Positions 1 through 64,000 of a stretch of DNA of 64,000 nucleotides are shown here, piece after piece. Below the pieces are notes generated by a model. That model did not search any database. It was given only the letters and a program-made list of their open reading frames with translations, and was not told where the DNA came from. The number at the start of each line of letters is the position of its first letter. The stretch's first letter is position 1. The position numbers were made by a program, and so were the translations under genes. The stretch comes from Candidatus Parepulonipiscium sp. PG-Nuni2H_MBin01 (GTDB lineage Bacteria > Bacillota > Clostridia > Lachnospirales > Cellulosilyticaceae): contig MDJM01000064.1 in the NCBI GenBank assembly GCA_001994995.1, positions 1-64,000 on the forward strand, in the 5' to 3' direction.

Positions 1-1024
1 GATGTGCAATTGTTATTGTTGATGGGTCATCGCTTCCATCGGAATTTTTTCTTACCAATTTATTTACCACTGTACCTTCAATTCCTGCTGCTGTTGCAGT
101 ACATAATGCTCCTGTTAATGCATAACTTTTATGTGTTAATTGCATTGACATCATTCTCCCTAATATGTCCATGTCTTCAGATTTTATCAGCTCGCCTTTT
201 GAACTTGTGTAATCTGTAGGTTCAGCAACAATTGTCATTTTTGGCACACCTGGTGTTTCTTCAGCTGATTTTGTATAGTCTTCACAAAAACCTAGTTTCA
301 CTGCTGCAACGCCTCTTATTGCTTCTAGCTTTTCTAGTAATTCTGGATCAGAATCTATATCGTTTGGTAGTTCTATACCGGTTAATCCTACATCGCTAGC
401 TTTTACAAATACTAGTGGGTTTGATGAATCTACTAACGAGACTTCTATTTGGCCATACTTTGGTACATCTAGTGTATCCACAACATTACCTGTTGGCAAA
501 AGTTTACCTGTCATTGAACCTGCAGGGTCTTGAAAAGCTAATTTTACTACACTTGAGGTACCTGGCACTCCTGCTATTGCAAAGTCACCATTGTAGTTTA
601 CTTGACCATTTTCAGTTTTTACATGTGAGTAGATAATTTTTTTGGTATTTGTATTATAAATTCTTACTACTGTTTCATCACCATCAGCTACTGTAACAAG
701 CCCTTGTTCTATCGCATATGGCCCAACCGCAGAAGAGATATTTCCACAGTTGCCTTTATATGACACCATTGCTTTATCGATTGATACTTGCGCAAATGTA
801 TAATTGATATCCCAATCCGAATTATCAGATGTAGAGATTATTGCAACTTTACTTGTTGTGGATGTAGCGCCACCCAATCCATCAATTTGTAATTTATCTG
901 GGCTGCCCATTATTGATAGTAATATTGCATCCCATTGAGTTGTATCCGATGGTAAGTCTTTCTCTAAAATAAATACACCTTTGCTTGTGCCACCTCTAAA
1001 TATTGTACAGTTTAATTTGTTCAT
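1..1024 (-). CDS. PrpF-family isomerase, 3' end beyond the window
   Basis: The frame is open on the minus strand from an ATG at 1022-1024 to the window edge, so the C-terminus is missing. The N-terminus reads MNKLNCTIFRGGTSKGVF, the hallmark start of the PrpF family (2-methylaconitate and 4-oxalomesaconate isomerases, diaminopimelate-epimerase fold). A GNCGN motif carrying the conserved Cys follows near residue 100, and IAHP appears at the edge. A GGAGG site lies 3-8 nt upstream of the start. The family moves a double bond in unsaturated tricarboxylates. It lies downstream of an aconitase-family hydratase and a carboxylate transporter on the same strand, the same trio as E. coli ybhH-ybhI-ybhJ. 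The exact substrate is not readable from sequence. Confidence 0.9.
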   Translation of the reverse strand, partial: MNKLNCTIFRGGTSKGVFILEKDLPSDTTQWDAILLSIMGSPDKLQIDGLGGATSTTSKVAIISTSDNSDWDINYTFAQVSIDKAMVSYKGNCGNISSAVGPYAIEQGLVTVADGDETVVRIYNTNTKKIIYSHVKTENGQVNYNGDFAIAGVPGTSSVVKLAFQDPAGSMTGKLLPTGNVVDTLDVPKYGQIEVSLVDSSNPLVFVKASDVGLTGIELPNDIDSDPELLEKLEAIRGVAAVKLGFCEDYTKSAEETPGVPKMTIVAEPTDYTSSKGELIKSEDMDILGRMMSMQLTHKSYALTGALCTATAAGIEGTVVNKLVRKNSDGSDDPSTITIAH

Positions 1025-1126
1025 AGTATTTCCTCCCTTATTAATTTTTGATCTTGTTAACTTAATAAATGAATTCTTTTCGCTCAACCTTTTATAGTAA
1101 TAATTACTGAGACCGTCGATTTTTTT

Positions 1127-1178
1127 CCGGGGTACGGGGACTGTGTCCCCACCATTGGCATTGCCCGTGGTCCCCATA
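1127..1178. repeat. GC-rich palindromic REP-like element
   Basis: A roughly 50-bp GC-rich patch sits in otherwise very AT-rich spacer. It contains the perfect hairpin GGGGAC-TGT-GTCCCC (1136-1150), preceded by CCGGGGTAC and followed by a second, looser GTGG/TCCCC half. Composition and form resemble short mobile palindromes of the REP type moved by IS200-like transposases. No transposase is present in the window. It lies between the hydratase and prpF genes and could also act as an intercistronic hairpin, but no T-run follows. Confidence 0.45.
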
Positions 1179-1202
1179 GATTCCATATTTAATTAACAAC
1201 TC

Positions 1203-3482
1203 CTAGTTTTTATAAAAATTGATTAATGAACCTTTTAATAACACTTCTTTTTCTTCTGGCTCTATATCATTTAAATTTAATTGAATTTGTTGTGTTGTAC
1301 CATTTTCCTTTATTAATGTTGCTGGTATTTGTTTTACGCCATTAGCTAATTTGTCTTTTATCTGTTCTAAGTAAATATAATCATTACGTTCTAGTTTATC
1401 CATAACACTTGGCTCTGCTGTAAATGGCAGTATACCCCAGTTTACTAGGTTTGAACGATAACGTTTTGTTGCATATTCCACACTGATGTTTGCTAGGCCT
1501 CCTAATACTTTTTGACAAGATGCAGCTTGCTCACGTGCCGAACCGTCTCCTGGTTTAACAGCATATACTAAGCTTCCAAAGCCGGTGGTTTTTAAAAACT
1601 CTTCTAAATTAGTAGTATCTTTTTGTACATGTGCTACTAGCTCTTCTAGGTCTTTTGATATATTTGTTTCTTCGCCTTTATCGATTAATCTTCTTTCTTC
1701 TTCAAGTGCAAGTATTTCCTTTGCACTACCTACATACTGTGGGTCACGTCTTGAAAGAGTATAATCAGACATTCTCTTTGGATTTGAGCGGTATGTTGCT
1801 GCGTCGCCTGATGGAATTAATTCATCGGTTGTTGTTACATCATCTTTTATTACAGCTGATACTTTTAATAGTATATTATCTTTAAGTTCTATCATTTCAG
1901 GCCATTCTGTGATGTTAGGACCGAATTTTAACTCGCTTTTATTATCAGGTTTTTCAAAACCATTATATACACGTTTGTATGGTATTTCATCAAATGTATA
2001 TTGTACTTTTGGTTCCGTAAAATCAATTTCTGTAGCGGCTGTTAATACTCCGCCGTTTAATGCTGTTGCAGCAATACTTCTGGCATCCATTAATGCTACT
2101 GATGTTAATTGTCCTTCGCCTGGTTTTGACCCTTCGCGATTTGGAAAATTACGTGTAGTATGTCTAATTGATAATGAGCCATGTGCTGGTACATCTCCAG
2201 CTCCAAAACAAGGACCACAGAATGCAGGTTTTATTATTGCGCCATTTTGTGTTAAATCTTTTGCACTATTATCATCTAACATTTTAGAATAGATAGGTGT
2301 GCTAGCAGGATATATATTTAAGGTAAAGTAATCATTTGTAAGTATATGGTCTTTTAAAATTTCACGTGTTGCTTGGATATTCTCATACATTCCACCAGCA
2401 CAACCTGCTATCTCAGCTTGGTCTACATGTAATTTGCCATCTTTAATTTTACTGCGTAAATCCAGTTTTAACTTTGGATTACTTATTTGTTTTTGAGCTT
2501 CTTGTTCCACTTTTGCTAAAATTTCTTCTAAATTTGCGTTTAGTTCATTAATGGTGTAAGCATTTTTAGGATGAAAAGGTAATGCTATCATACATTCAAT
2601 TTTACTTAAATCAATTCTGATAAGCCCGTCATAAAGTGCTATAGCCCCAGGTTTTAACTCTTTATATTCTTCTTTACGATTGTGGATTTCATAATATTCT
2701 TTAACTTTATCGTCTGTAGTCCAAATAGATGATAGGCAAGTAGTTTCAGTTGTCATAACATCAATACCATTTCTAAAATCAATAGATAAATCGTCAACTC
2801 CAGGTCCAACAAATTCCATAACTTTATTTTTTACAAAGCCGTTATCGAATACTTCGCGAATTAATGCTAATGCTACATCTTGAGGGCCCACACCATTTCT
2901 TAATTTGCCTTCTAAGTAAACAGCGATTACCTCAGGGTTTTTCATATCATAAGTATTATTAAGCAGCTGTTTTACAAGCTCTCCGCCACCTTCGCCAATA
3001 CCCATGCAACCTAATGCTCCGTATCTAGTATGACTGTCCGTACCTAAAATCATTTTACCGCAGCCTGCCATAACTTCTCTCATATATTGATGAATAACAG
3101 CTTGATTTGCAGGTACGAAAATACCACCATATTTTTTTGCTGATGTGAGACCAAATAAATGGTCATCATCATTTAGTGTACCACCAACTGCACACAAACT
3201 ATTGTGGCAGTTAGTTAAAACATAAGGGATAGGAAATTTTTCAAGACCGCTTGCTTTAGCAGTTTGCACTACCCCAACATATGTTAAGTCATGAGAGGTT
3301 AAGGAATCGAATTTTAATTTTAAGTTAGTTGTGTCACCTTCATTATGTGCTGCAAAAATACGTGCTGTCATAGTATTAGAAATTGCTACTTCTTCAGAAA
3401 CGCTACTATTTAAAATTGTACTATGTAGCGCGATTTCCTCATTATCATAGAGCCATACTTTTTCGTTGTTTAAAGTTATCAT
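1203..3482 (-). CDS. Aconitase-family hydratase (YbhJ-like)
   Basis: This 759-residue cytoplasmic enzyme belongs to the aconitase superfamily, which reversibly hydrates and dehydrates carboxylic acids on a [4Fe-4S] cluster. TDSHTRYGALGCMG near residue 150 matches the aconitase TDSHT signature. The predicted cluster ligands are Cys361 (AGCAGG) and Cys422/Cys425 (CGPC), giving the family spacing C-x60-C-x2-C. A swivel-like C-terminal domain follows from about residue 580. It is closer in length and motifs to the E. coli YbhJ group than to true aconitase or LeuC. It is transcribed after the MatC-like transporter (18-nt gap) and before prpF, which suggests hydration or isomerisation of an imported tricarboxylate. 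Which acid is an open question. Confidence 0.88.
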   Translation of the reverse strand: MITLNNEKVWLYDNEEIALHSTILNSSVSEEVAISNTMTARIFAAHNEGDTTNLKLKFDSLTSHDLTYVGVVQTAKASGLEKFPIPYVLTNCHNSLCAVGGTLNDDDHLFGLTSAKKYGGIFVPANQAVIHQYMREVMAGCGKMILGTDSHTRYGALGCMGIGEGGGELVKQLLNNTYDMKNPEVIAVYLEGKLRNGVGPQDVALALIREVFDNGFVKNKVMEFVGPGVDDLSIDFRNGIDVMTTETTCLSSIWTTDDKVKEYYEIHNRKEEYKELKPGAIALYDGLIRIDLSKIECMIALPFHPKNAYTINELNANLEEILAKVEQEAQKQISNPKLKLDLRSKIKDGKLHVDQAEIAGCAGGMYENIQATREILKDHILTNDYFTLNIYPASTPIYSKMLDDNSAKDLTQNGAIIKPAFCGPCFGAGDVPAHGSLSIRHTTRNFPNREGSKPGEGQLTSVALMDARSIAATALNGGVLTAATEIDFTEPKVQYTFDEIPYKRVYNGFEKPDNKSELKFGPNITEWPEMIELKDNILLKVSAVIKDDVTTTDELIPSGDAATYRSNPKRMSDYTLSRRDPQYVGSAKEILALEEERRLIDKGEETNISKDLEELVAHVQKDTTNLEEFLKTTGFGSLVYAVKPGDGSAREQAASCQKVLGGLANISVEYATKRYRSNLVNWGILPFTAEPSVMDKLERNDYIYLEQIKDKLANGVKQIPATLIKENGTTQQIQLNLNDIEPEEKEVLLKGSLINFYKN

Positions 3483-3500
3483 AATTTAAGTCCCCCTTAA

Positions 3501-4781
3501 TTAACCAATAAAACTATATAAACCAATCCAAGCTAAAAATACATTAAGTACCGAAACTCCGATACCTGCCATAAATAGCTGCCCAAATATTTTGTTTTGT
3601 TCTGCATCTGAAATTTTATTACCAGAAGTAGAAGCAACAGCAGCAAGAATTAATCCGCCTCCAGTAGAAGCTGGTGAGAATGCTGCAGAAAAAGAACCAG
3701 TCATAACACAGCTTAATAATTCAACGAATTCAACGTTTCCGCCAAACTCTGTAACAATACCACCTAGAGTAGGTATCATAGTTGGCATAACTACCCCAGT
3801 TGTAGAGCTTACAAAAGAAAGTAAACTACTTGCACCAGCAATGATTGCACCAGAAGTGCTTTCTGTCATAATTGAAAGTAATGCAGTTGTTAATAATGTA
3901 ATACCACCAAGTTGATTAACGATATTCATTAAAACTCCAACTCCACAGATTAGCATTAAAGTACCCCAAGGCACTTTAGCTAAAGCAGCTTTTTCATCAC
4001 AAATACCAATAAAGCTTAAAAGTGCAGCCATAAAGAAAGAAGCTAAGCCAACATCAATATTAAATCCAAGAACCATTGCAACCATAATACCCATAGCAAC
4101 GATTGTAATCCATTGTTCTTTGTTAAGCTTACCTAATGAAGCTCTATCTAAAGTTCCTTCACCTTTTTTTATAGATTTTCTAAATAGAATTGTAAATAAA
4201 ATAAAACAAACAAAGCCCCATAAAATAAGGTTATAGAATACTGGCATAGAAAACGTTGCAGGGTCATAACCAGAAGCTGAACCTAAGTTAGCACCAACAA
4301 TACCTGCTGGAGTAATAGGTGACATCGCAAAACCGTTTGTACCTGCTTTTACAACTAAAGCATAGAAAATTGGATTTTGTCCAGTTGAAACAGCAATAGT
4401 AATTGCAACAACTGTCATAAGTGCCCCCATTGAAATATTACCAGGACCAATAGCTGTTAAAAATCCTCCAAGTATCCATAAAATAAAAGGTACTAAATAA
4501 GTTTTATCACCTACTAAAGAAACAGTCTTTTTAGCTACCAATTCAAGTGTACCATTTACCTGAGCAACCCCGAATAAATAAGTAACCCCCACTAATTGAG
4601 TAAATAATTTTGCATCAAACCCCGCGTAAATAGATGAGTCGGATATCCCTGCAATTCTGCCTAATATGATTGAGGCACCAATTGCCAGTAGACCAATATT
4701 CATTTTTTTTAAAAACCCAACAGTGATAGTAACTACTAAAAATACTAGCGATATAATGTCTAAATATTGCGCCATAAACAT
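3501..4781 (-). CDS. MatC-like dicarboxylate/tricarboxylate transporter
   Basis: This 426-residue integral membrane protein has about 11-12 hydrophobic segments. The N-terminal half contains AIGPGNISMGALMTV and MSPITPAGIVGANLGSASG, patterns of the MatC / SLC13-like permeases that bring C4-dicarboxylates or tricarboxylates into the cell. A second related half holds SSTTGVVMPTMIPT and AAFSPASTGGGLI, an inverted-repeat arrangement typical of this ion-transporter superfamily. It is the first gene of a minus-strand operon with the hydratase and PrpF-family isomerase, so its substrate is probably the one they process. The start is an ATG preceded by AAGGAGA. Confidence 0.85.
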   Translation of the reverse strand: MFMAQYLDIISLVFLVVTITVGFLKKMNIGLLAIGASIILGRIAGISDSSIYAGFDAKLFTQLVGVTYLFGVAQVNGTLELVAKKTVSLVGDKTYLVPFILWILGGFLTAIGPGNISMGALMTVVAITIAVSTGQNPIFYALVVKAGTNGFAMSPITPAGIVGANLGSASGYDPATFSMPVFYNLILWGFVCFILFTILFRKSIKKGEGTLDRASLGKLNKEQWITIVAMGIMVAMVLGFNIDVGLASFFMAALLSFIGICDEKAALAKVPWGTLMLICGVGVLMNIVNQLGGITLLTTALLSIMTESTSGAIIAGASSLLSFVSSTTGVVMPTMIPTLGGIVTEFGGNVEFVELLSCVMTGSFSAAFSPASTGGGLILAAVASTSGNKISDAEQNKIFGQLFMAGIGVSVLNVFLAWIGLYSFIG

Positions 4782-5238
4782 TCTCCTTTCTTATGTGTTA
4801 AATTTTTTAGATATTATGTATAAATAAATTAGAATTAGATGGAATTAATAATATATTTTTACAACTACTATCTGAATTTAACTTAAAATTTATTAATAAC
4901 TTGCTGTAAATATATAGTACCATTTTAATTTATTTAAGTAAAATACTTAATTGTTATATAACTTATAACTATAATCTATATTTTGGTAAAATTTAGTAGT
5001 ACTTATTAGTTATACTAGGAGAAGTGCATAACTAATAATATAGTTAGTTTTATCTAAATTTATAAGTATAAATAAGATAAGACTAGTTAATTTATTATAT
5101 ATGTCCCCTTTATAAGCAAAAAAGAAAAATTATAGAGTAAAGTTGTATTAAAAAGAAAAAAATTGGTAAAAATTTAACATATATAAAAATAAAGGAGACC
5201 CTATCTGTAAAGGTTATGAGTTTAACACAAATCAATAG
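4782..5238. other. Divergent intergenic region, AT-rich
   Basis: No gene is seen in this 457-bp stretch between the transporter (left) and the DUF815 region (right). Visible elements are a perfect palindrome TTAAGTA-AAA-TACTTAA at 4934-4950 and the word TTTAACTTAAA at 4877-4887, both in the upstream region of the transporter operon. I could not assign a convincing -35/-10 pair to either side. A riboswitch-like core is not apparent. Confidence 0.5.
4934..4950. promoter_or_regulatory. Palindromic operator candidate upstream of transporter operon
   Basis: TTAAGTA and TACTTAA form a perfect 7-bp dyad around a 3-nt centre, about 155 bp upstream of the carboxylate transporter start. Its size fits a dimeric repressor site. 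No regulator gene is adjacent, so the assignment rests on symmetry alone, and AT-rich DNA produces such dyads by chance. Confidence 0.25.
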
Positions 5239-5331
5239 ATGCAAGAAAAGTTTATTAGTAGAGAGGAGGTAGCAAGAATATGCCCATTTATTGAAGAGGG
5301 AGTATTCTTGCTAAATTTAGATGAAATTTAA
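5239..5331 (+). CDS. Candidate 30-residue leader peptide upstream of DUF815 gene
   Basis: A 30-codon frame begins with MQEKFISREEVARICPF and stops with TAA 11 nt inside the following DUF815 gene. Its composition looks protein-like. It would explain how the downstream gene is translated, because that gene has no Shine-Dalgarno sequence at a normal distance and could be read by termination-reinitiation. Against it, I see no good ribosome site 5-12 nt before its own ATG, and an in-frame stop lies directly upstream. It contains both arms of the inverted repeat at 5270-5313. Function unknown. Confidence 0.3.
   Translation: MQEKFISREEVARICPFIEEGVFLLNLDEI
5270..5313 (+). promoter_or_regulatory. Leader inverted repeat before DUF815 gene
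   Basis: TAGCAAGAATA (5270-5280) and TATTCTTGCTA (5303-5313) are perfect 11-bp complements separated by 22 nt. The loop carries the purine-rich GAGGGAG (5296-5302) and a second GAGGAGG lies just before the left arm (5263-5269). The right arm ends 7 nt before the DUF815 ATG. Folding could gate initiation or bring an SD-like loop close to the start. Confidence 0.45.
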
Positions 5332-6505
5332 TAAATTGCTTATTTACCGAAATTTTGAAGATGGAAATATTTTAGAAAATATTGAAGATAAACCTTATGA
5401 GTGTATTAATAAGATTATAGAGTTAGCCAATAACTATGGATTTGAAGGCAATCTATGGCATACGTTTTTAACATTTTTACTAGTAACTAATCAAAATGGC
5501 TATAGTTTGGCCTGTGAACTAACAGGTGATGTAGACGGTAGTATTAACCAGCTTGTTTATAATGATTTTAAGTTAATCAAAAAGTGGTTTGAATATGACT
5601 TAGCTATGGGTAAAGCTTTAAAAGAGTATAAAGTAGTACAAAATTTTCCTAAGTTAATAAACTCTAATATGTGTAACACGCTAAATGCGCTGGCTGTTGA
5701 CTTAGCTAAAGCTCCTACTGTAAATGAGTTTAAAAATATAATTACAAATTATTATAAACAGTATGGTGTTGGTCAGTTTGGTTTATATAAAGCGTTCCGT
5801 TTTAATGGTAAAAAAATAGTGCCTGTAACAAATACTGCTGATGTGAAGTTAGATGATTTAATAGGGTATGAAATACAAAAGGCACAGTTAATTAGAAATA
5901 CAGAAGCATTTTTAGAAGGGCATGCGGCAAATAATTGTTTGCTATTTGGAGAAGCTGGTACAGGAAAGTCTACTTCTATTAAGGCGATTTTAAACCAGTA
6001 TTGTAACCGCGGATTACGTATTATTGAAGTTTATAAACATCAATTTGTAAATATTCATGAAGTTTTAAACCAGATTAAAAATAGACAGTATAAATTTATT
6101 ATATATATGGATGACTTATCATTTGAGGATTTTGAGACAGAATATAAGTATTTAAAATCAGTTATTGAAGGTGGTTTAGAATATTATAATGTTTTAATTT
6201 ATGCCACTTCAAACCGTCGGAATTTAATTCGCGAAGAGTTTAATGATAGAACAGATGTTCATGTTACTGATACTTTGCAGGAAAAGGTATCACTAGTATC
6301 TAGGTTTGGGGAGCTTATTTATTTTGGTAAACCTAATTTAGGGGAGTTTAATGAGATGGTCAGAACTTTAGCGATTAAGAATAATTTAGATATTGCAGAT
6401 GATGAACTCATTAAGTTGGCCAATGCTTGGGAGATTAGTCATAAGGGTAGAACGGGTAGAGCAGCTCAACAGTTTATAAATAATGTGATGACTTTTAAAA
6501 GATAG
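5321..6505 (+). CDS. DUF815-family AAA+ ATPase
   Basis: This 394-residue cytoplasmic protein has a helical N-terminal region (1-180) followed by an AAA+ core. Walker A is GEAGTGKS (210-217) and Walker B is FIIYMDD (Asp264/Asp265). A sensor-like YATSNRRNLI follows, and a C-terminal lid contains SHKGRTGRAAQQF. This layout matches the DUF815 (COG2607) ATPases, whose cellular role is not established. An in-frame TAG at 5318-5320 forces the start to 5321 or later. The nearest SD-like sequence is 18 nt upstream and separated by a hairpin arm, which is unusual. It is followed by a strong bidirectional terminator, so it is essentially monocistronic. Confidence 0.9.
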   Translation: MKFNKLLIYRNFEDGNILENIEDKPYECINKIIELANNYGFEGNLWHTFLTFLLVTNQNGYSLACELTGDVDGSINQLVYNDFKLIKKWFEYDLAMGKALKEYKVVQNFPKLINSNMCNTLNALAVDLAKAPTVNEFKNIITNYYKQYGVGQFGLYKAFRFNGKKIVPVTNTADVKLDDLIGYEIQKAQLIRNTEAFLEGHAANNCLLFGEAGTGKSTSIKAILNQYCNRGLRIIEVYKHQFVNIHEVLNQIKNRQYKFIIYMDDLSFEDFETEYKYLKSVIEGGLEYYNVLIYATSNRRNLIREEFNDRTDVHVTDTLQEKVSLVSRFGELIYFGKPNLGEFNEMVRTLAIKNNLDIADDELIKLANAWEISHKGRTGRAAQQFINNVMTFKR

Positions 6506-6506
6506 T

Positions 6507-6557
6507 AAAATAGAACTACAAAGCTGTATAACTGATACAGTGCTGTAGTTCTATTTT
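6507..6557. terminator. Bidirectional intrinsic terminator
   Basis: AAAATAGAACTACA (6507-6520) pairs perfectly with TGTAGTTCTATTTT (6544-6557), and the inner GCTGTA/TACAGT segment pairs further. T/A tracts on both sides serve the convergent DUF815 gene and the peptidase gene. Confidence 0.9.
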
Positions 6558-6578
6558 GGTTATTAAAAAATAGATATT

Positions 6579-7295
6579 TTATTTTTCAATATATATAGCG
6601 CCATCACCAACAATACCGCCAACAATATTATCATTTAACTTAATGCCCACGGCTTGTTTACCTAAACTCTCCCACCTATTAATAACTGTCTGTCGCCAAT
6701 ATGTCTCTAAAGCACCTGTATAAGGGTCATTTACATATATATAGTTATCATCATAGCCTACAACAATTAACGCATGTTCATGATATATCCATTGATATGT
6801 TCCATCATTTGGAGTTTCCCAAATAGGGCCATTTGCTGCTGCCACCATATTTATAGTTGCCCAAATCATTACTGGTTCACCACTGTCAATTGATTGTAAT
6901 ATTAATTCAAAAGTTTCACCGCCAAGGTTAATTGCACTATTTGGTAGATATTCATTAATCATATCTATTATAACTGGTGAATAAACTCCATATCCTTGTG
7001 TACTAAAGGGGTCACCGATAAACGCATTGTTAGGGTGCTCGCCATATCTAACATTATTTGAATAATAAGGTATGCTAGCTTTAGGCATGTCTGTTGCTAC
7101 TTCTTCTTTAGTTATATCCACGCCATAATATTGTAATAACATGGTTAGTGCAGTCGCTTCACAGCCAGTTGGTAATTCGGGATATTGTCCAATTATATTT
7201 ACTCCGTCTATCATTACTAACTCATTTGCATATGTGTATATTGGGATTAATAGTATCATTAGCATTATAAATATAGATTTACTCAATTTTCTCAT
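6579..7295 (-). CDS. Secreted C39-family (C39_2) cysteine peptidase-like protein
   Basis: This is a protein of 238 residues. The start is set at the ATG giving MRKLSKSIFIMLMILL because GAGGATG lies at a proper distance before it. An ATG 36 nt further upstream is open but lacks a ribosome site. A signal peptide ends near YTYANE. The mature part begins with a PELPTGCEATALTMLL motif holding the predicted catalytic Cys. EHALIVVGYD supplies the catalytic His and YVNDP the Asp or Asn, as in the C39_2 papain-like group. These proteins act outside the membrane on peptides or cell-wall-linked substrates. It stands alone and divergent from the DUF4430/ECF operon. Confidence 0.85.
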   Translation of the reverse strand: MRKLSKSIFIMLMILLIPIYTYANELVMIDGVNIIGQYPELPTGCEATALTMLLQYYGVDITKEEVATDMPKASIPYYSNNVRYGEHPNNAFIGDPFSTQGYGVYSPVIIDMINEYLPNSAINLGGETFELILQSIDSGEPVMIWATINMVAAANGPIWETPNDGTYQWIYHEHALIVVGYDDNYIYVNDPYTGALETYWRQTVINRWESLGKQAVGIKLNDNIVGGIVGDGAIYIEK

Positions 7296-7395
7296 ATAAC
7301 TCATCCTCATTTTTTTAATATATATATGCACTAGAATGACTTAAGAAAAGTTGTCCACGTTCAGTTTTTTAATTTTTTCTGCTTATCCCACATAC

Positions 7396-7424
7396 TTGAC
7401 GAAATTTTTTTACTATAGTATTAT
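7396..7424 (+). promoter_or_regulatory. Sigma-A promoter of DUF4430/ECF operon
   Basis: TTGACG (7396-7401), a 17-nt spacer and TATTAT (7419-7424) fit the housekeeping consensus. The leader to the first ATG is only about 30 nt, too short for a riboswitch. Confidence 0.8.
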
Positions 7425-7461
7425 GACTTTATGTATAAAGAAAATGAAAAGGAGCAATTAA

Positions 7462-7917
7462 ATGAAAAAAATAATTTTATTAATAACATTATTTTTAGTA
7501 GCATGCTCTTCTCAAGAAGAACCAGTTTCAAATTTTGAAGTAACTTTTTTAATAAAATGTGATACTTTGCTTGGTAACTTAGATAAAATTGATGAAATCA
7601 AACATTCTCTTATACCAGATAACGGTATTATATATGAAAATTATGCATTGGAAGCTTATGAAGGGGAGAGTGTTTTTGATATATTATTACGAGTAACGCG
7701 CGATAATAAAATTCATATGGAGTATGTGGATACACCAATATATAATTCTGCTTATATTGAAGGGATAAATAATTTATACGAATTTGATGCAGGTAATCTG
7801 AGTGGGTGGACATATAGAGTTAATGATGTGTTTCCGAATTATGGTTGTTCACAATATAAAGTTCAAGCTGGAGATATTGTAGAATGGATTTACGTTTATG
7901 ATAAGATGTTATTTTAG
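7462..7917 (+). CDS. DUF4430 lipoprotein (transcobalamin-like domain)
   Basis: This 151-residue secreted lipoprotein has signal MKKIILLITLFLVAC with the lipobox Cys at 15. The remainder is a compact domain with ESVFDILLRV, YNSAYIEGINNLYEFD and SGWTYRVND, the pattern of DUF4430, which resembles the beta-domain of transcobalamin. DUF4430 genes are commonly found beside ECF transporters and are suspected to capture corrinoids or similar ligands at the cell surface. Here the gene starts an operon with EcfT, fused EcfA and an S component, and overlaps ecfT by 20 nt. Ligand assignment is inference from context. Confidence 0.82.
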   Translation: MKKIILLITLFLVACSSQEEPVSNFEVTFLIKCDTLLGNLDKIDEIKHSLIPDNGIIYENYALEAYEGESVFDILLRVTRDNKIHMEYVDTPIYNSAYIEGINNLYEFDAGNLSGWTYRVNDVFPNYGCSQYKVQAGDIVEWIYVYDKMLF

Positions 7918-8719
7918 TGATTATCACCCAATTGTATTATTTATATATTTTATAAGTGTAATTAGCTTTGCAATATTTTTAATGCATCCTGTTTGTTTAC
8001 TAATATCAATTAGTGCAGCAATATCATATTTGGCTCTACTACGTATAAAAAAGTACATGTTAGCAATATTTTTAATAATTAGTATAATCAATCCTTTATT
8101 TAATCATGCAGGAGTAACGATTTTATTTTATTTGCCAACGGGTAATCCGTTTACATTAGAAAGTTTACTATATGGCATTGCTACAAGTTTTATGATAATA
8201 ACTGTTATAGCGTGGTTTTGCTGCTATAATAAAGTAGTAACTTCAGATAAACTATTATATTTATTCGGGAAACTATTACCACAGCTATCATTAATTATCT
8301 CAATGGTATTAAGGCTTATTCCATTGTATAAGATAAGATTTAATAAAATTATGCATGCAAATCCCTCAGATAATGCTTTTAAAACAGCAGCATTAGTAGT
8401 GTCAATTATGGTAACTTGGAGTATGGAAACTGCTATTGATACTGCTGATAGTATGAAAGCTAGAGGATACGGTTTGCCAAATAGAACTACTTTTTCTAAC
8501 TATAAATTAACTACACGCGACATTGTTGTATCAATAGGTTTAGTTGTTATGTCAGGTTATTTAATTTGTTCAAATAAACTTGCTGTTACTTATATTCCTA
8601 TTTTTAATTATACACAAAGCTTACCTGATTTTATAATATATACAATACTTTGCTATACCCCAATAATTTTAAGCATAATGGAGGAATTAAAATGGAAGTA
8701 TTTAATATCGAAAATTTAA
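7898..8719 (+). CDS. ECF transporter T component (EcfT)
   Basis: This 273-residue membrane protein has about 6-7 hydrophobic helices. It is the transmembrane coupling subunit linking the ATPases to the substrate-binding S protein. The cytoplasmic coupling helix carries SMKARGYG, the Ala-Arg-Gly motif of EcfT. The start overlaps the DUF4430 gene by 20 nt and no strong ribosome site is seen, which suggests translational coupling. The N-terminal pattern HPIVLFIYFISVI argues for this start. It overlaps the next gene by 28 nt. Confidence 0.88.
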   Translation: MIRCYFSDYHPIVLFIYFISVISFAIFLMHPVCLLISISAAISYLALLRIKKYMLAIFLIISIINPLFNHAGVTILFYLPTGNPFTLESLLYGIATSFMIITVIAWFCCYNKVVTSDKLLYLFGKLLPQLSLIISMVLRLIPLYKIRFNKIMHANPSDNAFKTAALVVSIMVTWSMETAIDTADSMKARGYGLPNRTTFSNYKLTTRDIVVSIGLVVMSGYLICSNKLAVTYIPIFNYTQSLPDFIIYTILCYTPIILSIMEELKWKYLISKI

Positions 8720-10263
8720 CATTTAAATATCCAACTAAAGAAAAGGCAGCTTTAACAGATATAACTCTCCAGATTGATAAAGGAGAGTTTATTTTATTGT
8801 GTGGCCAATCAGGCTGCGGAAAAACAACTCTCATTAAACATCTAAAACCTTCCTTAACTCCTCATGGGCAAACACAAGGAAATATTTTTTATAAATCTAC
8901 TAATATAAAACAAGTTTCTACAAGAGAAGATGCATCTGAAATAGGATATGTATTACAAAATCCTGATAATCAAATAGTTACAGATAAAGTGTGGCATGAG
9001 CTAGCTTTTGGTTTAGAAAATTTAGGGATAGATAAGCAGCAAATAAGACTCAGGGTGGCAGAAATGGCTAACTTTTTTGGGATACAAAACTGGTTTTACA
9101 ATGATACAGCTTCTCTATCTGGAGGACAAAAACAGCTATTAAACTTAGCAAGTATAATCGTTATGGGAGTGGAGGTTCTAATTTTAGATGAGCCTACATC
9201 ACAGCTAGACCCTATTAGTGCTGTAGATTTTTTAGAAACGCTTAAAAAAATTAATGATGAATTAGGGATTACCATTATTTTAACTGAACATAGACTAGAA
9301 GAGGTGTTTAAATTAGTTGATAAGGTTATTGTAATGCAAGATAGCAAGATTTTATTTTATGATACGCCCCATAATGTATGCAAAAATTTGATAGAAACAC
9401 AGCATCCAATGGCAAACGCTATGCCTACGCCAGCCAGAATTGCTGCTGCATTAACTCATGAGGAATTACCTTTTACTATAAAATCAGGACGAAATTTATT
9501 ATATAAATTAATAGGGTCTACTAATATACTAGCAGACAATTTAATAGAAAAACCAATTGATACAAACTTTAATATTTTAACTTTAAAAGATGTTTTTTTT
9601 CGTTATACAAAAGATGGAAACGATATTTTAAAAGGGTTATCTATTAATGTAGCACAAGGGGAAATATATGCTATATTAGGAGGTAATGGAACAGGTAAAA
9701 GTACTTTATTAAATGTTATCGCTAAAAATTTACGTCCTTATAGAGGAAAGATTAAATCTAGCACAAAATCTATTGCACTACTTCCGCAAGACCCTCAAGT
9801 TATGTTTATTAAAGATACTGTCTCCGAAGAATTAGCTAATAATGAAATAAGTAAATTATTAAATATAAGCCACCTCTTAAATTTCCACCCTTTTGATTTA
9901 AGTGGAGGTGAACAGCAGAAAGTGGCATTAGCTAAAATATTATTATCAAATCCAGATATATTATTATTAGATGAACCAACTAAAGGATTAGATTGCTATT
10001 TTAAAGCAGAATTAGCACAAATTTTAGCTAGTTTAAATAAAACTATAATTTTAGTGAGTCATGATATAGAATTTTGTGCAAAATATGCTAGTAGATGTGG
10101 ATTATATTTTGATGGACAAATTATTAGCGAAGGGCCACCTAGAGAATTTTTTTCTAATAACTATTTTTACACAACTAGTGCCAGCAGAATGTGTAGACAT
10201 ATAATAAGTAACGCCGTTACAGTAAAGGAGGTTATAGAAACATGCCAAAACCAATTAAAATAA
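8692..10263 (+). CDS. Fused double ATPase of the ECF transporter (EcfA-EcfA')
   Basis: This protein has 523 residues when begun at the ATG of MEVFNIENLTF, which has GGAGG 7 nt upstream. An earlier ATG at 8650 lacks a ribosome site. It contains two ABC ATPase domains in one chain. Domain 1 has GQSGCGKTT, LSGGQKQ and ILDEPTSQLD. Domain 2 has GGNGTGKST, LSGGEQQ and LLDEPTKGLD. Both sets of catalytic motifs are complete. It powers vitamin or cofactor uptake with EcfT and the S component encoded on either side. The fused form is common when the transporter is dedicated to one S component. It overlaps the next gene by 22 nt. Confidence 0.9.
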   Translation: MEVFNIENLTFKYPTKEKAALTDITLQIDKGEFILLCGQSGCGKTTLIKHLKPSLTPHGQTQGNIFYKSTNIKQVSTREDASEIGYVLQNPDNQIVTDKVWHELAFGLENLGIDKQQIRLRVAEMANFFGIQNWFYNDTASLSGGQKQLLNLASIIVMGVEVLILDEPTSQLDPISAVDFLETLKKINDELGITIILTEHRLEEVFKLVDKVIVMQDSKILFYDTPHNVCKNLIETQHPMANAMPTPARIAAALTHEELPFTIKSGRNLLYKLIGSTNILADNLIEKPIDTNFNILTLKDVFFRYTKDGNDILKGLSINVAQGEIYAILGGNGTGKSTLLNVIAKNLRPYRGKIKSSTKSIALLPQDPQVMFIKDTVSEELANNEISKLLNISHLLNFHPFDLSGGEQQKVALAKILLSNPDILLLDEPTKGLDCYFKAELAQILASLNKTIILVSHDIEFCAKYASRCGLYFDGQIISEGPPREFFSNNYFYTTSASRMCRHIISNAVTVKEVIETCQNQLK

Positions 10264-10895
10264 TACTATTACTAATGCCATTAACTACGCTATTGCTAGT
10301 GGATAGTAATAATTATTACTTTATAAGCTTATTGCTAATCATATATGCAATGCTTCCATTTTTTATAATCTATGAAAAACGAAAAGTACAATTGCGTGAA
10401 CTAGTAATGATTGCTGTAATGATTGCAATAGCGGTAGCTGGACGCAGTGCATTTTTTATGTTACCACAAATTAAGCCTATGGTAGCAATAGTAATAATAT
10501 CGGGAATTTGTTTAGGTGCACAATCAGGGTTTTTAATAGGAACTTTAAGTGCATTTATAAGTAACTTTATATTTGGGCAAGGTCCATGGACTATATGGCA
10601 AATGTTTGCAACAGGTAGTATAGGCTTTTTAGCTGGCATATTATATTATAATAATATTTTAATGAAGACTAAAACAAGCATTTGCATCTTTGGAGGGATT
10701 ACCACATTTTTTATATATGGAGGGATTGTAAACTTAAATTCACTAATGACCAATAATATAGCTACAATTATTGCATATTATGTTTACTCAATTCCATTTG
10801 ATTTATTACATGCCAGCAGTACTATAGTATTTTTATATCTGATAGCAATTCCAATGATAGAAAAAATAGAAAGAATAAAAACTAAATATGGATGA
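10242..10895 (+). CDS. ECF transporter S (substrate-binding) component
   Basis: This 217-residue membrane protein has about six helices. The core ELVMIAVMIAIAVAGRSAFF, followed by QIKPMVAIVIISGICLG and FIFGQGPWTIWQM, is typical of a clostridial S-component group that travels with DUF4430 proteins. AAGGAGG precedes the ATG at a good distance. It determines substrate specificity. A corrinoid or corrinoid precursor is the favoured guess because of the DUF4430 partner, but no cobalamin riboswitch is present to support it. Confidence 0.85.
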   Translation: MPKPIKIILLLMPLTTLLLVDSNNYYFISLLLIIYAMLPFFIIYEKRKVQLRELVMIAVMIAIAVAGRSAFFMLPQIKPMVAIVIISGICLGAQSGFLIGTLSAFISNFIFGQGPWTIWQMFATGSIGFLAGILYYNNILMKTKTSICIFGGITTFFIYGGIVNLNSLMTNNIATIIAYYVYSIPFDLLHASSTIVFLYLIAIPMIEKIERIKTKYG

Positions 10896-10917
10896 TATTC
10901 AGTATATTAATTTTTTA

Positions 10918-10946
10918 TATACAAAATGTTAAAAATTTGATATAAT
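10918..10946 (+). promoter_or_regulatory. Possible promoter of sugar ABC operon
   Basis: TATACA (10918-10923), 17 nt, then TATAAT (10941-10946). The -10 is perfect and the -35 weak, about 45 nt before the first start codon. Confidence 0.5.
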
Positions 10947-10991
10947 TAAAATTATTACCATGTAGTTTTTTAGAAGAAAGAAAGGTGAAAT

Positions 10992-12065
10992 ATGATAAAA
11001 ATAGAGAATTTACACAAAGTATTTGACAATAAATATGAAGTGCTAAAAGGGCTTAATTTATCTATTAATGAAGGAGAGTTACTATGTTTGCTAGGGGCTA
11101 GTGGATGCGGTAAATCTACATTATTAAATATACTTGCAGGGCTTATGCAGCCTACAAGTGGCGATATTAAATTTGAGGGCTGCTCAGTATTAAATACTCC
11201 TCCAAAAGATAGAGATATAGCGCTAGTATTTCAAAACTATGCTCTTTACCCTCATATGACTGTGTTAGAAAATGTAATGTTTCCGCTAAGAGTAGGTAAA
11301 AATAGATTATCTAAAGAGCAAGCTAAGAAGCGGGCTTATGAATACATTGAAGTTACTAAGTTAGAAAAATTTATAAATAAACGGCCTCATAAATTATCAG
11401 GAGGCCAACAACAAAGTGTTGCTATAGCAGCAGCTTTAGTGCAAGAGCCAAAAATTTTATTATTAGATGAACCGCTTAATAATTTAGATGCAACACTCAG
11501 GTTAAAAATTAGAGAAGAAATACGTATTTTAGTAAAAAGCATGAATATAACTACAATATTTGTAACTCATGATCAAGAAGAGGCGTTATCATTGAGTGAT
11601 AAAATTGCATTAGTGCAAGATGGCCACGTTGTGCAACTAGATAGTCCACAAGAAATCTATTTAGAACCTGCTAATCTATTTGTGGCTAAGTTTATGGGAA
11701 ATCCTAGTATGAATTTATTTATTATGAGAAAACAAGGAAATAGATTAATTTCTAACGACTTTAAAATTGACCTTAAACTCCTTACACCTTCTAAGTTTAA
11801 AGACGAATTATTTGAAGAAGATTTCTTTGTAGGAATTCGTCCAGAATATTTCTTGATTGCACCGAATGCTCCCGTTTTCACAACTAATATTATACAAAAG
11901 GAATTAGTGGGAAAAGACTGTATTTTACATTTCAAACTTAACAAAAAAGTGGCAAAGATTATAGTAAGTACTAATAGCAGAGTGGTAGAAGGTAATAAAA
12001 TTTCAGTAGGGATTGATTATAATAATATTCATATCTTCACTATTGATGGTAGACGAGTGTATTAA
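10992..12065 (+). CDS. MsmK/UgpC-like ABC importer ATPase with altered signature motif
   Basis: This 357-residue ATPase is of the carbohydrate-uptake type: a nucleotide-binding domain plus a C-terminal regulatory (TOBE-like) domain from about 240. Walker A GASGCGKST, Q-loop VFQNYALYPHM, Walker B ILLLDEP and the switch region FVTHDQEE are intact. The signature reads LSGGQQQSVAIAAAL, where the usual Arg residues (positions 142 and 147, both present in the paralog at 62574) are Ser and Ala. The D-loop region reads LNNLDATLR. It opens an operon with two permeases and a binding lipoprotein, probably importing an oligosaccharide or polyol. Whether ATPase activity is reduced is unknown. Confidence 0.9.
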   Translation: MIKIENLHKVFDNKYEVLKGLNLSINEGELLCLLGASGCGKSTLLNILAGLMQPTSGDIKFEGCSVLNTPPKDRDIALVFQNYALYPHMTVLENVMFPLRVGKNRLSKEQAKKRAYEYIEVTKLEKFINKRPHKLSGGQQQSVAIAAALVQEPKILLLDEPLNNLDATLRLKIREEIRILVKSMNITTIFVTHDQEEALSLSDKIALVQDGHVVQLDSPQEIYLEPANLFVAKFMGNPSMNLFIMRKQGNRLISNDFKIDLKLLTPSKFKDELFEEDFFVGIRPEYFLIAPNAPVFTTNIIQKELVGKDCILHFKLNKKVAKIIVSTNSRVVEGNKISVGIDYNNIHIFTIDGRRVY

Positions 12066-12066
12066 T

Positions 12067-12930
12067 ATGAGAAAATCATTAAAAGCTTGGTTTTTGTTAT
12101 CACCTGCACTAATCATTATTATATTATTTAATCTTTTGCCACTTGCAAGAACAGTATTTTTATCTTTTCAAAGTAGCTCACTTAATAATTCTCACTTTAT
12201 TGGACTAGAAAACTATATCACTGTACTCACCGACTCAAGATTTCATCAAGCAATATACAATACAGCGATTTATGCACTTGCTGTCGTACCTATAGGACTT
12301 ATAATCTCACTTATTATAGCTGCCATATTATATGACTTTAAGAAGTTCCAAGTAGTTTTTGAAGTAATATTTTTTATGCCTTATATAATCAGTACAGTAG
12401 CAAAAGGTTCAATTTTTAGGTTACTATTAAACGAGGACTATGGGATTATAAATAATATACTAGGTTGGTTTAATATAATGCCAATTAATTTTTTAGATGA
12501 CCCTGAAATAGCATTGTTAACTATTATTATATTTGGTATTTGGAGTAGTCTAGGTTTTAACATTGTAATTTTGTTATCAGGACTGCGAAATTTAAACTCA
12601 CAATATTATAAAATGGCTAGTGTATGTGGAGCTAATAAATTTCAACAATTTTGGTTAATAACATTGCCTCAACTGCTCCCTATAATAACATTTCTATTAA
12701 CAGTTAACTGCATTAACTCATTTAGAATATATACTGAGGTGTATACAATATTCAATGGTAAAGCTGGTATAGGGTATAGTGCAATTACTGCAGTTTATTA
12801 CATATATGACAAATTTTATGTAGTTAATAGATATGGCGAAGGTATGGCAGCTGCCGTCATATTGTTTATGCTTATATTAATATTTACCATAATACAAAAT
12901 TTAATTTTAAGAAAACTCACAAGGAGGTAA
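12067..12930 (+). CDS. ABC sugar permease, MalF/UgpA type
   Basis: This protein has 287 residues from the ATG that directly follows the ATPase stop codon (one nucleotide between), starting MRKSLKAWFLLSPAL. A longer frame reaching into the ATPase gene is ignored. It has six hydrophobic segments and the EAA-type cytoplasmic loop YYKMASVCGANKFQQFWLITLPQL, which docks to the ATPase. It forms the channel with the MalG-type permease that follows after 2 nt. The N-terminal half aligns closely with the permease starting at 63718, so the two operons are paralogous. No clear ribosome site is seen, so translation is probably coupled to the upstream gene. Confidence 0.9.
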   Translation: MRKSLKAWFLLSPALIIIILFNLLPLARTVFLSFQSSSLNNSHFIGLENYITVLTDSRFHQAIYNTAIYALAVVPIGLIISLIIAAILYDFKKFQVVFEVIFFMPYIISTVAKGSIFRLLLNEDYGIINNILGWFNIMPINFLDDPEIALLTIIIFGIWSSLGFNIVILLSGLRNLNSQYYKMASVCGANKFQQFWLITLPQLLPIITFLLTVNCINSFRIYTEVYTIFNGKAGIGYSAITAVYYIYDKFYVVNRYGEGMAAAVILFMLILIFTIIQNLILRKLTRR

Positions 12931-12932
12931 AT

Positions 12933-13748
12933 ATGCAAAGCAAAATTTGGGCAATAACTGCATATATATTTATAACTCTAATGACTTTAATAACATTATT
13001 TCCATTTGTATATATGGCCTTTGTAAGCTTTATGACTTATGAGGAACTAATTTCACTAAAACTTATTCCTTCGGGATTTGATTTAAGTAACTATAAAGAG
13101 GTCTTGGGCCAAGCATCTTTTGTAAGATACTTTTTAAATACCGTATATACAGCTACTCTTTCTACATTAGCCACATTATGTACCACTATATTAGCAACAT
13201 TTGCATTTGTAAAACTGAATTTTCCAGGTAAAAAAATCTTACTTATGATATTAGTTTGTTTATTAATGGTCCCATATGAAGTACTAGTATTTTGTAACTA
13301 CTTAACAATTGCACAGTGGGGTTTAATGAATACTTATACAGGGTTAATATTACCATCAACTGCAAGTGTTTTTTATATTTTTTATTTAAATAGTTTTTTA
13401 AAAATGATGTCTGTTACTTATTATGAAAGAGCAAGAGTAGTTGGAGCTAGTGATTTAGAATTTATAGTAAAAATACTAATCCCATTATCAAAGCCAGGCA
13501 TATGTACAGTAGCATTGCTAAGTTTTATAGATGGTTGGAATTCATTTTTATGGCCTATGTTAATAACAAATGATTCAAACATGAGATTGTTATCAGATGG
13601 GCTTAGTGCATTTAGTATGCAAACTGACAGAGATTTCCCGTTGCAAATGACAGCAACTACAATTACTACAATTCCTATAGTTATCTTTTATTTTATATTT
13701 AGAAATCAAATAATTAGCAGCGTAGTTAACACTGGTATTAAAAATTAA
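12933..13748 (+). CDS. ABC sugar permease, MalG/UgpE type
   Basis: This is a 271-residue protein with six predicted membrane segments. The EAA loop YYERARVVGASDLEFIVKILIPLSKPG is intact and the C-terminus IISSVVNTGIKN is close to the classical VAGLTAGAVKG tail of MalG. AAGGAGG lies 8 nt before the ATG, inside the end of the preceding gene. It pairs with the MalF-type permease, the ATPase and the binding protein of this operon to import a carbohydrate-like solute. Confidence 0.9.
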   Translation: MQSKIWAITAYIFITLMTLITLFPFVYMAFVSFMTYEELISLKLIPSGFDLSNYKEVLGQASFVRYFLNTVYTATLSTLATLCTTILATFAFVKLNFPGKKILLMILVCLLMVPYEVLVFCNYLTIAQWGLMNTYTGLILPSTASVFYIFYLNSFLKMMSVTYYERARVVGASDLEFIVKILIPLSKPGICTVALLSFIDGWNSFLWPMLITNDSNMRLLSDGLSAFSMQTDRDFPLQMTATTITTIPIVIFYFIFRNQIISSVVNTGIKN

Positions 13749-13759
13749 AGGAGTAAAAT

Positions 13760-14965
13760 ATGAAGAGGTTAAAATTAATTTTAGCAACTCTTGCACTTAC
13801 TGTATTAGTAGGATGCGATAATGTAGATGATGACATAATACAGATTACATTTTGGCATGTACTTAATGGTAGTCAAGAGACGTTATTACAAACTCTAACT
13901 GATGAATTTACAGCACAAAATGAAGGTATTACAATTAATTTAGTAAACAAAACTAATCATAGTGAACTTAGCTCACAAATTACAGCAGCTTTAATTAGTC
14001 CTAAAACTTTACCTACCATTAGTCAGGCATATATTGATTGGATGCTTAATCCTATTGCTGATGGGTTAGTAATTGATATACTGCCTTATATTTTATCATA
14101 TCCTGATGGACAAAATAGACTTGACGATTGCATAGATGGATTTATCAAACCGCTGATGATTAACGATGCTTTATACGGGTTACCATTTACTAAATCTAGT
14201 GAAGTTATATGGTATAATAAAACCTTGTTTGACGAATTGGGTTTAAAGCCTCCTACTTCATTTGAGGAGCTAACAGAAGTGTCAAAAATAATTTATAGTG
14301 AAAAAGGCATACCAGGTGCGGGGTTTGATTCACTATCTAATTATTTCTATACATACTTATATGGAAATGGTGTTAAATATGACCCAACTAATGATAATCA
14401 GGAAATTTTAAATGAAATGGTGAACTACTATTTAGATGGAGTTAATGAAGGATATTTTAGGATATCTGGCACAGACAGATTTTTATCACAGCCATTTGGA
14501 GATGAAATGTTAGGTATGTATATTGGTTCTACAGCTTCAGAAAGCTTTATAACAGATAATGTTGATGGTAAATTTGAAATTGAAGCGGCACCACATCCGG
14601 CTGGTTATTCTATTCAACAAGGTACTGATGTATTTATATTTTCTAGTGCTGACGACTCGCAAAGAGAAGCTGCATATGCATACTTAAGGCATTTAGCCAG
14701 CCCCGAAGTTCAGCAACAATGGGCTATTGAAACAGGTTATTTACCTATTAAAGAATCTGTTTTAGAAATGCCAGAGTATAAAGAATCTGACTCACATATA
14801 CCTAAGTTAGATTTTACTCTTTATAGCAAAACTATGGTTACTAACGCAAATACTATAGTTTCTGAAATAGAATTAACGTTAGAAACTATCTTGTCTAGCC
14901 AAAATCCAGATGTAGAAAAAGAAATGTTGGATTTAGAAAGTAAATTATTATCGTATTGGGATTAG
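13760..14965 (+). CDS. Extracellular solute-binding lipoprotein, family 1
   Basis: This 401-residue lipoprotein has signal MKRLKLILATLALTVLVGC with lipobox Cys19. The mature N-terminus ITFWHVLNGSQETLLQTLTDEF and the central GLPFTKSSEVIWYNKTLFDELGL are diagnostic of family-1 carbohydrate/glycerol-phosphate binding proteins (UgpB/MalE type). It delivers substrate to the two permeases encoded immediately upstream. An intrinsic terminator follows at once, closing the operon. The substrate cannot be told from sequence. Confidence 0.9.
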   Translation: MKRLKLILATLALTVLVGCDNVDDDIIQITFWHVLNGSQETLLQTLTDEFTAQNEGITINLVNKTNHSELSSQITAALISPKTLPTISQAYIDWMLNPIADGLVIDILPYILSYPDGQNRLDDCIDGFIKPLMINDALYGLPFTKSSEVIWYNKTLFDELGLKPPTSFEELTEVSKIIYSEKGIPGAGFDSLSNYFYTYLYGNGVKYDPTNDNQEILNEMVNYYLDGVNEGYFRISGTDRFLSQPFGDEMLGMYIGSTASESFITDNVDGKFEIEAAPHPAGYSIQQGTDVFIFSSADDSQREAAYAYLRHLASPEVQQQWAIETGYLPIKESVLEMPEYKESDSHIPKLDFTLYSKTMVTNANTIVSEIELTLETILSSQNPDVEKEMLDLESKLLSYWD

Positions 14966-14992
14966 GAGCTTGTGATTACAAGCTCTTTTTTT
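14966..14992 (+). terminator. Intrinsic terminator of sugar ABC operon
   Basis: GAGCTTG-TGATTA-CAAGCTC followed by a T-run, starting just after the stop codon. Confidence 0.92.
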
Positions 14993-15075
14993 GGCTAATA
15001 AAGATATAAAGTAACCTTTATTAAATAAATTTTTTATAAGATATATAAAATATGCAATTGAGTTGCGTTTTTATA

Positions 15076-15104
15076 TTGACATTGAAGTATTATGATAATA
15101 TAAT
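15076..15104 (+). promoter_or_regulatory. Consensus sigma-A promoter of metal ABC operon
   Basis: TTGACA (15076-15081), exactly 17 nt, then TATAAT (15099-15104): a perfect consensus promoter. The transcribed leader is about 55 nt. Confidence 0.9.
15088..15100. promoter_or_regulatory. Operator candidate overlapping the metal-operon promoter
   Basis: TATTAT-G-ATAATA is a perfect 6-1-6 dyad inside the promoter spacer and reaching the -10 box, where a bound repressor would block polymerase. Fur-family regulators (Zur, PerR, MntR-like) use AT-rich dyads of this size. It does not match the known Bacillus Zur box exactly. Regulator identity is inferred only from the operon's function. Confidence 0.45.
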
Positions 15105-15164
15105 ATTTTATATAATTATTTTTTTACTCAGCAGTATGAGTAAATAAGACGGGGGGCTTCTTAA

Positions 15165-16298
15165 ATGAATTTTAAATCAAGTTTAGTGAAAAGTTTAGGC
15201 TTAGTAGTGCTTACAAGCCAATTAGCAGGATGTTCAATTAGTGCTATGGAAAGTACAAATTTGCAGCAATCCACTTTTAAAGTAGTATGCTCAAGTTTTC
15301 CAGTATATGAATGGGCTAATGCTATTATTGGTGATAGTAATAATATAGAACTTACATTGCTTATGGATAATGGAGTTGACCCACATAACTATCAAGCTTC
15401 TGCTCAAGACATTATTACACTTCAAACTTGTGATGTGTGTATTTACATAGGAAGTACTTCGGAAAGCTGGATTTTTGATGCTCTTACTAGCAACGTTTAT
15501 GCAATAAATTTAATGGATAATTTAACAGAGTTTTTAATAGAAACTGCTGAACCTTGCTGTACTGTTGCATCAACTGAATATATAGATGTTCCTACTTTTT
15601 TAAGTAGTTCTTTAGAGGAAGAATTAGAGACAGAAGAAGAATGTACTTTACCATGTTGCTTAGCAACAGAGGTTAGTGAAGAGCTAGTTATCGAAGAGCC
15701 GGTTATTGAAGAACTAGTTATCGAAGAACTGGTTATCGAAGCAACTGAGCTAGTTATCGTAGAAAATAGTGGATATTTTGATGAGCACATATGGCTTTCA
15801 GCACAATTAGCGATTGAGTCTTGTAACATAATTGCTGATGCAATAATAGAAATAGATTCTGAAATGACTGAATTATACACACTAAATTTAACAACTTATA
15901 TAAAAAAACTGCAAGAAATTGATGAAAAATTCCAAGAGATAGTTGATAATACTGATAATAATGTGTTAATATTTGGAGATAGGTTTCCATTTAGATACTT
16001 ACTTTCAGATTATGGAATAGAACACTATGCCGCATTCGTAGGATGCTCGGCTGAAACAGAAGCATCATTTGAAACAGTAGTATATTTAACAGAAATGCTA
16101 AACGAAACTACAGCAAGTGCAGTATGTTATATTACAAATTTAGATTTAGCAAATACTATAGTGCAAAACTCAAATGACCCAACTGCTCCAACAATACAAT
16201 TTAATGCTATGGAAACTATAGATTTCTCTAATAACGAAATTAGTTATATATATTTTATGGAACAAAATTTAAATGCTTTAACAACAGCATTGAGATAA
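15165..16298 (+). CDS. Zinc/manganese-binding lipoprotein (ZnuA/TroA family) with Glu/Cys-rich insert
   Basis: This 377-residue lipoprotein has lipobox LAGC (Cys23). It is a cluster A-I metal-binding protein. SSFPVYEWANAI, NGVDPHNYQAS, DEHIWLSAQLAIESCN and FGDRFPFRYLLSDYGIEHYAAF provide the two lobes and the metal-ligand His/Asp set typical of clostridial members. Between them, where ZnuA proteins carry a His-rich loop, residues 131-198 hold Cys131/132, Cys160, Cys164/165 and five Glu-rich repeats (EELVI, EEPVI, EELVI, EELVI, EATELVI) encoded by tandem 15-nt units. The loop may collect metal. The gene leads an operon with an ATPase and a permease. Confidence 0.9.
   Translation: MNFKSSLVKSLGLVVLTSQLAGCSISAMESTNLQQSTFKVVCSSFPVYEWANAIIGDSNNIELTLLMDNGVDPHNYQASAQDIITLQTCDVCIYIGSTSESWIFDALTSNVYAINLMDNLTEFLIETAEPCCTVASTEYIDVPTFLSSSLEEELETEEECTLPCCLATEVSEELVIEEPVIEELVIEELVIEATELVIVENSGYFDEHIWLSAQLAIESCNIIADAIIEIDSEMTELYTLNLTTYIKKLQEIDEKFQEIVDNTDNNVLIFGDRFPFRYLLSDYGIEHYAAFVGCSAETEASFETVVYLTEMLNETTASAVCYITNLDLANTIVQNSNDPTAPTIQFNAMETIDFSNNEISYIYFMEQNLNALTTALR
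15678..15758 (+). repeat. Tandem 15-nt coding repeats in metal-binding lipoprotein
   Basis: Four units of the form GAAGARCYRGTTATY and a fifth lengthened to 21 nt lie head to tail and stay in frame, coding for EELVI-type pentapeptides (residues 172-198). Near-identity of the units points to recent slippage or unequal recombination. Confidence 0.9.
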
Positions 16299-16310
16299 GA
16301 AAGGGATACT

Positions 16311-16967
16311 ATGGAACAAATAATATGCAAAAATCTTGAAATAGGATACGACAGAAAAGTAATAATGGGCCCTCTTAATATTATAATTAATGAAGGTGAC
16401 TATTGGTGCATTACTGGTGCAAATGGCGCAGGTAAAACTACATTTATAAAGACTTTATTAAATTTAACGCCAATTATTGGCGGAGCAATTAATTTGCAAA
16501 ATGAGCTTAAGCAAATTGATATAGGCTATTTACCGCAACAAAAGCCATATCAAAAAAACTTTCCTGCTTCAGTAGAAGAAATAGTAAGGTCAGGATTTCT
16601 TAATAAAATTAATATCAGATTTTACTACAATCATCATGAAAAAGAACTTGCAAAAACAACAATTACAAAATTAGGAATTGCAGGACTGGAAAAAAGAGCA
16701 TATGGTTCGCTTTCAGGTGGCCAGCAACAGCGAGTATTATTAGCTCGCGCTCTATGCGCTTCTAGTAAAGTTATTATTCTAGATGAGCCTATAGCAGGAC
16801 TTGACCCCGTTGCTACACAAGAAATGTATAGCGTAATTAGAAAGCTAAATCAAGAAGAAAATATAACTATAATTATGATATCTCATGATATACTACACGC
16901 AACTGCTGATGCTAAACAAATGCTACACTTTGATGGGAACGGAAAATATACAATAACTCACAAATGA
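16311..16967 (+). CDS. znuC: Metal ABC transporter ATPase (ZnuC-like)
   Basis: This 218-residue ABC ATPase of the zinc/manganese type has Walker A GANGAGKTT, Q-loop YLPQQ, signature LSGGQQQRVLLARAL, Walker B VIILDEP and the switch His in MISHDILHA, all intact. It lies 12 nt after the binding lipoprotein and 10 nt before the permease, an operon order seen in many znu/adc loci. It drives metal import from the lipoprotein through the ZnuB-like permease. Zinc is favoured over manganese from the binding-protein subgroup, but this is not certain. Confidence 0.88.
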   Translation: MEQIICKNLEIGYDRKVIMGPLNIIINEGDYWCITGANGAGKTTFIKTLLNLTPIIGGAINLQNELKQIDIGYLPQQKPYQKNFPASVEEIVRSGFLNKINIRFYYNHHEKELAKTTITKLGIAGLEKRAYGSLSGGQQQRVLLARALCASSKVIILDEPIAGLDPVATQEMYSVIRKLNQEENITIIMISHDILHATADAKQMLHFDGNGKYTITHK

Positions 16968-16977
16968 GAGGTGCAAA

Positions 16978-17814
16978 ATGTTTGAATTATTAAAATACTA
17001 CTTATCATTTTCATTCGTACAATACGCGCTAATAGTAGGTGTTCTAGTATCGTTATGCTCTGGTCTGCTAGGCGTAATATTAGTACTTAAAAGATTTGCT
17101 TATATAGGAGATGGACTTTCACATGTAGCATTTGGGGTAATGTCTGTTGCCATGTGCTTAAATATGGTTGATAATATGTTATTAACTATACCTGTAACAA
17201 TAATAGTAGCTATACTACTAATAAAAGACGGTTCAAATAGAAAACTTACAGGAGACACGGCATTAGCAATGCTATCAGTTGGTTCAATGGCGTTTGGCTA
17301 TTTAATTATAAATGTATTTGCAACATCCTCTAATATTGCGGGTGATGTATGTTCGGCTTTATTTGGTGCAACATCAATACTAACTTTATCTTCACAAGAT
17401 GTAAAAATTAGTGTAGCAATGTCTCTAATAGTCATCTGTATATTTATAATATACTACAATAAAATATTTACTGTAACTTTTGATGAGACATTTGCAAAAG
17501 CTACTGGGATAAAGACAGATAAATACAACCTACTAATTGCTGTAATAACTGCAATAGTAATAGTAATAGCTATGAATTTAGTGGGCGCGCTACTAGTTTC
17601 AGCATTAATAATATTCCCTGCAGTATCTGCGATGACGCTATTTCATCAATTTAATTACGTTGTAATATTATCAGGATGTCTTTCTATTTTTAATTCAGCA
17701 GCAGGCATAATAATATCAATACTATTTAGCACACCTGTTGGTGCAACAATCGTTATGACAAGCGTAGCAACATTTTTTATATTAAAAATATTGTCTCTAC
17801 TAATAAAAAGGTAA
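16978..17814 (+). CDS. znuB: Metal ABC transporter permease (ZnuB-like)
   Basis: This 278-residue membrane protein has about eight hydrophobic helices. KRFAYIGDGLSHVAFG is the ABC-3 family cytoplasmic motif. Further family hallmarks are GDVCSALFGA, TFDETFAKATGIKTDKYN and MNLVGALLVSALIIFPA. It forms the channel for metal delivered by the lipoprotein and energised by the preceding ATPase. A ribosome site GAGAGG precedes the ATG, and a strong terminator follows. Confidence 0.88.
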   Translation: MFELLKYYLSFSFVQYALIVGVLVSLCSGLLGVILVLKRFAYIGDGLSHVAFGVMSVAMCLNMVDNMLLTIPVTIIVAILLIKDGSNRKLTGDTALAMLSVGSMAFGYLIINVFATSSNIAGDVCSALFGATSILTLSSQDVKISVAMSLIVICIFIIYYNKIFTVTFDETFAKATGIKTDKYNLLIAVITAIVIVIAMNLVGALLVSALIIFPAVSAMTLFHQFNYVVILSGCLSIFNSAAGIIISILFSTPVGATIVMTSVATFFILKILSLLIKR

Positions 17815-17815
17815 T

Positions 17816-17853
17816 GCGAGCAAATCCTAAATAGGATTTACCTCGCTTTTTTT
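17816..17853 (+). terminator. Intrinsic terminator of metal ABC operon
   Basis: GCGAG and AAATCCT pair with AGGATTT and CTCGC, followed by seven T, directly after the permease stop codon. Confidence 0.93.
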
Positions 17854-17923
17854 ATGAATTACTCCAATGTAAAAGACATATAAATTTTATAACAGCCTAT
17901 TTTGATGAAAGGAGAATAGATAC

Positions 17924-18790
17924 ATGTATATTACTCGTAGTCTATGGTCATTCTTACAAACCCAGCAAAAAAGCTTTATAAGAGTTACAGCCTTAGAGAT
18001 GAGCAATCAATTTATATTTTTAGCCAATTATCTATTTTGTGCAATAGCATTGATAGGTATTATTCAAGAAAATACAAGTGATTTTGAAACCTCAATAACT
18101 ATCATGTTTATACTGTCAATAGCTAAAATTATATTATCTAGAGTAACTGCCCACGTGTTATCTACACAAACAAGCCATATAAAAGTAATGTTGCGAATAG
18201 ACTTACTTCATAAACTATTTAATTTGGGCTACATAGAGAAAACTCAAAGTGACGAACTAATATCAATACTAACACAAAAAGTAACTTGGCTAAGCTATTA
18301 CTGTTTAGAATACTTACCTAAAGCCATAGCTACAATCATTACAAGTTTTATAATAATTATGCTTACAACAATCATATATGTACCTCTGGGATTAATAGTT
18401 CTCATATGTTCTATAACTATACTTTATATGTACCGTATAATAAAAGAAAAAGAAATTACCGAGCAATCTTGTGAAATTGATTTAACTGGCTTAAGTACTC
18501 TAAAAGCCTTTAATATTAAGCCTACCATAACCGACATTCCACGCCCAAAAATCATAATATATTCTATATCTCGTATATACGAAATTATTTTAAATTGTGG
18601 ATTTTACCTACCATTTGTAGGAGGAATATTTTGTGTTATTGCAGCTAAAATAACTATAGCTAATCTAATAATTTTATTTTTTATATTAACTGCTTGGCAT
18701 TACCTAATGCATCAAATTACTGTTATTTGGGAACAAAACGGCAATTTTCTAATGGAACTTAACGATATTTTAGAAATATATCAACTATAG
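17924..18790 (+). CDS. ABC-exporter-like membrane protein without nucleotide-binding domain
   Basis: This is a 288-residue protein with five to six hydrophobic segments arranged as in the transmembrane half of ABC exporters (CydD-like). IRVTALEMSNQFIFLANYLF is an N-terminal helix, IDLLHKLFNLGYIEK and DELISILTQKVTWLSYYCLEYLPK occupy the coupling-helix region, and ITEQSCEIDLTGLSTLKAFN resembles the intracellular loop before helix 5. The chain ends after the last helix, with no Walker A, signature or Walker B motif. The coding frame is undisturbed, which argues against a recent truncation. It is followed after 11 nt by a second exporter-like gene whose ATPase motifs are lost. Function unknown. 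Confidence 0.7.
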   Translation: MYITRSLWSFLQTQQKSFIRVTALEMSNQFIFLANYLFCAIALIGIIQENTSDFETSITIMFILSIAKIILSRVTAHVLSTQTSHIKVMLRIDLLHKLFNLGYIEKTQSDELISILTQKVTWLSYYCLEYLPKAIATIITSFIIIMLTTIIYVPLGLIVLICSITILYMYRIIKEKEITEQSCEIDLTGLSTLKAFNIKPTITDIPRPKIIIYSISRIYEIILNCGFYLPFVGGIFCVIAAKITIANLIILFFILTAWHYLMHQITVIWEQNGNFLMELNDILEIYQL

Positions 18791-18801
18791 GAGATGATTT
18801 A

Positions 18802-20373
18802 ATGGAAAAAACTAAATATAAGCACATTATAGCAGCGCTTAGCCGAATTGATAATATTAAAATTTATCTACTAACCTCTTGCGCAGTTAGGTCTATACGT
18901 AAACTTTCTGTAGCAATAATCTTTCTGCTTTCGGCGTGGGCTACACAACAATTAATAACTAGCTCCTATAACATTGTACATTATTATATTGTAGCTATGA
19001 TACCCACTATTACAGTTATTTCATTTATAGATACATATATATCAAGCCATATATCTAATAATATCCTAAATAATCTTAGAGAAACTATCTACAATAAACT
19101 ATATGATATAGCTCCTATAAAACATAAATTTACACCTGTGCTTGGTGGTGATTTAGAAACTTTTGAAAGATTTTACTCAACTATTTTAGTAGAATATTTA
19201 AGCACTATTATCACTGTTATTACTCTACTTGGTTTACTATTATTTCAATCTACTTCGGTGTTTCTAATTACATTTATAACTGCCATTTTCCTTATAGTTA
19301 TTCCACAATTAATAGTATCGTGTTCTGAAGCTAAAGACTTTAATTTAAAACAACTTTATAATCAATTACACAGTGTTATCTCAGATGGGGTTTTAGGATT
19401 AAACAGCCAATTAGAAAGGACTTATTTGGCTAAAGTTCATGCCGCTTCATCCGAATATGATTACTATAACGGCCAGTTTAAATTCACTATAGAAAAAAAT
19501 ATCTTATATACTATAGGGAGTATATCGTTTATTATTTCTTTAGCATTCTTATTCTTAACTCGGGAGCCTAATTCTATATATATTTTTTCTATTGTTTTTA
19601 TTATTATAAGCGAAATACTTAAGCTAAGTTCGGATTATAGCCCTATTTTTGCAGTAGCGAAAAAACTTATGAATATTTTTAATTTAAAACCTGCTGTCAT
19701 TGATACTGGAAGTGTACGTTCAAGCTCTGATGCATTTAAAACTCTGCCTCTTTGTGTATCCTTTAACAACGTAACGTTTGAATCTAATTTTGATTCACTA
19801 GCGTTAGATGATGTAAGTTTTACTACTAATAATATTACCGCTATTATTTCTGATAGCCACTGTGCTATCGTGCAATTATTACAACGCTTTTACGATGTTG
19901 ACAAAGGCCAAATTTGTATTAATGCTATTAATATTAAATATATTGTGTTAAGCGATTTACGTAAACTTATCTTTTGTGTTTCCATTGACAATCACTTATT
20001 TAACACCTCTATTGAGGATAATTTACGATTAGCTAATCCTACTATATCATTTAAAGAAATTGAAACTGCTGCAGTTTTAACTAATGCTGATTTTTTTATT
20101 AAACAACTTCCTAAAGGCTATCAATCAACTATTGATCTTATTTCGTTATCCACTGAACAAAAGTTACTGATACTTTTAACTCAAGCTCTTTTGCTTAACA
20201 CCCCTATTCTTATCTTAGTCGATTTCCCTGAGACTTTACTAAATGATAATTTATTACTGCTATTTAGAAGTAGTAAAACTGTTATCACCTTTTCTAAAGA
20301 ATTCTCATCTACATCTTCTTATGCTGACAAAGTTATATTTGTGAAAAATGGTATGGTTCAACAAGTGATATAA
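18802..20373 (+). CDS. ABC-exporter-like protein with degenerate ATPase domain
   Basis: This is a 523-residue protein with a six-helix transmembrane half (about 20-290) and an ABC-type domain (about 310-523) that keeps the fold's landmarks: CVSFNNVTFES, LQRFYDVDKGQICINAINIKY, SIEDNLRLANPTIS and ADFFIKQLPKGYQSTI. All nucleotide-binding motifs have gone. The Walker A position (about 344-360) reads IISDSHCAIVQLL with no GxGK(S/T). The signature reads LSTEQKLLILLTQALL instead of LSGGQ. Walker B reads ILILVDFPE with no catalytic Glu in place. ATP hydrolysis is not expected. The intact frame suggests selection for another role with the partner at 17924. An AGGAGATG ribosome site precedes the ATG. 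Confidence 0.75.
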   Translation: MEKTKYKHIIAALSRIDNIKIYLLTSCAVRSIRKLSVAIIFLLSAWATQQLITSSYNIVHYYIVAMIPTITVISFIDTYISSHISNNILNNLRETIYNKLYDIAPIKHKFTPVLGGDLETFERFYSTILVEYLSTIITVITLLGLLLFQSTSVFLITFITAIFLIVIPQLIVSCSEAKDFNLKQLYNQLHSVISDGVLGLNSQLERTYLAKVHAASSEYDYYNGQFKFTIEKNILYTIGSISFIISLAFLFLTREPNSIYIFSIVFIIISEILKLSSDYSPIFAVAKKLMNIFNLKPAVIDTGSVRSSSDAFKTLPLCVSFNNVTFESNFDSLALDDVSFTTNNITAIISDSHCAIVQLLQRFYDVDKGQICINAINIKYIVLSDLRKLIFCVSIDNHLFNTSIEDNLRLANPTISFKEIETAAVLTNADFFIKQLPKGYQSTIDLISLSTEQKLLILLTQALLLNTPILILVDFPETLLNDNLLLLFRSSKTVITFSKEFSSTSSYADKVIFVKNGMVQQVI

Positions 20374-20386
20374 TTACACAAAAATA

Positions 20387-20412
20387 AAGTCCACGCTTAA
20401 TTACGTGGACTT
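20387..20412. terminator. Bidirectional terminator between ABC-like and TerD genes
   Basis: AAGTCCACG (20387-20395) and CGTGGACTT (20404-20412) form a perfect 9-bp stem with A-rich left and T/A-rich right flanks, between convergent genes. Confidence 0.85.
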
Positions 20413-20425
20413 ATAAAAAACTGCC

Positions 20426-21013
20426 TTAAGAATATCTGTGGATTACTTGCTCAATAGTTCCATCTTCAGTACCATTACCTATAGCATTAAACTTCCATTC
20501 GTTATTATTCCGATAAATTTCACCAAAAATAATAGCTGTCATATTAGAATAATCATCTGTTAAATTATAACGGCAAAGTTCTGTATCACTTCTAGCATCT
20601 ACTACTCGAACAAATGCATTTTCAATCATACCAAAATGTTGTTTTCTAATATACGCCTGATAAATATTAACAAACACAATAACTGAACTATACTGAGATG
20701 GAACCCGATTTAAATCAACAATAATCTGCTCATCGTCTCCATCACCTTCACCCGTAAGATTATCCCCCAAATGAAGTACCGAGCCACTTCTATGAGTAAG
20801 ATTTCTAAAACAAACAATGTCACTAGCTTCTTGTAATTTTCCATTCTGCAAAAGGGCAGCCGAAGCATCACAATCTATAGCCATATCTCTTGAAAAAAAT
20901 TCCTTTTTTCTTCTAGGTAACTCGTCCCATCCAAGACCTACTACCAATTTAGACAATCCACTATTTCCTTTAGTTAAATCCACCTTCTGTCCTTTTTGTA
21001 AACTAATTGCCAT
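20426..21013 (-). CDS. TerD family protein
   Basis: This 195-residue cytoplasmic protein starts MAISLQKGQKVDLTKG, the TerD-domain signature. Acidic calcium-binding loops are visible: MAIDCDASAALL and [15 protein letters not shown]. The end FGEIYRNNNEWKFNAIGNG is also conserved. TerD proteins are linked to tellurite and other stress resistance, with an unclear mechanism. It differs from its upstream paralog by an inserted RRKKEFFSRDM segment after the first strand. It is second in a two-gene operon, 24 nt after the first terD. No terA/B/C/Z partners are present in the window. Confidence 0.92.
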   Translation of the reverse strand: MAISLQKGQKVDLTKGNSGLSKLVVGLGWDELPRRKKEFFSRDMAIDCDASAALLQNGKLQEASDIVCFRNLTHRSGSVLHLGDNLTGEGDGDDEQIIVDLNRVPSQYSSVIVFVNIYQAYIRKQHFGMIENAFVRVVDARSDTELCRYNLTDDYSNMTAIIFGEIYRNNNEWKFNAIGNGTEDGTIEQVIHRYS

Positions 21014-21037
21014 AAATAATCCCTCCCTAATAAGCCT

Positions 21038-21622
21038 CTACTCTACTTCAATGCCATAATAATTACACAAAGCTGCAAGCCCTCCTTGGAAACCACTACC
21101 TATAGCACTAAACTTCCACTCATCTTGATATCTATAAATTTCCCCAACTACAATAGCTGTTTCTATCGAAAAATCTTCTGCTAAATCATATCTAATAATT
21201 TCACTACCTGTTAATTCATCTACTAGGCGAATAAATGCATTATCAACCTGTCCAAAATTTTGCTTACGTTCTAAAGCCTCATGTATAGTAACAGTAAAAG
21301 CGATTTTAGAGACATAACTAGGAATTAAATCTAATTCAATCATAATTTGTTCATCATCACCTTCACCCTCGCCAGTCAAATTATCTCCTTGATGAATAAC
21401 TCCTTCGCTATCATGAACTAAATTTCCGTAAAATACAAAATCTAAGTCATCAAGGCACTTTCCATCGCTTCCTGTTAAAAATACGGAAGCATCTAAATCA
21501 AATGCCGAACCACTGCTAAACTGATTAGTATCCCAACCTAACCCCACCATAATTCTACTAAGGTTAGTGCCTTTTGTTAAATCTACTCTTTGTCCTTTTG
21601 ATAAACTAATTGCCATTGTCAA
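21038..21622 (-). CDS. TerD family protein
   Basis: This 194-residue TerD-domain protein contains [62 protein letters not shown] and [20 protein letters not shown]. All acidic residues expected for calcium binding are present, making it the more canonical of the pair. AGGAGGTTGACA lies before the start. The ATG four codons upstream of MAIS could also be used (MTMAIS). It is first in the terD-terD operon with a consensus promoter. The role is probably envelope or stress response, by family. Confidence 0.92.
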
Positions 21623-21660
21623 CCTCCTAGTTATTACCTAATTATTACTAATTTTATTTT

Positions 21661-21689
21661 AGTATAATATGGATTTTGACCCTTGTCAA
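21661..21689 (-). promoter_or_regulatory. Sigma-A promoter of terD operon
   Basis: On the minus strand TTGACA (21689-21684), 17 nt, then TATACT (21666-21661). The leader is about 35 nt. Confidence 0.88.
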
Positions 21690-21730
21690 GCATAATCCCG
21701 TCGTACTTATTATTACATTTTTACAAAAAA

Positions 21731-21757
21731 ATAGGTCTATGGCTAGTGCCATAGACT
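21731..21757 (-). terminator. Intrinsic terminator of small membrane protein gene
   Basis: On the minus strand GTCTATGGC-ACTA-GCCATAGAC (21756-21735) is followed by CTATTTTTTT, one nucleotide after the stop codon. Confidence 0.92.
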
Positions 21758-22129
21758 CTAAATATTCAAACCTATACCAATTAAAGAAAGTCTTGCTATA
21801 ATACGTGCAAAAATTGGGCCACTTATTTTAGTTAATATAGGTTTAAATAGTTTTTTAATAGCTGATTTTGAAAACTTTTTTATAAAGAAGTCTTTTGTTA
21901 AGAACTTTTTACCACATTCTCTTATGTTCATATCATAAATTTTTGGATTTACTACTAATATTAATGCTGGTATGTATGCCGCAAATCCAACCACAACAAA
22001 TGTTAAAGCTATACCTGTACAAAGTATATCGATTAAATTAATATATGAAGCAAACATTCCAAAAAACGTTAAAGCTATTGTTTCCGCCACTAACTTAATA
22101 GTAGCTACAATACATTTACCAATCTGCAT
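21758..22129 (-). CDS. Small membrane protein of unknown function
   Basis: This is a 123-residue protein with GAGGGGAG before its ATG. Two hydrophobic segments lie at about 10-32 (VAETIALTFFGMFASYI) and 35-60 (LCTGIALTFVVVGFAAYIPALILVV). A strongly basic amphipathic C-terminal part follows (KKFLTKDFFIKKFSKSAIKKLFK). I do not recognise the family. Its own terminator makes it monocistronic. The basic tail suggests a cytoplasmic face bound to lipid or nucleic acid, but that is only inference. Confidence 0.7.
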   Translation of the reverse strand: MQIGKCIVATIKLVAETIALTFFGMFASYINLIDILCTGIALTFVVVGFAAYIPALILVVNPKIYDMNIRECGKKFLTKDFFIKKFSKSAIKKLFKPILTKISGPIFARIIARLSLIGIGLNI

Positions 22130-22484
22130 CTAAACTCCCCTCCCTCTATATATTCCACTTATAATTATAGCAGATTATAATTAATTTTTCAAGTTATCAG
22201 CACTGACTTAAGTTAGATTGTGTTTTTTTAGACAAAATTTAACTTAAATTCCTCTAGAGTTTTATTATATTTAAATCTAAATCTATATAAATTATATAGT
22301 TACTATTTTTTTGATAGTAAAAACTGCTACAATTTAAGCAAATTAAATAGGTAATTTCTTATAAAAATCCATATTGCATTTATTAAAAAAATGCTGTATA
22401 ACTATATTATAAATCATTTGGACTTTGATATAAAATAAACGTTAAGTCAAAGGTCTAGTCTAAAATTTGAAGGGAGATATTATC
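22130..22484. other. Divergent intergenic region with a promoter and a repeated word
   Basis: This is a 355-bp AT-rich spacer. It holds the promoter at 22374-22402, the word TTTAACTTAAA at 22238-22248 (also found at 4877 and 25504) and a weak inverted repeat GGACTTTGA / TCAAAGGTC just before the small gene at 22485. No coding frame or structured RNA stands out. Confidence 0.5.
22374..22402 (+). promoter_or_regulatory. Promoter of small membrane protein gene
   Basis: TTGCAT (22374-22379), 17 nt, TATAAC (22397-22402). The leader is about 75 nt and includes the weak inverted repeat. Confidence 0.65.
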
Positions 22485-22718
22485 GTGGAAAGATTTACTC
22501 AATTGATGGCTCATATGTCTTGTTTAGCCATTATAATAGTGTGTGCTGGTTTAGATTATATGGGGGCGTTGCCAATCTTCAGCGCAATTACAAACGCTAG
22601 TGATGCTATGGAGAATTTTACTTATTTAATGGGTGCTTGGACTGTTATTGGTATTATTTATCAAGCATTTGTATCATTTTTCTACTTTTTATTAAAACAA
22701 GTTCAAAAATCTAACTAA
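22485..22718 (+). CDS. Small two-helix membrane protein, unknown
   Basis: This protein has 77 residues when begun at the GTG of MERFTQLMAHMSC, which has AGGGAG 8 nt upstream. The upstream TTG in the same frame overlaps that ribosome site and is less likely. It has two hydrophobic helices: about 8-32 (CLAIIIVCAGLDYMGALPIF) and 47-70 (YLMGAWTVIGIIYQAFVSFF), ending in a basic KQVQKSN tail. No family is recognised. It has its own promoter and terminator, and it is followed by an independent two-component system. Confidence 0.65.
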   Translation: MERFTQLMAHMSCLAIIIVCAGLDYMGALPIFSAITNASDAMENFTYLMGAWTVIGIIYQAFVSFFYFLLKQVQKSN

Positions 22719-22722
22719 ATAT

Positions 22723-22760
22723 AAAAAGGCTTGGGTATTATAACTACTCAAGTCTTTTTT
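22723..22760 (+). terminator. Intrinsic terminator
   Basis: AAGGCTTGGGTA and TACTCAAGTCTT pair (with G-T pairs) around ATTATAAC, followed by seven T. Confidence 0.85.
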
Positions 22761-22826
22761 TGGATGTAGTGGCTTGAAATAAATATATTTATAAGTTAAA
22801 ATTTTTTGCATAAAGGATGTGATAGA

Positions 22827-23498
22827 ATGATAATTTATACTGCTGAAGATGATAAAAATATTAATAATTTAATAGTGACTCATTTAAAAAACAATGGGTA
22901 TGATGTTAAAGGCTTTCCAAATGGGGAAGCACTTTTAAATGAATTTAAGATAAAACCAGCAGACTTAATAATTACTGATATTATGATGCCAAAGATGACA
23001 GGATACGATTTATGCAAACATATTAGACAATCAAGTAATATTCCTATTATTATGATTAGTGCTAATAATGATGAAATTGACCGAGTACTTGGTTTAGAAT
23101 TAGGTGCAGATGATTATATAGGCAAACCTATTAGCTTTCGTGAGCTAGGTATTAAAGTAAAAAATTTATTAAGGCGTACTAAGCCTGAACACGATAAGGA
23201 AGAAATTTTAAGCCATGAAGATCTCAAGTTGGATTTAAGCGCTCATACGGCTAAAATAGGAGATAAACCGCTTGCTTTAACTCCTAAAGAATTTGATTTA
23301 CTAAAACTATTTTTAAGTTCTATAAATAGAGCGTACACTAGAGAACAGATTATTTCACAAGTATGGGAATATGAATATGATGCAGATACAAGGCAAGTAG
23401 ACCATGTAATTAAACGACTTAGAAAAAAAATGCTAGAGCATGGTGCTCAGTGTCAAATCCAAACTGTTTGGGGCGTAGGATATAAAATTGGTGAATAA
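22827..23498 (+). CDS. OmpR-family response regulator
   Basis: This 223-residue two-component regulator starts at the ATG of MIIYTAEDDKNINN. GGATGTG precedes it, and an in-frame TTG 21 nt upstream is rejected. The receiver domain has acidic pocket EDD, phosphoacceptor in LIITDIMMPKMTG, and the conserved Thr/Ser and Lys in IMISAN and DDYIGKP. The C-terminal winged-helix DNA-binding domain (about 125-223) contains LALTPKEFDLLKLFL and TVWGVGYKIGE. Its kinase gene follows after 2 nt. Target genes are unknown. Confidence 0.93.
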   Translation: MIIYTAEDDKNINNLIVTHLKNNGYDVKGFPNGEALLNEFKIKPADLIITDIMMPKMTGYDLCKHIRQSSNIPIIMISANNDEIDRVLGLELGADDYIGKPISFRELGIKVKNLLRRTKPEHDKEEILSHEDLKLDLSAHTAKIGDKPLALTPKEFDLLKLFLSSINRAYTREQIISQVWEYEYDADTRQVDHVIKRLRKKMLEHGAQCQIQTVWGVGYKIGE

Positions 23499-23500
23499 TC

Positions 23501-24892
23501 ATGGGGATATATAAAAGATTGCTAGTTTCTAATTTGATTATAATTAGTTTTGCCCTAATTTTTTTCTTTGCATTTTCTACGTATTTTATTAATACTCAAG
23601 CCATAGAAAATATGGAAAAACAGCTGATAAACGAAAATAATATACGAGCTAAACCATTAACTGATACTGCACAAATTATTATACAAAATACCTTAGTGGA
23701 TAAAGATTATGAAGGTGCACGTAATGAACGAGCTTTTGTACAACATAATGTAAATATGCATTCAAGTAACAATACGATAAATATGGTATATGAAGTAGTT
23801 GATAGTACTGTCGATGTTATTTATATCAATTTTAATCCTAATGAATTTATTTTAGACGATTATGTATTAAATCAAATACGAGATATGAAAACAGATACTG
23901 CTGAAATACTTCAAGTCCAAGATGAAAGCTATTTAGCAATTAGCACTCAACTAGCTCCTGATACAGATTTTATGTTAGTATCTATGATAGCATACCATGA
24001 GGTGTCCACAATAACGACTGAAAACGTTATTGTATTTGTAGCTTTATTAAGCGTGTTACTTAGCATATCTTTTATGTTAATTCATTACCAGTCACGTAAA
24101 ATTACTATTCCGATAGAAAAGTTATCACAAGTTACAAAGCACTATGCTAACCGTGATTTTTCTATTAATATAGAAATAAACACTAATGATGAAATCCAAG
24201 AACTTTCTGAGAGTATACATGAAATGGTTGAAAGCCTTATTTCTTATGAAAGGTCTCAAGTAGCTTTGTTTAGAAATTTATCACATGAATTAAAAACTCC
24301 CCTTACAGCTATAAGTGGTTATGCTGAAGGAATTGAAAATGGGTATTATAGCGATATAAAAGCTCCTCTTAAAATAATCCAGGAAGAAAGTACTAGAATT
24401 AAAAATATTTTGGAAGACTTAATTTTTCTTAGTAAAATTAATAGTAAAACAGAGCACTATAAATTTGAAGAAGCTGATATAGTGGACATACTAACTAGTG
24501 CAGTAATAAAATTAGAATCTATTGCTATTTTAAATGATATTGATATATACTATGAACCAATTGCACCGATAATTGCTAAAGTAGATAAAATTAAGCTGCT
24601 TAGAATGTTCATTAACATTATTTCAAATGCACTTAAGCATACTACTGATATGATAGAGATAACTATAGTGAAAAAGCAGGCTGATATAGAAATTACTATT
24701 ACTGACAATGGGCCAGGCTTTAAACCAGAAGCTTTAAAAAATTTATGTGATAACAAAACTACTGAAGCTATTAATGGCAATGGTTTAGGACTTATTATAG
24801 TTAAAGAAATTTTAAAACAACATTGTGGTAATCTAAAGTTAGGTAATACTTCAACTAGTGGGGCTTATGTAACTATTATATTATCAGTATAA
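23501..24892 (+). CDS. Membrane sensor histidine kinase
   Basis: This 463-residue protein has a first membrane helix at about 8-28, an extracytoplasmic sensing region at about 30-168 with no recognised ligand motif, and a second helix at about 170-190. A HAMP linker ends near DEIQELSESIHEMVESL. The HisKA domain contains LSHELKTPLTA with phospho-His262, and the HATPase domain has NALKHTTD (N box), ITDNGPGF (G1) and NGLGLIIVK (G2). It pairs with the response regulator 2 nt upstream. All catalytic motifs are intact. The signal is unknown. Confidence 0.93.
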   Translation: MGIYKRLLVSNLIIISFALIFFFAFSTYFINTQAIENMEKQLINENNIRAKPLTDTAQIIIQNTLVDKDYEGARNERAFVQHNVNMHSSNNTINMVYEVVDSTVDVIYINFNPNEFILDDYVLNQIRDMKTDTAEILQVQDESYLAISTQLAPDTDFMLVSMIAYHEVSTITTENVIVFVALLSVLLSISFMLIHYQSRKITIPIEKLSQVTKHYANRDFSINIEINTNDEIQELSESIHEMVESLISYERSQVALFRNLSHELKTPLTAISGYAEGIENGYYSDIKAPLKIIQEESTRIKNILEDLIFLSKINSKTEHYKFEEADIVDILTSAVIKLESIAILNDIDIYYEPIAPIIAKVDKIKLLRMFINIISNALKHTTDMIEITIVKKQADIEITITDNGPGFKPEALKNLCDNKTTEAINGNGLGLIIVKEILKQHCGNLKLGNTSTSGAYVTIILSV

Positions 24893-24896
24893 AAAA

Positions 24897-24930
24897 CCCC
24901 GACAGCCATAAAGTCTGTTGGGGTTTTTTT
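24897..24930. terminator. Bidirectional terminator
   Basis: CCCCGACAG (24897-24905) pairs with CTGTTGGGG (24915-24923), with six A before and seven T after. It serves the kinase gene and the convergent gene at 24932. Confidence 0.93.
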
Positions 24931-24931
24931 A

Positions 24932-25435
24932 TTAAACTGCCCATTGAGCAGTAGATATGTCTGTTGTAATATTTGTAGCATATTGACTAATTGCATTACT
25001 AAAAGTGGTTTCCTCTTCAGCTTCAGCTTCTTCTTGAGCCTCTTCTATAGCTTCTAAGATAGCTTCAAAAGTTTCTTCTTCAATATTCTCAGTTTCATCT
25101 TCTACCGCAGTTAAAACTGACTCGATAGTAGTATCGTCATCATCTTCATCAGTTGCTGTAAGTGATTCAAAGCTATAGAAGCTACTAGAAGACAATATGT
25201 TTTGCGCATCCATTAAACTTTCAGAAGTGAAAGAATATGAATCGTCAGTAGAGCCGGAATCATCTGAAGATGATGGTGGAGGAGGTGGTGGTGGAGGAGG
25301 CTTTTCCCCTGATCTTTGAGTCTCGTCTGTTCCTTCTGTTTCAGTGCTACTAACATACTTACTAAAATCTTGAGTACTAGAGTAAGATGAGTATAAGCTA
25401 GTATACAAACTAGTACTTGAACTTGAAATTGTCAT
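24932..25435 (-). CDS. Ser/Pro/Glu-rich low-complexity protein, unknown
   Basis: This 167-residue protein has a Ser/Tyr/Thr-rich N-terminus, a run of nine Pro (about 47-55), a Ser/Asp-rich middle and a strongly acidic Glu-rich region predicted to be helical (about 105-145, IEEETFEAILEAIEEAQEEAEAE). The last 20 residues are less biased. No signal peptide or membrane helix is seen. GGGGGAAAT lies before the ATG. It sits between two two-component systems, 93 nt downstream of the sensor kinase on the same strand. The composition suggests a disordered scaffold or surface-type protein. The nine-Pro run would need EF-P for efficient translation. No family recognised. Confidence 0.7.
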   Translation of the reverse strand: MTISSSSTSLYTSLYSSYSSTQDFSKYVSSTETEGTDETQRSGEKPPPPPPPPPSSSDDSGSTDDSYSFTSESLMDAQNILSSSSFYSFESLTATDEDDDDTTIESVLTAVEDETENIEEETFEAILEAIEEAQEEAEAEEETTFSNAISQYATNITTDISTAQWAV

Positions 25436-25528
25436 AATATTTCCCCCTTAACATTGTTAGTTGATGTTATTACTTTAATATTATTATAATTTGACTACCT
25501 TAATTTAAGTTAAAGTCAAAAAATTTTT

Positions 25529-26803
25529 TTATAAAACAACTTTAATAGTAGCAGTATGACCGTCTAAGCTTTCAGCTGAAATTTTCCCCTTATGACTTAC
25601 AACAATTGCACGCGCCATTGCTAAACCTATTCCAAAGCCTTTTGAATCGCTGTTTCTTGATGTATCTGCCCGATAAAATCTATCAAACCATTCACTATAC
25701 TGACGTATTTCTAAATTCGCTGCTTTATTTGTAATATAAATTGTATTTTTTCCTTTAATTACTCTAAGTGACACATGAATAACAGAATTGGGTTCACCAT
25801 ATTTTAATGCATTTTCCAGTAATATTGATATAAGAAGTTCAATATTTTGCAAATCACCATTATAATAAATATTTGGTGATATAGTATACTCGATTTGCTT
25901 ATAACTACTCATAGCTACCCCTTCAAAGAAAATACAACTATCTATTAATAAATCCGATAAATTAAATTTCGTTTTTGGAATTTCAGTTAACTCCTCCAAT
26001 TTAGTCAGTGAAATCATATAATCGATAAGTCCATTGAGTCTATTAATTTGCTCAATAATACTTTTAGTCCACATTGAAGAGCCATTTTTTAAATTAATTA
26101 CTTCCACATCCCCCTTTATAATAGTAAGTGGTGTTTTAAGTTCATGCGTAACTCCTGTAATAAATTCACGTTGTGTTTCATAGCCCTTTGCAATAACTGC
26201 AACAACTTTTTTGGAAAAAATAACAACTAGTATGCATATCATTATAAATGCAAGTATACTTACTTCTACACAATTTAAGAAGAAACTATAAACTAACATC
26301 CATTCTGGAGTAAAATCAATAAAATAAATCCAATTATTTACAACCTCAAACTTATAGTTACTAATAATACCTCTAGTTTTACCACTAAGAATTACTTGTT
26401 GTGTAAGCTCCTCAACTTTAGTTTTTAGAGTCATTAAGCTGCGATTCATATTAAGATGAGTAATACTACCCTCCTCGTTAGTTTCTACGCAAAAATATTC
26501 TGAATAATAATGTGGATTTTGTGATAATATTAAAGAGTTTGATAACATTTCTTCAGGAGACAAAGGCATTGCATCTTCAAGGGGTGGTGGAGTTAGCTGT
26601 AAGGATTGTGGAGGTTCTAATTCATTGTTATTATTTCCTCGAGTGTTGTCATCATTTATAATAAGTTCCATCATATTATCTAAACGAACTACCATTATAT
26701 TATAATAATTTAGCCCATTAATAATTACTACTAATGCAAAAAATACAATAAATACTATTCCAATCGAAAATATAATAACTCTTTTACGTAACTTTTTTTC
26801 CAT
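25529..26803 (-). CDS. Membrane sensor histidine kinase
   Basis: This 424-residue kinase has a first helix at about 10-30 and a short extracytoplasmic segment at about 31-168 containing a Pro-rich stretch (PPQSLQLTPPPLEDAMP). The second helix is at about 170-197. No evident HAMP domain lies before the HisKA motif THELKTPLTIIKG (His220). The HATPase domain has ENALKYGEP and FGIGLAMARAIV. The GxGIGL and N-box residues are present. It follows its response regulator on the minus strand (21-nt gap). This HAMP-less layout resembles Bce/Vnc-type small kinases that watch envelope stress, but no partner transporter lies nearby. Confidence 0.92.
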   Translation of the reverse strand: MEKKLRKRVIIFSIGIVFIVFFALVVIINGLNYYNIMVVRLDNMMELIINDDNTRGNNNNELEPPQSLQLTPPPLEDAMPLSPEEMLSNSLILSQNPHYYSEYFCVETNEEGSITHLNMNRSLMTLKTKVEELTQQVILSGKTRGIISNYKFEVVNNWIYFIDFTPEWMLVYSFFLNCVEVSILAFIMICILVVIFSKKVVAVIAKGYETQREFITGVTHELKTPLTIIKGDVEVINLKNGSSMWTKSIIEQINRLNGLIDYMISLTKLEELTEIPKTKFNLSDLLIDSCIFFEGVAMSSYKQIEYTISPNIYYNGDLQNIELLISILLENALKYGEPNSVIHVSLRVIKGKNTIYITNKAANLEIRQYSEWFDRFYRADTSRNSDSKGFGIGLAMARAIVVSHKGKISAESLDGHTATIKVVL

Positions 26804-26824
26804 ATAAAATTCCTCCCATAAAAT

Positions 26825-27493
26825 CTACATTTCTTCTACTCTGTATCCCACATTTCGTACTGCCTTAATATGCATAGTGGATTTAAGTGAAGTAAGTTTT
26901 TTTCTTAAGTTTGAAATATAAACCCACACCGTGCTAATATCAACATCGCTATCATATCCCCAAATACGTTCTGCGAATCTCTCTGCTGATAACACTTGCG
27001 TTTGATTAGCCATTAACATTTCTAATATTTGAAACTCTTTATTAGGTAAGCGAATTGTTCCAAACTCCGACGATATTTCATAGTTAGTTAAATTCAAAGT
27101 TATATTACCTATAGTTATAGATGCATTAGTTTGGGTAGGCTTTCTAGTCATAGCACGAATACGCGCAAGTAGCTCGCCAGCTTCAAAAGGTTTAGTTAAA
27201 TAATCATTAGCCCCATAATCTAGCCCTGCAATTTTATCATCAATTTGTGACTTAGCACTAAGGATAATAATTGGTACCGTATTTCCTTTTGCCCTAATCC
27301 GCTTTAGTACCTCAATTCCATTAAGTTTAGGCATCATAATATCCAGAATAACCCCATCATAATTACCTGTATCCATATAGTCAATAGCACTAAAACCATC
27401 ATTTACTACATCTACTGAGTAATTACTGTGTTGCAATATTGCAACTAAAATATCCGCTAATTGTCTTTCGTCTTCACATACTAAAATTCTCAT
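26825..27493 (-). CDS. OmpR-family response regulator
   Basis: This is a 222-residue protein from the ATG of MRILVCEDERQLAD, with AAGGGACGGG upstream. A 35-codon N-terminal extension is open but has no family support. The receiver has CEDE, the phosphoacceptor in YDGVILDIMMPKLNG, and PIIILSAKSQIDDKIAG with Lys in YLTKPFE. The winged helix ends TVWVYISNLRKKL and IKAVRNVGYRVEEM. It forms a two-component pair with the kinase 21 nt downstream. Confidence 0.93.
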   Translation of the reverse strand: MRILVCEDERQLADILVAILQHSNYSVDVVNDGFSAIDYMDTGNYDGVILDIMMPKLNGIEVLKRIRAKGNTVPIIILSAKSQIDDKIAGLDYGANDYLTKPFEAGELLARIRAMTRKPTQTNASITIGNITLNLTNYEISSEFGTIRLPNKEFQILEMLMANQTQVLSAERFAERIWGYDSDVDISTVWVYISNLRKKLTSLKSTMHIKAVRNVGYRVEEM

Positions 27494-27597
27494 ATATATC
27501 CCGTCCCTTCCATAAAAATATATGCTTAGTGTACACCAACATTCACAAATAATTTCTATTTTTTCCCTAGTAAATTTTTCTAACCTAAAAGAATACA

Positions 27598-27632
27598 AAA
27601 ATAGACTATAGATACTATCCTATAGTCTATAA
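27598..27632 (-). terminator. Intrinsic terminator of YitT pair
   Basis: On the minus strand TAGACTATAG and CTATAGTCTA (27629-27602) form a perfect 10-bp stem around 8 nt, followed by TTTTTG, just after the downstream yitT stop. Confidence 0.88.
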
Positions 27633-27638
27633 ACTATC

Positions 27639-28514
27639 TTATAATCCATGATGCATTTCCTGTCCTAAGACCTCTCGTACTTCTCCAATAGTTACAAATG
27701 CGTTTGGATCTATATTCATTATTAGTGATTTCAATTTTGGAAGTTGTTTTTCTGCTAAAACAGCAAATAATAATTCAGTTTCTTGCCCTGAATACACCAT
27801 TTTCCTCCCTTGAAATTGCATAGTTGCTTCAGGTAATTGCTCTGAAATCTTTTTTATAAGTTCAGAACTTTTACTAGTGATGATAAATGCTGCTCTAACA
27901 CTCAAACCACCTTCTAACACTATACTTATCATTTTAGTAGTTACTAGTACTGAAATAATAGCATACAATCCAGTTTCAAGCCCAAAAATAGACATACCCG
28001 CAATAATAATTATAGCATCTATAGCTAACATTAATTTAGGAATCGGAAACTTAGGTGCTATAAACTTAATTATTGATGCTAACATATCAGTGCCGCCTGT
28101 AGTAGAACCTGTTCTTAAAACGATTCCAATCCCAATTCCTATTGTTGCCCCTCCGAAAATTCCTATTAAAAGAATATCTGTTATATATCTAAATGGATTT
28201 GGAAAATACTCCAGAACAGATAACCATACTGAAAATAGTATTACAGCATACAATGATTTTTTTGCAAAGTTAAAACCACGCTGTTTAATACTTATTGCAA
28301 ACAATGGGATATTAACTAAAATATTTGTTAGAGCAATAGGGATTGGAATAGCAAAATGTTTACTCGTAACTTCATATACCACTATACCAAACCCCGATAT
28401 ACCTCCCGTAACCAATCCTATTGGAACAAAAAACCATTGCACTCCTATAGCTAAAAGACCTACGCCCAAACATATTAGAAGAAAATCTATTTTATCAATC
28501 GCTATATATTTCAT
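27639..28514 (-). CDS. YitT-family membrane protein
   Basis: This 291-residue protein has about six membrane helices (1-205) of the DUF161/YitT type and a C-terminal cytoplasmic DUF2179 domain. IPIGLVTGGISGFGIVVYE, GIGIGIVLRTGSTTGGTDMLA and GLYAIISVLVTTKMISIVLEG are family hallmarks. The tail KIDPNAF-like segment NIDPNAFVTIGEVREVLGQ is typical. The role is unsettled in the literature. It is a tandem paralog of the gene at 28544, 29 nt apart, and the two presumably work as partners or diverged copies. Confidence 0.92.
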   Translation of the reverse strand: MKYIAIDKIDFLLICLGVGLLAIGVQWFFVPIGLVTGGISGFGIVVYEVTSKHFAIPIPIALTNILVNIPLFAISIKQRGFNFAKKSLYAVILFSVWLSVLEYFPNPFRYITDILLIGIFGGATIGIGIGIVLRTGSTTGGTDMLASIIKFIAPKFPIPKLMLAIDAIIIIAGMSIFGLETGLYAIISVLVTTKMISIVLEGGLSVRAAFIITSKSSELIKKISEQLPEATMQFQGRKMVYSGQETELLFAVLAEKQLPKLKSLIMNIDPNAFVTIGEVREVLGQEMHHGL

Positions 28515-28543
28515 ATTACAAGCCCTCCCTCAAGCTTAATTTC

Positions 28544-29419
28544 TTACTGGATTTCTTCCATAAACCCTTGTCCTAAAACTTCTTTTACATCTGCAATAGT
28601 TACAAATGCTCTAGGGTCAATTTCAAAAATAATTTCTCTTAATTTTGTAATCTCCTTTTGTGCTACAACTGTAAATAACATCTCCTGCTCTTGTTTAGAA
28701 TACATTCCTTTAGCTTTAAGTCCTGTGCTACCTCGGGGTATTTTTTCCATAATAGCCGTGGCAATTTCTTCATTTTTAGATGACATAATAAACGCAGCCT
28801 TAGCGTAATTTACTCCTTCTAACACATTTGATAAGACTCTTGACATAACAAATATTGCAAGCATAGCATAAATAGCCTTATTGGCACCAAATACAAAAAG
28901 ACCCATTAATACAATGAAACCATCTATCATCATCACTATTGTATATATAGGGAATTGTGGAAATTTATTTCTAAGTATACTTGCCAACATATCAGTTCCA
29001 CCTGATGTAGCTCCAGATTTTAATATAAGCCCTATACCTATTCCATATCCAACTCCTGCTACAAGAGCAGATAACATTAAATCTCCACCTAAATCAAACA
29101 AATTAGGAATAAATAATGTTATTTCTAATAGTGCTGATACAACAAGAACTGCATATATTGATTTTTTTACAAATATAAGCCCTTTTTGTAAAATTGCTAT
29201 TACAAATAGTGGTATGTTTAAAACAAGTGTTGTAACAGATATAGGTATTGTAAATCCTAACATAGTAGTTGATATTTCCTCAATAATAATACCAAGTCCA
29301 GATACACCTCCAGTTACAAGTCCTGAAGGTGCTAGAAACCAGTTTATTGTTAGTGTAAGTATTAACGAACCTAGAACTATCAATCCAAAATCTTTGAGTG
29401 GTATTAATAAATTTTTCAT
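28544..29419 (-). CDS. YitT-family membrane protein
   Basis: This 291-residue protein is the same length as its downstream paralog. Helical DUF161 part: APSGLVTGGVSGLGIIIEE, GIGIGLILKSGATSGGTDMLA. The C-terminal DUF2179 domain has MLFTVVAQKEITKLREII and ends in DPRAFVTIADVKEVLGQGF. The repeated GG(V/I)SG and SGGTDMLA motifs in both halves suggest an internal duplication of the membrane domain. AGGAGC precedes the ATG. It is first of the yitT pair on the minus strand. Confidence 0.92.
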   Translation of the reverse strand: MKNLLIPLKDFGLIVLGSLILTLTINWFLAPSGLVTGGVSGLGIIIEEISTTMLGFTIPISVTTLVLNIPLFVIAILQKGLIFVKKSIYAVLVVSALLEITLFIPNLFDLGGDLMLSALVAGVGYGIGIGLILKSGATSGGTDMLASILRNKFPQFPIYTIVMMIDGFIVLMGLFVFGANKAIYAMLAIFVMSRVLSNVLEGVNYAKAAFIMSSKNEEIATAIMEKIPRGSTGLKAKGMYSKQEQEMLFTVVAQKEITKLREIIFEIDPRAFVTIADVKEVLGQGFMEEIQ

Positions 29420-29514
29420 AGACTAGCGCTCCTTACTATTATAAAGTTATTAATAGTCTTGATATTATGAAAGTATTTATACCCTAAATTCTGATTTGCA
29501 TTATTTTCCCTAGT

Positions 29515-29546
29515 TAAAAAAGCTACAACATATTAATGTTGTAGCT
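29515..29546 (-). terminator. Intrinsic terminator of purine operon
   Basis: On the minus strand AGCTACAACAT-TA-ATGTTGTAGCT followed by six T (29545-29515), overlapping the purD stop region. Confidence 0.9.
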
Positions 29547-30804
29547 AAATATTTGCTATATCAGTTCTATATTGCATTTGCTCAAAACTAATTTTACTTA
29601 CTTCTTTATAAACTTTATCACGGGCTTCATCTAGCGTATCAGCTAACGCTGTTAAGGAAAGTACTCGACCACCATTAGTTATATAGTTGTTAGCTTCATC
29701 TAAAGCAGTTCCTGAATGAGATATCTTTACATCTTTATCTACATTTTCAAGGCCTGAAATTACGCATCCTTTAGTAGCAGTTTGAGGGTAACCTCCACTT
29801 GCTAGTACTACAGTTGTACTAACCCTATCATCCCATTCAAGATTAACTTCTGATAATTGACTCTGTGTACATGCAATCATTGTATCAAGTAAACTAGAAT
29901 TAAGCCTTGGTAAAATGCTTTGTGTCTCAGGGTCACCAAATCGTACATTAAACTCTAATACATATGGCTCATCATTACAAATCATAAGGCCAATAAATAA
30001 TACACCTACAAACTCTAAATCTTCTGCTATAAATCCATTAATGATAGGATTTAATATTTCAGCTCGTATTTTTGAACTTAGTTTAGGCGTAATTACAGGA
30101 TTAGGAGAAAAGCTACCCATTCCTCCTGTATTTAAGCCTTCATCATTATCGTAAATTCTTTTATAATCCCTTGCTGTCTCCATTGGGAAAATAACTTCAG
30201 TATCTACAAAACACATTAATGAAGCCTCTATACCTGCTAAAAACTCTTCTATAACAACATGTTCACCAGCACCTTTAAAGACATCATCAAAAATATCAAC
30301 AATAGCTTGTTTAGCTTCTTCATATGTGGTACAAATAAGTACTCCTTTACCTGCAGCCAATCCATCAGCTTTCACCACAATAGGCAAATTAAATGTCATT
30401 ACACGTGTTAAGGCTTTCTCTCTTTCTGCTTTACTAAAAGCAGCATATTTAGCCGTAGGTATATTATGCCTAGTTAAAAATTCTTTAGTAAACCTTTTGC
30501 TACCTTCAAATTGAGCGCATTCCTTATTAGGGCCAAATATATTAAAGCCATTTTTTTGGAATATATCTACAATACCACCTACTAGTGGAGCTTCTGGTCC
30601 TACAATTGTCAAATCAATAGAATTTTCTTTAGCAAAGGTGATTAAGCTATCAAAATCTAATATATCTATAGGAACACTAACAGCCATATGAGACACGCCA
30701 GCATTAGGAGGAGCCATAAATATTTCGACCCCCTCACTTTGACGATATAATGTTTCACATATAGCGACTTCTCTACCACCGTTACCAATAATTAATACTT
30801 TCAT
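29545..30804 (-). CDS. purD: Phosphoribosylamine-glycine ligase
   Basis: This is a 419-residue ATP-grasp enzyme. It joins glycine to 5-phosphoribosylamine, the second step of purine synthesis. It starts MKVLIIGNGGREVAICETL at the ATG with AAAGGTGAG 8 nt upstream. A GTG nine nt earlier overlaps purN and is less likely. IVGPEAPLVGGI, VVKADGLAAGKGV, GMGSFSPNP and LEFNVRFGDPETQ are the PurD nucleotide- and metal-binding motifs. It is the last gene of the pur operon and abuts purN. The operon terminator follows. Confidence 0.95.
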   Translation of the reverse strand: MKVLIIGNGGREVAICETLYRQSEGVEIFMAPPNAGVSHMAVSVPIDILDFDSLITFAKENSIDLTIVGPEAPLVGGIVDIFQKNGFNIFGPNKECAQFEGSKRFTKEFLTRHNIPTAKYAAFSKAEREKALTRVMTFNLPIVVKADGLAAGKGVLICTTYEEAKQAIVDIFDDVFKGAGEHVVIEEFLAGIEASLMCFVDTEVIFPMETARDYKRIYDNDEGLNTGGMGSFSPNPVITPKLSSKIRAEILNPIINGFIAEDLEFVGVLFIGLMICNDEPYVLEFNVRFGDPETQSILPRLNSSLLDTMIACTQSQLSEVNLEWDDRVSTTVVLASGGYPQTATKGCVISGLENVDKDVKISHSGTALDEANNYITNGGRVLSLTALADTLDEARDKVYKEVSKISFEQMQYRTDIANI

Positions 30805-30809
30805 ATGTT

Positions 30810-31376
30810 TCACTCACCTTTTTCTAGTAATTTAATAGCATCAATTAATAAAGAGTGCTCAATATCATTTAAAATACGTTGTGCAAGCGTTTGAGCTGTA
30901 TCATCAGGTTGTACATCAAGCTCTCTTTGTAATATAATTTCACCTGTATCAATACCATCTTCTACATAGTGAACAGTTGCACCAGATTTTTTTTCTTTAT
31001 TTTCTATTACTGCTTTATGAACAGCAATTCCATAATAGCCTTTACCACCAAACTTAGGCAGTAATGATGGGTGAATATTAATAATACGTCCTTGATACTC
31101 CTTTAGTAAATTATGTCCTAGTATACGTAAATATCCTGCTAGAACCACTAAATCTACTTTATGTTGCTTAAGATAATGAGTGATTTTATGCTCACCGTCT
31201 TCACCTTTTTCTGTTACACAATAGCAAGCAATACCATGAGATTGCGCACGAGTAAGAGCATATGCTTCAGGATTACTTGAAATTACACATACAACTTCAC
31301 TCTCAATATCATCTGCATCAATTATTGCTTGTAAATTACTACCTGAGCCTGAAACTAATACTCCTATTTTCAACAT
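30810..31376 (-). CDS. purN: Phosphoribosylglycinamide formyltransferase
   Basis: This is a 188-residue folate-dependent GAR transformylase. LVSGSGSNLQAIID opens the fold. LAGYLRILG and IINIHPSLLPKFGG contain the catalytic Asn/His region, and GATVHYVEDGIDTGEII supplies the catalytic Asp. It produces formyl-GAR for PurL. It follows purM by 4 nt and its ribosome site lies in the end of purM. purH, which often comes next in Clostridia, is absent and purD follows. Confidence 0.95.
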   Translation of the reverse strand: MLKIGVLVSGSGSNLQAIIDADDIESEVVCVISSNPEAYALTRAQSHGIACYCVTEKGEDGEHKITHYLKQHKVDLVVLAGYLRILGHNLLKEYQGRIINIHPSLLPKFGGKGYYGIAVHKAVIENKEKKSGATVHYVEDGIDTGEIILQRELDVQPDDTAQTLAQRILNDIEHSLLIDAIKLLEKGE

Positions 31377-31380
31377 ACAA

Positions 31381-32421
31381 CTACTCCCTTATTAAAATAA
31401 CACCTTCATCACCCTCAACTATTTCACCAATAACAGTTGCTGTTTCGCCAGTATTATTTAGTATATCCAAACTTCTTTTTACATCTTCTTTTTCCACTAC
31501 TATTACCATTCCAATACCCATATTAAAAGTATTATAAAGTTCCTTATCATCTAAATTAGATATTTCTTCAATAAATTTATAAATTGGTGGCTTAGTAATG
31601 CTATTAAGATTAATTTTAGCACTAATGTTAGATGTAAACATTCGAGGGATATTTTCAATAAATCCTCCGCCTGTAATATGAGATATACCTCTAATATTTA
31701 CTTTAGTTTTTAATTCTAAAATACTATTAACATAAAGTTTAGTAGGTTTAAGCAGAGCTTCACCATAAGTTTCACCCAAATATTCACAATAATCATTAAG
31801 ATTAGTATTACTCACTTCCAGCAGTTTTCTAATAAGCGAATAACCATTACTATGAACTCCATTAGAACTTAATCCTATTAGCACATTACCTGCTTTAATA
31901 TCGCTCCCATTTATCATATGTTCCTTATCCACAATACCTACCACAAAGCCAGCAACATCATATTCACCATCTTTATAAAAACCAGGCATTTCAGCAGTTT
32001 CACCGCCAATTAGTGCACAAGAACTTTGTCTACACCCTTTACTAATACCAGCTACGATTTCCCCAATATGTTCAGGGGCAATTTTACCTGTTGCAATGTA
32101 ATCTAAAAAAAACAATGGTGTAGCTCCACAACACAAAATATCATTTACACACATTGCAACACAATCAATACCAATAGTATCATGCCTATTTAGGTCAAAG
32201 GCAAGTTTTAACTTAGTTCCAACCCCATCTGTTCCTGAAATTAATACAGGCTCTTTCATATCTTTAAATGCCGCTAAACTAAATGCACCTCCAAAGCTTC
32301 CTATATCAGTTAAAACTCCACTTGTAAATGTACTTTTTACATGTTCTTTCATAGTATTAACAGCTTCATAACCACGATGTACATCCACACCTGCATCTTG
32401 GTAAGTAATTTTGTTATTCAT
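31381..32421 (-). CDS. purM: Phosphoribosylformylglycinamidine cyclo-ligase
   Basis: This 346-residue AIR synthetase carries out the ATP-dependent ring closure of FGAM. The N-terminus ITYQDAGVDVHRGYEAV, ISGTDGVGTKLKLAF, GGETAEMPGFY and SNGVHSNGYSL, and ISHITGGGFIENIPRM, are PurM hallmarks. GAGAGG precedes the ATG. It lies between purF and purN in the operon with 22- and 4-nt gaps. Full length and intact. Confidence 0.96.
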   Translation of the reverse strand: MNNKITYQDAGVDVHRGYEAVNTMKEHVKSTFTSGVLTDIGSFGGAFSLAAFKDMKEPVLISGTDGVGTKLKLAFDLNRHDTIGIDCVAMCVNDILCCGATPLFFLDYIATGKIAPEHIGEIVAGISKGCRQSSCALIGGETAEMPGFYKDGEYDVAGFVVGIVDKEHMINGSDIKAGNVLIGLSSNGVHSNGYSLIRKLLEVSNTNLNDYCEYLGETYGEALLKPTKLYVNSILELKTKVNIRGISHITGGGFIENIPRMFTSNISAKINLNSITKPPIYKFIEEISNLDDKELYNTFNMGIGMVIVVEKEDVKRSLDILNNTGETATVIGEIVEGDEGVILIRE

Positions 32422-32443
32422 GAATTTAATTCCTCTCTATAGT

Positions 32444-33856
32444 CTACGCATTAATTGATTCTTCTATCTTATTAGGTTCCATTGGGACTTCTATAGGATA
32501 TTTTCCATTAAAACAAGCTCTACAAAATCCATCTTCCCCATTACAAGCTTCAGATAAACCTGCAAGCGACAAATATGTTAAACTATCAGCACCAAGATAT
32601 TCTCTAATTTCATCTATAGATTTAACTGCCCCTATAAGATGCTTTCTAGAAGGAGTATCAATTCCGTAGTAACAACTATATTTTACCGGAGGAGAAGTAA
32701 TGCATAAATGAACTTCCTTAGCTCCAGCCTTTTTGACTTGCTCTACAATTCTTTTTGATGTTGTTCCACGTACGATTGAATCATCTATCATAATTACCCT
32801 TTTATCTTTTAAGTTAAATCTTAATGGGCTAAGCTTTAACTTAACTGCTGTTTCTCTAAGCTCTTGTGTAGGTTGTATAAATGTCCGTCCCACATACCTA
32901 TTTTTAACTAACCCCTCCATATAAGGAATTCCTGAAGCATTAGCAAATCCAATAGCAGCTGGTATACCCGAGTCTGGTACAGGGATTACTATATCAGCTT
33001 GTGCTTTAAATTCATTAGCTAAAATTTCACCCGATTTTCTTCTAAATTCAAATACGCTAAAATCATCTATTGTGCTATCAGGTCGTGCTAAATAAATTAA
33101 TTCAAACACACATAAATTTTTTTGTCCCCAATGAGTTGCTGGAATACTTTTTAAACCATTTTCATCTATAATTACAACTTCGCCCGGTTCAATGTCACGA
33201 ATAAACTCTGCATCAATAACATCTAAAGCACAACTCTCTGAGGCCAAAATATAACTACCATCAGCCCGTTGTCCTAAACATAATGGTCTTAATCCATGAG
33301 GATCACGTACCCCAATTAACTGTTGCTTTGTTGTAACAATTAATGCGTATCCTCCTTTAATAAGACTAATTGTATGCTTTAACGCTATCTCAATACCCCG
33401 TCTATACTGTCTCGCGATTAATTTTAAAATAGATTCCGAATCAATATTTGTATGAAATACTGCGCCATCTTCTTCTAACATATCACGAAGACCTTCACTA
33501 TTTGTTAAATTTCCATTATGAGCTAATGCTATTTGGCCAAATTTAGATTTCGCAGTTACTGGTTGACAATTTTCAATTTCCTTATCTCCAGAGGTTGAAT
33601 ATCTAACATGTCCTATAGCTATGTTACCTTTTAATGTGCTAAGGCGTTGTTCATCAAATATTTCTGATACTAAACCCATACCTTTCGCACTCTCTAATAC
33701 CCCTTCATTATTTACAGTAATACCAGCACTCTCTTGCCCTCTATGTTGCAAGGCATAAAGTCCGTAATACGCTAATCTCGCGGCAAGATTTTCATCTTTT
33801 ACATAAACTCCAATAACACCGCATTCTTCTTTTAATTTATCATCTATAAAGTGCAT
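32444..33856 (-). CDS. purF: Amidophosphoribosyltransferase
   Basis: This 470-residue enzyme starts purine synthesis by transferring the glutamine amide to PRPP. The N-terminus MHFIDDKLKEECGVIGVY includes an 11-residue propeptide removed to expose catalytic Cys12. The phosphoribosyltransferase site is RVIMIDDSIVRGTT. GFCRACFNGKYP and an earlier Cys fit the iron-sulfur Bacillus-type PurF. The upstream 90-nt spacer carries a 13-bp hairpin close to the ribosome site. Confidence 0.96.
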   Translation of the reverse strand: MHFIDDKLKEECGVIGVYVKDENLAARLAYYGLYALQHRGQESAGITVNNEGVLESAKGMGLVSEIFDEQRLSTLKGNIAIGHVRYSTSGDKEIENCQPVTAKSKFGQIALAHNGNLTNSEGLRDMLEEDGAVFHTNIDSESILKLIARQYRRGIEIALKHTISLIKGGYALIVTTKQQLIGVRDPHGLRPLCLGQRADGSYILASESCALDVIDAEFIRDIEPGEVVIIDENGLKSIPATHWGQKNLCVFELIYLARPDSTIDDFSVFEFRRKSGEILANEFKAQADIVIPVPDSGIPAAIGFANASGIPYMEGLVKNRYVGRTFIQPTQELRETAVKLKLSPLRFNLKDKRVIMIDDSIVRGTTSKRIVEQVKKAGAKEVHLCITSPPVKYSCYYGIDTPSRKHLIGAVKSIDEIREYLGADSLTYLSLAGLSEACNGEDGFCRACFNGKYPIEVPMEPNKIEESINA

Positions 33857-33874
33857 ATAATCGCTCCTTTAGGT

Positions 33875-33907
33875 TGTGTATTGGAAAATTTAAATTTCCA
33901 ATACACA
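33875..33907 (-). other. Intercistronic hairpin between purC and purF
   Basis: TGTGTATTGGAAA (33875-33887) and TTTCCAATACACA form a perfect 13-bp stem with a short AT loop. No T-run follows on the minus strand, and the purF ribosome site AAGGAGCG lies just beyond. An mRNA processing or stability element is more likely than a terminator. Confidence 0.75.
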
Positions 33908-33946
33908 TATCCTAATACCATATCATTGAATTATTATACTATATTT

Positions 33947-34654
33947 TTAGGAATGTATTATACGGTCTAGCATTTCGTGATATACTTCCTCAACTTCCCC
34001 TAAATCACGTCTAAAACGGTCCTTATCAAGCTTTTTGTTAGTTTGTTTATCCCAAAATCTACAAGTGTCAGGAGAAATTTCATCAGCTAATATAATATCC
34101 CCTTTATAACGTCCTAATTCAATTTTAAAATCAATCAATCTAACATTTATCTTATCAAGGTATTCTGTTAACACTTGATTTACTTTAGCTGCAATTTCAG
34201 CCATCTTAGTAAGCTCTTCTTGTGTAGCAAGCTCTAATGCTAAAATCTGCGAGGTATTAATCATAGGATCACCTAGGTTATCATCCTTTAAGCAATATTC
34301 TAAAGTTGAAGACTTTAATATAGTTCCCTCTTGCACTCCAAATCTTTTGCAAAATGACCCTGCAGCTACATTTCTTACAATTACTTCAAGTGGTACAATA
34401 TCTACCGATTTAACTAATGTTTCTCGTGCATTTAATTGTTCTACATAATGAGTTGTAACACCATACTTCTCAAGTAACTGAAACATCATATTACTCATAC
34501 GGTTATTAACTTCACCTTTACCAGTAATAATGCCTCGTTTTTCACCATTAAACGCAGTTGCATCATCCTTATAAGATACAACGCATACATCTCCTTTCAT
34601 CGTACTGTACACTTTTTTAGCTTTTCCTTCATATAATAATTGTACTTTATCCAT
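33947..34654 (-). CDS. purC: SAICAR synthetase
   Basis: This 235-residue enzyme couples CAIR with aspartate. LLYEGKAKKVYST opens the ATP-binding part. VVPLEVIVRNVAAGSF and LIDFKIELGRY are family signatures, and DEISPDTCRFWD carries metal- and substrate-binding acids. It starts 22 nt after purE, with GGAGGATTA before the ATG. Length is typical for bacteria. Confidence 0.96.
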   Translation of the reverse strand: MDKVQLLYEGKAKKVYSTMKGDVCVVSYKDDATAFNGEKRGIITGKGEVNNRMSNMMFQLLEKYGVTTHYVEQLNARETLVKSVDIVPLEVIVRNVAAGSFCKRFGVQEGTILKSSTLEYCLKDDNLGDPMINTSQILALELATQEELTKMAEIAAKVNQVLTEYLDKINVRLIDFKIELGRYKGDIILADEISPDTCRFWDKQTNKKLDKDRFRRDLGEVEEVYHEMLDRIIHS

Positions 34655-34676
34655 ATTAATCCTCCTCCATGTTTAT

Positions 34677-35162
34677 CTAAAATTGAGCAGATACTTTTTC
34701 ATCTTTAGCTATAACTTGTTTAGCCATATCTTCTTTAAATTGAAGCATTTTAGCTGCAACTTCCTTATCACTAACTCCTAAAATTTGAAGCGCTAATAAA
34801 CCAGCATTTTTAGCTCCATCAATCCCAACAGTAGCAACAGGTATACCTGGAGGCATTTGTACCATAGCAAGGAGAGCATCAAGCCCATCTAACCTTTTTG
34901 CCGCTATTGGCAATGCTACAACAGGTAAAGTCGTATACGCCGCCAAAACTCCTGCTAAATGAGCCGCCATTCCAGCCGCAGCAACAATAACTCCTACCCC
35001 ATTTTGACGAGCATTTTTAGCGAACTCTTCTGCTATTTGTGGAGTACGATGAGCTGAAATTACTCTGACCTCTACATCTACCCCAAAAGATTTTACCACT
35101 TCTATTCCTGGTTTGACAATCTCTAAATCTGAATCACTACCCATTACAAATGCAACTTTCAT
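34677..35162 (-). CDS. purE: N5-CAIR mutase
   Basis: This 161-residue enzyme contains MGSDSDLEIVKPG, ISAHRTPQIAEEFAK, AAAGMAAHLAGVLAA and MPPGIPVATVGIDGAKNAG, the full set of class I PurE motifs including the catalytic Ser and His. It moves the carboxyl group on carboxyaminoimidazole ribonucleotide. No purK is present in the operon, so its partner must be elsewhere or carboxylation may occur by another route. A G6/C6 hairpin lies in the spacer after purL. Confidence 0.96.
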   Translation of the reverse strand: MKVAFVMGSDSDLEIVKPGIEVVKSFGVDVEVRVISAHRTPQIAEEFAKNARQNGVGVIVAAAGMAAHLAGVLAAYTTLPVVALPIAAKRLDGLDALLAMVQMPPGIPVATVGIDGAKNAGLLALQILGVSDKEVAAKMLQFKEDMAKQVIAKDEKVSAQF

Positions 35163-35197
35163 CTTTTCACCTCATAAATATATTTTAAAATTCTAAA

Positions 35198-35222
35198 TTG
35201 GGGGGTTAAATATCCCCCCATA
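35198..35222 (-). other. Intercistronic hairpin between purL and purE
   Basis: On the minus strand TGGGGGG-ATATTTAA-CCCCCCA forms a 7-bp GC-rich stem, followed by AT-rich sequence without a real T-run. It stands out in AT-rich DNA and may limit read-through or protect the message. Confidence 0.7.
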
Positions 35223-35269
35223 TAAATTTCAATCATCTAAATCGCTAATTCTTTCGTACCGTATACCGT

Positions 35270-38200
35270 TCAACCAAGTTTTTTTGAATTTCCGCTTCGG
35301 TTAACAGGAGGGAGTTGACTGCTTTCAGTATCTTTAAAATAATCTACTCCGGCTCTAAAAATACGCTGGTCTTTATTACCTGGAACATTAATGTGAATAT
35401 TAGCGCCTACACGTTCATTATGACCCATTTTACCTAATATACGACCATCTCTAGATACGATACCTTCAATATTATACATACTACCATTAACATTAGCTTG
35501 TGCAGTTACTATGCCATTTTCATTTACATATTGACTAAAAATTTGTCCATGGTGGATTAAAGAATCTATAGTTTCTTGGGAAGCAACAAATCTACCTTCC
35601 CCATGCGAAATAGGTATTCTATAACGCTCACCAACATTGACATATCTTAACCAAGCTGATTTAGTACTTACAATCTCAGTATTTGCCATAGTTGAAATAT
35701 GTTTTCCTAACGTATTAAATGTTAAAGTTGGGGAACCTTCAGTTCTTTCTGTAATTCTACCTTCAGGTAAAAGTCCTAATTTTACTAAAACCTGGAATCC
35801 ATTACATATTCCAATAATTAACCCATCTTTTGTATCTAAATAATTATGAAGGGCATGCTTTAAACGCTGATTTCTAAATGTAGTAGCGATAAATTTTCCA
35901 CTACCATCAGGCTCATCCCCTGCTGAAAATCCTCCAGGGAAAGCTATAATATTAGCTTGTTGAATAGCCTTTTCTAGCCTAGCAATAGACTCAACTATTT
36001 GGTCAGAAGTACGATTTAAAAATACTACCTGCTCAACTTCAGCCCCCGCGTTTAGAAATGCTTTTTGCGTATCATATTCACAATTAGTTCCAGGGAAAAC
36101 AGGAATTACAACTTTCGGTTTAGCTACCCTATTTTTGCAAATATAAGCTTTTTGAGGAACGGTATAATGAACTTCCCTAGAGGCAAGCTTTGTATCAGCA
36201 TTATAACTAAATACATTTCTTAATGTTGAATCTATATCCTCTAGTACTTCATCAATACCAATGCTAATATCATTAATCTCAATAACTTCTTCTTGTAAGG
36301 TATCCCCAATAGCAATAAATTTATCTGCATCAATTTTACATAGATATTCAGGAGACACCGAAATTAATATATCTCCATAATAAGCATTTAAAATATTATA
36401 AGGTGTACGAATTCTAGCTCCTATTTTATTCCCAAGACTCATCTGGGCAATAGCCATCATAATTCCGCCACATCCAATAGTATACGTACTTTTAATATAG
36501 CCCGCATATATATAGTAATGCAGTAATTGATAAGTCTCTTTCATAAATTTAAAATCTGGCATTCCGTATTCATCTATAGGTATATGAAGATGCAAAATTT
36601 TATGGTGTGGACGTTTAAAGCTACCACTAGTACAATTGCTTGCAAATCCAACACTACAAGCGAAAGATATAAATGTAGGTGGAACAGTTAAATCCTCAAA
36701 AGTTCCTGACATACTATCTTTACCACCTATAGCACCAATTTCAAGACTCCTTTGAGCTTCAAATGCACCTAATAAAGCGGCAACTGGTTTACCCCATTTA
36801 TTAGGGTCTTTACCAAGACGCTCAAAATACTCTTGGAACGATAAATAAATTTTATTATAATCCGCCCCTAGAGCAACTTGTTTAGCAACAGACTCAACAA
36901 CAGCATAAACAGCACCATGGAATGGAGATTTCTCCATAAGCTCAGGGTCAAAGCCATGAGTCATATAAGTTGCGCTATTAGTATCACCTTCAATAACTGG
37001 AATTTTTGCTACCATTCCAAGCTCTTTAGTAAGTTGATACTTACCTCCATATGGCAAAAGAACAGTACCTGCACCAACAGTACTATCAAATTGGCTTGAG
37101 AGTCCTTTTTGTAAAGAATTATTTAATTTCTTTAAACAAGCTTTAACCTGTTCTAAAGTAACATCCTCTTTTGCCACCATCTCAAGTTTTGGGGAAGTTA
37201 TATAAGCGTCTGTAGTTTGTAAAATTCCTGCACTATCTAAGAAATCTCTTGAAATATCTACAATAGTTTGACCTCTCCAAGTCATTAATAGGCGATTATT
37301 ATTTGTAACTGTAGCTACATGTACAGCGTTTAAATTCTCTTTTTTACACAGCTTAATTATAGACTTCATATCGTCTCTAGAAATTGCAATTGCCATTCTT
37401 TCTTGAGATTCAGAAATAGCAATCTCAGTCCCATCAAGTCCTGTATACTTTAAAGGAACCTGATCAAGCTCAATCACAAGTCCACGAGCGATTTCGCCTA
37501 TTGCAACACATACCCCTCCAGCGCCAAAATCATTACACCTTTTAATTTTACTAGTGAAAGAAGGATTTCTAAATAATCGTTGGAGCTTTCTTTCCTCAAC
37601 CGGATTACCTTTTTGAACTTCACTACCACACATCTTAATTGACTCAGTTGTATGTTCCTTAGAAGAACCAGTAGCACCGCCACACCCATCACGCCCAGTA
37701 GCGCCACCGATTAATAAAATTACATCGCCCTCAGTAGGCTGTTCTCTTTTAACTTGATATTTTGGCACAGCACCAACAACTGCACCAACTTCAAGGCGTT
37801 TAGCTTTATATCCCGGATGATAATATTCTTTAACTTCACCAGTAGCTAATCCGATTTGATTTCCATATGAGCTAAAACCATTAGCTGCAGTCTGAGTAAT
37901 TTGACGTTGTGAAAGTTTTCCCTTTAGAGTATCTTCTACCTTTTCATTAGGATCTGCAGCACCTGTAATTCTCATCGCCTGATATACATAAGCTCGTCCA
38001 GAAAGTGGGTCACGTATAGCACCGCCAAGACAAGTGGCAGCTCCACCGAATGGTTCAATTTCAGTAGGATGGTTATGAGTTTCATTTTTAAACAAAATTA
38101 AATATTCGTAACGTCTTCCATCAATATACACAATATCCTCAATAGTACAAGCATTATTTTCATCGGATTCAACTAAATGCTGTAACTTACCTTGTCTTCT

Positions 38201-39034
38201 TAAGCTTTTCATTATAATAGTAGCAAGGTCCATCAAAGAGGATTTTTTATCATTCCCAGTTTCTAATCTTAACTGCTGATAAGCTTGAAGTGCATCAACA
38301 AGAGGTTTACTATATGGGCCATCCTCTATATTAATATCCAGAAGCTCTGTCATAAAAGTTGTATGACGACAATGGTCTGACCAATAAGTATCCACTACTC
38401 TAAGTTCCGTAAAAGTCGGATTTCTATTTTCGCTTTTAAAATAATCTTTAAAAAATAACAAATCATCAATATTCATTGCCAAACCGAATTCTTTTTTTAA
38501 ATCTTTTAACTGTGCCTCACTTAATAAAGTGAAATCATCTATAGTTTCAATTGCTTCAGCGATAGGGTGTTCAGTAAATAGCGAAGTAGGTTTATCGAGT
38601 GTGACTAACTCTTTTTCTATAGGATTAATTAAATGTTGTTGAATCCGCTTAATATCCTGAGGTGAAATGTTGCCTTCTATACAGAATACCGTTCCTATTT
38701 TAACAATTGGCATTGAATTTTCATCAATTAGCCGAATACATTGCTCACAAGAGTCTGCCATTTGGTCATATTGACCATTTAAAAACTGTGTTACGAATAC
38801 TGAACCATGTAGTTCAGGTAAAAATTCTTCGTAAATATTATCCGACTGTGGTTCTGAAAAAATCGTTGTTTTTGCTTTATGAAAAACCTCTTCACTAATA
38901 TTCTCTACATCATACCGGTTAAAAATTCTCACATTTTCAACACCATTAATATGAAGAAACTCCCTAATTTCATTTTTTATATTATTACTTCCCACATCAA
39001 AACCGGGCTTTTTCTCTACATAAAGTCTATACAT
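35270..39034 (-). CDS. purL: Phosphoribosylformylglycinamidine synthase, single-chain
   Basis: This 1254-residue large-type FGAM synthase amidates FGAR using glutamine. N-terminal PurS-like part about 1-150, linker, then two AIR-synthetase-like halves. The ATP/metal region includes TYWSDHCRHTTF, KNETHNHPTEIEPFGGAATCLGG and GGKDSMSGTFEDL. The C-terminal glutaminase domain has FPGTNCEYDTQKAF, GFSAGDEPDGSG and the nucleophile in IGICNGFQVLVKLGLLP, with ISHGEGRFV completing the triad. It is the first gene of the minus-strand pur operon, with GAGGTGAG before the ATG. No purine riboswitch consensus is seen in its 5' region. Confidence 0.96.
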   Translation of the reverse strand: MYRLYVEKKPGFDVGSNNIKNEIREFLHINGVENVRIFNRYDVENISEEVFHKAKTTIFSEPQSDNIYEEFLPELHGSVFVTQFLNGQYDQMADSCEQCIRLIDENSMPIVKIGTVFCIEGNISPQDIKRIQQHLINPIEKELVTLDKPTSLFTEHPIAEAIETIDDFTLLSEAQLKDLKKEFGLAMNIDDLLFFKDYFKSENRNPTFTELRVVDTYWSDHCRHTTFMTELLDINIEDGPYSKPLVDALQAYQQLRLETGNDKKSSLMDLATIIMKSLRRQGKLQHLVESDENNACTIEDIVYIDGRRYEYLILFKNETHNHPTEIEPFGGAATCLGGAIRDPLSGRAYVYQAMRITGAADPNEKVEDTLKGKLSQRQITQTAANGFSSYGNQIGLATGEVKEYYHPGYKAKRLEVGAVVGAVPKYQVKREQPTEGDVILLIGGATGRDGCGGATGSSKEHTTESIKMCGSEVQKGNPVEERKLQRLFRNPSFTSKIKRCNDFGAGGVCVAIGEIARGLVIELDQVPLKYTGLDGTEIAISESQERMAIAISRDDMKSIIKLCKKENLNAVHVATVTNNNRLLMTWRGQTIVDISRDFLDSAGILQTTDAYITSPKLEMVAKEDVTLEQVKACLKKLNNSLQKGLSSQFDSTVGAGTVLLPYGGKYQLTKELGMVAKIPVIEGDTNSATYMTHGFDPELMEKSPFHGAVYAVVESVAKQVALGADYNKIYLSFQEYFERLGKDPNKWGKPVAALLGAFEAQRSLEIGAIGGKDSMSGTFEDLTVPPTFISFACSVGFASNCTSGSFKRPHHKILHLHIPIDEYGMPDFKFMKETYQLLHYYIYAGYIKSTYTIGCGGIMMAIAQMSLGNKIGARIRTPYNILNAYYGDILISVSPEYLCKIDADKFIAIGDTLQEEVIEINDISIGIDEVLEDIDSTLRNVFSYNADTKLASREVHYTVPQKAYICKNRVAKPKVVIPVFPGTNCEYDTQKAFLNAGAEVEQVVFLNRTSDQIVESIARLEKAIQQANIIAFPGGFSAGDEPDGSGKFIATTFRNQRLKHALHNYLDTKDGLIIGICNGFQVLVKLGLLPEGRITERTEGSPTLTFNTLGKHISTMANTEIVSTKSAWLRYVNVGERYRIPISHGEGRFVASQETIDSLIHHGQIFSQYVNENGIVTAQANVNGSMYNIEGIVSRDGRILGKMGHNERVGANIHINVPGNKDQRIFRAGVDYFKDTESSQLPPVNRSGNSKKLG

Positions 39035-39165
39035 TTTCTCACCTCGTTAGTGTTATAAGTTAAGGGTAACATTTACCAATTTAATTGTCAATACTTGGAA
39101 TGACAAAAGCTTCGATAATATTGTTATAATATGCGTTTTTTAAAATAAAATGTAGTCAATAAGCG

Positions 39166-39194
39166 TTTACTTTTTTTTCAAATTCTTGTATAGT
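39166..39194 (+). promoter_or_regulatory. Promoter of ABC-F gene
   Basis: TTTACT (39166-39171), 17 nt, TATAGT (39189-39194). The leader of about 110 nt contains ATAACCTA/TAGGT and GTGAT-TTTT-ATCAC (39274-39287) hairpin candidates. The purL promoter must lie on the opposite strand of the same 277-bp spacer but is not clear. Confidence 0.65.
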
Positions 39195-39311
39195 AGATAA
39201 TGAATACGGGAATACTTTAGCAAATTAGGGGAGTCCCATAACCTATAAATTAGGTAGTTATTTAGTACGTAAGTGATTTTTATCACAATAAATTTATAAG
39301 GATGATATTAT

Positions 39312-40904
39312 ATGATTACAGTTAATAACGTGAGTTTGCAATTTGGCCCAAGTAAGTTGTTTACAGATGTTAATTTGAAATTTACACCGGGCAATTGTTA
39401 CGGTCTTATTGGCGCAAACGGTGCAGGTAAGTCCACATTTTTAAAAATTTTATCAGGCGATATTGAGCCTTCTACTGGAGAAATTATTATTCCACCAAAA
39501 GAAAGAATGTCTGTACTAAAACAAGACCATTTCCAATATGATGACTGTGAAGTTCTACAAACAGTTATTAGAGGAAATGCACGTCTTTATGAAATCATGC
39601 TAGAAAAAGATGCACTATATGCTAAAGAAGATTTTAATGATGATGACGGAATTAGAGCGTCTGAACTAGAAGGTGAATTTGCTGAGATGGGCGGTTGGGA
39701 AGCTGACTCGGAAGCATCTCAATTGTTGCAAGGACTTGGCATAGGAACTGAACTACATTACGTCCAAGTAAAAGATTTAAATGGTGGGGATAAAGTAAAA
39801 GTATTACTTGCACAAGCATTATTTGGTCGCCCAGATATTTTACTTCTTGATGAGCCTACAAACCATTTAGATATCCAATCTGTGAATTGGCTTGAAGATT
39901 TTCTTCTAGATTTTGTTGGCACAGTGATAGTTGTTTCTCATGATCGCCACTTTTTAAATACTGTTTGTACACATATAGTAGATATTGATTTTGGCAAAAT
40001 TAAAATGTATGTTGGGAACTATGATTTTTGGTATGATTCTAGCCAACTAATTCAAAGCTTAATTAAAGCACAAAATAAGAAAAAAGAAGATAAAATTAAA
40101 GAGTTGCAAAATTTCATAAAACGTTTCTCGGCTAATAAATCTAAATCTAAACAAGCTACCTCGCGTAAAAAAATGCTTGATAAAATAGATGTAGAAGATA
40201 TGCCGGCATCCACTAGGCGTTATCCATTCGTAAGTTTCAATCAAGACCGAGAAGTTGGTAATGAAATTTTAAATGTAGAACAAATTAATAAAACTATCGA
40301 TGGAACTAAACTGCTGAATAATATTAGCTTTAGAGTTAATAAAGAAGATAAAATTGCTATTATCGGTGAGGATGAAATTGCTATTACAGAGTTATTCAAA
40401 ATATTATCAGGTGAGCAAGAGCCTGATAGTGGAGAAATAAAATGGGGTGTTACAGCAACAGAATCATATTTCCCTAAAGATAATTCTGAGTTTTTCAATG
40501 AATGTAATTTAGACTTAATGAATTGGTTAAGACAGTTCTCAGAAGATCAAACAGAAAGCTATTTAAGAGGGTTTTTAGGTAGAATGCTATTTTCCGGAGA
40601 AGATGCTAAAAAGCCAGCACATGTACTATCTGGGGGCGAAAAAGTTAGGTGCATGTTATCTAGAATGATGTTAAAGGGCTCTAACGTGCTATTACTTGAT
40701 CAACCAACAAACCACTTAGACCTAGAATCTATAACTGCACTGAACAATGGATTAATTAGCTTTAAAGGAAATGTAATATTCACATCTCACGACCATCAGT
40801 TTATACAAACCATTGCTAATAGGATAATAGAAGTAACTCCAGAGGGTATTATAGATAAAATGACAACTTATGATGAATATTTAACAGAAAAAGGTATTAA
40901 ATAG
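39312..40904 (+). CDS. ABC-F ATPase (YbiT-like), second ATP site altered
   Basis: This is a 530-residue soluble protein with two ABC domains and a linker (about 235-315) containing a basic, ribosome-contacting type helix pair; no membrane segments. ABC-F proteins bind the ribosomal E site and help translation or antibiotic resistance. Site 1 has GANGAGKST, LNGGDKVKVLLAQAL (a variant LSGG) and ILLLDEPTNHLD. Site 2 departs from consensus: GEDEIAITEL in place of Walker A (no Lys), a normal LSGGEKVRCML, and LLLDQPTNHLD with Gln464 where the catalytic Glu normally lies. It is monocistronic with a long leader. Confidence 0.9.
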   Translation: MITVNNVSLQFGPSKLFTDVNLKFTPGNCYGLIGANGAGKSTFLKILSGDIEPSTGEIIIPPKERMSVLKQDHFQYDDCEVLQTVIRGNARLYEIMLEKDALYAKEDFNDDDGIRASELEGEFAEMGGWEADSEASQLLQGLGIGTELHYVQVKDLNGGDKVKVLLAQALFGRPDILLLDEPTNHLDIQSVNWLEDFLLDFVGTVIVVSHDRHFLNTVCTHIVDIDFGKIKMYVGNYDFWYDSSQLIQSLIKAQNKKKEDKIKELQNFIKRFSANKSKSKQATSRKKMLDKIDVEDMPASTRRYPFVSFNQDREVGNEILNVEQINKTIDGTKLLNNISFRVNKEDKIAIIGEDEIAITELFKILSGEQEPDSGEIKWGVTATESYFPKDNSEFFNECNLDLMNWLRQFSEDQTESYLRGFLGRMLFSGEDAKKPAHVLSGGEKVRCMLSRMMLKGSNVLLLDQPTNHLDLESITALNNGLISFKGNVIFTSHDHQFIQTIANRIIEVTPEGIIDKMTTYDEYLTEKGIK

Positions 40905-41126
40905 ATAATTTCTGGTAATTATAAGGTAGATTAGGTAGTTACAAATTAGTTAGAGCAGTCTTAGGAGTTATTTCTCCACAGATATTTAATAACTCTTAAG
41001 ATGATTGGACTTACAATACATTTTTTACGACTTTTGGACTTTTAGAATATACAATGGAACTTATAATCCATTTGGAAAGTGTTGCTAACTAGTAACTACC
41101 TTGATTATTACTAAGGAGGATTAACT
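40905..41126. other. Intergenic region with hairpin and GGACTT repeats
   Basis: This 222-bp spacer contains an interrupted stem, CTTAGGAGTTATT (40959-40971) with AATAACTCTTAAG (40987-40999), probably ending the ABC-F transcript without a clean T-run. After it, TTGGACTT and GGAACTT words recur, each near TACAAT. AAGGAGGA at the right edge is the pepF-like ribosome site. No coding frame is evident. Confidence 0.45.
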
Positions 41127-42821
41127 ATGAAATTTACAGAATTTGAATATAAACGGCCGAGTTTTGATGAATATAAACAAAATATGGCCGCATTAATTGA
41201 AGAAGTAAACTCAGCATCTTCTGCTAGCGAACAAATAAATAGTTGTAAAAAAATATTTAACCAACTTACCCATATAGATACTTTGAGTCAAATTGCCAGT
41301 GTTCGTCACTCAATTAATACTAAAGATAAATTTTATGATGAAGAAAATGAATATTGGGATGAGTTCTCTCCTTTATATAGTGAAGTGGAATTAGGCTTCC
41401 AAAAAGCAATAGTTAATTCACAATTTAGACCGGCATTAGAAGAGGAATTTAGTGAACAATATTTTCGTATAACAGAAAACGCATTAAAGGTATTTTCTCC
41501 TGATATTATAAAAGAAACCCAAGAAGAGAATAAATTAGTTTCTGAATATAGTAAATTAATCGCATCTGCAGAAATAGAGTATAAAGGTAAAATTTATAAT
41601 TTATCTGGTCTTGGACCATTTACAATTGATAAAGATAGAGAAGTTAGAAAAGAGGCTAATAATTTAGTAGCTAACTTTTACAAAGAGAACCAAAATGCTA
41701 TAGAAACTATTTATGATAAACTGGTTAAATTGCGTCATGCTAAAGCTAAAAAACTTGGGTTTGATAATTATGTAGATTTTAGTTATATAACACTGAATCG
41801 CACTGATTATAATAAAGATATGGTTGCGGAATTTAGACAACAAGTTAAAGAACATATAGTACCTATTGCATCTCAATTGTATGAAGATCAAAAAAATAGA
41901 TTAGGGCTGGATACACTATATTATTATGATTTAAATTTTGAATTCCTTTCTGGCAATGCTACGCCTAAAGGTGATGCGCATTTTATTTTAAATAATGGCG
42001 AAAAAATGTATAATGAATTATCTAAAGAAACAAAGGAATTCTTTCAATTTATGGTAGAGTGCGAATTACTAGATTTAGAAACTAAATCCGGTAAAGAAGG
42101 CGGCGGTTATTGCACATACTTTTATGATTATAAATCACCGTTTATATTCTCTAATTTTAATGGAACAGCAGGCGATATTGATGTGTTAACTCATGAAGCA
42201 GGTCATGCTTTCCAACTATATAATTCTAGACATATTGAAATACCAAATTTAATATTTTCTACATTAGAAAGTTGTGAAATTCACTCGATGGCTATGGAAT
42301 ATATCACGTGGCCTTGGATGGAGCTATTCTTTAAAGAAGAAACTATGAAATATAAATATACTCATCTTGGTGGTGCTATTAAATTTATCCCCTATGGTAT
42401 TGTAGTAGATGCATTTCAACACTTTATTTATAGCAATCCAGAAGCTACTGCGAAAGAAAGAAATGCTCACTGGCGTGAACTGGAAAAAGAATATTTACCC
42501 CATAAAGATTATGGAGACTGTAAAGTATTAGATGAAGGTGGATGGTGGTTTAGGCAAGCTCATATTTTTACTGTACCATTTTATTATATTGACTATACTT
42601 TAGCAGAAGTATGTGCATTGCAATATTGGAAAAAAATGAACCATGATAGAGAACAGGGGTGGCGCGATTACTTAGCTATTTGTCAAGTTGGTGGTACTAA
42701 ATCGTTCTTAGAACTTGTTAAGTTAGGTAATCTAATTTCTCCTTTTGAACCCGGTTGTATTGCAAGTGTTACTAGTGAGATAGAAAATTATTTAAGTAAG
42801 ATAGATGATACACAATTATAG
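41127..42821 (+). CDS. M3-family oligoendopeptidase (PepF-like)
   Basis: This 564-residue cytoplasmic zinc metallopeptidase of the thimet/PepF group cuts short peptides. The zinc site is HEAGH (His356, Glu357, His360), and the third ligand is in the downstream FSTLESCEIHSMAMEY segment (Glu). The substrate-closing region includes GGWWFRQAHIFTVPFYYIDYTLAE. LGFDNYVDFSYITLNRTDYN lies in the helical N-terminal lobe. Length matches the clostridial M3 family. It has a strong AAGGAGGA site and a 16-bp stem terminator. Confidence 0.92.
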   Translation: MKFTEFEYKRPSFDEYKQNMAALIEEVNSASSASEQINSCKKIFNQLTHIDTLSQIASVRHSINTKDKFYDEENEYWDEFSPLYSEVELGFQKAIVNSQFRPALEEEFSEQYFRITENALKVFSPDIIKETQEENKLVSEYSKLIASAEIEYKGKIYNLSGLGPFTIDKDREVRKEANNLVANFYKENQNAIETIYDKLVKLRHAKAKKLGFDNYVDFSYITLNRTDYNKDMVAEFRQQVKEHIVPIASQLYEDQKNRLGLDTLYYYDLNFEFLSGNATPKGDAHFILNNGEKMYNELSKETKEFFQFMVECELLDLETKSGKEGGGYCTYFYDYKSPFIFSNFNGTAGDIDVLTHEAGHAFQLYNSRHIEIPNLIFSTLESCEIHSMAMEYITWPWMELFFKEETMKYKYTHLGGAIKFIPYGIVVDAFQHFIYSNPEATAKERNAHWRELEKEYLPHKDYGDCKVLDEGGWWFRQAHIFTVPFYYIDYTLAEVCALQYWKKMNHDREQGWRDYLAICQVGGTKSFLELVKLGNLISPFEPGCIASVTSEIENYLSKIDDTQL

Positions 42822-42826
42822 ATAAT

Positions 42827-42866
42827 ACAAAAGAAGTTAAACTGATATATGTTTAACTTCTTTTGT
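42827..42866 (+). terminator. Long-stem terminator after oligoendopeptidase
   Basis: ACAAAAGAAGTTAAAC (42827-42842) and GTTTAACTTCTTTTGT (42851-42866) are perfect 16-bp complements with an 8-nt loop. The T-rich right arm replaces a separate T-run. Confidence 0.75.
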
Positions 42867-42885
42867 AGATGAAATAGAGGATTAT

Positions 42886-43536
42886 ATGCGTAAAAAAATA
42901 ATAAAAATTAATGAAGATACTTGTTTAGGTTGTGGATTATGTGCAGAGGCTTGCCATCAAAGTGCTATTGAATTAGTCGATGGTGTAGCAGTAGTAATGC
43001 ATGAGAGTATTTGTGATGGCATGGGAAACTGTTTACCAGTATGTCCAGTTGGCGCAATTAGTTTTTCAGAAGAAGAAATCAACAACCTAGAAAATCCTAC
43101 AGAAAATACATGTCCTAGTGCAAAAGTTAGTGAACTAGATACTACAGTACAAAATCAGCAAAATTTAATATCCGCCTTAACTCAATGGCCGGTACAAATT
43201 AAGCTTGTACCTATAAAAGCACCATTCTTTGACAAAGCTCATTTATTAATTGCTGCAGATTGTACAGCCTATTCATATGCAAATTTTCATACCGAATTTA
43301 TGCGAAATAAAGTAACAATTATAGGTTGCCCAAAATTAGATGATGGAGAATATACAGATAAATTAACACAAATCATCATTAATAATAATTTAAAAAGTGT
43401 AACCATTATACGAATGCAAGTTCCATGTTGTAGGGGGATTGAACGTGCTACAGTTAGTGCTTTACAAAATAGTGGAAAATTTATTCCTTGGCAAATTGTA
43501 GTAATATCTACTAACGGAGAAATTATAGAGAATTAA
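42886..43536 (+). CDS. 4Fe-4S ferredoxin-like protein
   Basis: This 216-residue protein has N-terminal ferredoxin motifs: CLGCGLCAEACH gives a full CxxCxxCxxxC cluster, while CDGMGNCLPVCPVGAI gives the second set with one Cys position substituted by a longer loop, common in this clostridial family. The remaining 150 residues form a separate domain with LIAADCTAYSYANFH, GCPKLDD and MQVPCCRGIERA, whose Cys residues could bind metal. It is an electron carrier of unknown partner. It stands alone behind the oligopeptidase terminator, with GAGG before the ATG. Confidence 0.85.
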   Translation: MRKKIIKINEDTCLGCGLCAEACHQSAIELVDGVAVVMHESICDGMGNCLPVCPVGAISFSEEEINNLENPTENTCPSAKVSELDTTVQNQQNLISALTQWPVQIKLVPIKAPFFDKAHLLIAADCTAYSYANFHTEFMRNKVTIIGCPKLDDGEYTDKLTQIIINNNLKSVTIIRMQVPCCRGIERATVSALQNSGKFIPWQIVVISTNGEIIEN

Positions 43537-43572
43537 AAAAAGGGTGGCTGTCTTAGTGCAACCACCCTTTTA
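43537..43572. terminator. Bidirectional terminator between ferredoxin and gltD
   Basis: AAAAGGGTGGCTG pairs with CAACCACCCTTTT around a short loop, between convergent genes. Confidence 0.9.
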
Positions 43573-43576
43573 TAAT

Positions 43577-45043
43577 TTAAAAGTTAGTATATCCCATTAA
43601 ATGTTTATCAACCTCTCTAGCAACATCTTTACCTTCACGTAGTGCCCAGACAACCAGAGATTGGCCTCGATGCATATCACCAGATACAAAAACATTATCA
43701 ATATTAGTTTTAAACTCATCTGCGATAACATTACCACGATTATCAAGCTCTACACCAAATGCATCAGCTACATAATTTTCGCTGCCTACAAAGCCTGCTG
43801 CAATAAAAACTAAATCAATTTCTAAAGTAAATTCTTCACCATTAGGTACCATATTTATTCTACCTGTTTCATCATCTTTAATAGCATCTAATTTATTAAT
43901 TACAACAGCAGTAATATTATTGTACTCATCAGTAATAAACTCTTTAACAGTTGTTTGAAAAATACGAGGGTCTTCACCAAATTTAGCAATAGACTCAACC
44001 TGACCATAATCAGTTTTAAGAGTCCTAGGATATTGTGGCCATGGATTATCAGGCGCACGCTCCACAGGAGGCTTAGGCATCATCTCTAGTTGATAAACAG
44101 CTGTAGCTGATTGTCTAATAGCACTACCAACGCAATCATTACCAGTGTCACCACCACCAATTACTAATACACGCTTATTGCAAGCATTAATATAAGCTGG
44201 GCGGTCACTATCTAAAACAGACTTAGTAACCTCAGTCAAATAATCTACAGCAAAGTAAATACCATTAGCTTCACGACCAGGAACATTAATATCTCGAGGC
44301 TTAGAAGCTCCACAACATAGAATAACACTATCAAAATTGTGTATAAGCTCTTCACTAGAAACATTATCACCCACATTAGCGTTAGTTCTAAACTCAACAC
44401 CTTCAGCTTTCATAATGTTAATACGTCTATCAATGATATGTTTTTCAATTTTCATGTTAGGAATACCATACATTAATAGACCGCCAATACGGTCATTACG
44501 TTCAAATACAGTAACTGAATGTCCACGTTTATTAAGCCATTCAGCTGCACATAGACCAGATGGACCCGAACCAATGATAGCAACATTTTTACCTGTTCTA
44601 ACAGGTGGAACAGCAGCCTTCATAAAGCCCTCTGCGTAAGCAGTTTCAATAATAGCATGTTCATTCTCTCTAATAGTAACAGGACTACCAGAAGTTAAAC
44701 CACAAATACAGCTTGCTTCACAAGGTGCTGGACATACCCGTGAAGTAAATTCAGGAAAGCGATTTTTAATCATAAGTCGTTTAAACGCCAATTCCCAAGT
44801 TCCATAGAAAACTAATTCATTCCACTCAGGGATAAGATTATTAAGAGGACAACCGCTAGTCATACCACATAAAATCATACCATTTTGACAATAAGGAACA
44901 CCGCAATCCATACATCTAGCGCCTTGTAGTTGTTGCTCAGTATCCTCTAAAGGAATGTGGAACTCATCAAAGTTCTCAATTCTCTCTAAAGGTAATATCT
45001 CTTGACTAAGCTCACGTTTAAATTCTAAAAAACCTGTAATCAT
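43577..45043 (-). CDS. gltD: Glutamate synthase, small (beta) subunit
   Basis: This 488-residue flavoprotein is read from the ATG of [12 protein letters not shown], one nucleotide past the gltB stop, with AAGGGGGTAAG upstream. The longer frame inside gltB is rejected. The N-terminal iron-sulfur region has [22 protein letters not shown] and CPAPCEASC. The FAD-binding site is [20 protein letters not shown] and the NADPH-binding site [15 protein letters not shown]. It supplies electrons from NAD(P)H to GltB, which makes two glutamates from glutamine and 2-oxoglutarate. It forms an operon with gltB. Confidence 0.95.
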
Positions 45044-45044
45044 C

Positions 45045-48000
45045 TTACTTACCCCCTTCTTTAATCTTATAAAATGCTTCCATTTCAGCTTGTTCTTGTG
45101 TAAGCGCACCTGATTCCATTACTTTACCAATTTGTTTCATCATTTTATCGTAATCAAAAGGAAGGATTTTTTTAAACTTAGGCAAATAAAATTCAAAGTT
45201 ACTTATAATCTCCTTTGCTTTACGACTACCAGTTTTTTCATGATGTTCTATGACTAAATCTCTTAAATTTTGAATATCAAACTTATCACTAACTTTTTCA
45301 ATAGACACCATAGATTTATTAACACGTAAATATAAATCACTACGTTCATCTAAAATAAATGCAATACCACCTGACATACCAGCCGCAAAGTTTTTACCAG
45401 TATCACCTAACACAACAATTAGACCACCTGTCATATATTCACAACCATGGTCACCAACGCCCTCAACAACGGCAGTTGCACCAGAGTTTCTAACACCAAA
45501 TCTTTCCCCTGCAACACCCCTAATAAATGCTTTACCTCCTGTAGCTCCATATAAAGCAACATTACCAATAATGATATTTTTATTAGGATCGAACGTGATA
45601 CCTTTTTTAGGATAAACAATAATGTTACCCCCCGATAAACCTTTTCCTAAATAGTCATTTGCATCACCAATTAACTCAAGAGTTAAGCCACGTGGTATAA
45701 ATGCACCAAAGCTTTGCCCAACACTACCTCTACATTTAACTACAAACGTATCTTCAGATAATGTATTACCATAAAATTTAGTAATTTCAGATCCAAATAT
45801 TGTTCCTAAACTTCTATCTATATTATCTACATCTATTTCGATAGATTTATGTTTAGCCTTATCAAATACATTGGCAAACGCGGGAATAAGTATCGAGACA
45901 TCTTTAGTGTGTTCTAATTTAAAATCAAATTTATTATGAGGTTCATAATGAATGCAGTTATTAGTAATAAGCGGGTTATGAAGTAATTTAGTTAAATCAA
46001 TTTTTTTAGCACGCTCACTCAAACCATGAGTTTTTGGTCTAAGTAAATCAACACGACCAACTAATTCATCTACACTTCTAACACCCAGTTTAGCCATATA
46101 TTCACGCAAATCACGTGCCATAAATAGCATGAAATTTTCAACATGTTTAGGGTCACCAGTAAAGCGCTCTCTAAGTTGTGGATTTTGAGTAGCAACACCT
46201 GTAGGACATGTATCAAGGTTACAAACCCTCATCATAACACAGCCTAAAGCAATAAGTGGACCGGTTGCAAATGAAAATTCTTCAGCACCTAGCATAGCAG
46301 CAACAGCAAGGTCACGCCCATTCATCATCTTACTATCAGCTTCTAATCTAACTCTACTACGTAAGTTATTCATAATTAAAGTTTGGTGAATCTCAGCAAC
46401 ACCTAACTCCCAAGGCATACCTGCGTTAGAAATAGAAGTACGAGGAGCGGCACCAGTACCACCATCGTAACCACTAATAGTAATATGTCCAGCACCAGCT
46501 TTGGCAACACCGGCAGCAACTGTACCTACACCGGCATCGGAAACGAGTTTTACTGAAATATCAGCATCACGGTTAGCATTTTTAAGGTCATAAATTAACT
46601 GCGCTAAATCTTCAATAGAATAAATATCATGATGAGGAGGAGGACTAATTAAACCAACTCCAGGTGTAGAGTGTCTAGTCTTAGCAACCCAAGGATAAAC
46701 TTTAGCTCCAGGTAAGTGCCCACCTTCACCAGGCTTAGCACCTTGAGCGATTTTAATTTGGATTTCCTTGGCACTAACTAAATATTTACTAGTTACACCA
46801 AATCTAGCTGAAGCAACCTGCTTAACTTTACTATTTTTATTAGTACCATAACGCTCAGGAGCCTCGCCACCTTCGCCAGTATTACTTTTACCACCTAAAT
46901 TATTCATAGCAATTGCAAGTGTTTCATGAGCTTCTTTACTTAAAGAACCATAACTCATAGGCCCAGTACTAAAACGTTTTACAATATCCCTCTCATGTTC
47001 AACCTCATCAATATTAAGGCCTCCATCATCTCTAAAGTTAAGTTCCAACAAACTTCTTAAATGACTCGTATGCTCATTATTAATCTTAGCAGAATAGATT
47101 CTAAATAATTCATAATCACCAGTTCTTACTGCTTGTTGTAATAAAAATAATGTTTCTGGTGTGTAAAGATGGTCAATTTTCCCAGTACGCATCTTATGAT
47201 ATCCCGAACTATCAAGCTCTGAGGAAGTATCCAGAGATAGAGGGTCAAAAGCAGTAGTATGGTGTGCATTAACATCCTCTTCAATATCAGAAATACTAAT
47301 ACCTTCAACACGAGTAGGTGTACCCGCGAAATATTTATCTATCACCCTACTAGAAATTCCAATAGCCTCAAATATTTTACTACCTTGATAGCTTTGAATA
47401 GTAGAAATACCCATTTTAGAAGCAATTTTTATGATGCCATCTAACACTGCTTTATTATAATCCTCTAATGCAACATAATAGTCTTTTTGCAGCAAATCTT
47501 TATCTACTAAATCTTTAATTGTTTGGTGAGCCAGATAAGGATTAACAGCACAAGCACCATATCCTAATAATGTAGCAAAATCATGAACATCTCTAGGTTC
47601 TCCACTTTCTAATACAATAGAAACAGCAGTTCTTTTCCTAGTAGTTTGAAGGTGCGTTGAAACTGCTGATACCGCAAGAAGTGAAGGAATTGCCTTATGG
47701 TACTCATCTACGCCTCTATCAGATAGAATTATAACATTTACACCATCACGATAAGCTCTATCTACTTCTAAAAATAAGTGTTCTACAGCATTATCTAACT
47801 TTTGGTTTTTGTAATATAAAGTAGAAATAGTTTTAACGTTAAAACCCTCTTTTTTCATATGCTTAATTTTAAGTAAAGCCACTTGAGTTAAAATAGGATT
47901 TCTAACTCTTAATACTCTACAATTTTCAGGAGTATCTTGTAAAATATTTCCATTAGCTCCAATATATACACAAGTGTTAGTAACGATTTTTTCTCGAATA

Positions 48001-49592
48001 GCATCAATAGGAGGATTAGTTACTTGTGCAAAGCGTTGTTTAAAGTAATTAGAAAGTTTTGGATGATTTTTACTAAGAGGAGCAATTGGAGTATCATCAC
48101 CCATGGCGCCTGTTAATTCAATACCGTTTTTAGCCATAGGGAATATACATTCACGAACATCCTCATAGCTATATCCAAAAGCTTTTTGCAATTGAGTAAG
48201 TTCCTGTGGACCATACTCTATAGGCTTTACAGGTGGGATTGGCAAAGATACTAGTGTAATAAGATTTTTATCAAGCCATTCACCATAAGGTTCACGTGCG
48301 GCATAATCTTCCTTAAGCTCATTATCATCAATTAACTCACCTTTATTTAGGTCAACAAGTAACATTCTACCAGGCCTAAGTCTATCCTTAATCTCAATAT
48401 CTGTATCATCTATAGGAAGTACCCCTACTTCGCTTGACAATATAAGCCTATCATCTTTAGTAACATAATATCTTGATGGCCTTAACCCATTTCTATCAAG
48501 AACAGCGCCCATAATATCTCCATCGCTAAATAAAATGGCAGCTGGGCCATCCCAAGGTTCTAACATTGTAGCATAATAAGCATAAAAATCTTGCTTACTA
48601 CGACTCATAGAATCGTTATCCATCCAAGGTTCAGGAATCGTAGCCATAACTGCTTTAGGAAGTTCTACACCATTCATGACCATAAATTCAAGTGAATTAT
48701 CTAACATAGCACTGTCAGAACCGCTTAAATCTACAATAGGAAAAACTTTCTCTATATCTTTTTCTAAATATTTACTTTTAACTATTTCCTCTCGGGTAAC
48801 CATAAGGTCAGCATTACCTTTAATAGTATTAATCTCACCATTATGCAAAATCATGCGATTAGGATGTGCCCTATTCCAGCTTGGCATAGTATTAGTTGAG
48901 AAACGGCTATGTACCATTCCTATTGCTGATACGTAATCAGGGTCTAATAAATCTGATGCATAAAATAAACCTAATTGTTTTACCAAAAACATTCCTTTAT
49001 ATACAATTGTACGACTTGATAAACTACAAACATAAGTATCATCCGTCTTAGCTTGTTCAAAAACACGCCTTAATACATAAAGTTTTCTATCAAAAGCTAA
49101 ACCTTTTTCCATATTTTTAGGTTTCTTTAAAAAAGCTTGACAAATAAAAGGCATGCAGTCATAAGCAACTTGTCCCAGAACAGAAGTATCTACAGGGACG
49201 TGTCGCCATCCAATAAACTCAACCCCCTCTTTCTTTGCAATCATTTCAAATAACTTTTTTTCTTGCATACGTAAATTTTTATTACGTGGAAAGAAAAACA
49301 TACCAATGCCATATTCACGTTCGTTACCAATTTTGTAATTTGATTTCTCTGCTTCTTTCTTAAAAAACTGATGGCTAATTTGAACCATAATACCAACACC
49401 ATCACCAGTTTCACCACTAGCATCTTGCCCAGCTCTATGTTCAAGATTTTCAACGATTTTTAATGCATCTAATACTGTTTGATGAGATTTTCTCCCTTTA
49501 ATATCAACAACAGCACCAATTCCGCAATTGTCATGTTCAAACTTACTATCATACAAACCAATGTTCCCTTTAATCTGAGTAAAATTCGTCAT
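45045..49592 (-). CDS. gltB: Glutamate synthase, large (alpha) subunit
   Basis: This 1515-residue GOGAT subunit has a 22-residue propeptide before the glutaminase nucleophile in HDNCGIGAVVDIKG. The amidotransferase domain runs to about 430, a central domain follows, and the FMN/2-oxoglutarate domain carries AKPGEGGHLPGAKV, SPPPHHDIYSIEDLAQLI and ISGYDGGTGAAPRTS. The 3Fe-4S motif is MRVCNLDTCPTGVATQ, and the C-terminal beta-helix contains ATGGKAFIRGVAGERFGVRNSG. It is transcribed from its own promoter at 49673-49701. The leader holds a terminator-like hairpin at the very 5' end. Confidence 0.96.
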   Translation of the reverse strand: MTNFTQIKGNIGLYDSKFEHDNCGIGAVVDIKGRKSHQTVLDALKIVENLEHRAGQDASGETGDGVGIMVQISHQFFKKEAEKSNYKIGNEREYGIGMFFFPRNKNLRMQEKKLFEMIAKKEGVEFIGWRHVPVDTSVLGQVAYDCMPFICQAFLKKPKNMEKGLAFDRKLYVLRRVFEQAKTDDTYVCSLSSRTIVYKGMFLVKQLGLFYASDLLDPDYVSAIGMVHSRFSTNTMPSWNRAHPNRMILHNGEINTIKGNADLMVTREEIVKSKYLEKDIEKVFPIVDLSGSDSAMLDNSLEFMVMNGVELPKAVMATIPEPWMDNDSMSRSKQDFYAYYATMLEPWDGPAAILFSDGDIMGAVLDRNGLRPSRYYVTKDDRLILSSEVGVLPIDDTDIEIKDRLRPGRMLLVDLNKGELIDDNELKEDYAAREPYGEWLDKNLITLVSLPIPPVKPIEYGPQELTQLQKAFGYSYEDVRECIFPMAKNGIELTGAMGDDTPIAPLSKNHPKLSNYFKQRFAQVTNPPIDAIREKIVTNTCVYIGANGNILQDTPENCRVLRVRNPILTQVALLKIKHMKKEGFNVKTISTLYYKNQKLDNAVEHLFLEVDRAYRDGVNVIILSDRGVDEYHKAIPSLLAVSAVSTHLQTTRKRTAVSIVLESGEPRDVHDFATLLGYGACAVNPYLAHQTIKDLVDKDLLQKDYYVALEDYNKAVLDGIIKIASKMGISTIQSYQGSKIFEAIGISSRVIDKYFAGTPTRVEGISISDIEEDVNAHHTTAFDPLSLDTSSELDSSGYHKMRTGKIDHLYTPETLFLLQQAVRTGDYELFRIYSAKINNEHTSHLRSLLELNFRDDGGLNIDEVEHERDIVKRFSTGPMSYGSLSKEAHETLAIAMNNLGGKSNTGEGGEAPERYGTNKNSKVKQVASARFGVTSKYLVSAKEIQIKIAQGAKPGEGGHLPGAKVYPWVAKTRHSTPGVGLISPPPHHDIYSIEDLAQLIYDLKNANRDADISVKLVSDAGVGTVAAGVAKAGAGHITISGYDGGTGAAPRTSISNAGMPWELGVAEIHQTLIMNNLRSRVRLEADSKMMNGRDLAVAAMLGAEEFSFATGPLIALGCVMMRVCNLDTCPTGVATQNPQLRERFTGDPKHVENFMLFMARDLREYMAKLGVRSVDELVGRVDLLRPKTHGLSERAKKIDLTKLLHNPLITNNCIHYEPHNKFDFKLEHTKDVSILIPAFANVFDKAKHKSIEIDVDNIDRSLGTIFGSEITKFYGNTLSEDTFVVKCRGSVGQSFGAFIPRGLTLELIGDANDYLGKGLSGGNIIVYPKKGITFDPNKNIIIGNVALYGATGGKAFIRGVAGERFGVRNSGATAVVEGVGDHGCEYMTGGLIVVLGDTGKNFAAGMSGGIAFILDERSDLYLRVNKSMVSIEKVSDKFDIQNLRDLVIEHHEKTGSRKAKEIISNFEFYLPKFKKILPFDYDKMMKQIGKVMESGALTQEQAEMEAFYKIKEGGK

Positions 49593-49617
49593 TATTAAAA
49601 TCCTTTCTAGTTAAATT

Positions 49618-49660
49618 AAAAAAGGCGTACCATAAGAATATAAATGAGAACGCCTTTTTT
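49618..49660 (-). terminator. Terminator-like hairpin in gltB leader (also end of dapL unit)
   Basis: AAAAAAGGCGT (49618-49628) and ACGCCTTTTTT (49650-49660) form an 11-bp stem around 21 nt, with T-rich tail in either direction. It lies between the gltB promoter and the gltB ribosome site, about 6 nt after the predicted transcription start, so it can end dapL messages and also attenuate gltB. Confidence 0.75.
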
Positions 49661-49672
49661 CTTATAGAAGTA

Positions 49673-49701
49673 ATTATAAATTACATTACTAAATTTTTCA
49701 A
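49673..49701 (-). promoter_or_regulatory. Promoter of gltBD
   Basis: On the minus strand TTGAAA (49701-49696), 17 nt, TATAAT (49678-49673). The predicted start is near 49666. Confidence 0.8.
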
Positions 49702-49824
49702 TATATTTTTAAATTATTGATAACCTTTTAATATTAGTGCACGCTTATATTTAGTATAAAGCCTTGTGCTATTATAGGTTAAAGTAGATTATAAAATTTT
49801 TTGGAATTAGATAACGATATATGA

Positions 49825-51006
49825 TTATTTATACAGCTTTTTAATTCTATCCATAGCCTCAATAACATTTTCACGCGCTCCAAATGCAGAAATCCTAAAG
49901 TAGCCTTCACCACCGCTTCCAAATCCTACTCCTGGTGTGCCAACAACATGTGCTTCGTTTAATAATTTATCAAAGAATGTCCATGAATCTAAATTATCAG
50001 GACACTTAATCCAAATATAAGGAGAGTTATCTCCACCTACAAACCAGAATCCTAACTCCTTAAATGCATCTCTTATAATTTTAGCATTTTCTAAATAATA
50101 CCTTATATTAGTTTCAACTTCTTTTTGTCCCTCCGGAGTAAATACAGCAGCTGCCCCTTTTTGAATAATATAAGGGACCCCATTAAATTTAGTTGTTTGT
50201 CTTCTTAACCACAGCTTATTAAGCTTAATGTTTTCGCGTACTAAATCCTGAGGAACTACAGTATAGCCACATCTAGTTCCAGTAAATCCAGCAGTTTTAG
50301 AAAATGAACAAAATTCAATAGCACAAGTTTTTGCACCATCGATTTCAAAAATACTAGTAGGAAGTTCAGCATCTTTTACAAAAAATTCATAAGCACTATC
50401 AAATAAAATTACTGCGCCATTGTTATTAGCATAGTCTACCCAAATCTTTAATTGCTCTTTAGTATAAGTGGCACCAGTAGGGTTATTTGGGGAACATAAA
50501 TAAATTAAATCACCACCATCACCATCTTCAGGCATTGGCAAAAAATTATTTTTCTCATTACCATTTAAAAAATTAATTTTACGTCCTGCCATAGTATTCG
50601 TATCAAGATATGTTGGATATACAGGGTTTGGAATTAAACTAGTACCCGTAGTACCAAAAATATCAAGTATATTACCTAAGTCACTCTTTGCACCATCACT
50701 TACAAATATTTCATCTGCCGCAAGCTCTACTTTTTTAGTAGCATAATAATCTTTAATTGCATTGCGCAAAAAATCGTACCCTTGCTCAGGCCCATATCCC
50801 TTAAATGTTTCTGATTTACTCATTTCACTAACAGCTTCCTGCATAGCAGAAACAACCGATTTAGTAAGAGGTAAAGTTACATCTCCAATACCTAAACGAA
50901 TTACTTTCTCACCTTGATGAGCATCTTGAAATTCATTTACTTTTCTTGCTATCGTTGAAAATAAATAACTATCCTCTAAATTTAAAAAATTTTGATTTAC
51001 TTGCAT
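49825..51006 (-). CDS. dapL: LL-diaminopimelate aminotransferase
   Basis: This 393-residue PLP enzyme of the class I/II aminotransferase fold converts tetrahydrodipicolinate straight to LL-diaminopimelate, a precursor of lysine and of peptidoglycan. SFSKTAGFTGTRCGY contains the PLP Lys237. IRLGIGDVTLPL, GYGPEQGYDFLRNAI, YLCSPNNPTGATYT and SPYIWIKCPDNLDSW are DapL-specific patterns. AAAGGAGAG precedes the ATG. It lies 13 nt after dapF, the next enzyme in the pathway, so the two functions are coupled. Confidence 0.95.
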   Translation of the reverse strand: MQVNQNFLNLEDSYLFSTIARKVNEFQDAHQGEKVIRLGIGDVTLPLTKSVVSAMQEAVSEMSKSETFKGYGPEQGYDFLRNAIKDYYATKKVELAADEIFVSDGAKSDLGNILDIFGTTGTSLIPNPVYPTYLDTNTMAGRKINFLNGNEKNNFLPMPEDGDGGDLIYLCSPNNPTGATYTKEQLKIWVDYANNNGAVILFDSAYEFFVKDAELPTSIFEIDGAKTCAIEFCSFSKTAGFTGTRCGYTVVPQDLVRENIKLNKLWLRRQTTKFNGVPYIIQKGAAAVFTPEGQKEVETNIRYYLENAKIIRDAFKELGFWFVGGDNSPYIWIKCPDNLDSWTFFDKLLNEAHVVGTPGVGFGSGGEGYFRISAFGARENVIEAMDRIKKLYK

Positions 51007-51019
51007 GAATTACTCTCCT

Positions 51020-51853
51020 TTAGATTTCAATTGTACCATCAAAAACTTTTGTGGCTTCCCCAGTCATATACACTGTATCATCAGTATATCTAATAACTAA
51101 ATCACCACCAATAAGTTTAATCACAATATCAGAATTTTTACTAGCTTTATTATTAAGAACAGCAGCTACAGCTGTAGCGCAAGCACCAGTTCCACAAGCA
51201 AGCGTTTCACCACTACCGCGTTCCCATACACGCATTTTAAGTGTTCCTTCATCTAAACATTGTACAAACTCTGTATTAACTTGCTCAGGAAATATAGGAG
51301 CATGTTCAAATTTAGGACCAATGCTTGCAATATCAATATTATCCACATCATCTACGAAAACAATACAATGAGGATTACCCATAGATACACAAGTGATATG
51401 ATACGGTTTGCCATCAATTTGAACTTCTCTGTTAACAACCATATCACCATCAAGTTTTACAGGTATATCATGTGGTATAAGGATAGGCGCTCCCATATCA
51501 ACCTTAACACTGCTAACTTTACTATCATTAATAGTCAAGTCAAGATACTTAATTCCACTTAACGTTTCAATAGCAATTGTATTCTTAACCACAATGCCAT
51601 TATCATAAAGAAATTTTCCTACACACCTAATGGCATTTCCGCACATTTTGCCTTCACTACCATCTAAATTAAACATCCTCATTTTAGCATCAGCAATATC
51701 TGAGCTACAAATCATAACAATACCATCACCACCAATACCAAAATTACGGTGAGATAGTTTAATTGCAAGAGCAGCAGGATCACTTAATTCTTGCTCCATG
51801 CAATTAAAATAAATATAATCATTACCTATGCCATGCATTTTACAAAACTTCAT
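51020..51853 (-). CDS. dapF: Diaminopimelate epimerase
   Basis: This is a 277-residue enzyme from the ATG of MKFCKMHGIGNDYIYF, with AAAGGAAC at 7 nt. A 15-codon extension upstream is not supported by homology. It contains the two catalytic thiol regions KMCGNAIRCVG and ETLACGTGACATAVAAVL, and MGNPHCIVFVDDV. It interconverts LL- and meso-diaminopimelate. It lies between pyrG (67-nt gap) and dapL on the minus strand and probably belongs to the long glnA-dapL transcript. Confidence 0.95.
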   Translation of the reverse strand: MKFCKMHGIGNDYIYFNCMEQELSDPAALAIKLSHRNFGIGGDGIVMICSSDIADAKMRMFNLDGSEGKMCGNAIRCVGKFLYDNGIVVKNTIAIETLSGIKYLDLTINDSKVSSVKVDMGAPILIPHDIPVKLDGDMVVNREVQIDGKPYHITCVSMGNPHCIVFVDDVDNIDIASIGPKFEHAPIFPEQVNTEFVQCLDEGTLKMRVWERGSGETLACGTGACATAVAAVLNNKASKNSDIVIKLIGGDLVIRYTDDTVYMTGEATKVFDGTIEI

Positions 51854-51920
51854 AGTATAGTTCCTTTCTAAAGTAATTTCGTTTTCATTATAAGTCAAAT
51901 TAATAATAATGTAAAGTAGT

Positions 51921-53504
51921 TTAAACTATAGCTTTTATTAACCCTAAAAATAAAGGGTGGGGTTTGTTAGGCCTGCTTTTAAATTCAGGATGAAACTGAA
52001 CTGCTACATAATATGGATGATTTGTAAGCTCCACTGCTTCAACTAAATTATTATCTGGTGAAGTTCCACTTATAATTAAACCATGTTGCTGCACTAAATT
52101 CCTATATTGGTTATTAAACTCGTATCTATGACGATGGCGCTCATTAATAATATTTTTTGCATACAACTGGTGTAATTTAGAATGTTCTTTAATGTTACAC
52201 GTATAACTCCCTAAACGCATAGTACCGCCTTTATCTGTAATATCCTTCTGTTCCTCCATAATATGAATAACTGCATTAGAAGTGTCTTTGGCAAACTCTA
52301 AAGAATGGGCATCATCTAAATGTAAAACATTTCTTGCAAACTCAATAACTACAACTTGCATCCCAAGACAAATCCCTAGAAGTGGTACTTGGTTTTCTCT
52401 AGCATACTTACATGCCAAAATTTTACCTTCGATACCTCTATCGCCAAATCCCCCAGGTATAACCATTGCATCTAAATCATCTAATAAATTAGTATTTGGA
52501 GTAATTTCCTCGCTATCAATCCACTTAATATTAACATTTACACCTAAATTATAACCAGCATGTCTTAAACTTTCACTAACAGAAAGATAAGCATCATGAA
52601 GTTTAACATACTTACCAACAACGCCCACATTAACATCTTTAGAAGCCGAGTAAATATTTTCCACCAATTTCTTCCACTCAGTTAAATCAGGCTCTGGGGT
52701 AACTAAGTGTAATGCTCTACAAACAACTCTATCCAGACCTCTGTTATGTAACATTAGAGGCGCTTCATATAACGAATCAAGAGTAATATTTTCTATAACA
52801 CAATCTTTTCTAACATTACAAAATAACGAAATTTTCTCAAGAATATCAATTGGTATCTCTTCATCCGCACGTGCAACAATAATATCAGGTGAAATCCCTA
52901 TCGAACGCAGTTCCTTCACCGAATGCTGAGTTGGTTTGCTTTTATGCTCACCACTGGACTTAATAAATGGAACTAATGTGAGATGAATAAAAATACAATT
53001 TTTCCGTCCCACTTCTAATGCAATTTGCCTAGTTGTTTCCAAAAATGGTTGTATCTCGATGTCTCCAGTTGTCCCACCAATTTCAGTAATTAACACATCA
53101 CAATTATTTTTCTCGGCACTTGAGTAGATAAATTCTTTAATAACATTAGTAATGTGAGGAATAACTTGGACTGTCTGTCCAAGGTACCCACCACTTCTTT
53201 CCTTATTAAGCACTTCATAATATATTTTTCCTGAAGTTAAATTTGAATATTTGGTTAAATCTTCATCTATAAAACGTTCATAATGTCCTAGATCTAAATC
53301 CGTTTCTGCACCATCCTCAGTAACAAAAACCTCCCCATGTTGATATGGACTCATAGTTCCTGGATCAACATTCATATAGGGGTCCAACTTTTGTGCAGTA
53401 ACTTTTAATCCTCTTTGTTTTAATAATCTCCCTAGGCTTGCTGCTGTTATACCTTTGCCTAAGCCTGATACTACGCCTCCTGTTACAAAAATAAATTTAC
53501 TCAT
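51921..53504 (-). CDS. pyrG: CTP synthase
   Basis: This 527-residue enzyme makes CTP from UTP and glutamine. The N-terminal synthetase domain begins [26 protein letters not shown] and contains [21 protein letters not shown] and the UTP site [14 protein letters not shown]. The C-terminal glutaminase has [12 protein letters not shown], nucleophile Cys in [11 protein letters not shown], and the His/Glu in [23 protein letters not shown] precedes the ATG, 12 nt after the ANTAR regulator. Grouping with glnA fits its use of glutamine. Confidence 0.96.
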
Positions 53505-53516
53505 ATGTCGTCTCCT

Positions 53517-54086
53517 TTAGTCACCGTAATTTAGAATAATTGCCTCAGCTATTTCCTTCCTTGTCTTTCGTAAATTCATGGCCTCTTTTTCTATATATTT
53601 ATGCGATTGTGCTTCGCTCATTCCTCTATACTCTATTAATATACATTTAGCACGGCTAACAGTTCTAATATCATCTATTTTTTTGTTAAGAAGCGTATTT
53701 TCGTTTTCTAATAGCCTAAGTCTATTGTGAGTAACTTTTGCAATTTTTATAGATGCTTCTAATATTTTTTTATTAATTGGTTTGGCTACCATGATTACCC
53801 CTAGTTCTTCAACTTTACTTGCCACTTCATCATAGTGTTCAGTACTTACCATTAAAATAACTTGGGTTGTAGAGCGATATGCTATTTCTTTTGCGAGTTT
53901 TTCGCCTGTCTCGTCTTTGAGGGGCATATTTATTAGAACTAAATCTATTTTTCTTTCTGAAAGTAATCTTCTAGCCTCATTGCAAGAAGTACTAGTGTAT
54001 AATTCTTTGTACAAAGACATAGGTAGCATATCCGCCAAAACTTCTTTATTAGGCTGAATATATGAAACCATTAAAACACTTTCCAT
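53517..54086 (-). CDS. ANTAR-domain regulator adjacent to glnA (NitR-like)
   Basis: This is a 189-residue protein with an N-terminal receiver-like domain (1-120) and C-terminal three-helix ANTAR RNA-binding domain (about 130-188), joined by a helical linker LLENENTLLNKKIDDIR. The usual phosphoacceptor Asp is replaced: the strand reads DLVLINMPLKDETG, with Asn there, so classical phosphorylation is unlikely. ANTAR proteins work by binding paired RNA hairpins and preventing termination. Genes of this kind commonly follow clostridial glnA. It lies 21 nt after glnA. It is a candidate regulator of the hairpin leaders of glnA, gltB and amt. Confidence 0.88.
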   Translation of the reverse strand: MESVLMVSYIQPNKEVLADMLPMSLYKELYTSTSCNEARRLLSERKIDLVLINMPLKDETGEKLAKEIAYRSTTQVILMVSTEHYDEVASKVEELGVIMVAKPINKKILEASIKIAKVTHNRLRLLENENTLLNKKIDDIRTVSRAKCILIEYRGMSEAQSHKYIEKEAMNLRKTRKEIAEAIILNYGD

Positions 54087-54107
54087 TACGCCTCAACTCC
54101 CTACCTA

Positions 54108-55415
54108 CTATATGTTATAAAAATATTCGTTGGTATAAAATTTTGTTTTATCTGTAGACATGTTTGCTTCTTGTTCTTTAAGAGCAATATATTTAGATAC
54201 AAACTCTTCACCTAAAACATTTTTAACAAATTCGGAAGACTTTGCGATGTTAATTGCTTCTTCTATTGTTTGAGGTAATAACTCCAAAGCTCTCAATTGT
54301 TCATCTGAAGCAGTGTATAAATTAATATTTGACTCAGGGTCTATTTGCAACTTATGCTCAATTCCATACATACCTGCATTTAAAAGTAATGCAAACGCAA
54401 GATATGGATTTAAAGATGAATCTGGCGAACGTAATTCAATCCTTGTTCTCTCATCATTTTCAGCGGGAATACGAATAAGTGCCGAACGATTTTGATGTGA
54501 CCAAGAAATATATTTTGGAGCCTCAAACGCCCCTAATCTATCATATGAATTTATAGTAGGATTTAAGAATAATGTCATCTCAGACATTTTACATAAAATA
54601 CCTGCAATAAAATTGTCTCGTATATCCTGTTGTAAAAACTGACTAGAAAAAATGTTATTTCCATGCTTTGTTAGTGAAATATTTATGTGTAAACCACTAC
54701 CACTATCATCTTGTAGGGGTTTTGGCATAAATGATGCAAATAATCCATGTCTGCTAGCAACAATCTTAACTAAATTTTTCACAGTCAATAAATTATCAGC
54801 GCAGCTTAAAGGGTCACTATATTTAAAATCTATTTCATTTTGCCCTGCGCCTTGCTCATGATGTGAAGACTCTGGAGATAATCCCATTTCACTAAGTAAT
54901 AAACAAATTTCCCTTCTAACATCCTCACCCATATCAATTGGTGCAACATCCAAATAACCACCATTATCAATTGGTGTATAAGTAGGTTTTCCATATTCAT
55001 CTAACTTAAATAAATAAAATTCACATTCAGCACCAATTTTAGCACTATACCCTAACTTATTGAGTTTTTTGATAGCCTGTTTTAATATATTGCGACTATC
55101 TGATGTATATATGGAACCATCTGGCCTTTTAATGTCACAATTAAATTTTATAACGCAACCTGGTTCTGGTCTCCATGGTAAAGCTGACAATGTAGTTGGG
55201 TCTGGAAATAAAAATAAATCAGATGTACTAATATCCTCAAAACCTTTTATAGCACTACCATCAAAAGAAACTCCATGATAAAATGCGTTTTCTAACTCAG
55301 TTGGCATAATCGAAAGATTTTTTAACACGCCAAATGGATCGCAAAAAGCTAATCTAATAAACTTAACATCATTAGCAGAAATAAACTCTAAAATATCTTT
55401 TATTATATTTTCCAT
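54108..55415 (-). CDS. glnA: Glutamine synthetase, type I
   Basis: This 435-residue enzyme combines ammonia with glutamate, at the centre of nitrogen assimilation. Features are VKFIRLAFCDPFGVLKNLSI, the N-terminal DGSAIKGF (Asp50-loop type), the metal-binding HHEQGAGQNEIDFKY, GSGLHINISL and the C-terminal RIPAENDERTRIELRSPDSSLNPYLAFALLLNAG. The region corresponding to the adenylylation site lacks the NLYDLP pattern of beta-type enzymes, consistent with the alpha class regulated by feedback. It is first of a probable five-gene unit glnA-nitR-pyrG-dapF-dapL, with a promoter and leader hairpin. Confidence 0.95.
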   Translation of the reverse strand: MENIIKDILEFISANDVKFIRLAFCDPFGVLKNLSIMPTELENAFYHGVSFDGSAIKGFEDISTSDLFLFPDPTTLSALPWRPEPGCVIKFNCDIKRPDGSIYTSDSRNILKQAIKKLNKLGYSAKIGAECEFYLFKLDEYGKPTYTPIDNGGYLDVAPIDMGEDVRREICLLLSEMGLSPESSHHEQGAGQNEIDFKYSDPLSCADNLLTVKNLVKIVASRHGLFASFMPKPLQDDSGSGLHINISLTKHGNNIFSSQFLQQDIRDNFIAGILCKMSEMTLFLNPTINSYDRLGAFEAPKYISWSHQNRSALIRIPAENDERTRIELRSPDSSLNPYLAFALLLNAGMYGIEHKLQIDPESNINLYTASDEQLRALELLPQTIEEAINIAKSSEFVKNVLGEEFVSKYIALKEQEANMSTDKTKFYTNEYFYNI

Positions 55416-55433
55416 TAGATACCTCCATTTAAT

Positions 55434-55462
55434 AAGGGGAGCTACCTATAGATAGCCCCCTT
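55434..55462 (-). promoter_or_regulatory. Leader hairpin of glnA
   Basis: On the minus strand AAGGGGGCTATC-TATA-GGTAGCTCCCCTT folds into an 11-12 bp stem with one bulge. It starts about 8 nt after the predicted transcription start and ends about 12 nt before GGAGG. There is no strong T-run, so it may act as an RNA-binding or stability element rather than a terminator. Confidence 0.65.
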
Positions 55463-55475
55463 CTAATTGAATTTT

Positions 55476-55505
55476 ATTATATACCATAATACGACATTGT
55501 GTCAA
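55476..55505 (-). promoter_or_regulatory. Promoter of glnA operon
   Basis: On the minus strand TTGACA (55505-55500), 18 nt, TATAAT (55481-55476). The predicted start is near 55469. The -35 lies only 15 nt past the end of the preceding gene. Confidence 0.85.
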
Positions 55506-55520
55506 ATTTTTCTAATAGCG

Positions 55521-57917
55521 CTAGTCTAAATCAATAGTACCTACACTACTTATAGTACTTATATTATTATTCTCACCTTCAGCTCCTATCATATATGAAA
55601 TACGGGCTGGAGCGACTGCTTTAATATAGATAGATCTACCAGGTGTTTGGTAGCCACTAGTAAAGTACATAGTAGCCTTTTTAGTTTCAGTAATTGGCAT
55701 ACCACCGGGGCTAGTATTTGGTAACGTCGTATAATAAACTTCTACCTCTTCACCACTAGCTGGAGAATAATATATCCAATCTCCATATTTTACATGAGGT
55801 GACATTTTTTCTACAAAAATACCATATTGGTCACTATCTCCTACATAATATTGGAATGTAATCTCGCCTGTTTCAGTCCTACTATGGTCTGTAACATTAA
55901 TTTGACCACCTTTACGTCCAACTACTACTCCAAACGCAACACCTGTTTTTGCTGTTGGTGTCGAATAACTACTCCTACTAGGTCCTGCTCCTTTTTGGGT
56001 ACGACCTGTGCCTAAAGGAGGATAAATTTTAAATAAATCATTGCTATATTGTTTTGGCTCTGGTAAATCTATTATAATTTCATCTTCTTCAACAACTTCT
56101 TCCTCCTCTATCTCTTCAGGCATAATTTCAAATTCCTCAGAACCAAGCATTCCAAATACATCTTCCTCAGACAAATTGTCATCTACAGGATTTTCCTCTT
56201 CTTGAGGAACATCCTCACTAAAGTCCGGAATAAAATTATCATCCTCTATCTCAATCTCTTTAGTAGCCTGTTTAGCCTGTTGTTCTGCTAATTTAGTTGC
56301 GAGTTCTTCCTGATACTTACGATAATTAGTTTCCCCTTTTTTTATAAGAGTTGCATTAATCTCTTTAGCAATTCGTTCAAATAAAGTACCAACTATTTTA
56401 GACTTACTGCTATGTCCCGCTAAAAAAATATTAACTTGTGTTGGAGATACGTCAAGTTCTTCAAAAGCGATTTCTAAAAATCCAAAAAATGTCCTAATTC
56501 CACTTTCGATACGAGTTTTAACTATTTTTTCAAGCTCCTTAGCATTTACTTTCAAGCGTACTCGTTTTTTCTTAAATCCATCCTTATTATAAAGTGTTAC
56601 CGAACATTTTCGTCTAAGCTTTGCACCTTCTTCAAGAAGTGGACGTAATTGTTCCATCAATTGAATCATATTCATTCTAGCTTCTTGAGAATTACTAAGA
56701 AAAGCCTCAGAACCTATAAATTTCTTACCTTCAACAGGGCAACTAAATTGGATTTTCTTTCTACGCAAAAGTTTCTTATTATTTCTAAAAACCTCATATG
56801 CCAACAACTCTAATAAATGCTCTCCACCTAAATACCTATCACCTTGAGTACTAAGTTCATCTAGGTTATAAATATAGCGGCTATCATCTTGTGCCCTAGT
56901 ATATTTTCCAAAATTGAATTGAGTATTACCAGCCCCAAAATCAAATACGCTAAAGTATACAACATCATCACTGCTAGGTTGAAAAGAATATGCATCTAAA
57001 GCCGATATTGCATAAGAAGCCACTTCACTAATGCCAAGTTTTACACTAAACTTCTTCATAATCTCCTGGTTACCTAAAATAGCGGCGGGTAAAGATTTTT
57101 TTATCCCCTTTTCAAATGATGTCACTATCTTATCTAAAACTTCTTTCTCAAACAATACAGGATAAGCTAATAAATACTTCATATGCACACCATTAAACAT
57201 ATTGTTGATATATGAGCCTAAGTAATATGCATACAACTCAATAGGATTAAAATCATCTTGACCAATAGACAAAAAAGAAGACATCTCAAAAGTACTTGCA
57301 AATTTATCTTTAATCCTAGTACTACCCTGTTTTTGAGAACACCATTGTTTCAAATTGTTTAAGTAAGAATAATAGTCCTCACTTTTACTTTTCACAAATG
57401 AATCAGCTGCAGAATGAGAAATAACTAAGTCTTTCCAAGAAGTTGGAGGCCTACCACTTACACTATTATAAGTTGCCACAAAATCTTCAAGGTTTATAAA
57501 ATGCATAATTGCAGGGGTTTCAAAATCTGTAGGTTGTACTGGCTTTTGTAAATCTTTAGCACCAATACGCAAAGGCCATATAGTTGTTGATTCATCTTGG
57601 TATACAATTACAGTGCTTCTTGTACCAAAATCAATACCAATAACCCCTTCTTTTATATCCTGGATAGGATTCCTATAATATGTGTTTGTAAGCTCCAATA
57701 ATTCTTGGTCTGTATTTTCCCAGTGGCCACGATTAGGATCAGATAGCATCTTATAGTCGTATTTAACAATATCTAAACGACCATTATCATATGCCATAAG
57801 CTCATTACAATACTTAACTCCCTTTTTGCTTGGGAGACTACTTTTCTTTTTCTTCTTTTTATCTTTATCGTCTTTTCCAGTTTCTTCGGGTGCTGCTGCT
57901 TTTTCTTCTTCAGCCAT
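55521..57917 (-). CDS. Divergent Hsp70/actin-fold ATPase with acidic and C-terminal beta-rich domains
   Basis: This 798-residue protein opens with a charged tail of MAEEEK then about eight Lys (18-25). An Hsp70-type ATPase domain lies at about 88-520: phosphate-1 loop VIGIDFGTRSTVIV (92-105), phosphate-2 loop VFDFGAGNTQF (324-334) and adenosine motif VNIFLAGHSSKS (495-506). A strongly acidic segment at about 550-620 follows (EEIEEEEVVEEDE), then a C-terminal part (630-798) with beta-rich YGDWIYYSP and VEVYYTTLP. There is no recognisable DnaK substrate-binding domain. It lies alone, divergent from the amt-PII gene. AAGGAG precedes the ATG. The role is unknown: a specialised chaperone or a filament-like ATPase is possible. 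Confidence 0.75.
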   Translation of the reverse strand: MAEEEKAAAPEETGKDDKDKKKKKKSSLPSKKGVKYCNELMAYDNGRLDIVKYDYKMLSDPNRGHWENTDQELLELTNTYYRNPIQDIKEGVIGIDFGTRSTVIVYQDESTTIWPLRIGAKDLQKPVQPTDFETPAIMHFINLEDFVATYNSVSGRPPTSWKDLVISHSAADSFVKSKSEDYYSYLNNLKQWCSQKQGSTRIKDKFASTFEMSSFLSIGQDDFNPIELYAYYLGSYINNMFNGVHMKYLLAYPVLFEKEVLDKIVTSFEKGIKKSLPAAILGNQEIMKKFSVKLGISEVASYAISALDAYSFQPSSDDVVYFSVFDFGAGNTQFNFGKYTRAQDDSRYIYNLDELSTQGDRYLGGEHLLELLAYEVFRNNKKLLRRKKIQFSCPVEGKKFIGSEAFLSNSQEARMNMIQLMEQLRPLLEEGAKLRRKCSVTLYNKDGFKKKRVRLKVNAKELEKIVKTRIESGIRTFFGFLEIAFEELDVSPTQVNIFLAGHSSKSKIVGTLFERIAKEINATLIKKGETNYRKYQEELATKLAEQQAKQATKEIEIEDDNFIPDFSEDVPQEEENPVDDNLSEEDVFGMLGSEEFEIMPEEIEEEEVVEEDEIIIDLPEPKQYSNDLFKIYPPLGTGRTQKGAGPSRSSYSTPTAKTGVAFGVVVGRKGGQINVTDHSRTETGEITFQYYVGDSDQYGIFVEKMSPHVKYGDWIYYSPASGEEVEVYYTTLPNTSPGGMPITETKKATMYFTSGYQTPGRSIYIKAVAPARISYMIGAEGENNNISTISSVGTIDLD

Positions 57918-57950
57918 TTTCTACCAACTCCTTTATATATATATATCCCT

Positions 57951-57956
57951 AGTATA
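57951..57956 (-). promoter_or_regulatory. -10 box of Hsp70-like gene (tentative)
   Basis: TATACT on the minus strand. The region 16-23 nt upstream reads GTGGAATT rather than a sigma-A -35, which may mean an activator or alternative sigma factor. Confidence 0.4.
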
Positions 57957-57972
57957 ACCGTATTTTGCATGT

Positions 57973-58036
57973 AATTCCACTTTTATTTTTTTTACCAAAA
58001 AAGGCCAGTAAAAATTTTTATAAAAAATGTGGAATT
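57973..58036. promoter_or_regulatory. Inverted repeat between divergent Hsp70-like and amt promoters
   Basis: AATTCCAC (57973-57980) and GTGGAATT (58029-58036) are perfect inverted copies placed at similar upstream positions of the two divergent promoters, in the -35 area of each. This suggests one regulator acting on both. Confidence 0.4.
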
Positions 58037-58058
58037 TTTAGGGTAGTACCTGAATAAG

Positions 58059-58064
58059 TATAAT
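58059..58064 (+). promoter_or_regulatory. -10 box of amt-PII gene
   Basis: TATAAT (58059-58064). The -35 region at normal distance (TTTTAG) is poor, so activation is likely. The predicted start is near 58070, just before the leader terminator. Confidence 0.55.
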
Positions 58065-58074
58065 GTATCACAAT

Positions 58075-58114
58075 GGGGTGTATTTTATTTAGGTAAAATA
58101 CGCTCCTTTTTTTT
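58075..58114 (+). terminator. Leader terminator (attenuator) of amt-PII gene
   Basis: GGGGTGTATTTTA (58075-58087) pairs with TAAAATACGCTCC (58094-58106), including two G-T pairs, around the 6-nt loop TTTAGG. Eight T follow (58107-58114). It ends 30 nt before the amt start codon and begins a few nt after the predicted transcription start, so the gene needs read-through. Confidence 0.85.
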
Positions 58115-58144
58115 ATGTTTAAATTAAATCAGGGGGGAACTATT

Positions 58145-59788
58145 ATGGATTTTGGTATTTGGTTTTTAATCGGGGCAGCCCTAGTATTCTTTATGCAAGT
58201 TGGGTTTGCAATGGTAGAGTCAGGCTTTACTAGAGCTAAAAATGCTGGTAATATTATCATGAAAAATCTTATGGATTTTAGTATGGGGACGATGGTATTT
58301 GCATTGCTAGGCTTTAGTATAATGATGTCAGATAACTATGTTATGGGAATTATTGGTATTCCAAATTGGGATATATTTCTTGATTATGCGAATTTAGATT
58401 GGGCTAGTTTTGTGTTTAATGTAGTATTTTGTGCTACAACTGCTACAATAGTATCAGGAGCTATGGCAGAAAGAACGAAATTTAGTTCATATTTAATTTA
58501 CAGTATAATTCTTAGTATGATTATATATCCTATTGAAGCAGGCTGGGTATGGAATGAACAAGGATGGTTATATCAAATTGGATTTATTGATTTTGCTGGT
58601 TCGGCAGCTATTCATACAGTAGGTGGTATCTCAGCTTTAATAGGAGTGAAATTTTTAGGACCTCGTATTGGCAAATATGTAAAAGATCCTAAAACAGGTC
58701 AAATTATAGCAAAAGCTATTCCAGGTCATAACCTAACTATCGGTGCTCTTGGTGTATTTATCTTATGGTTTGGATGGTACGGATTTAATGGTGCGGCTGC
58801 AACAACGTTAGATGGTATTGGTGGACTCGGTTCAATATTCTTAACAACTACAGTAGCTCCAGCAGCAGCTAGTGTTACAGCAATGTTCTATACTTGGAAA
58901 AAGAATGGTAAACCAGATGTTTCTATGTCTTTAAATGGGGCTTTAGCGGGACTTGTTGCAATTACAGCAGGTTGTGCGAATTTAGATGCGATAGGAGCAT
59001 TAATTGTTGGAGCAATTGCGGGTATACTAGTAGTCGTAAGTGTGGAATATGTAGATATAAAATTAAAACTTGATGATCCTGTGGGCGCATTTTCGGTACA
59101 TGGTGTTAATGGTATTTGGGGTACATTAGCAGTCGGGTTATTTTCTGTCGATGGCGGCCTATTTTATGGTGGTGGCACAGATCTACTTATTATTCAATTA
59201 ATTGGTATAGGTGCAATTTGTGCTTGGACTATTGTTACTATGACAATTGTTTTTGCTGGTATAAAAAGTATTCATGGACTTCGTGTTACTGTTGAAGAAG
59301 AAGAAGTGGGGCTTGACTTTAGTGAACATGCACTAGCTAGTAGCTATGCTGGTTTTGTTCTAGGTGATGTAGCAGCTTGTGATACTACTTCAGTAACAAC
59401 TAAAGATATTCCAGTTGTGGATAATTCAAGACCAGGAGAGCCTATCACAAAAATTACTATTGTAACAAAACATAGTAGCTTTAATAAACTTAAGGTGGCG
59501 CTTGAAGAAATTGGTATTAATGGTATGACCGTTACACAAGTGCTAGGTTATGGTATTCAAAAAGGTAGACCAGAGTATTATCGAGGAACGCCTATTGAAG
59601 CTACTTTACTTCAAAAAGTCAAAATTGAAATTGTAATATGTAAAGTTCCAGTAGAAGAAGCAATTGCAACAATTAAATCAACATTATATACTGGCCACAT
59701 AGGAGATGGAAAAATATTTATTGATTCTTTAATTAATGTTTATAGGATTAGTACAGGTGAAGAAGGTTATGATGCTTTACAAGACTAA
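58145..59788 (+). CDS. Ammonium transporter fused to a PII regulatory domain
   Basis: This is a 547-residue protein from the ATG of MDFGIWFLIGAALVFFMQ, with CAGGGGGGAAC before it. An ATG 30 nt upstream is not supported. The Amt domain (1-400) has about 11 helices, including FAMVESGFTRAKN, AGWVWNEQGWL, IHTVGGISALIG and the pore His pair region SVHGVNGIWGTLA. The C-terminal PII (GlnK/GlnB-like) domain runs from about 433 to 545, with T-loop GIQKGRPEYYRGT carrying Tyr residues and GDGKIFI forming the ATP site. In fused form the PII part probably gates ammonium entry according to energy and 2-oxoglutarate. It is controlled by the leader terminator. Confidence 0.94.
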   Translation: MDFGIWFLIGAALVFFMQVGFAMVESGFTRAKNAGNIIMKNLMDFSMGTMVFALLGFSIMMSDNYVMGIIGIPNWDIFLDYANLDWASFVFNVVFCATTATIVSGAMAERTKFSSYLIYSIILSMIIYPIEAGWVWNEQGWLYQIGFIDFAGSAAIHTVGGISALIGVKFLGPRIGKYVKDPKTGQIIAKAIPGHNLTIGALGVFILWFGWYGFNGAAATTLDGIGGLGSIFLTTTVAPAAASVTAMFYTWKKNGKPDVSMSLNGALAGLVAITAGCANLDAIGALIVGAIAGILVVVSVEYVDIKLKLDDPVGAFSVHGVNGIWGTLAVGLFSVDGGLFYGGGTDLLIIQLIGIGAICAWTIVTMTIVFAGIKSIHGLRVTVEEEEVGLDFSEHALASSYAGFVLGDVAACDTTSVTTKDIPVVDNSRPGEPITKITIVTKHSSFNKLKVALEEIGINGMTVTQVLGYGIQKGRPEYYRGTPIEATLLQKVKIEIVICKVPVEEAIATIKSTLYTGHIGDGKIFIDSLINVYRISTGEEGYDALQD

Positions 59789-59791
59789 TAC

Positions 59792-59827
59792 AAAAAGGTG
59801 ACTTGCAATTATGCAAGTCACCTTTTT
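59792..59827 (+). terminator. Intrinsic terminator of amt-PII gene
   Basis: AAAAAGGTGACTTGCA (59792-59807) and TGCAAGTCACCTTTTT (59812-59827), a perfect 16-bp stem with a 4-nt loop, T-rich tail included. Confidence 0.94.
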
Positions 59828-59952
59828 ATGGTAAATTTTAAAACTAACTTGTAAAACTAGAATTAATCACAATTTTACGAAAAACTCCTTTACATTTTTT
59901 TTTATTAAATGGAGAATACTAATCTAAAAATGTATTTAAGGAGTGATATTAA

Positions 59953-62556
59953 ATGAATTTGGAAAAATGTACAAAAAAATCATTAGAAGCAATTCAATAT
60001 GCACAAACAATTGCTGTAGAAAATCAAAATTTACAAGTTGACCAAGAGCATTTACTATTTGCATTGCTAGATCAAGAAGAAGGATTAATTCCTACTATAC
60101 TAGAAAGAATGGGAGTTAATGAAACTAATTTTAAAAATGAGGTGCAACAGCTTATTAACAAAAAAAGTAAAGTTAGTGGCCCCGGCCGTGAGGCAGGTAA
60201 AATTTATGTATCTCCTGAACTTGATAAAGTACTAAATAAAAGTGAAAAAATAGCATCCAAGATGAATGATGAATATATTTCAGTTGAACATTTAATGTTA
60301 GCCCTAATTGAATATTGTAATTATGAACTTGGAAATTTATATAGAGCTAATAATTTAAATAAAAATAATTTTAGAGAAACGTTAAAATTAGTGCGTGGAA
60401 ATACACGTGTAACTAGTGATACTCCAGAAGATACTTATGATGTATTAGAAAAATATGGTTATGATTTAGTAAGGCGTGCAAGTGAAGGTAAGCTTGATCC
60501 AGTTATAGGGCGTGACGGTGAAATTCGTAATGTAATTAGAATCCTGTCTAGAAAAACTAAAAATAATCCTGTATTAATTGGTGAACCTGGAGTAGGTAAA
60601 ACTGCTATTGCAGAAGGATTAGCACAACGTATTGTAAATGGAGATGTACCCGATAGTTTAAAAGACAAGACAATCTTCTCCCTTGACATGGGGTCTTTAA
60701 TTGCAGGAGCGAAATTTAGAGGTGAGTTTGAAGAAAGATTAAAAGCTGTACTAGAAGAAATTAAAAATAGTGATGGTAGAATAATTTTATTCATAGATGA
60801 AATTCATAATATAGTAGGAGCTGGTAAAACGGAAGGATCAATGGATGCAGGCAATTTATTAAAACCTATGTTAGCACGAGGCGAATTACATTGTATAGGT
60901 GCAACTACTTTAAATGAGCATAGACTATATATTGAAAAGGATCCAGCATTAGAAAGACGATTTCAACCTGTAATGGTTAATGAACCTACAGTAGAAGATA
61001 CTATTGCTATTTTAAGAGGATTAAAAGAACGTTATGAAATATACCATGGGGTAGCAATTCAAGATAATGCGATTATTGCAGCAGCTACATTATCTAATAG
61101 GTATATTTCAGATAGATTTTTACCCGATAAAGCAATAGATTTAGTGGATGAAGCTTGTGCAATGATTAGAACAGAAATTGATTCCATGCCGACAGAATTA
61201 GATGAAATTTCTAGAAAAATAATGCAATTAGAAATAGCACAAGCTGCATTAAAACGCGAAGACGATGCTATTTCAAAAGAAAATCTTAAAGAAACTCAAC
61301 GTCAATTGGCTGATTTAAAAGAAAAATTTAACACTATGAGATTGAAATGGGAAGCAGAAAAAACAATAATTACAGATATTAAGAATATAAAAACGCAAAT
61401 TGAAGAAGCTAATAACGACGTGCATAAAGCTGAGAGAGAATATAACCTTGATAAAGTAGCCGAATTGAAATACGGGGTTATTCCCGCACTTATTAAAAAC
61501 TTAGAAGAAGCTCAAGAGAGAGCACAAAATAAAGATTCCTCTAAGCTATTGCGCGATAAAGTAAATGAGGAGGAAATTGCAAAAATAATTTCAAGATGGA
61601 CTAGAATTCCTGTAACAAAATTAATGGAAGGTGAGCGAAGTAAATTATTAGAACTTGAAGATACGCTCCATAAAAGAGTTATTGGACAAAATGAGGCTGT
61701 TACTAAAGTTAGTGATGCAATAATTCGTGCTAGGGCTGGAATTAAAGACCCTAACAGACCAATTGGTTCATTTTTATTTTTAGGGCCTACAGGTGTAGGT
61801 AAGACAGAACTTGCAAAAGCCCTTGCAAAAAGTTTATTTGATGATGAAGGCAATATGATTAGGATTGATATGAGTGAATATATGGAAAAACATGCAGTAG
61901 CAAGATTAATAGGCGCCCCTCCAGGTTATGTTGGTTATGAAGAAGGAGGACAACTTACCGAAGCTATTAGACGCAAACCATATGCAGTGCTACTTTTAGA
62001 CGAAGTTGAAAAAGCCCATCCAGATGTATTTAATGTTTTATTACAAGTATTAGATGATGGTCATATAACTGATTCCAAAGGTAGAACAGTAGATTTTAAG
62101 AATACTATTATAATCTTAACTTCAAATATCGGCTCAGATTTAATTTTAGATAGTATAAATGAAAATGGTGAATTCTTCCCCAACATTGAAGAAGATATTA
62201 TGGTCAGATTAAGACAACACTTTAGACCAGAATTTTTAAATAGATTAGATGAAATTGTATTATATAAACCTTTATCATCTAAAGAAATTACTCAAATTGT
62301 AGACTTACTCATTCAAGATTTACAAAAACGTTTATCGGATAAACAATTAAATCTAGAAGTAACAAACGAAGCAAAATCCTATATAGCAGAATGTGGTTGC
62401 GACCCTGTATTTGGAGCTAGACCATTAAAAAGATTTTTACAACGTCAAGTAGAAACACTTATTGCAAAAAAAATGATTGCACAGGACGTAGAACCTTTTT
62501 CAACATTTGTAGTAGGGTATGCCAATAATGGATTAGATATTTCTGTTAAAGCTTAA
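59953..62556 (+). CDS. clpB: ATP-dependent disaggregase ClpB
   Basis: This 867-residue Hsp100 chaperone has an N-domain (1-145), AAA1 with Walker [10 protein letters not shown] and [15 protein letters not shown], a coiled-coil middle domain at about 410-530 (long helical stretch, diagnostic of ClpB over ClpA/ClpC), and AAA2 with [25 protein letters not shown] and [11 protein letters not shown]. Both pore loops look intact. It rescues aggregated proteins with DnaK/DnaJ. AAGGAGTG precedes the ATG. I see no CIRCE element in the 125-nt upstream region. A sugar-type ABC ATPase gene follows after only 17 nt. Confidence 0.95.
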
Positions 62557-62573
62557 AATATAAGAGGTGAATT

Positions 62574-63644
62574 ATGATTGAAATAGAAAATTTAAGAAAA
62601 GTCTATGACAATAAGTACGAAGCCCTAAAGAGTATCAATTTAACTATTAATAATTCTGAATTAGTATGTTTATTAGGTCCTAGTGGTTGTGGTAAAACTA
62701 CTATTCTTAATATTATCGCAGGGTTACTTGACCCTACATCAGGAGATATAAAATTTGATGGCAAATCTATTATTGGTATGCATCCAAAAGATAGAGATAT
62801 TGGTTTAGTATTTCAAAATTATGCATTATATCCCCACATGAGTGTAATTGATAATATAATGTTTCCTCTTGTTGTAGGCAGCAATAAATTACCAAAAGCA
62901 GAAGCTAAAAAACGCGCTCAAGAATACATGAAAATTACAAAAATAGAATCTTTAGAAGATAAAAAGCCAGGAACTATGTCTGGTGGGCAACAACAACGTG
63001 TAGCAATTACACGAGCTCTTGTACAAAATCCAAAAATATTATTGCTCGATGAACCACTAAGTAATCTAGATGCAAGGCTTAGATTACAAATTCGTGAAGA
63101 AATTCGTTCATTGGTTAAACGTATAAATATCACTACTATATTTGTAACCCATGACCAAGAAGAAGCTTTATCAATTAGTGATAGAATTGTTCTTATGGAT
63201 CAAGGTATTGTACAACAATTTGATAGGCCACAAAATCTATATCTAGAACCTGCTAATTTATTTGTAGCTAAATTTATGGGAAATCCAATTATTAATACTT
63301 TTGAAATGTTAAAACAAGATAACACTTTAGTAAGTCAAGATTTTTCATTAGATTTAAAGAAATTTGACAAAGATAGGTTTAAATGTGACTTAGATGGAGA
63401 TAAATTTATTGTAGGTATAAGACCAGAATATTTTGTACTATCTCATACTCCATTATTTAAAACAAAAGTTACAGTCAAAGAACTAATAGGTAAAGATTGT
63501 ATTTTAAACTTTGAAGTAAATAATCAAGCTGCAAAAATTATTGTAGACACCAATTCTAATATAGAAGAAGGCCAAGAACTAGCTATTAGTGTGGAATATG
63601 AAAATATTTATTTATTCAATTTAGAGGGTAAAAGGATTTATTAA
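62574..63644 (+). CDS. MsmK/UgpC-like ABC importer ATPase (second copy)
   Basis: This 356-residue carbohydrate-type ABC ATPase has GPSGCGKTT, VFQNYALYPHM, MSGGQQQRVAITRAL, ILLLDEPLSNLDARLR and VTHDQEE, all canonical. A C-terminal regulatory domain follows from about 240 (FIVGIRPEYFVLSHTPLFKTKVTVKELIGKDCIL is split across it). It aligns with the protein at 10992 over the whole length. It is followed, after a 7-bp hairpin, by a MalF-type permease (63718). The rest of its operon lies beyond the window. It lies 17 nt after clpB, with AGAGGTG as ribosome site, so it may be co-transcribed with the chaperone. Confidence 0.93.
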   Translation: MIEIENLRKVYDNKYEALKSINLTINNSELVCLLGPSGCGKTTILNIIAGLLDPTSGDIKFDGKSIIGMHPKDRDIGLVFQNYALYPHMSVIDNIMFPLVVGSNKLPKAEAKKRAQEYMKITKIESLEDKKPGTMSGGQQQRVAITRALVQNPKILLLDEPLSNLDARLRLQIREEIRSLVKRINITTIFVTHDQEEALSISDRIVLMDQGIVQQFDRPQNLYLEPANLFVAKFMGNPIINTFEMLKQDNTLVSQDFSLDLKKFDKDRFKCDLDGDKFIVGIRPEYFVLSHTPLFKTKVTVKELIGKDCILNFEVNNQAAKIIVDTNSNIEEGQELAISVEYENIYLFNLEGKRIY

Positions 63645-63650
63645 AAATCT

Positions 63651-63667
63651 ATTCGCTACTAGCGAAT
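63651..63667 (+). other. Intercistronic hairpin between ATPase and permease
   Basis: ATTCGCT-ACT-AGCGAAT forms a perfect 7-bp stem 6 nt after the ATPase stop codon. Only a short T-rich stretch follows. It could reduce read-through or protect the upstream message, adjusting subunit ratios. Confidence 0.6.
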
Positions 63668-63717
63668 TTATTATAGATAATATTGATATAGATATTTTTT
63701 GATAGGAGGGCGCACGG

Positions 63718-64000
63718 ATGAATAGATTTAAGTATAGTGCCGAAAATGCACCTAAAGCTTGGTTCTTTTTAATACCGGCATTAGCGATTATAATAATTTT
63801 TAACGTAGTTCCACTAATTAGAACATTTTATATGTCATTCTACAGAGGCTCGCTTACTAATCCTCAATTTAACGATATTCAAAATTATATAACAGTACTC
63901 ACAGATACTAAGTTTCATACTGCAATAAAAAATACTTCTATTTATGCTTTCGTAGTAGTACCAGTTGCATTAGCGTTATCACTGCTGATTGCTATTACTA
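63718..64000 (+). CDS. ABC sugar permease, MalF/UgpA type, 3' end beyond the window
   Basis: The first 94 residues are visible, from the ATG with AGGAGGGCGC before it: MNRFKYSAENAPKAWFFLIP, the first helix, then a periplasmic stretch with QNYITVLTDTKFHTAIKNT. It aligns closely with the permease at 12067 (YITVLTDSRFHQAI in that protein). It is the second gene of the paralogous sugar importer begun by the ATPase at 62574. Substrate unknown. Confidence 0.88.
   Translation, partial: MNRFKYSAENAPKAWFFLIPALAIIIIFNVVPLIRTFYMSFYRGSLTNPQFNDIQNYITVLTDTKFHTAIKNTSIYAFVVVPVALALSLLIAIT

Follow-up and report, generated by a model that had tools for sequence, protein, structure and literature searches.

Two adjacent genes of Candidatus Parepulonipiscium sp. 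PG-Nuni2H_MBin01, here called P1 and P2, encode proteins that resemble the subunits of an ABC exporter but appear to have no working ATP site. This raises the question of whether they make up a membrane complex that has become independent of ATP, or are what is left of an inactivated transporter. The DNA analysed (hereafter the window) comprises 64,000 nt, namely positions 1-64,000 of the forward strand of contig MDJM01000064.1 (assembly GCA_001994995.1). The pair is known from this one genome, a draft of 88 contigs (95.6% complete, 3.3% contamination). Coordinates of the features are collected in Table 1.

Table 1. Features of the P1/P2 locus, in window coordinates.
Feature	Position	Strand	Details
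Terminator-like hairpin 3' of znuB, then UUUUUUU	17816-17853	+	-13.9 kcal/mol, z -4.3
Shine-Dalgarno AGGAG of P1	17910-17914	+	sequence
P1 ORF	17924-18790	+	288 aa, ATG start
P1 shortened second intracellular loop	18461-18559	+	in-frame losses of 4, 8, 8 and 4 aa relative to relatives
Shine-Dalgarno AGGAG of P2, overlaps P1 stop	18789-18793	+	sequence
P2 ORF	18802-20373	+	523 aa, ATG start
P2 TMD	18802-19680	+	in-frame losses: ICL1 6 aa, ICL2 4 + 7 aa
P2 pseudo-NBD	19753-20370	+	fold kept in model; 24/38 non-catalytic conserved columns kept
Walker A remnant, SDSHCA	19849-19866	+	GGGK lost, three residues deleted
Q-loop position, SIDN for PQEV	19981-19992	+	Gln lost; alignment
ABC signature position, LSTEQ for LSGGE/Q	20146-20160	+	alignment
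Walker B position, ILILVD	20206-20223	+	Asp-Glu pair lost; alignment
H-loop position, SKE for AHR	20293-20301	+	alignment
Strong hairpin between P2 and convergent terD	20387-20412		U run on - strand only

As an earlier note made from the sequence had stated, both frames are open over 2.4 kb, with a ribosome site before each gene and tight spacing. The gap between the P1 stop and the P2 start is just 11 nt, and there is therefore no NBD remnant between the genes. The upstream hairpin splits the pair from the znuACB operon; as a second hairpin lies on its other side, the pair forms a separate small unit. No Rfam match was obtained over 14900-22900. Elsewhere in the family, the gene directly after znuB encodes a small protein of 176-207 aa, a lipoprotein in most (L125, L126, L127, L128), so the position of the pair is not conserved. 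No P1/P2-like ABC pair follows znuB in relatives where this could be traced, one contig being too short; on this ground and that of the intervening terminator, a functional link to znuACB was rejected. The two terD genes that the earlier note had placed just beyond P2 are indeed there (PF02342). They lie on the opposite strand in convergent orientation, with a hairpin between; a functional link was therefore rejected, and their proximity looks incidental. We found no conserved neighbour at the locus that points to a substrate or signalling partner.

Three further observations concern the surroundings. The small protein that follows znuB in relatives is absent here (window 17814-17923). ZnuA (PF01297, window 15165-16298) carries an acidic repeat, EEPVIEELVIEELVIEATELVI, within an insert whose position is taken in many ZnuA proteins by a His-rich loop. 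At window 24932-25435, flanked by two two-component systems, lies a low-complexity ORF of 167 aa in which Ser, Thr and Glu are abundant and nine prolines follow one another.

Membrane domains and nucleotide motifs

P1 is a six-helix ABC-exporter membrane domain (TMD) of the first-subunit lineage, without an ATPase domain (NBD). Aligned to ABC first subunits it ends at the TMD/NBD linker and no NBD is detectable, in keeping with the earlier description of the first protein as a membrane half only. Its alignment to the relative at L145:4412-6208 covers 225 aa at 26% identity (E = 8e-14). P1 had no Pfam match, and its best NCBIfam match was a CydD-type TMD (E = 2.3e-9, 36.8 bits against a cut-off of 435). 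An AF2 model built on a shallow alignment (pLDDT 83) shows six long helices, and its structural matches include TmrB (VIA, Z 21.0, rmsd 2.9 over 274 residues), IrtA (VIA, Z 20.9, rmsd 3.6 over 281 residues) and CydD (Foldseek, TM 0.79-0.80); SbmA chains were absent from the best 50 VIA rows, which proves nothing. Confidence of the model is low over the shortened second intracellular loop (ICL2), and ICL1 carries an in-frame deletion of 2 aa relative to relatives.

P2 is an ABC-exporter subunit of the second-subunit lineage, in which the TMD is joined to a pseudo-ATPase domain. It aligns end-to-end with full ABC exporters (27% identity over 502 aa with L145:6210-7961, E = 2e-44) and matches many ABC exporter families, all far under their cut-offs; NCBIfam CydC reached 69.5 bits against 329, and Pfam ABC_tran 19.1 bits against 25. 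The AF2 model, again from a shallow alignment (pLDDT 78), has a TMD and an NBD fold, with TM287/288, MsbA and IrtB as top Foldseek matches. The second protein had been said to keep the ABC outline without Walker A, signature and Walker B residues, and we found all three lost in the alignment and the fold kept in the model. Walker A reads SDS---HCA where relatives have AESGGGKTT, the signature stretch LSTEQKLL in place of LSGGEKQR, and Walker B ILILVDF in place of VLILDEA. The A-loop Y has become S and the D-loop has changed from SASLD to PETLL; also missing are the GERG stretch preceding the signature and the C-terminal tail.

Each ATP site in an ABC pair takes Walker A from one NBD and the signature from the other, and neither site can form here because the first NBD is absent. 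This two-NBD composition has been described for IrtAB (PMC10246721). As judged from the aligned motifs, the P1/P2 pair has no usable ATP site. Among the features that define an ABC exporter, the models show a six-helix TMD in each subunit; an NBD in each subunit and the nucleotide motifs are missing.

Relatives and descent

Close relatives of P1 and P2 were not found in about 1,900 genome scans, and comparison with 59 near relatives, with 392 genomes from the order and with GTDB r220 contigs yielded nothing above about 30% identity over the protein. Against the GTDB r220 contigs, P2 retrieved Streptococcus and other Bacilli exporters at only 27-34%, and a family profile search of viral contigs found canonical exporters only. 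The best P2 matches came from class-wide and further searches (genomes G882, E = 1e-47; G838, 3e-44; G663, 3e-41; G767, 1e-39), those in the remainder of the phylum being weaker. The nearest relatives are ATPase-intact, canonical subunit pairs of other Clostridia, with 26-30% identity. The earlier note had held that canonical close relatives combined with neutral decay would count against it; the first of these was found, and the second is not indicated by the tests given below.

All of these top P2 matches occupy second place in a gene pair, and the gene in first place matches P1. A siderophore/haem-type SBP, a FecCD permease and an ATPase are encoded beside the pairs of G663 (locus L145), G767 (L170), G838 (L169) and G1226 (L174); the pair of G882 (L168) is without such context, and no such genes are among the neighbours of P1/P2, which are znuACB and terD. 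The relatives' subunits have usable motifs, with A for the first G of Walker A in the second subunits of G882 and G838. In trees, P1 falls with the first subunits of G838, G882, G1226, G767 and G663 (successive groups being supported at 0.84, 0.96 and 0.999), and P2 joins the second subunits of these five genomes (0.88, 0.85 and 1.0); the terminal branches of P1 and P2 are 1.9-2.1 substitutions per site. The genome itself encodes four intact exporter pairs elsewhere, and those included in the tree fall outside the P1/P2 clade; it also encodes stand-alone NBDs. On these comparisons, P1 and P2 are shown to share descent, subunit by subunit, with the canonical clostridial pairs. The tree covers clostridial siderophore-linked pairs, which are like IrtAB/YbtPQ in fold and setting. 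Descent from CydDC-like pairs (contig C33, L073-L082) was considered and rejected, as the siderophore-linked pairs score much better (E about 1e-47 versus 1e-26) and both subunits group with them.

Some features of these loci are recorded here in their own right. Across the order, a CydDC-like pair is repeatedly found beside a DUF454 (YbaN) membrane protein (L089, that is G000:C33:47000-56000, at 2077-6399; L073-L082), at times also with YgbA_NO or FecB/FecCD-like genes, and the CydDC-like first subunit of the present genome (L089) is extended at its C-terminus by more than 100 aa. In G838, a SagD-like YcaO cyclodehydratase (L169, 3744-5765) lies between the siderophore-type importer and the ABC pair; it is split over two frames (449 + 223 aa), and the locus is perhaps a RiPP-type metallophore system in which this gene is broken or frameshifted. 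In G1226, a LytTR DNA-binding domain fused to a Peripla_BP_2 substrate-binding domain (L174, 7500-8873) is encoded next to a radical SAM gene and the ABC pair.

Decay and constraint

The plainest alternative is that P1/P2 is an inactivated transporter with no present function, whose reading frames are by chance still open. It would account for the loss of an entire NBD and of all motifs, the many deletions, and the occurrence of the pair in one genome only. The strand composition is also odd: among 41 window genes, only P1 and P2 have negative coding-strand GC skew (-0.12 and -0.13), which arises from low G at codon position 1 and an excess of C over G at position 3.

We found that conserved columns of the P2 NBD have been lost at very different rates, which speaks against decay. 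P2 keeps only 3 of 24 nucleotide-handling columns and 24 of 38 others (P = 8e-5, by Fisher's exact test); canonical members of the subfamily keep 22-24 of 24-25 nucleotide-handling columns. With a second reference set of 58 exporters the corresponding figures are 3 of 19 and 18 of 26 (P = 7e-4). Over the NBD, P2 is 30-36% identical to its relatives, against 19-22% over the TMD.

The state of the reading frames also argues against decay. Although about 2 substitutions per site have accumulated, the 2.4 kb contain neither a stop nor a frameshift, and all 18 internal indels in P1 and P2 relative to near relatives are in frame, for which the chance is about 3e-9 if each indel had one in three. In a drift simulation that started from an intact paralogue of the same genome and tracked 11 catalytic residues, loss of most of these residues was accompanied by 18-26 stops in one gene, or about 27-39 over both lengths. 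The membrane helices have remained hydrophobic: of the 79 membrane columns with a residue exclusive to P1 or P2, 5 have a charged one, where composition would predict 18% (P = 0.002); in other TMD columns the charged share is 22%. Two good ribosome sites are present as well. By these tests, the coding sequences were under constraint for most of the divergence, in respect of the fold but not of ATP handling, and the column contrast and the simulation uphold the earlier view that neutral decay is a poor explanation. The very long terminal branches and the negative GC skew are compatible with weak selection, and a long ATP-independent phase that ended recently is possible. Overall, we judge it unlikely that the pair is simply decaying.

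An assembly or sequencing artefact might be suspected in a draft genome; base-call errors, however, cannot yield seven altered motifs and 18 in-frame indels, and the flanking znuACB and terD genes match those of other family members. We regard this explanation as scarcely credible.

Possible function and known systems

We consider an ATP-independent heterodimer with a pseudo-ATPase domain to be the most likely nature of P1/P2, perhaps acting as a secondary or passive transporter. That the pair is a heterodimeric type IV (exporter-fold) ABC transporter turned independent of ATP seems to us evenly balanced; its occurrence in one genome with no orthologue, and the lack of a conserved neighbour that would back a substrate, count against it. 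Gene order and descent suggest that P1 and P2 are partners in one complex. The ancestor would have been a canonical pair such as those of other Clostridia, many of which adjoin Fec-type siderophore/haem importers. Once the first NBD had gone, the ATP sandwich would have been impossible, and the loss of motifs from the second would follow from this, since they were then free to go; the core of the second NBD may have stayed on as a scaffold or gate in the cytoplasm. The 12-helix heterodimer might still alternate or open, moving a small molecule, perhaps metal- or metallophore-related, passively or via an ion gradient as SbmA does with protons. The substrate may, by descent, be metal-related. 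Proton coupling is only a guess, and passive or regulatory roles are also possible; membrane columns of P1/P2 show no gain of acidic residues, and an SbmA-like glutamate ladder was not seen in them. The idea that ICL2 of P1 has been kept for docking on the P2 NBD was dropped, as ICL2 is shortened in both chains.

Two other functional readings need to be weighed. The pair could be a non-transporting membrane complex, that is, a receptor, regulator or inhibitor that binds a ligand or an intact ABC pump in a SUR-like manner, with the pseudo-NBD as contact surface. The better conservation of the NBD core than of the TMD fits this, and the four intact exporter pairs of the genome are possible partners; however, the locus has no signalling partner or conserved neighbour and the intracellular loops meant for NBD contact are shortened, and we think such a role improbable. 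Alternatively, the pair could still be ATP-driven, with a different ABC system lending it ATPase subunits in trans; the stand-alone NBDs would be candidates for these. Since ICL1 and ICL2, the NBD-docking parts, are shortened in both subunits, and the NBD core of P2 itself occupies that place in the model, this appears very improbable.

If P1/P2 works as an ATP-independent pair, it would represent a second, separate route of the ABC exporter fold out of ATP and an intermediate that SbmA lacks, with one NBD gone and the other kept as a pseudo-ATPase; NBD roles beyond hydrolysis (docking, gating, stability) would be testable on a natural protein. If it is decaying, it serves as a warning that long frames can stay open through extreme divergence. 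The earlier note had taken an ATP-free complex on the exporter fold to be new, which does not hold: both this and heterodimers with one degenerate site are already known. A literature search for exporters that lack NBDs, or in which both ATP sites are degenerate, returned only one-site cases and SLiPTs, and a heterodimer with one NBD missing, the other a pseudo-ATPase and its genes open was not found in searchable papers. What might be new is an independent, heterodimeric conversion to ATP-independence in Bacillota, in which one ATPase domain was kept and took on a structural or gating role without catalysis, a proposal that we put forward tentatively and hold to be somewhat doubtful.

Among known systems, the canonical siderophore-linked pairs share the gene order of P1/P2, with P1 corresponding to the first and P2 to the second subunit at 19-36% identity by region; they differ in having Walker A, signature, Walker B and H-loop in the NBDs of both subunits and, in the four genomes named above, in adjoining SBP-FecCD-ATPase genes. 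IrtAB and YbtPQ resemble P1/P2 in their heterodimeric type IV fold, given the matches of the two models to IrtA and IrtB, and in a genomic setting like that of P1/P2's relatives; they are ATP-driven siderophore importers of the exporter fold, whereas P1/P2 has no ATP motifs. CydDC, a haem exporter, provides P1's best NCBIfam TMD match and a fold match, but P1/P2 lacks its ATPase and scores far under the family cut-offs, and a separate CydDC-like pair lies on C33. TM287/288, BmrCD and MsRv1273c/72c are likewise heterodimers that have lost catalytic residues in an NBD; they keep two NBDs and one working site, and P1/P2 has no working site.

The SLiPTs (SbmA/BacA) stem from ABC exporters, have lost NBDs and coupling helices, and are driven by protons (PMC13316013). 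Of the systems known to work, SbmA is the closest analogue of P1/P2: in both, a full ABC transporter gave rise to a membrane domain of exporter type that lacks ATPase activity. Neither P1 nor P2 matched the SbmA_BacA family in Pfam or NCBIfam. Where SLiPTs have lost the coupling helices, P1/P2 has shortened ICL1 and ICL2 in both chains. SLiPTs are homodimers with 8 TMs per chain, no NBD and a glutamate ladder; P1/P2 would be a heterodimer of 6-TM chains with one pseudo-NBD and no visible ladder. A retained, repurposed ATPase domain would set the pair apart from SLiPTs and one-site-degenerate exporters alike.
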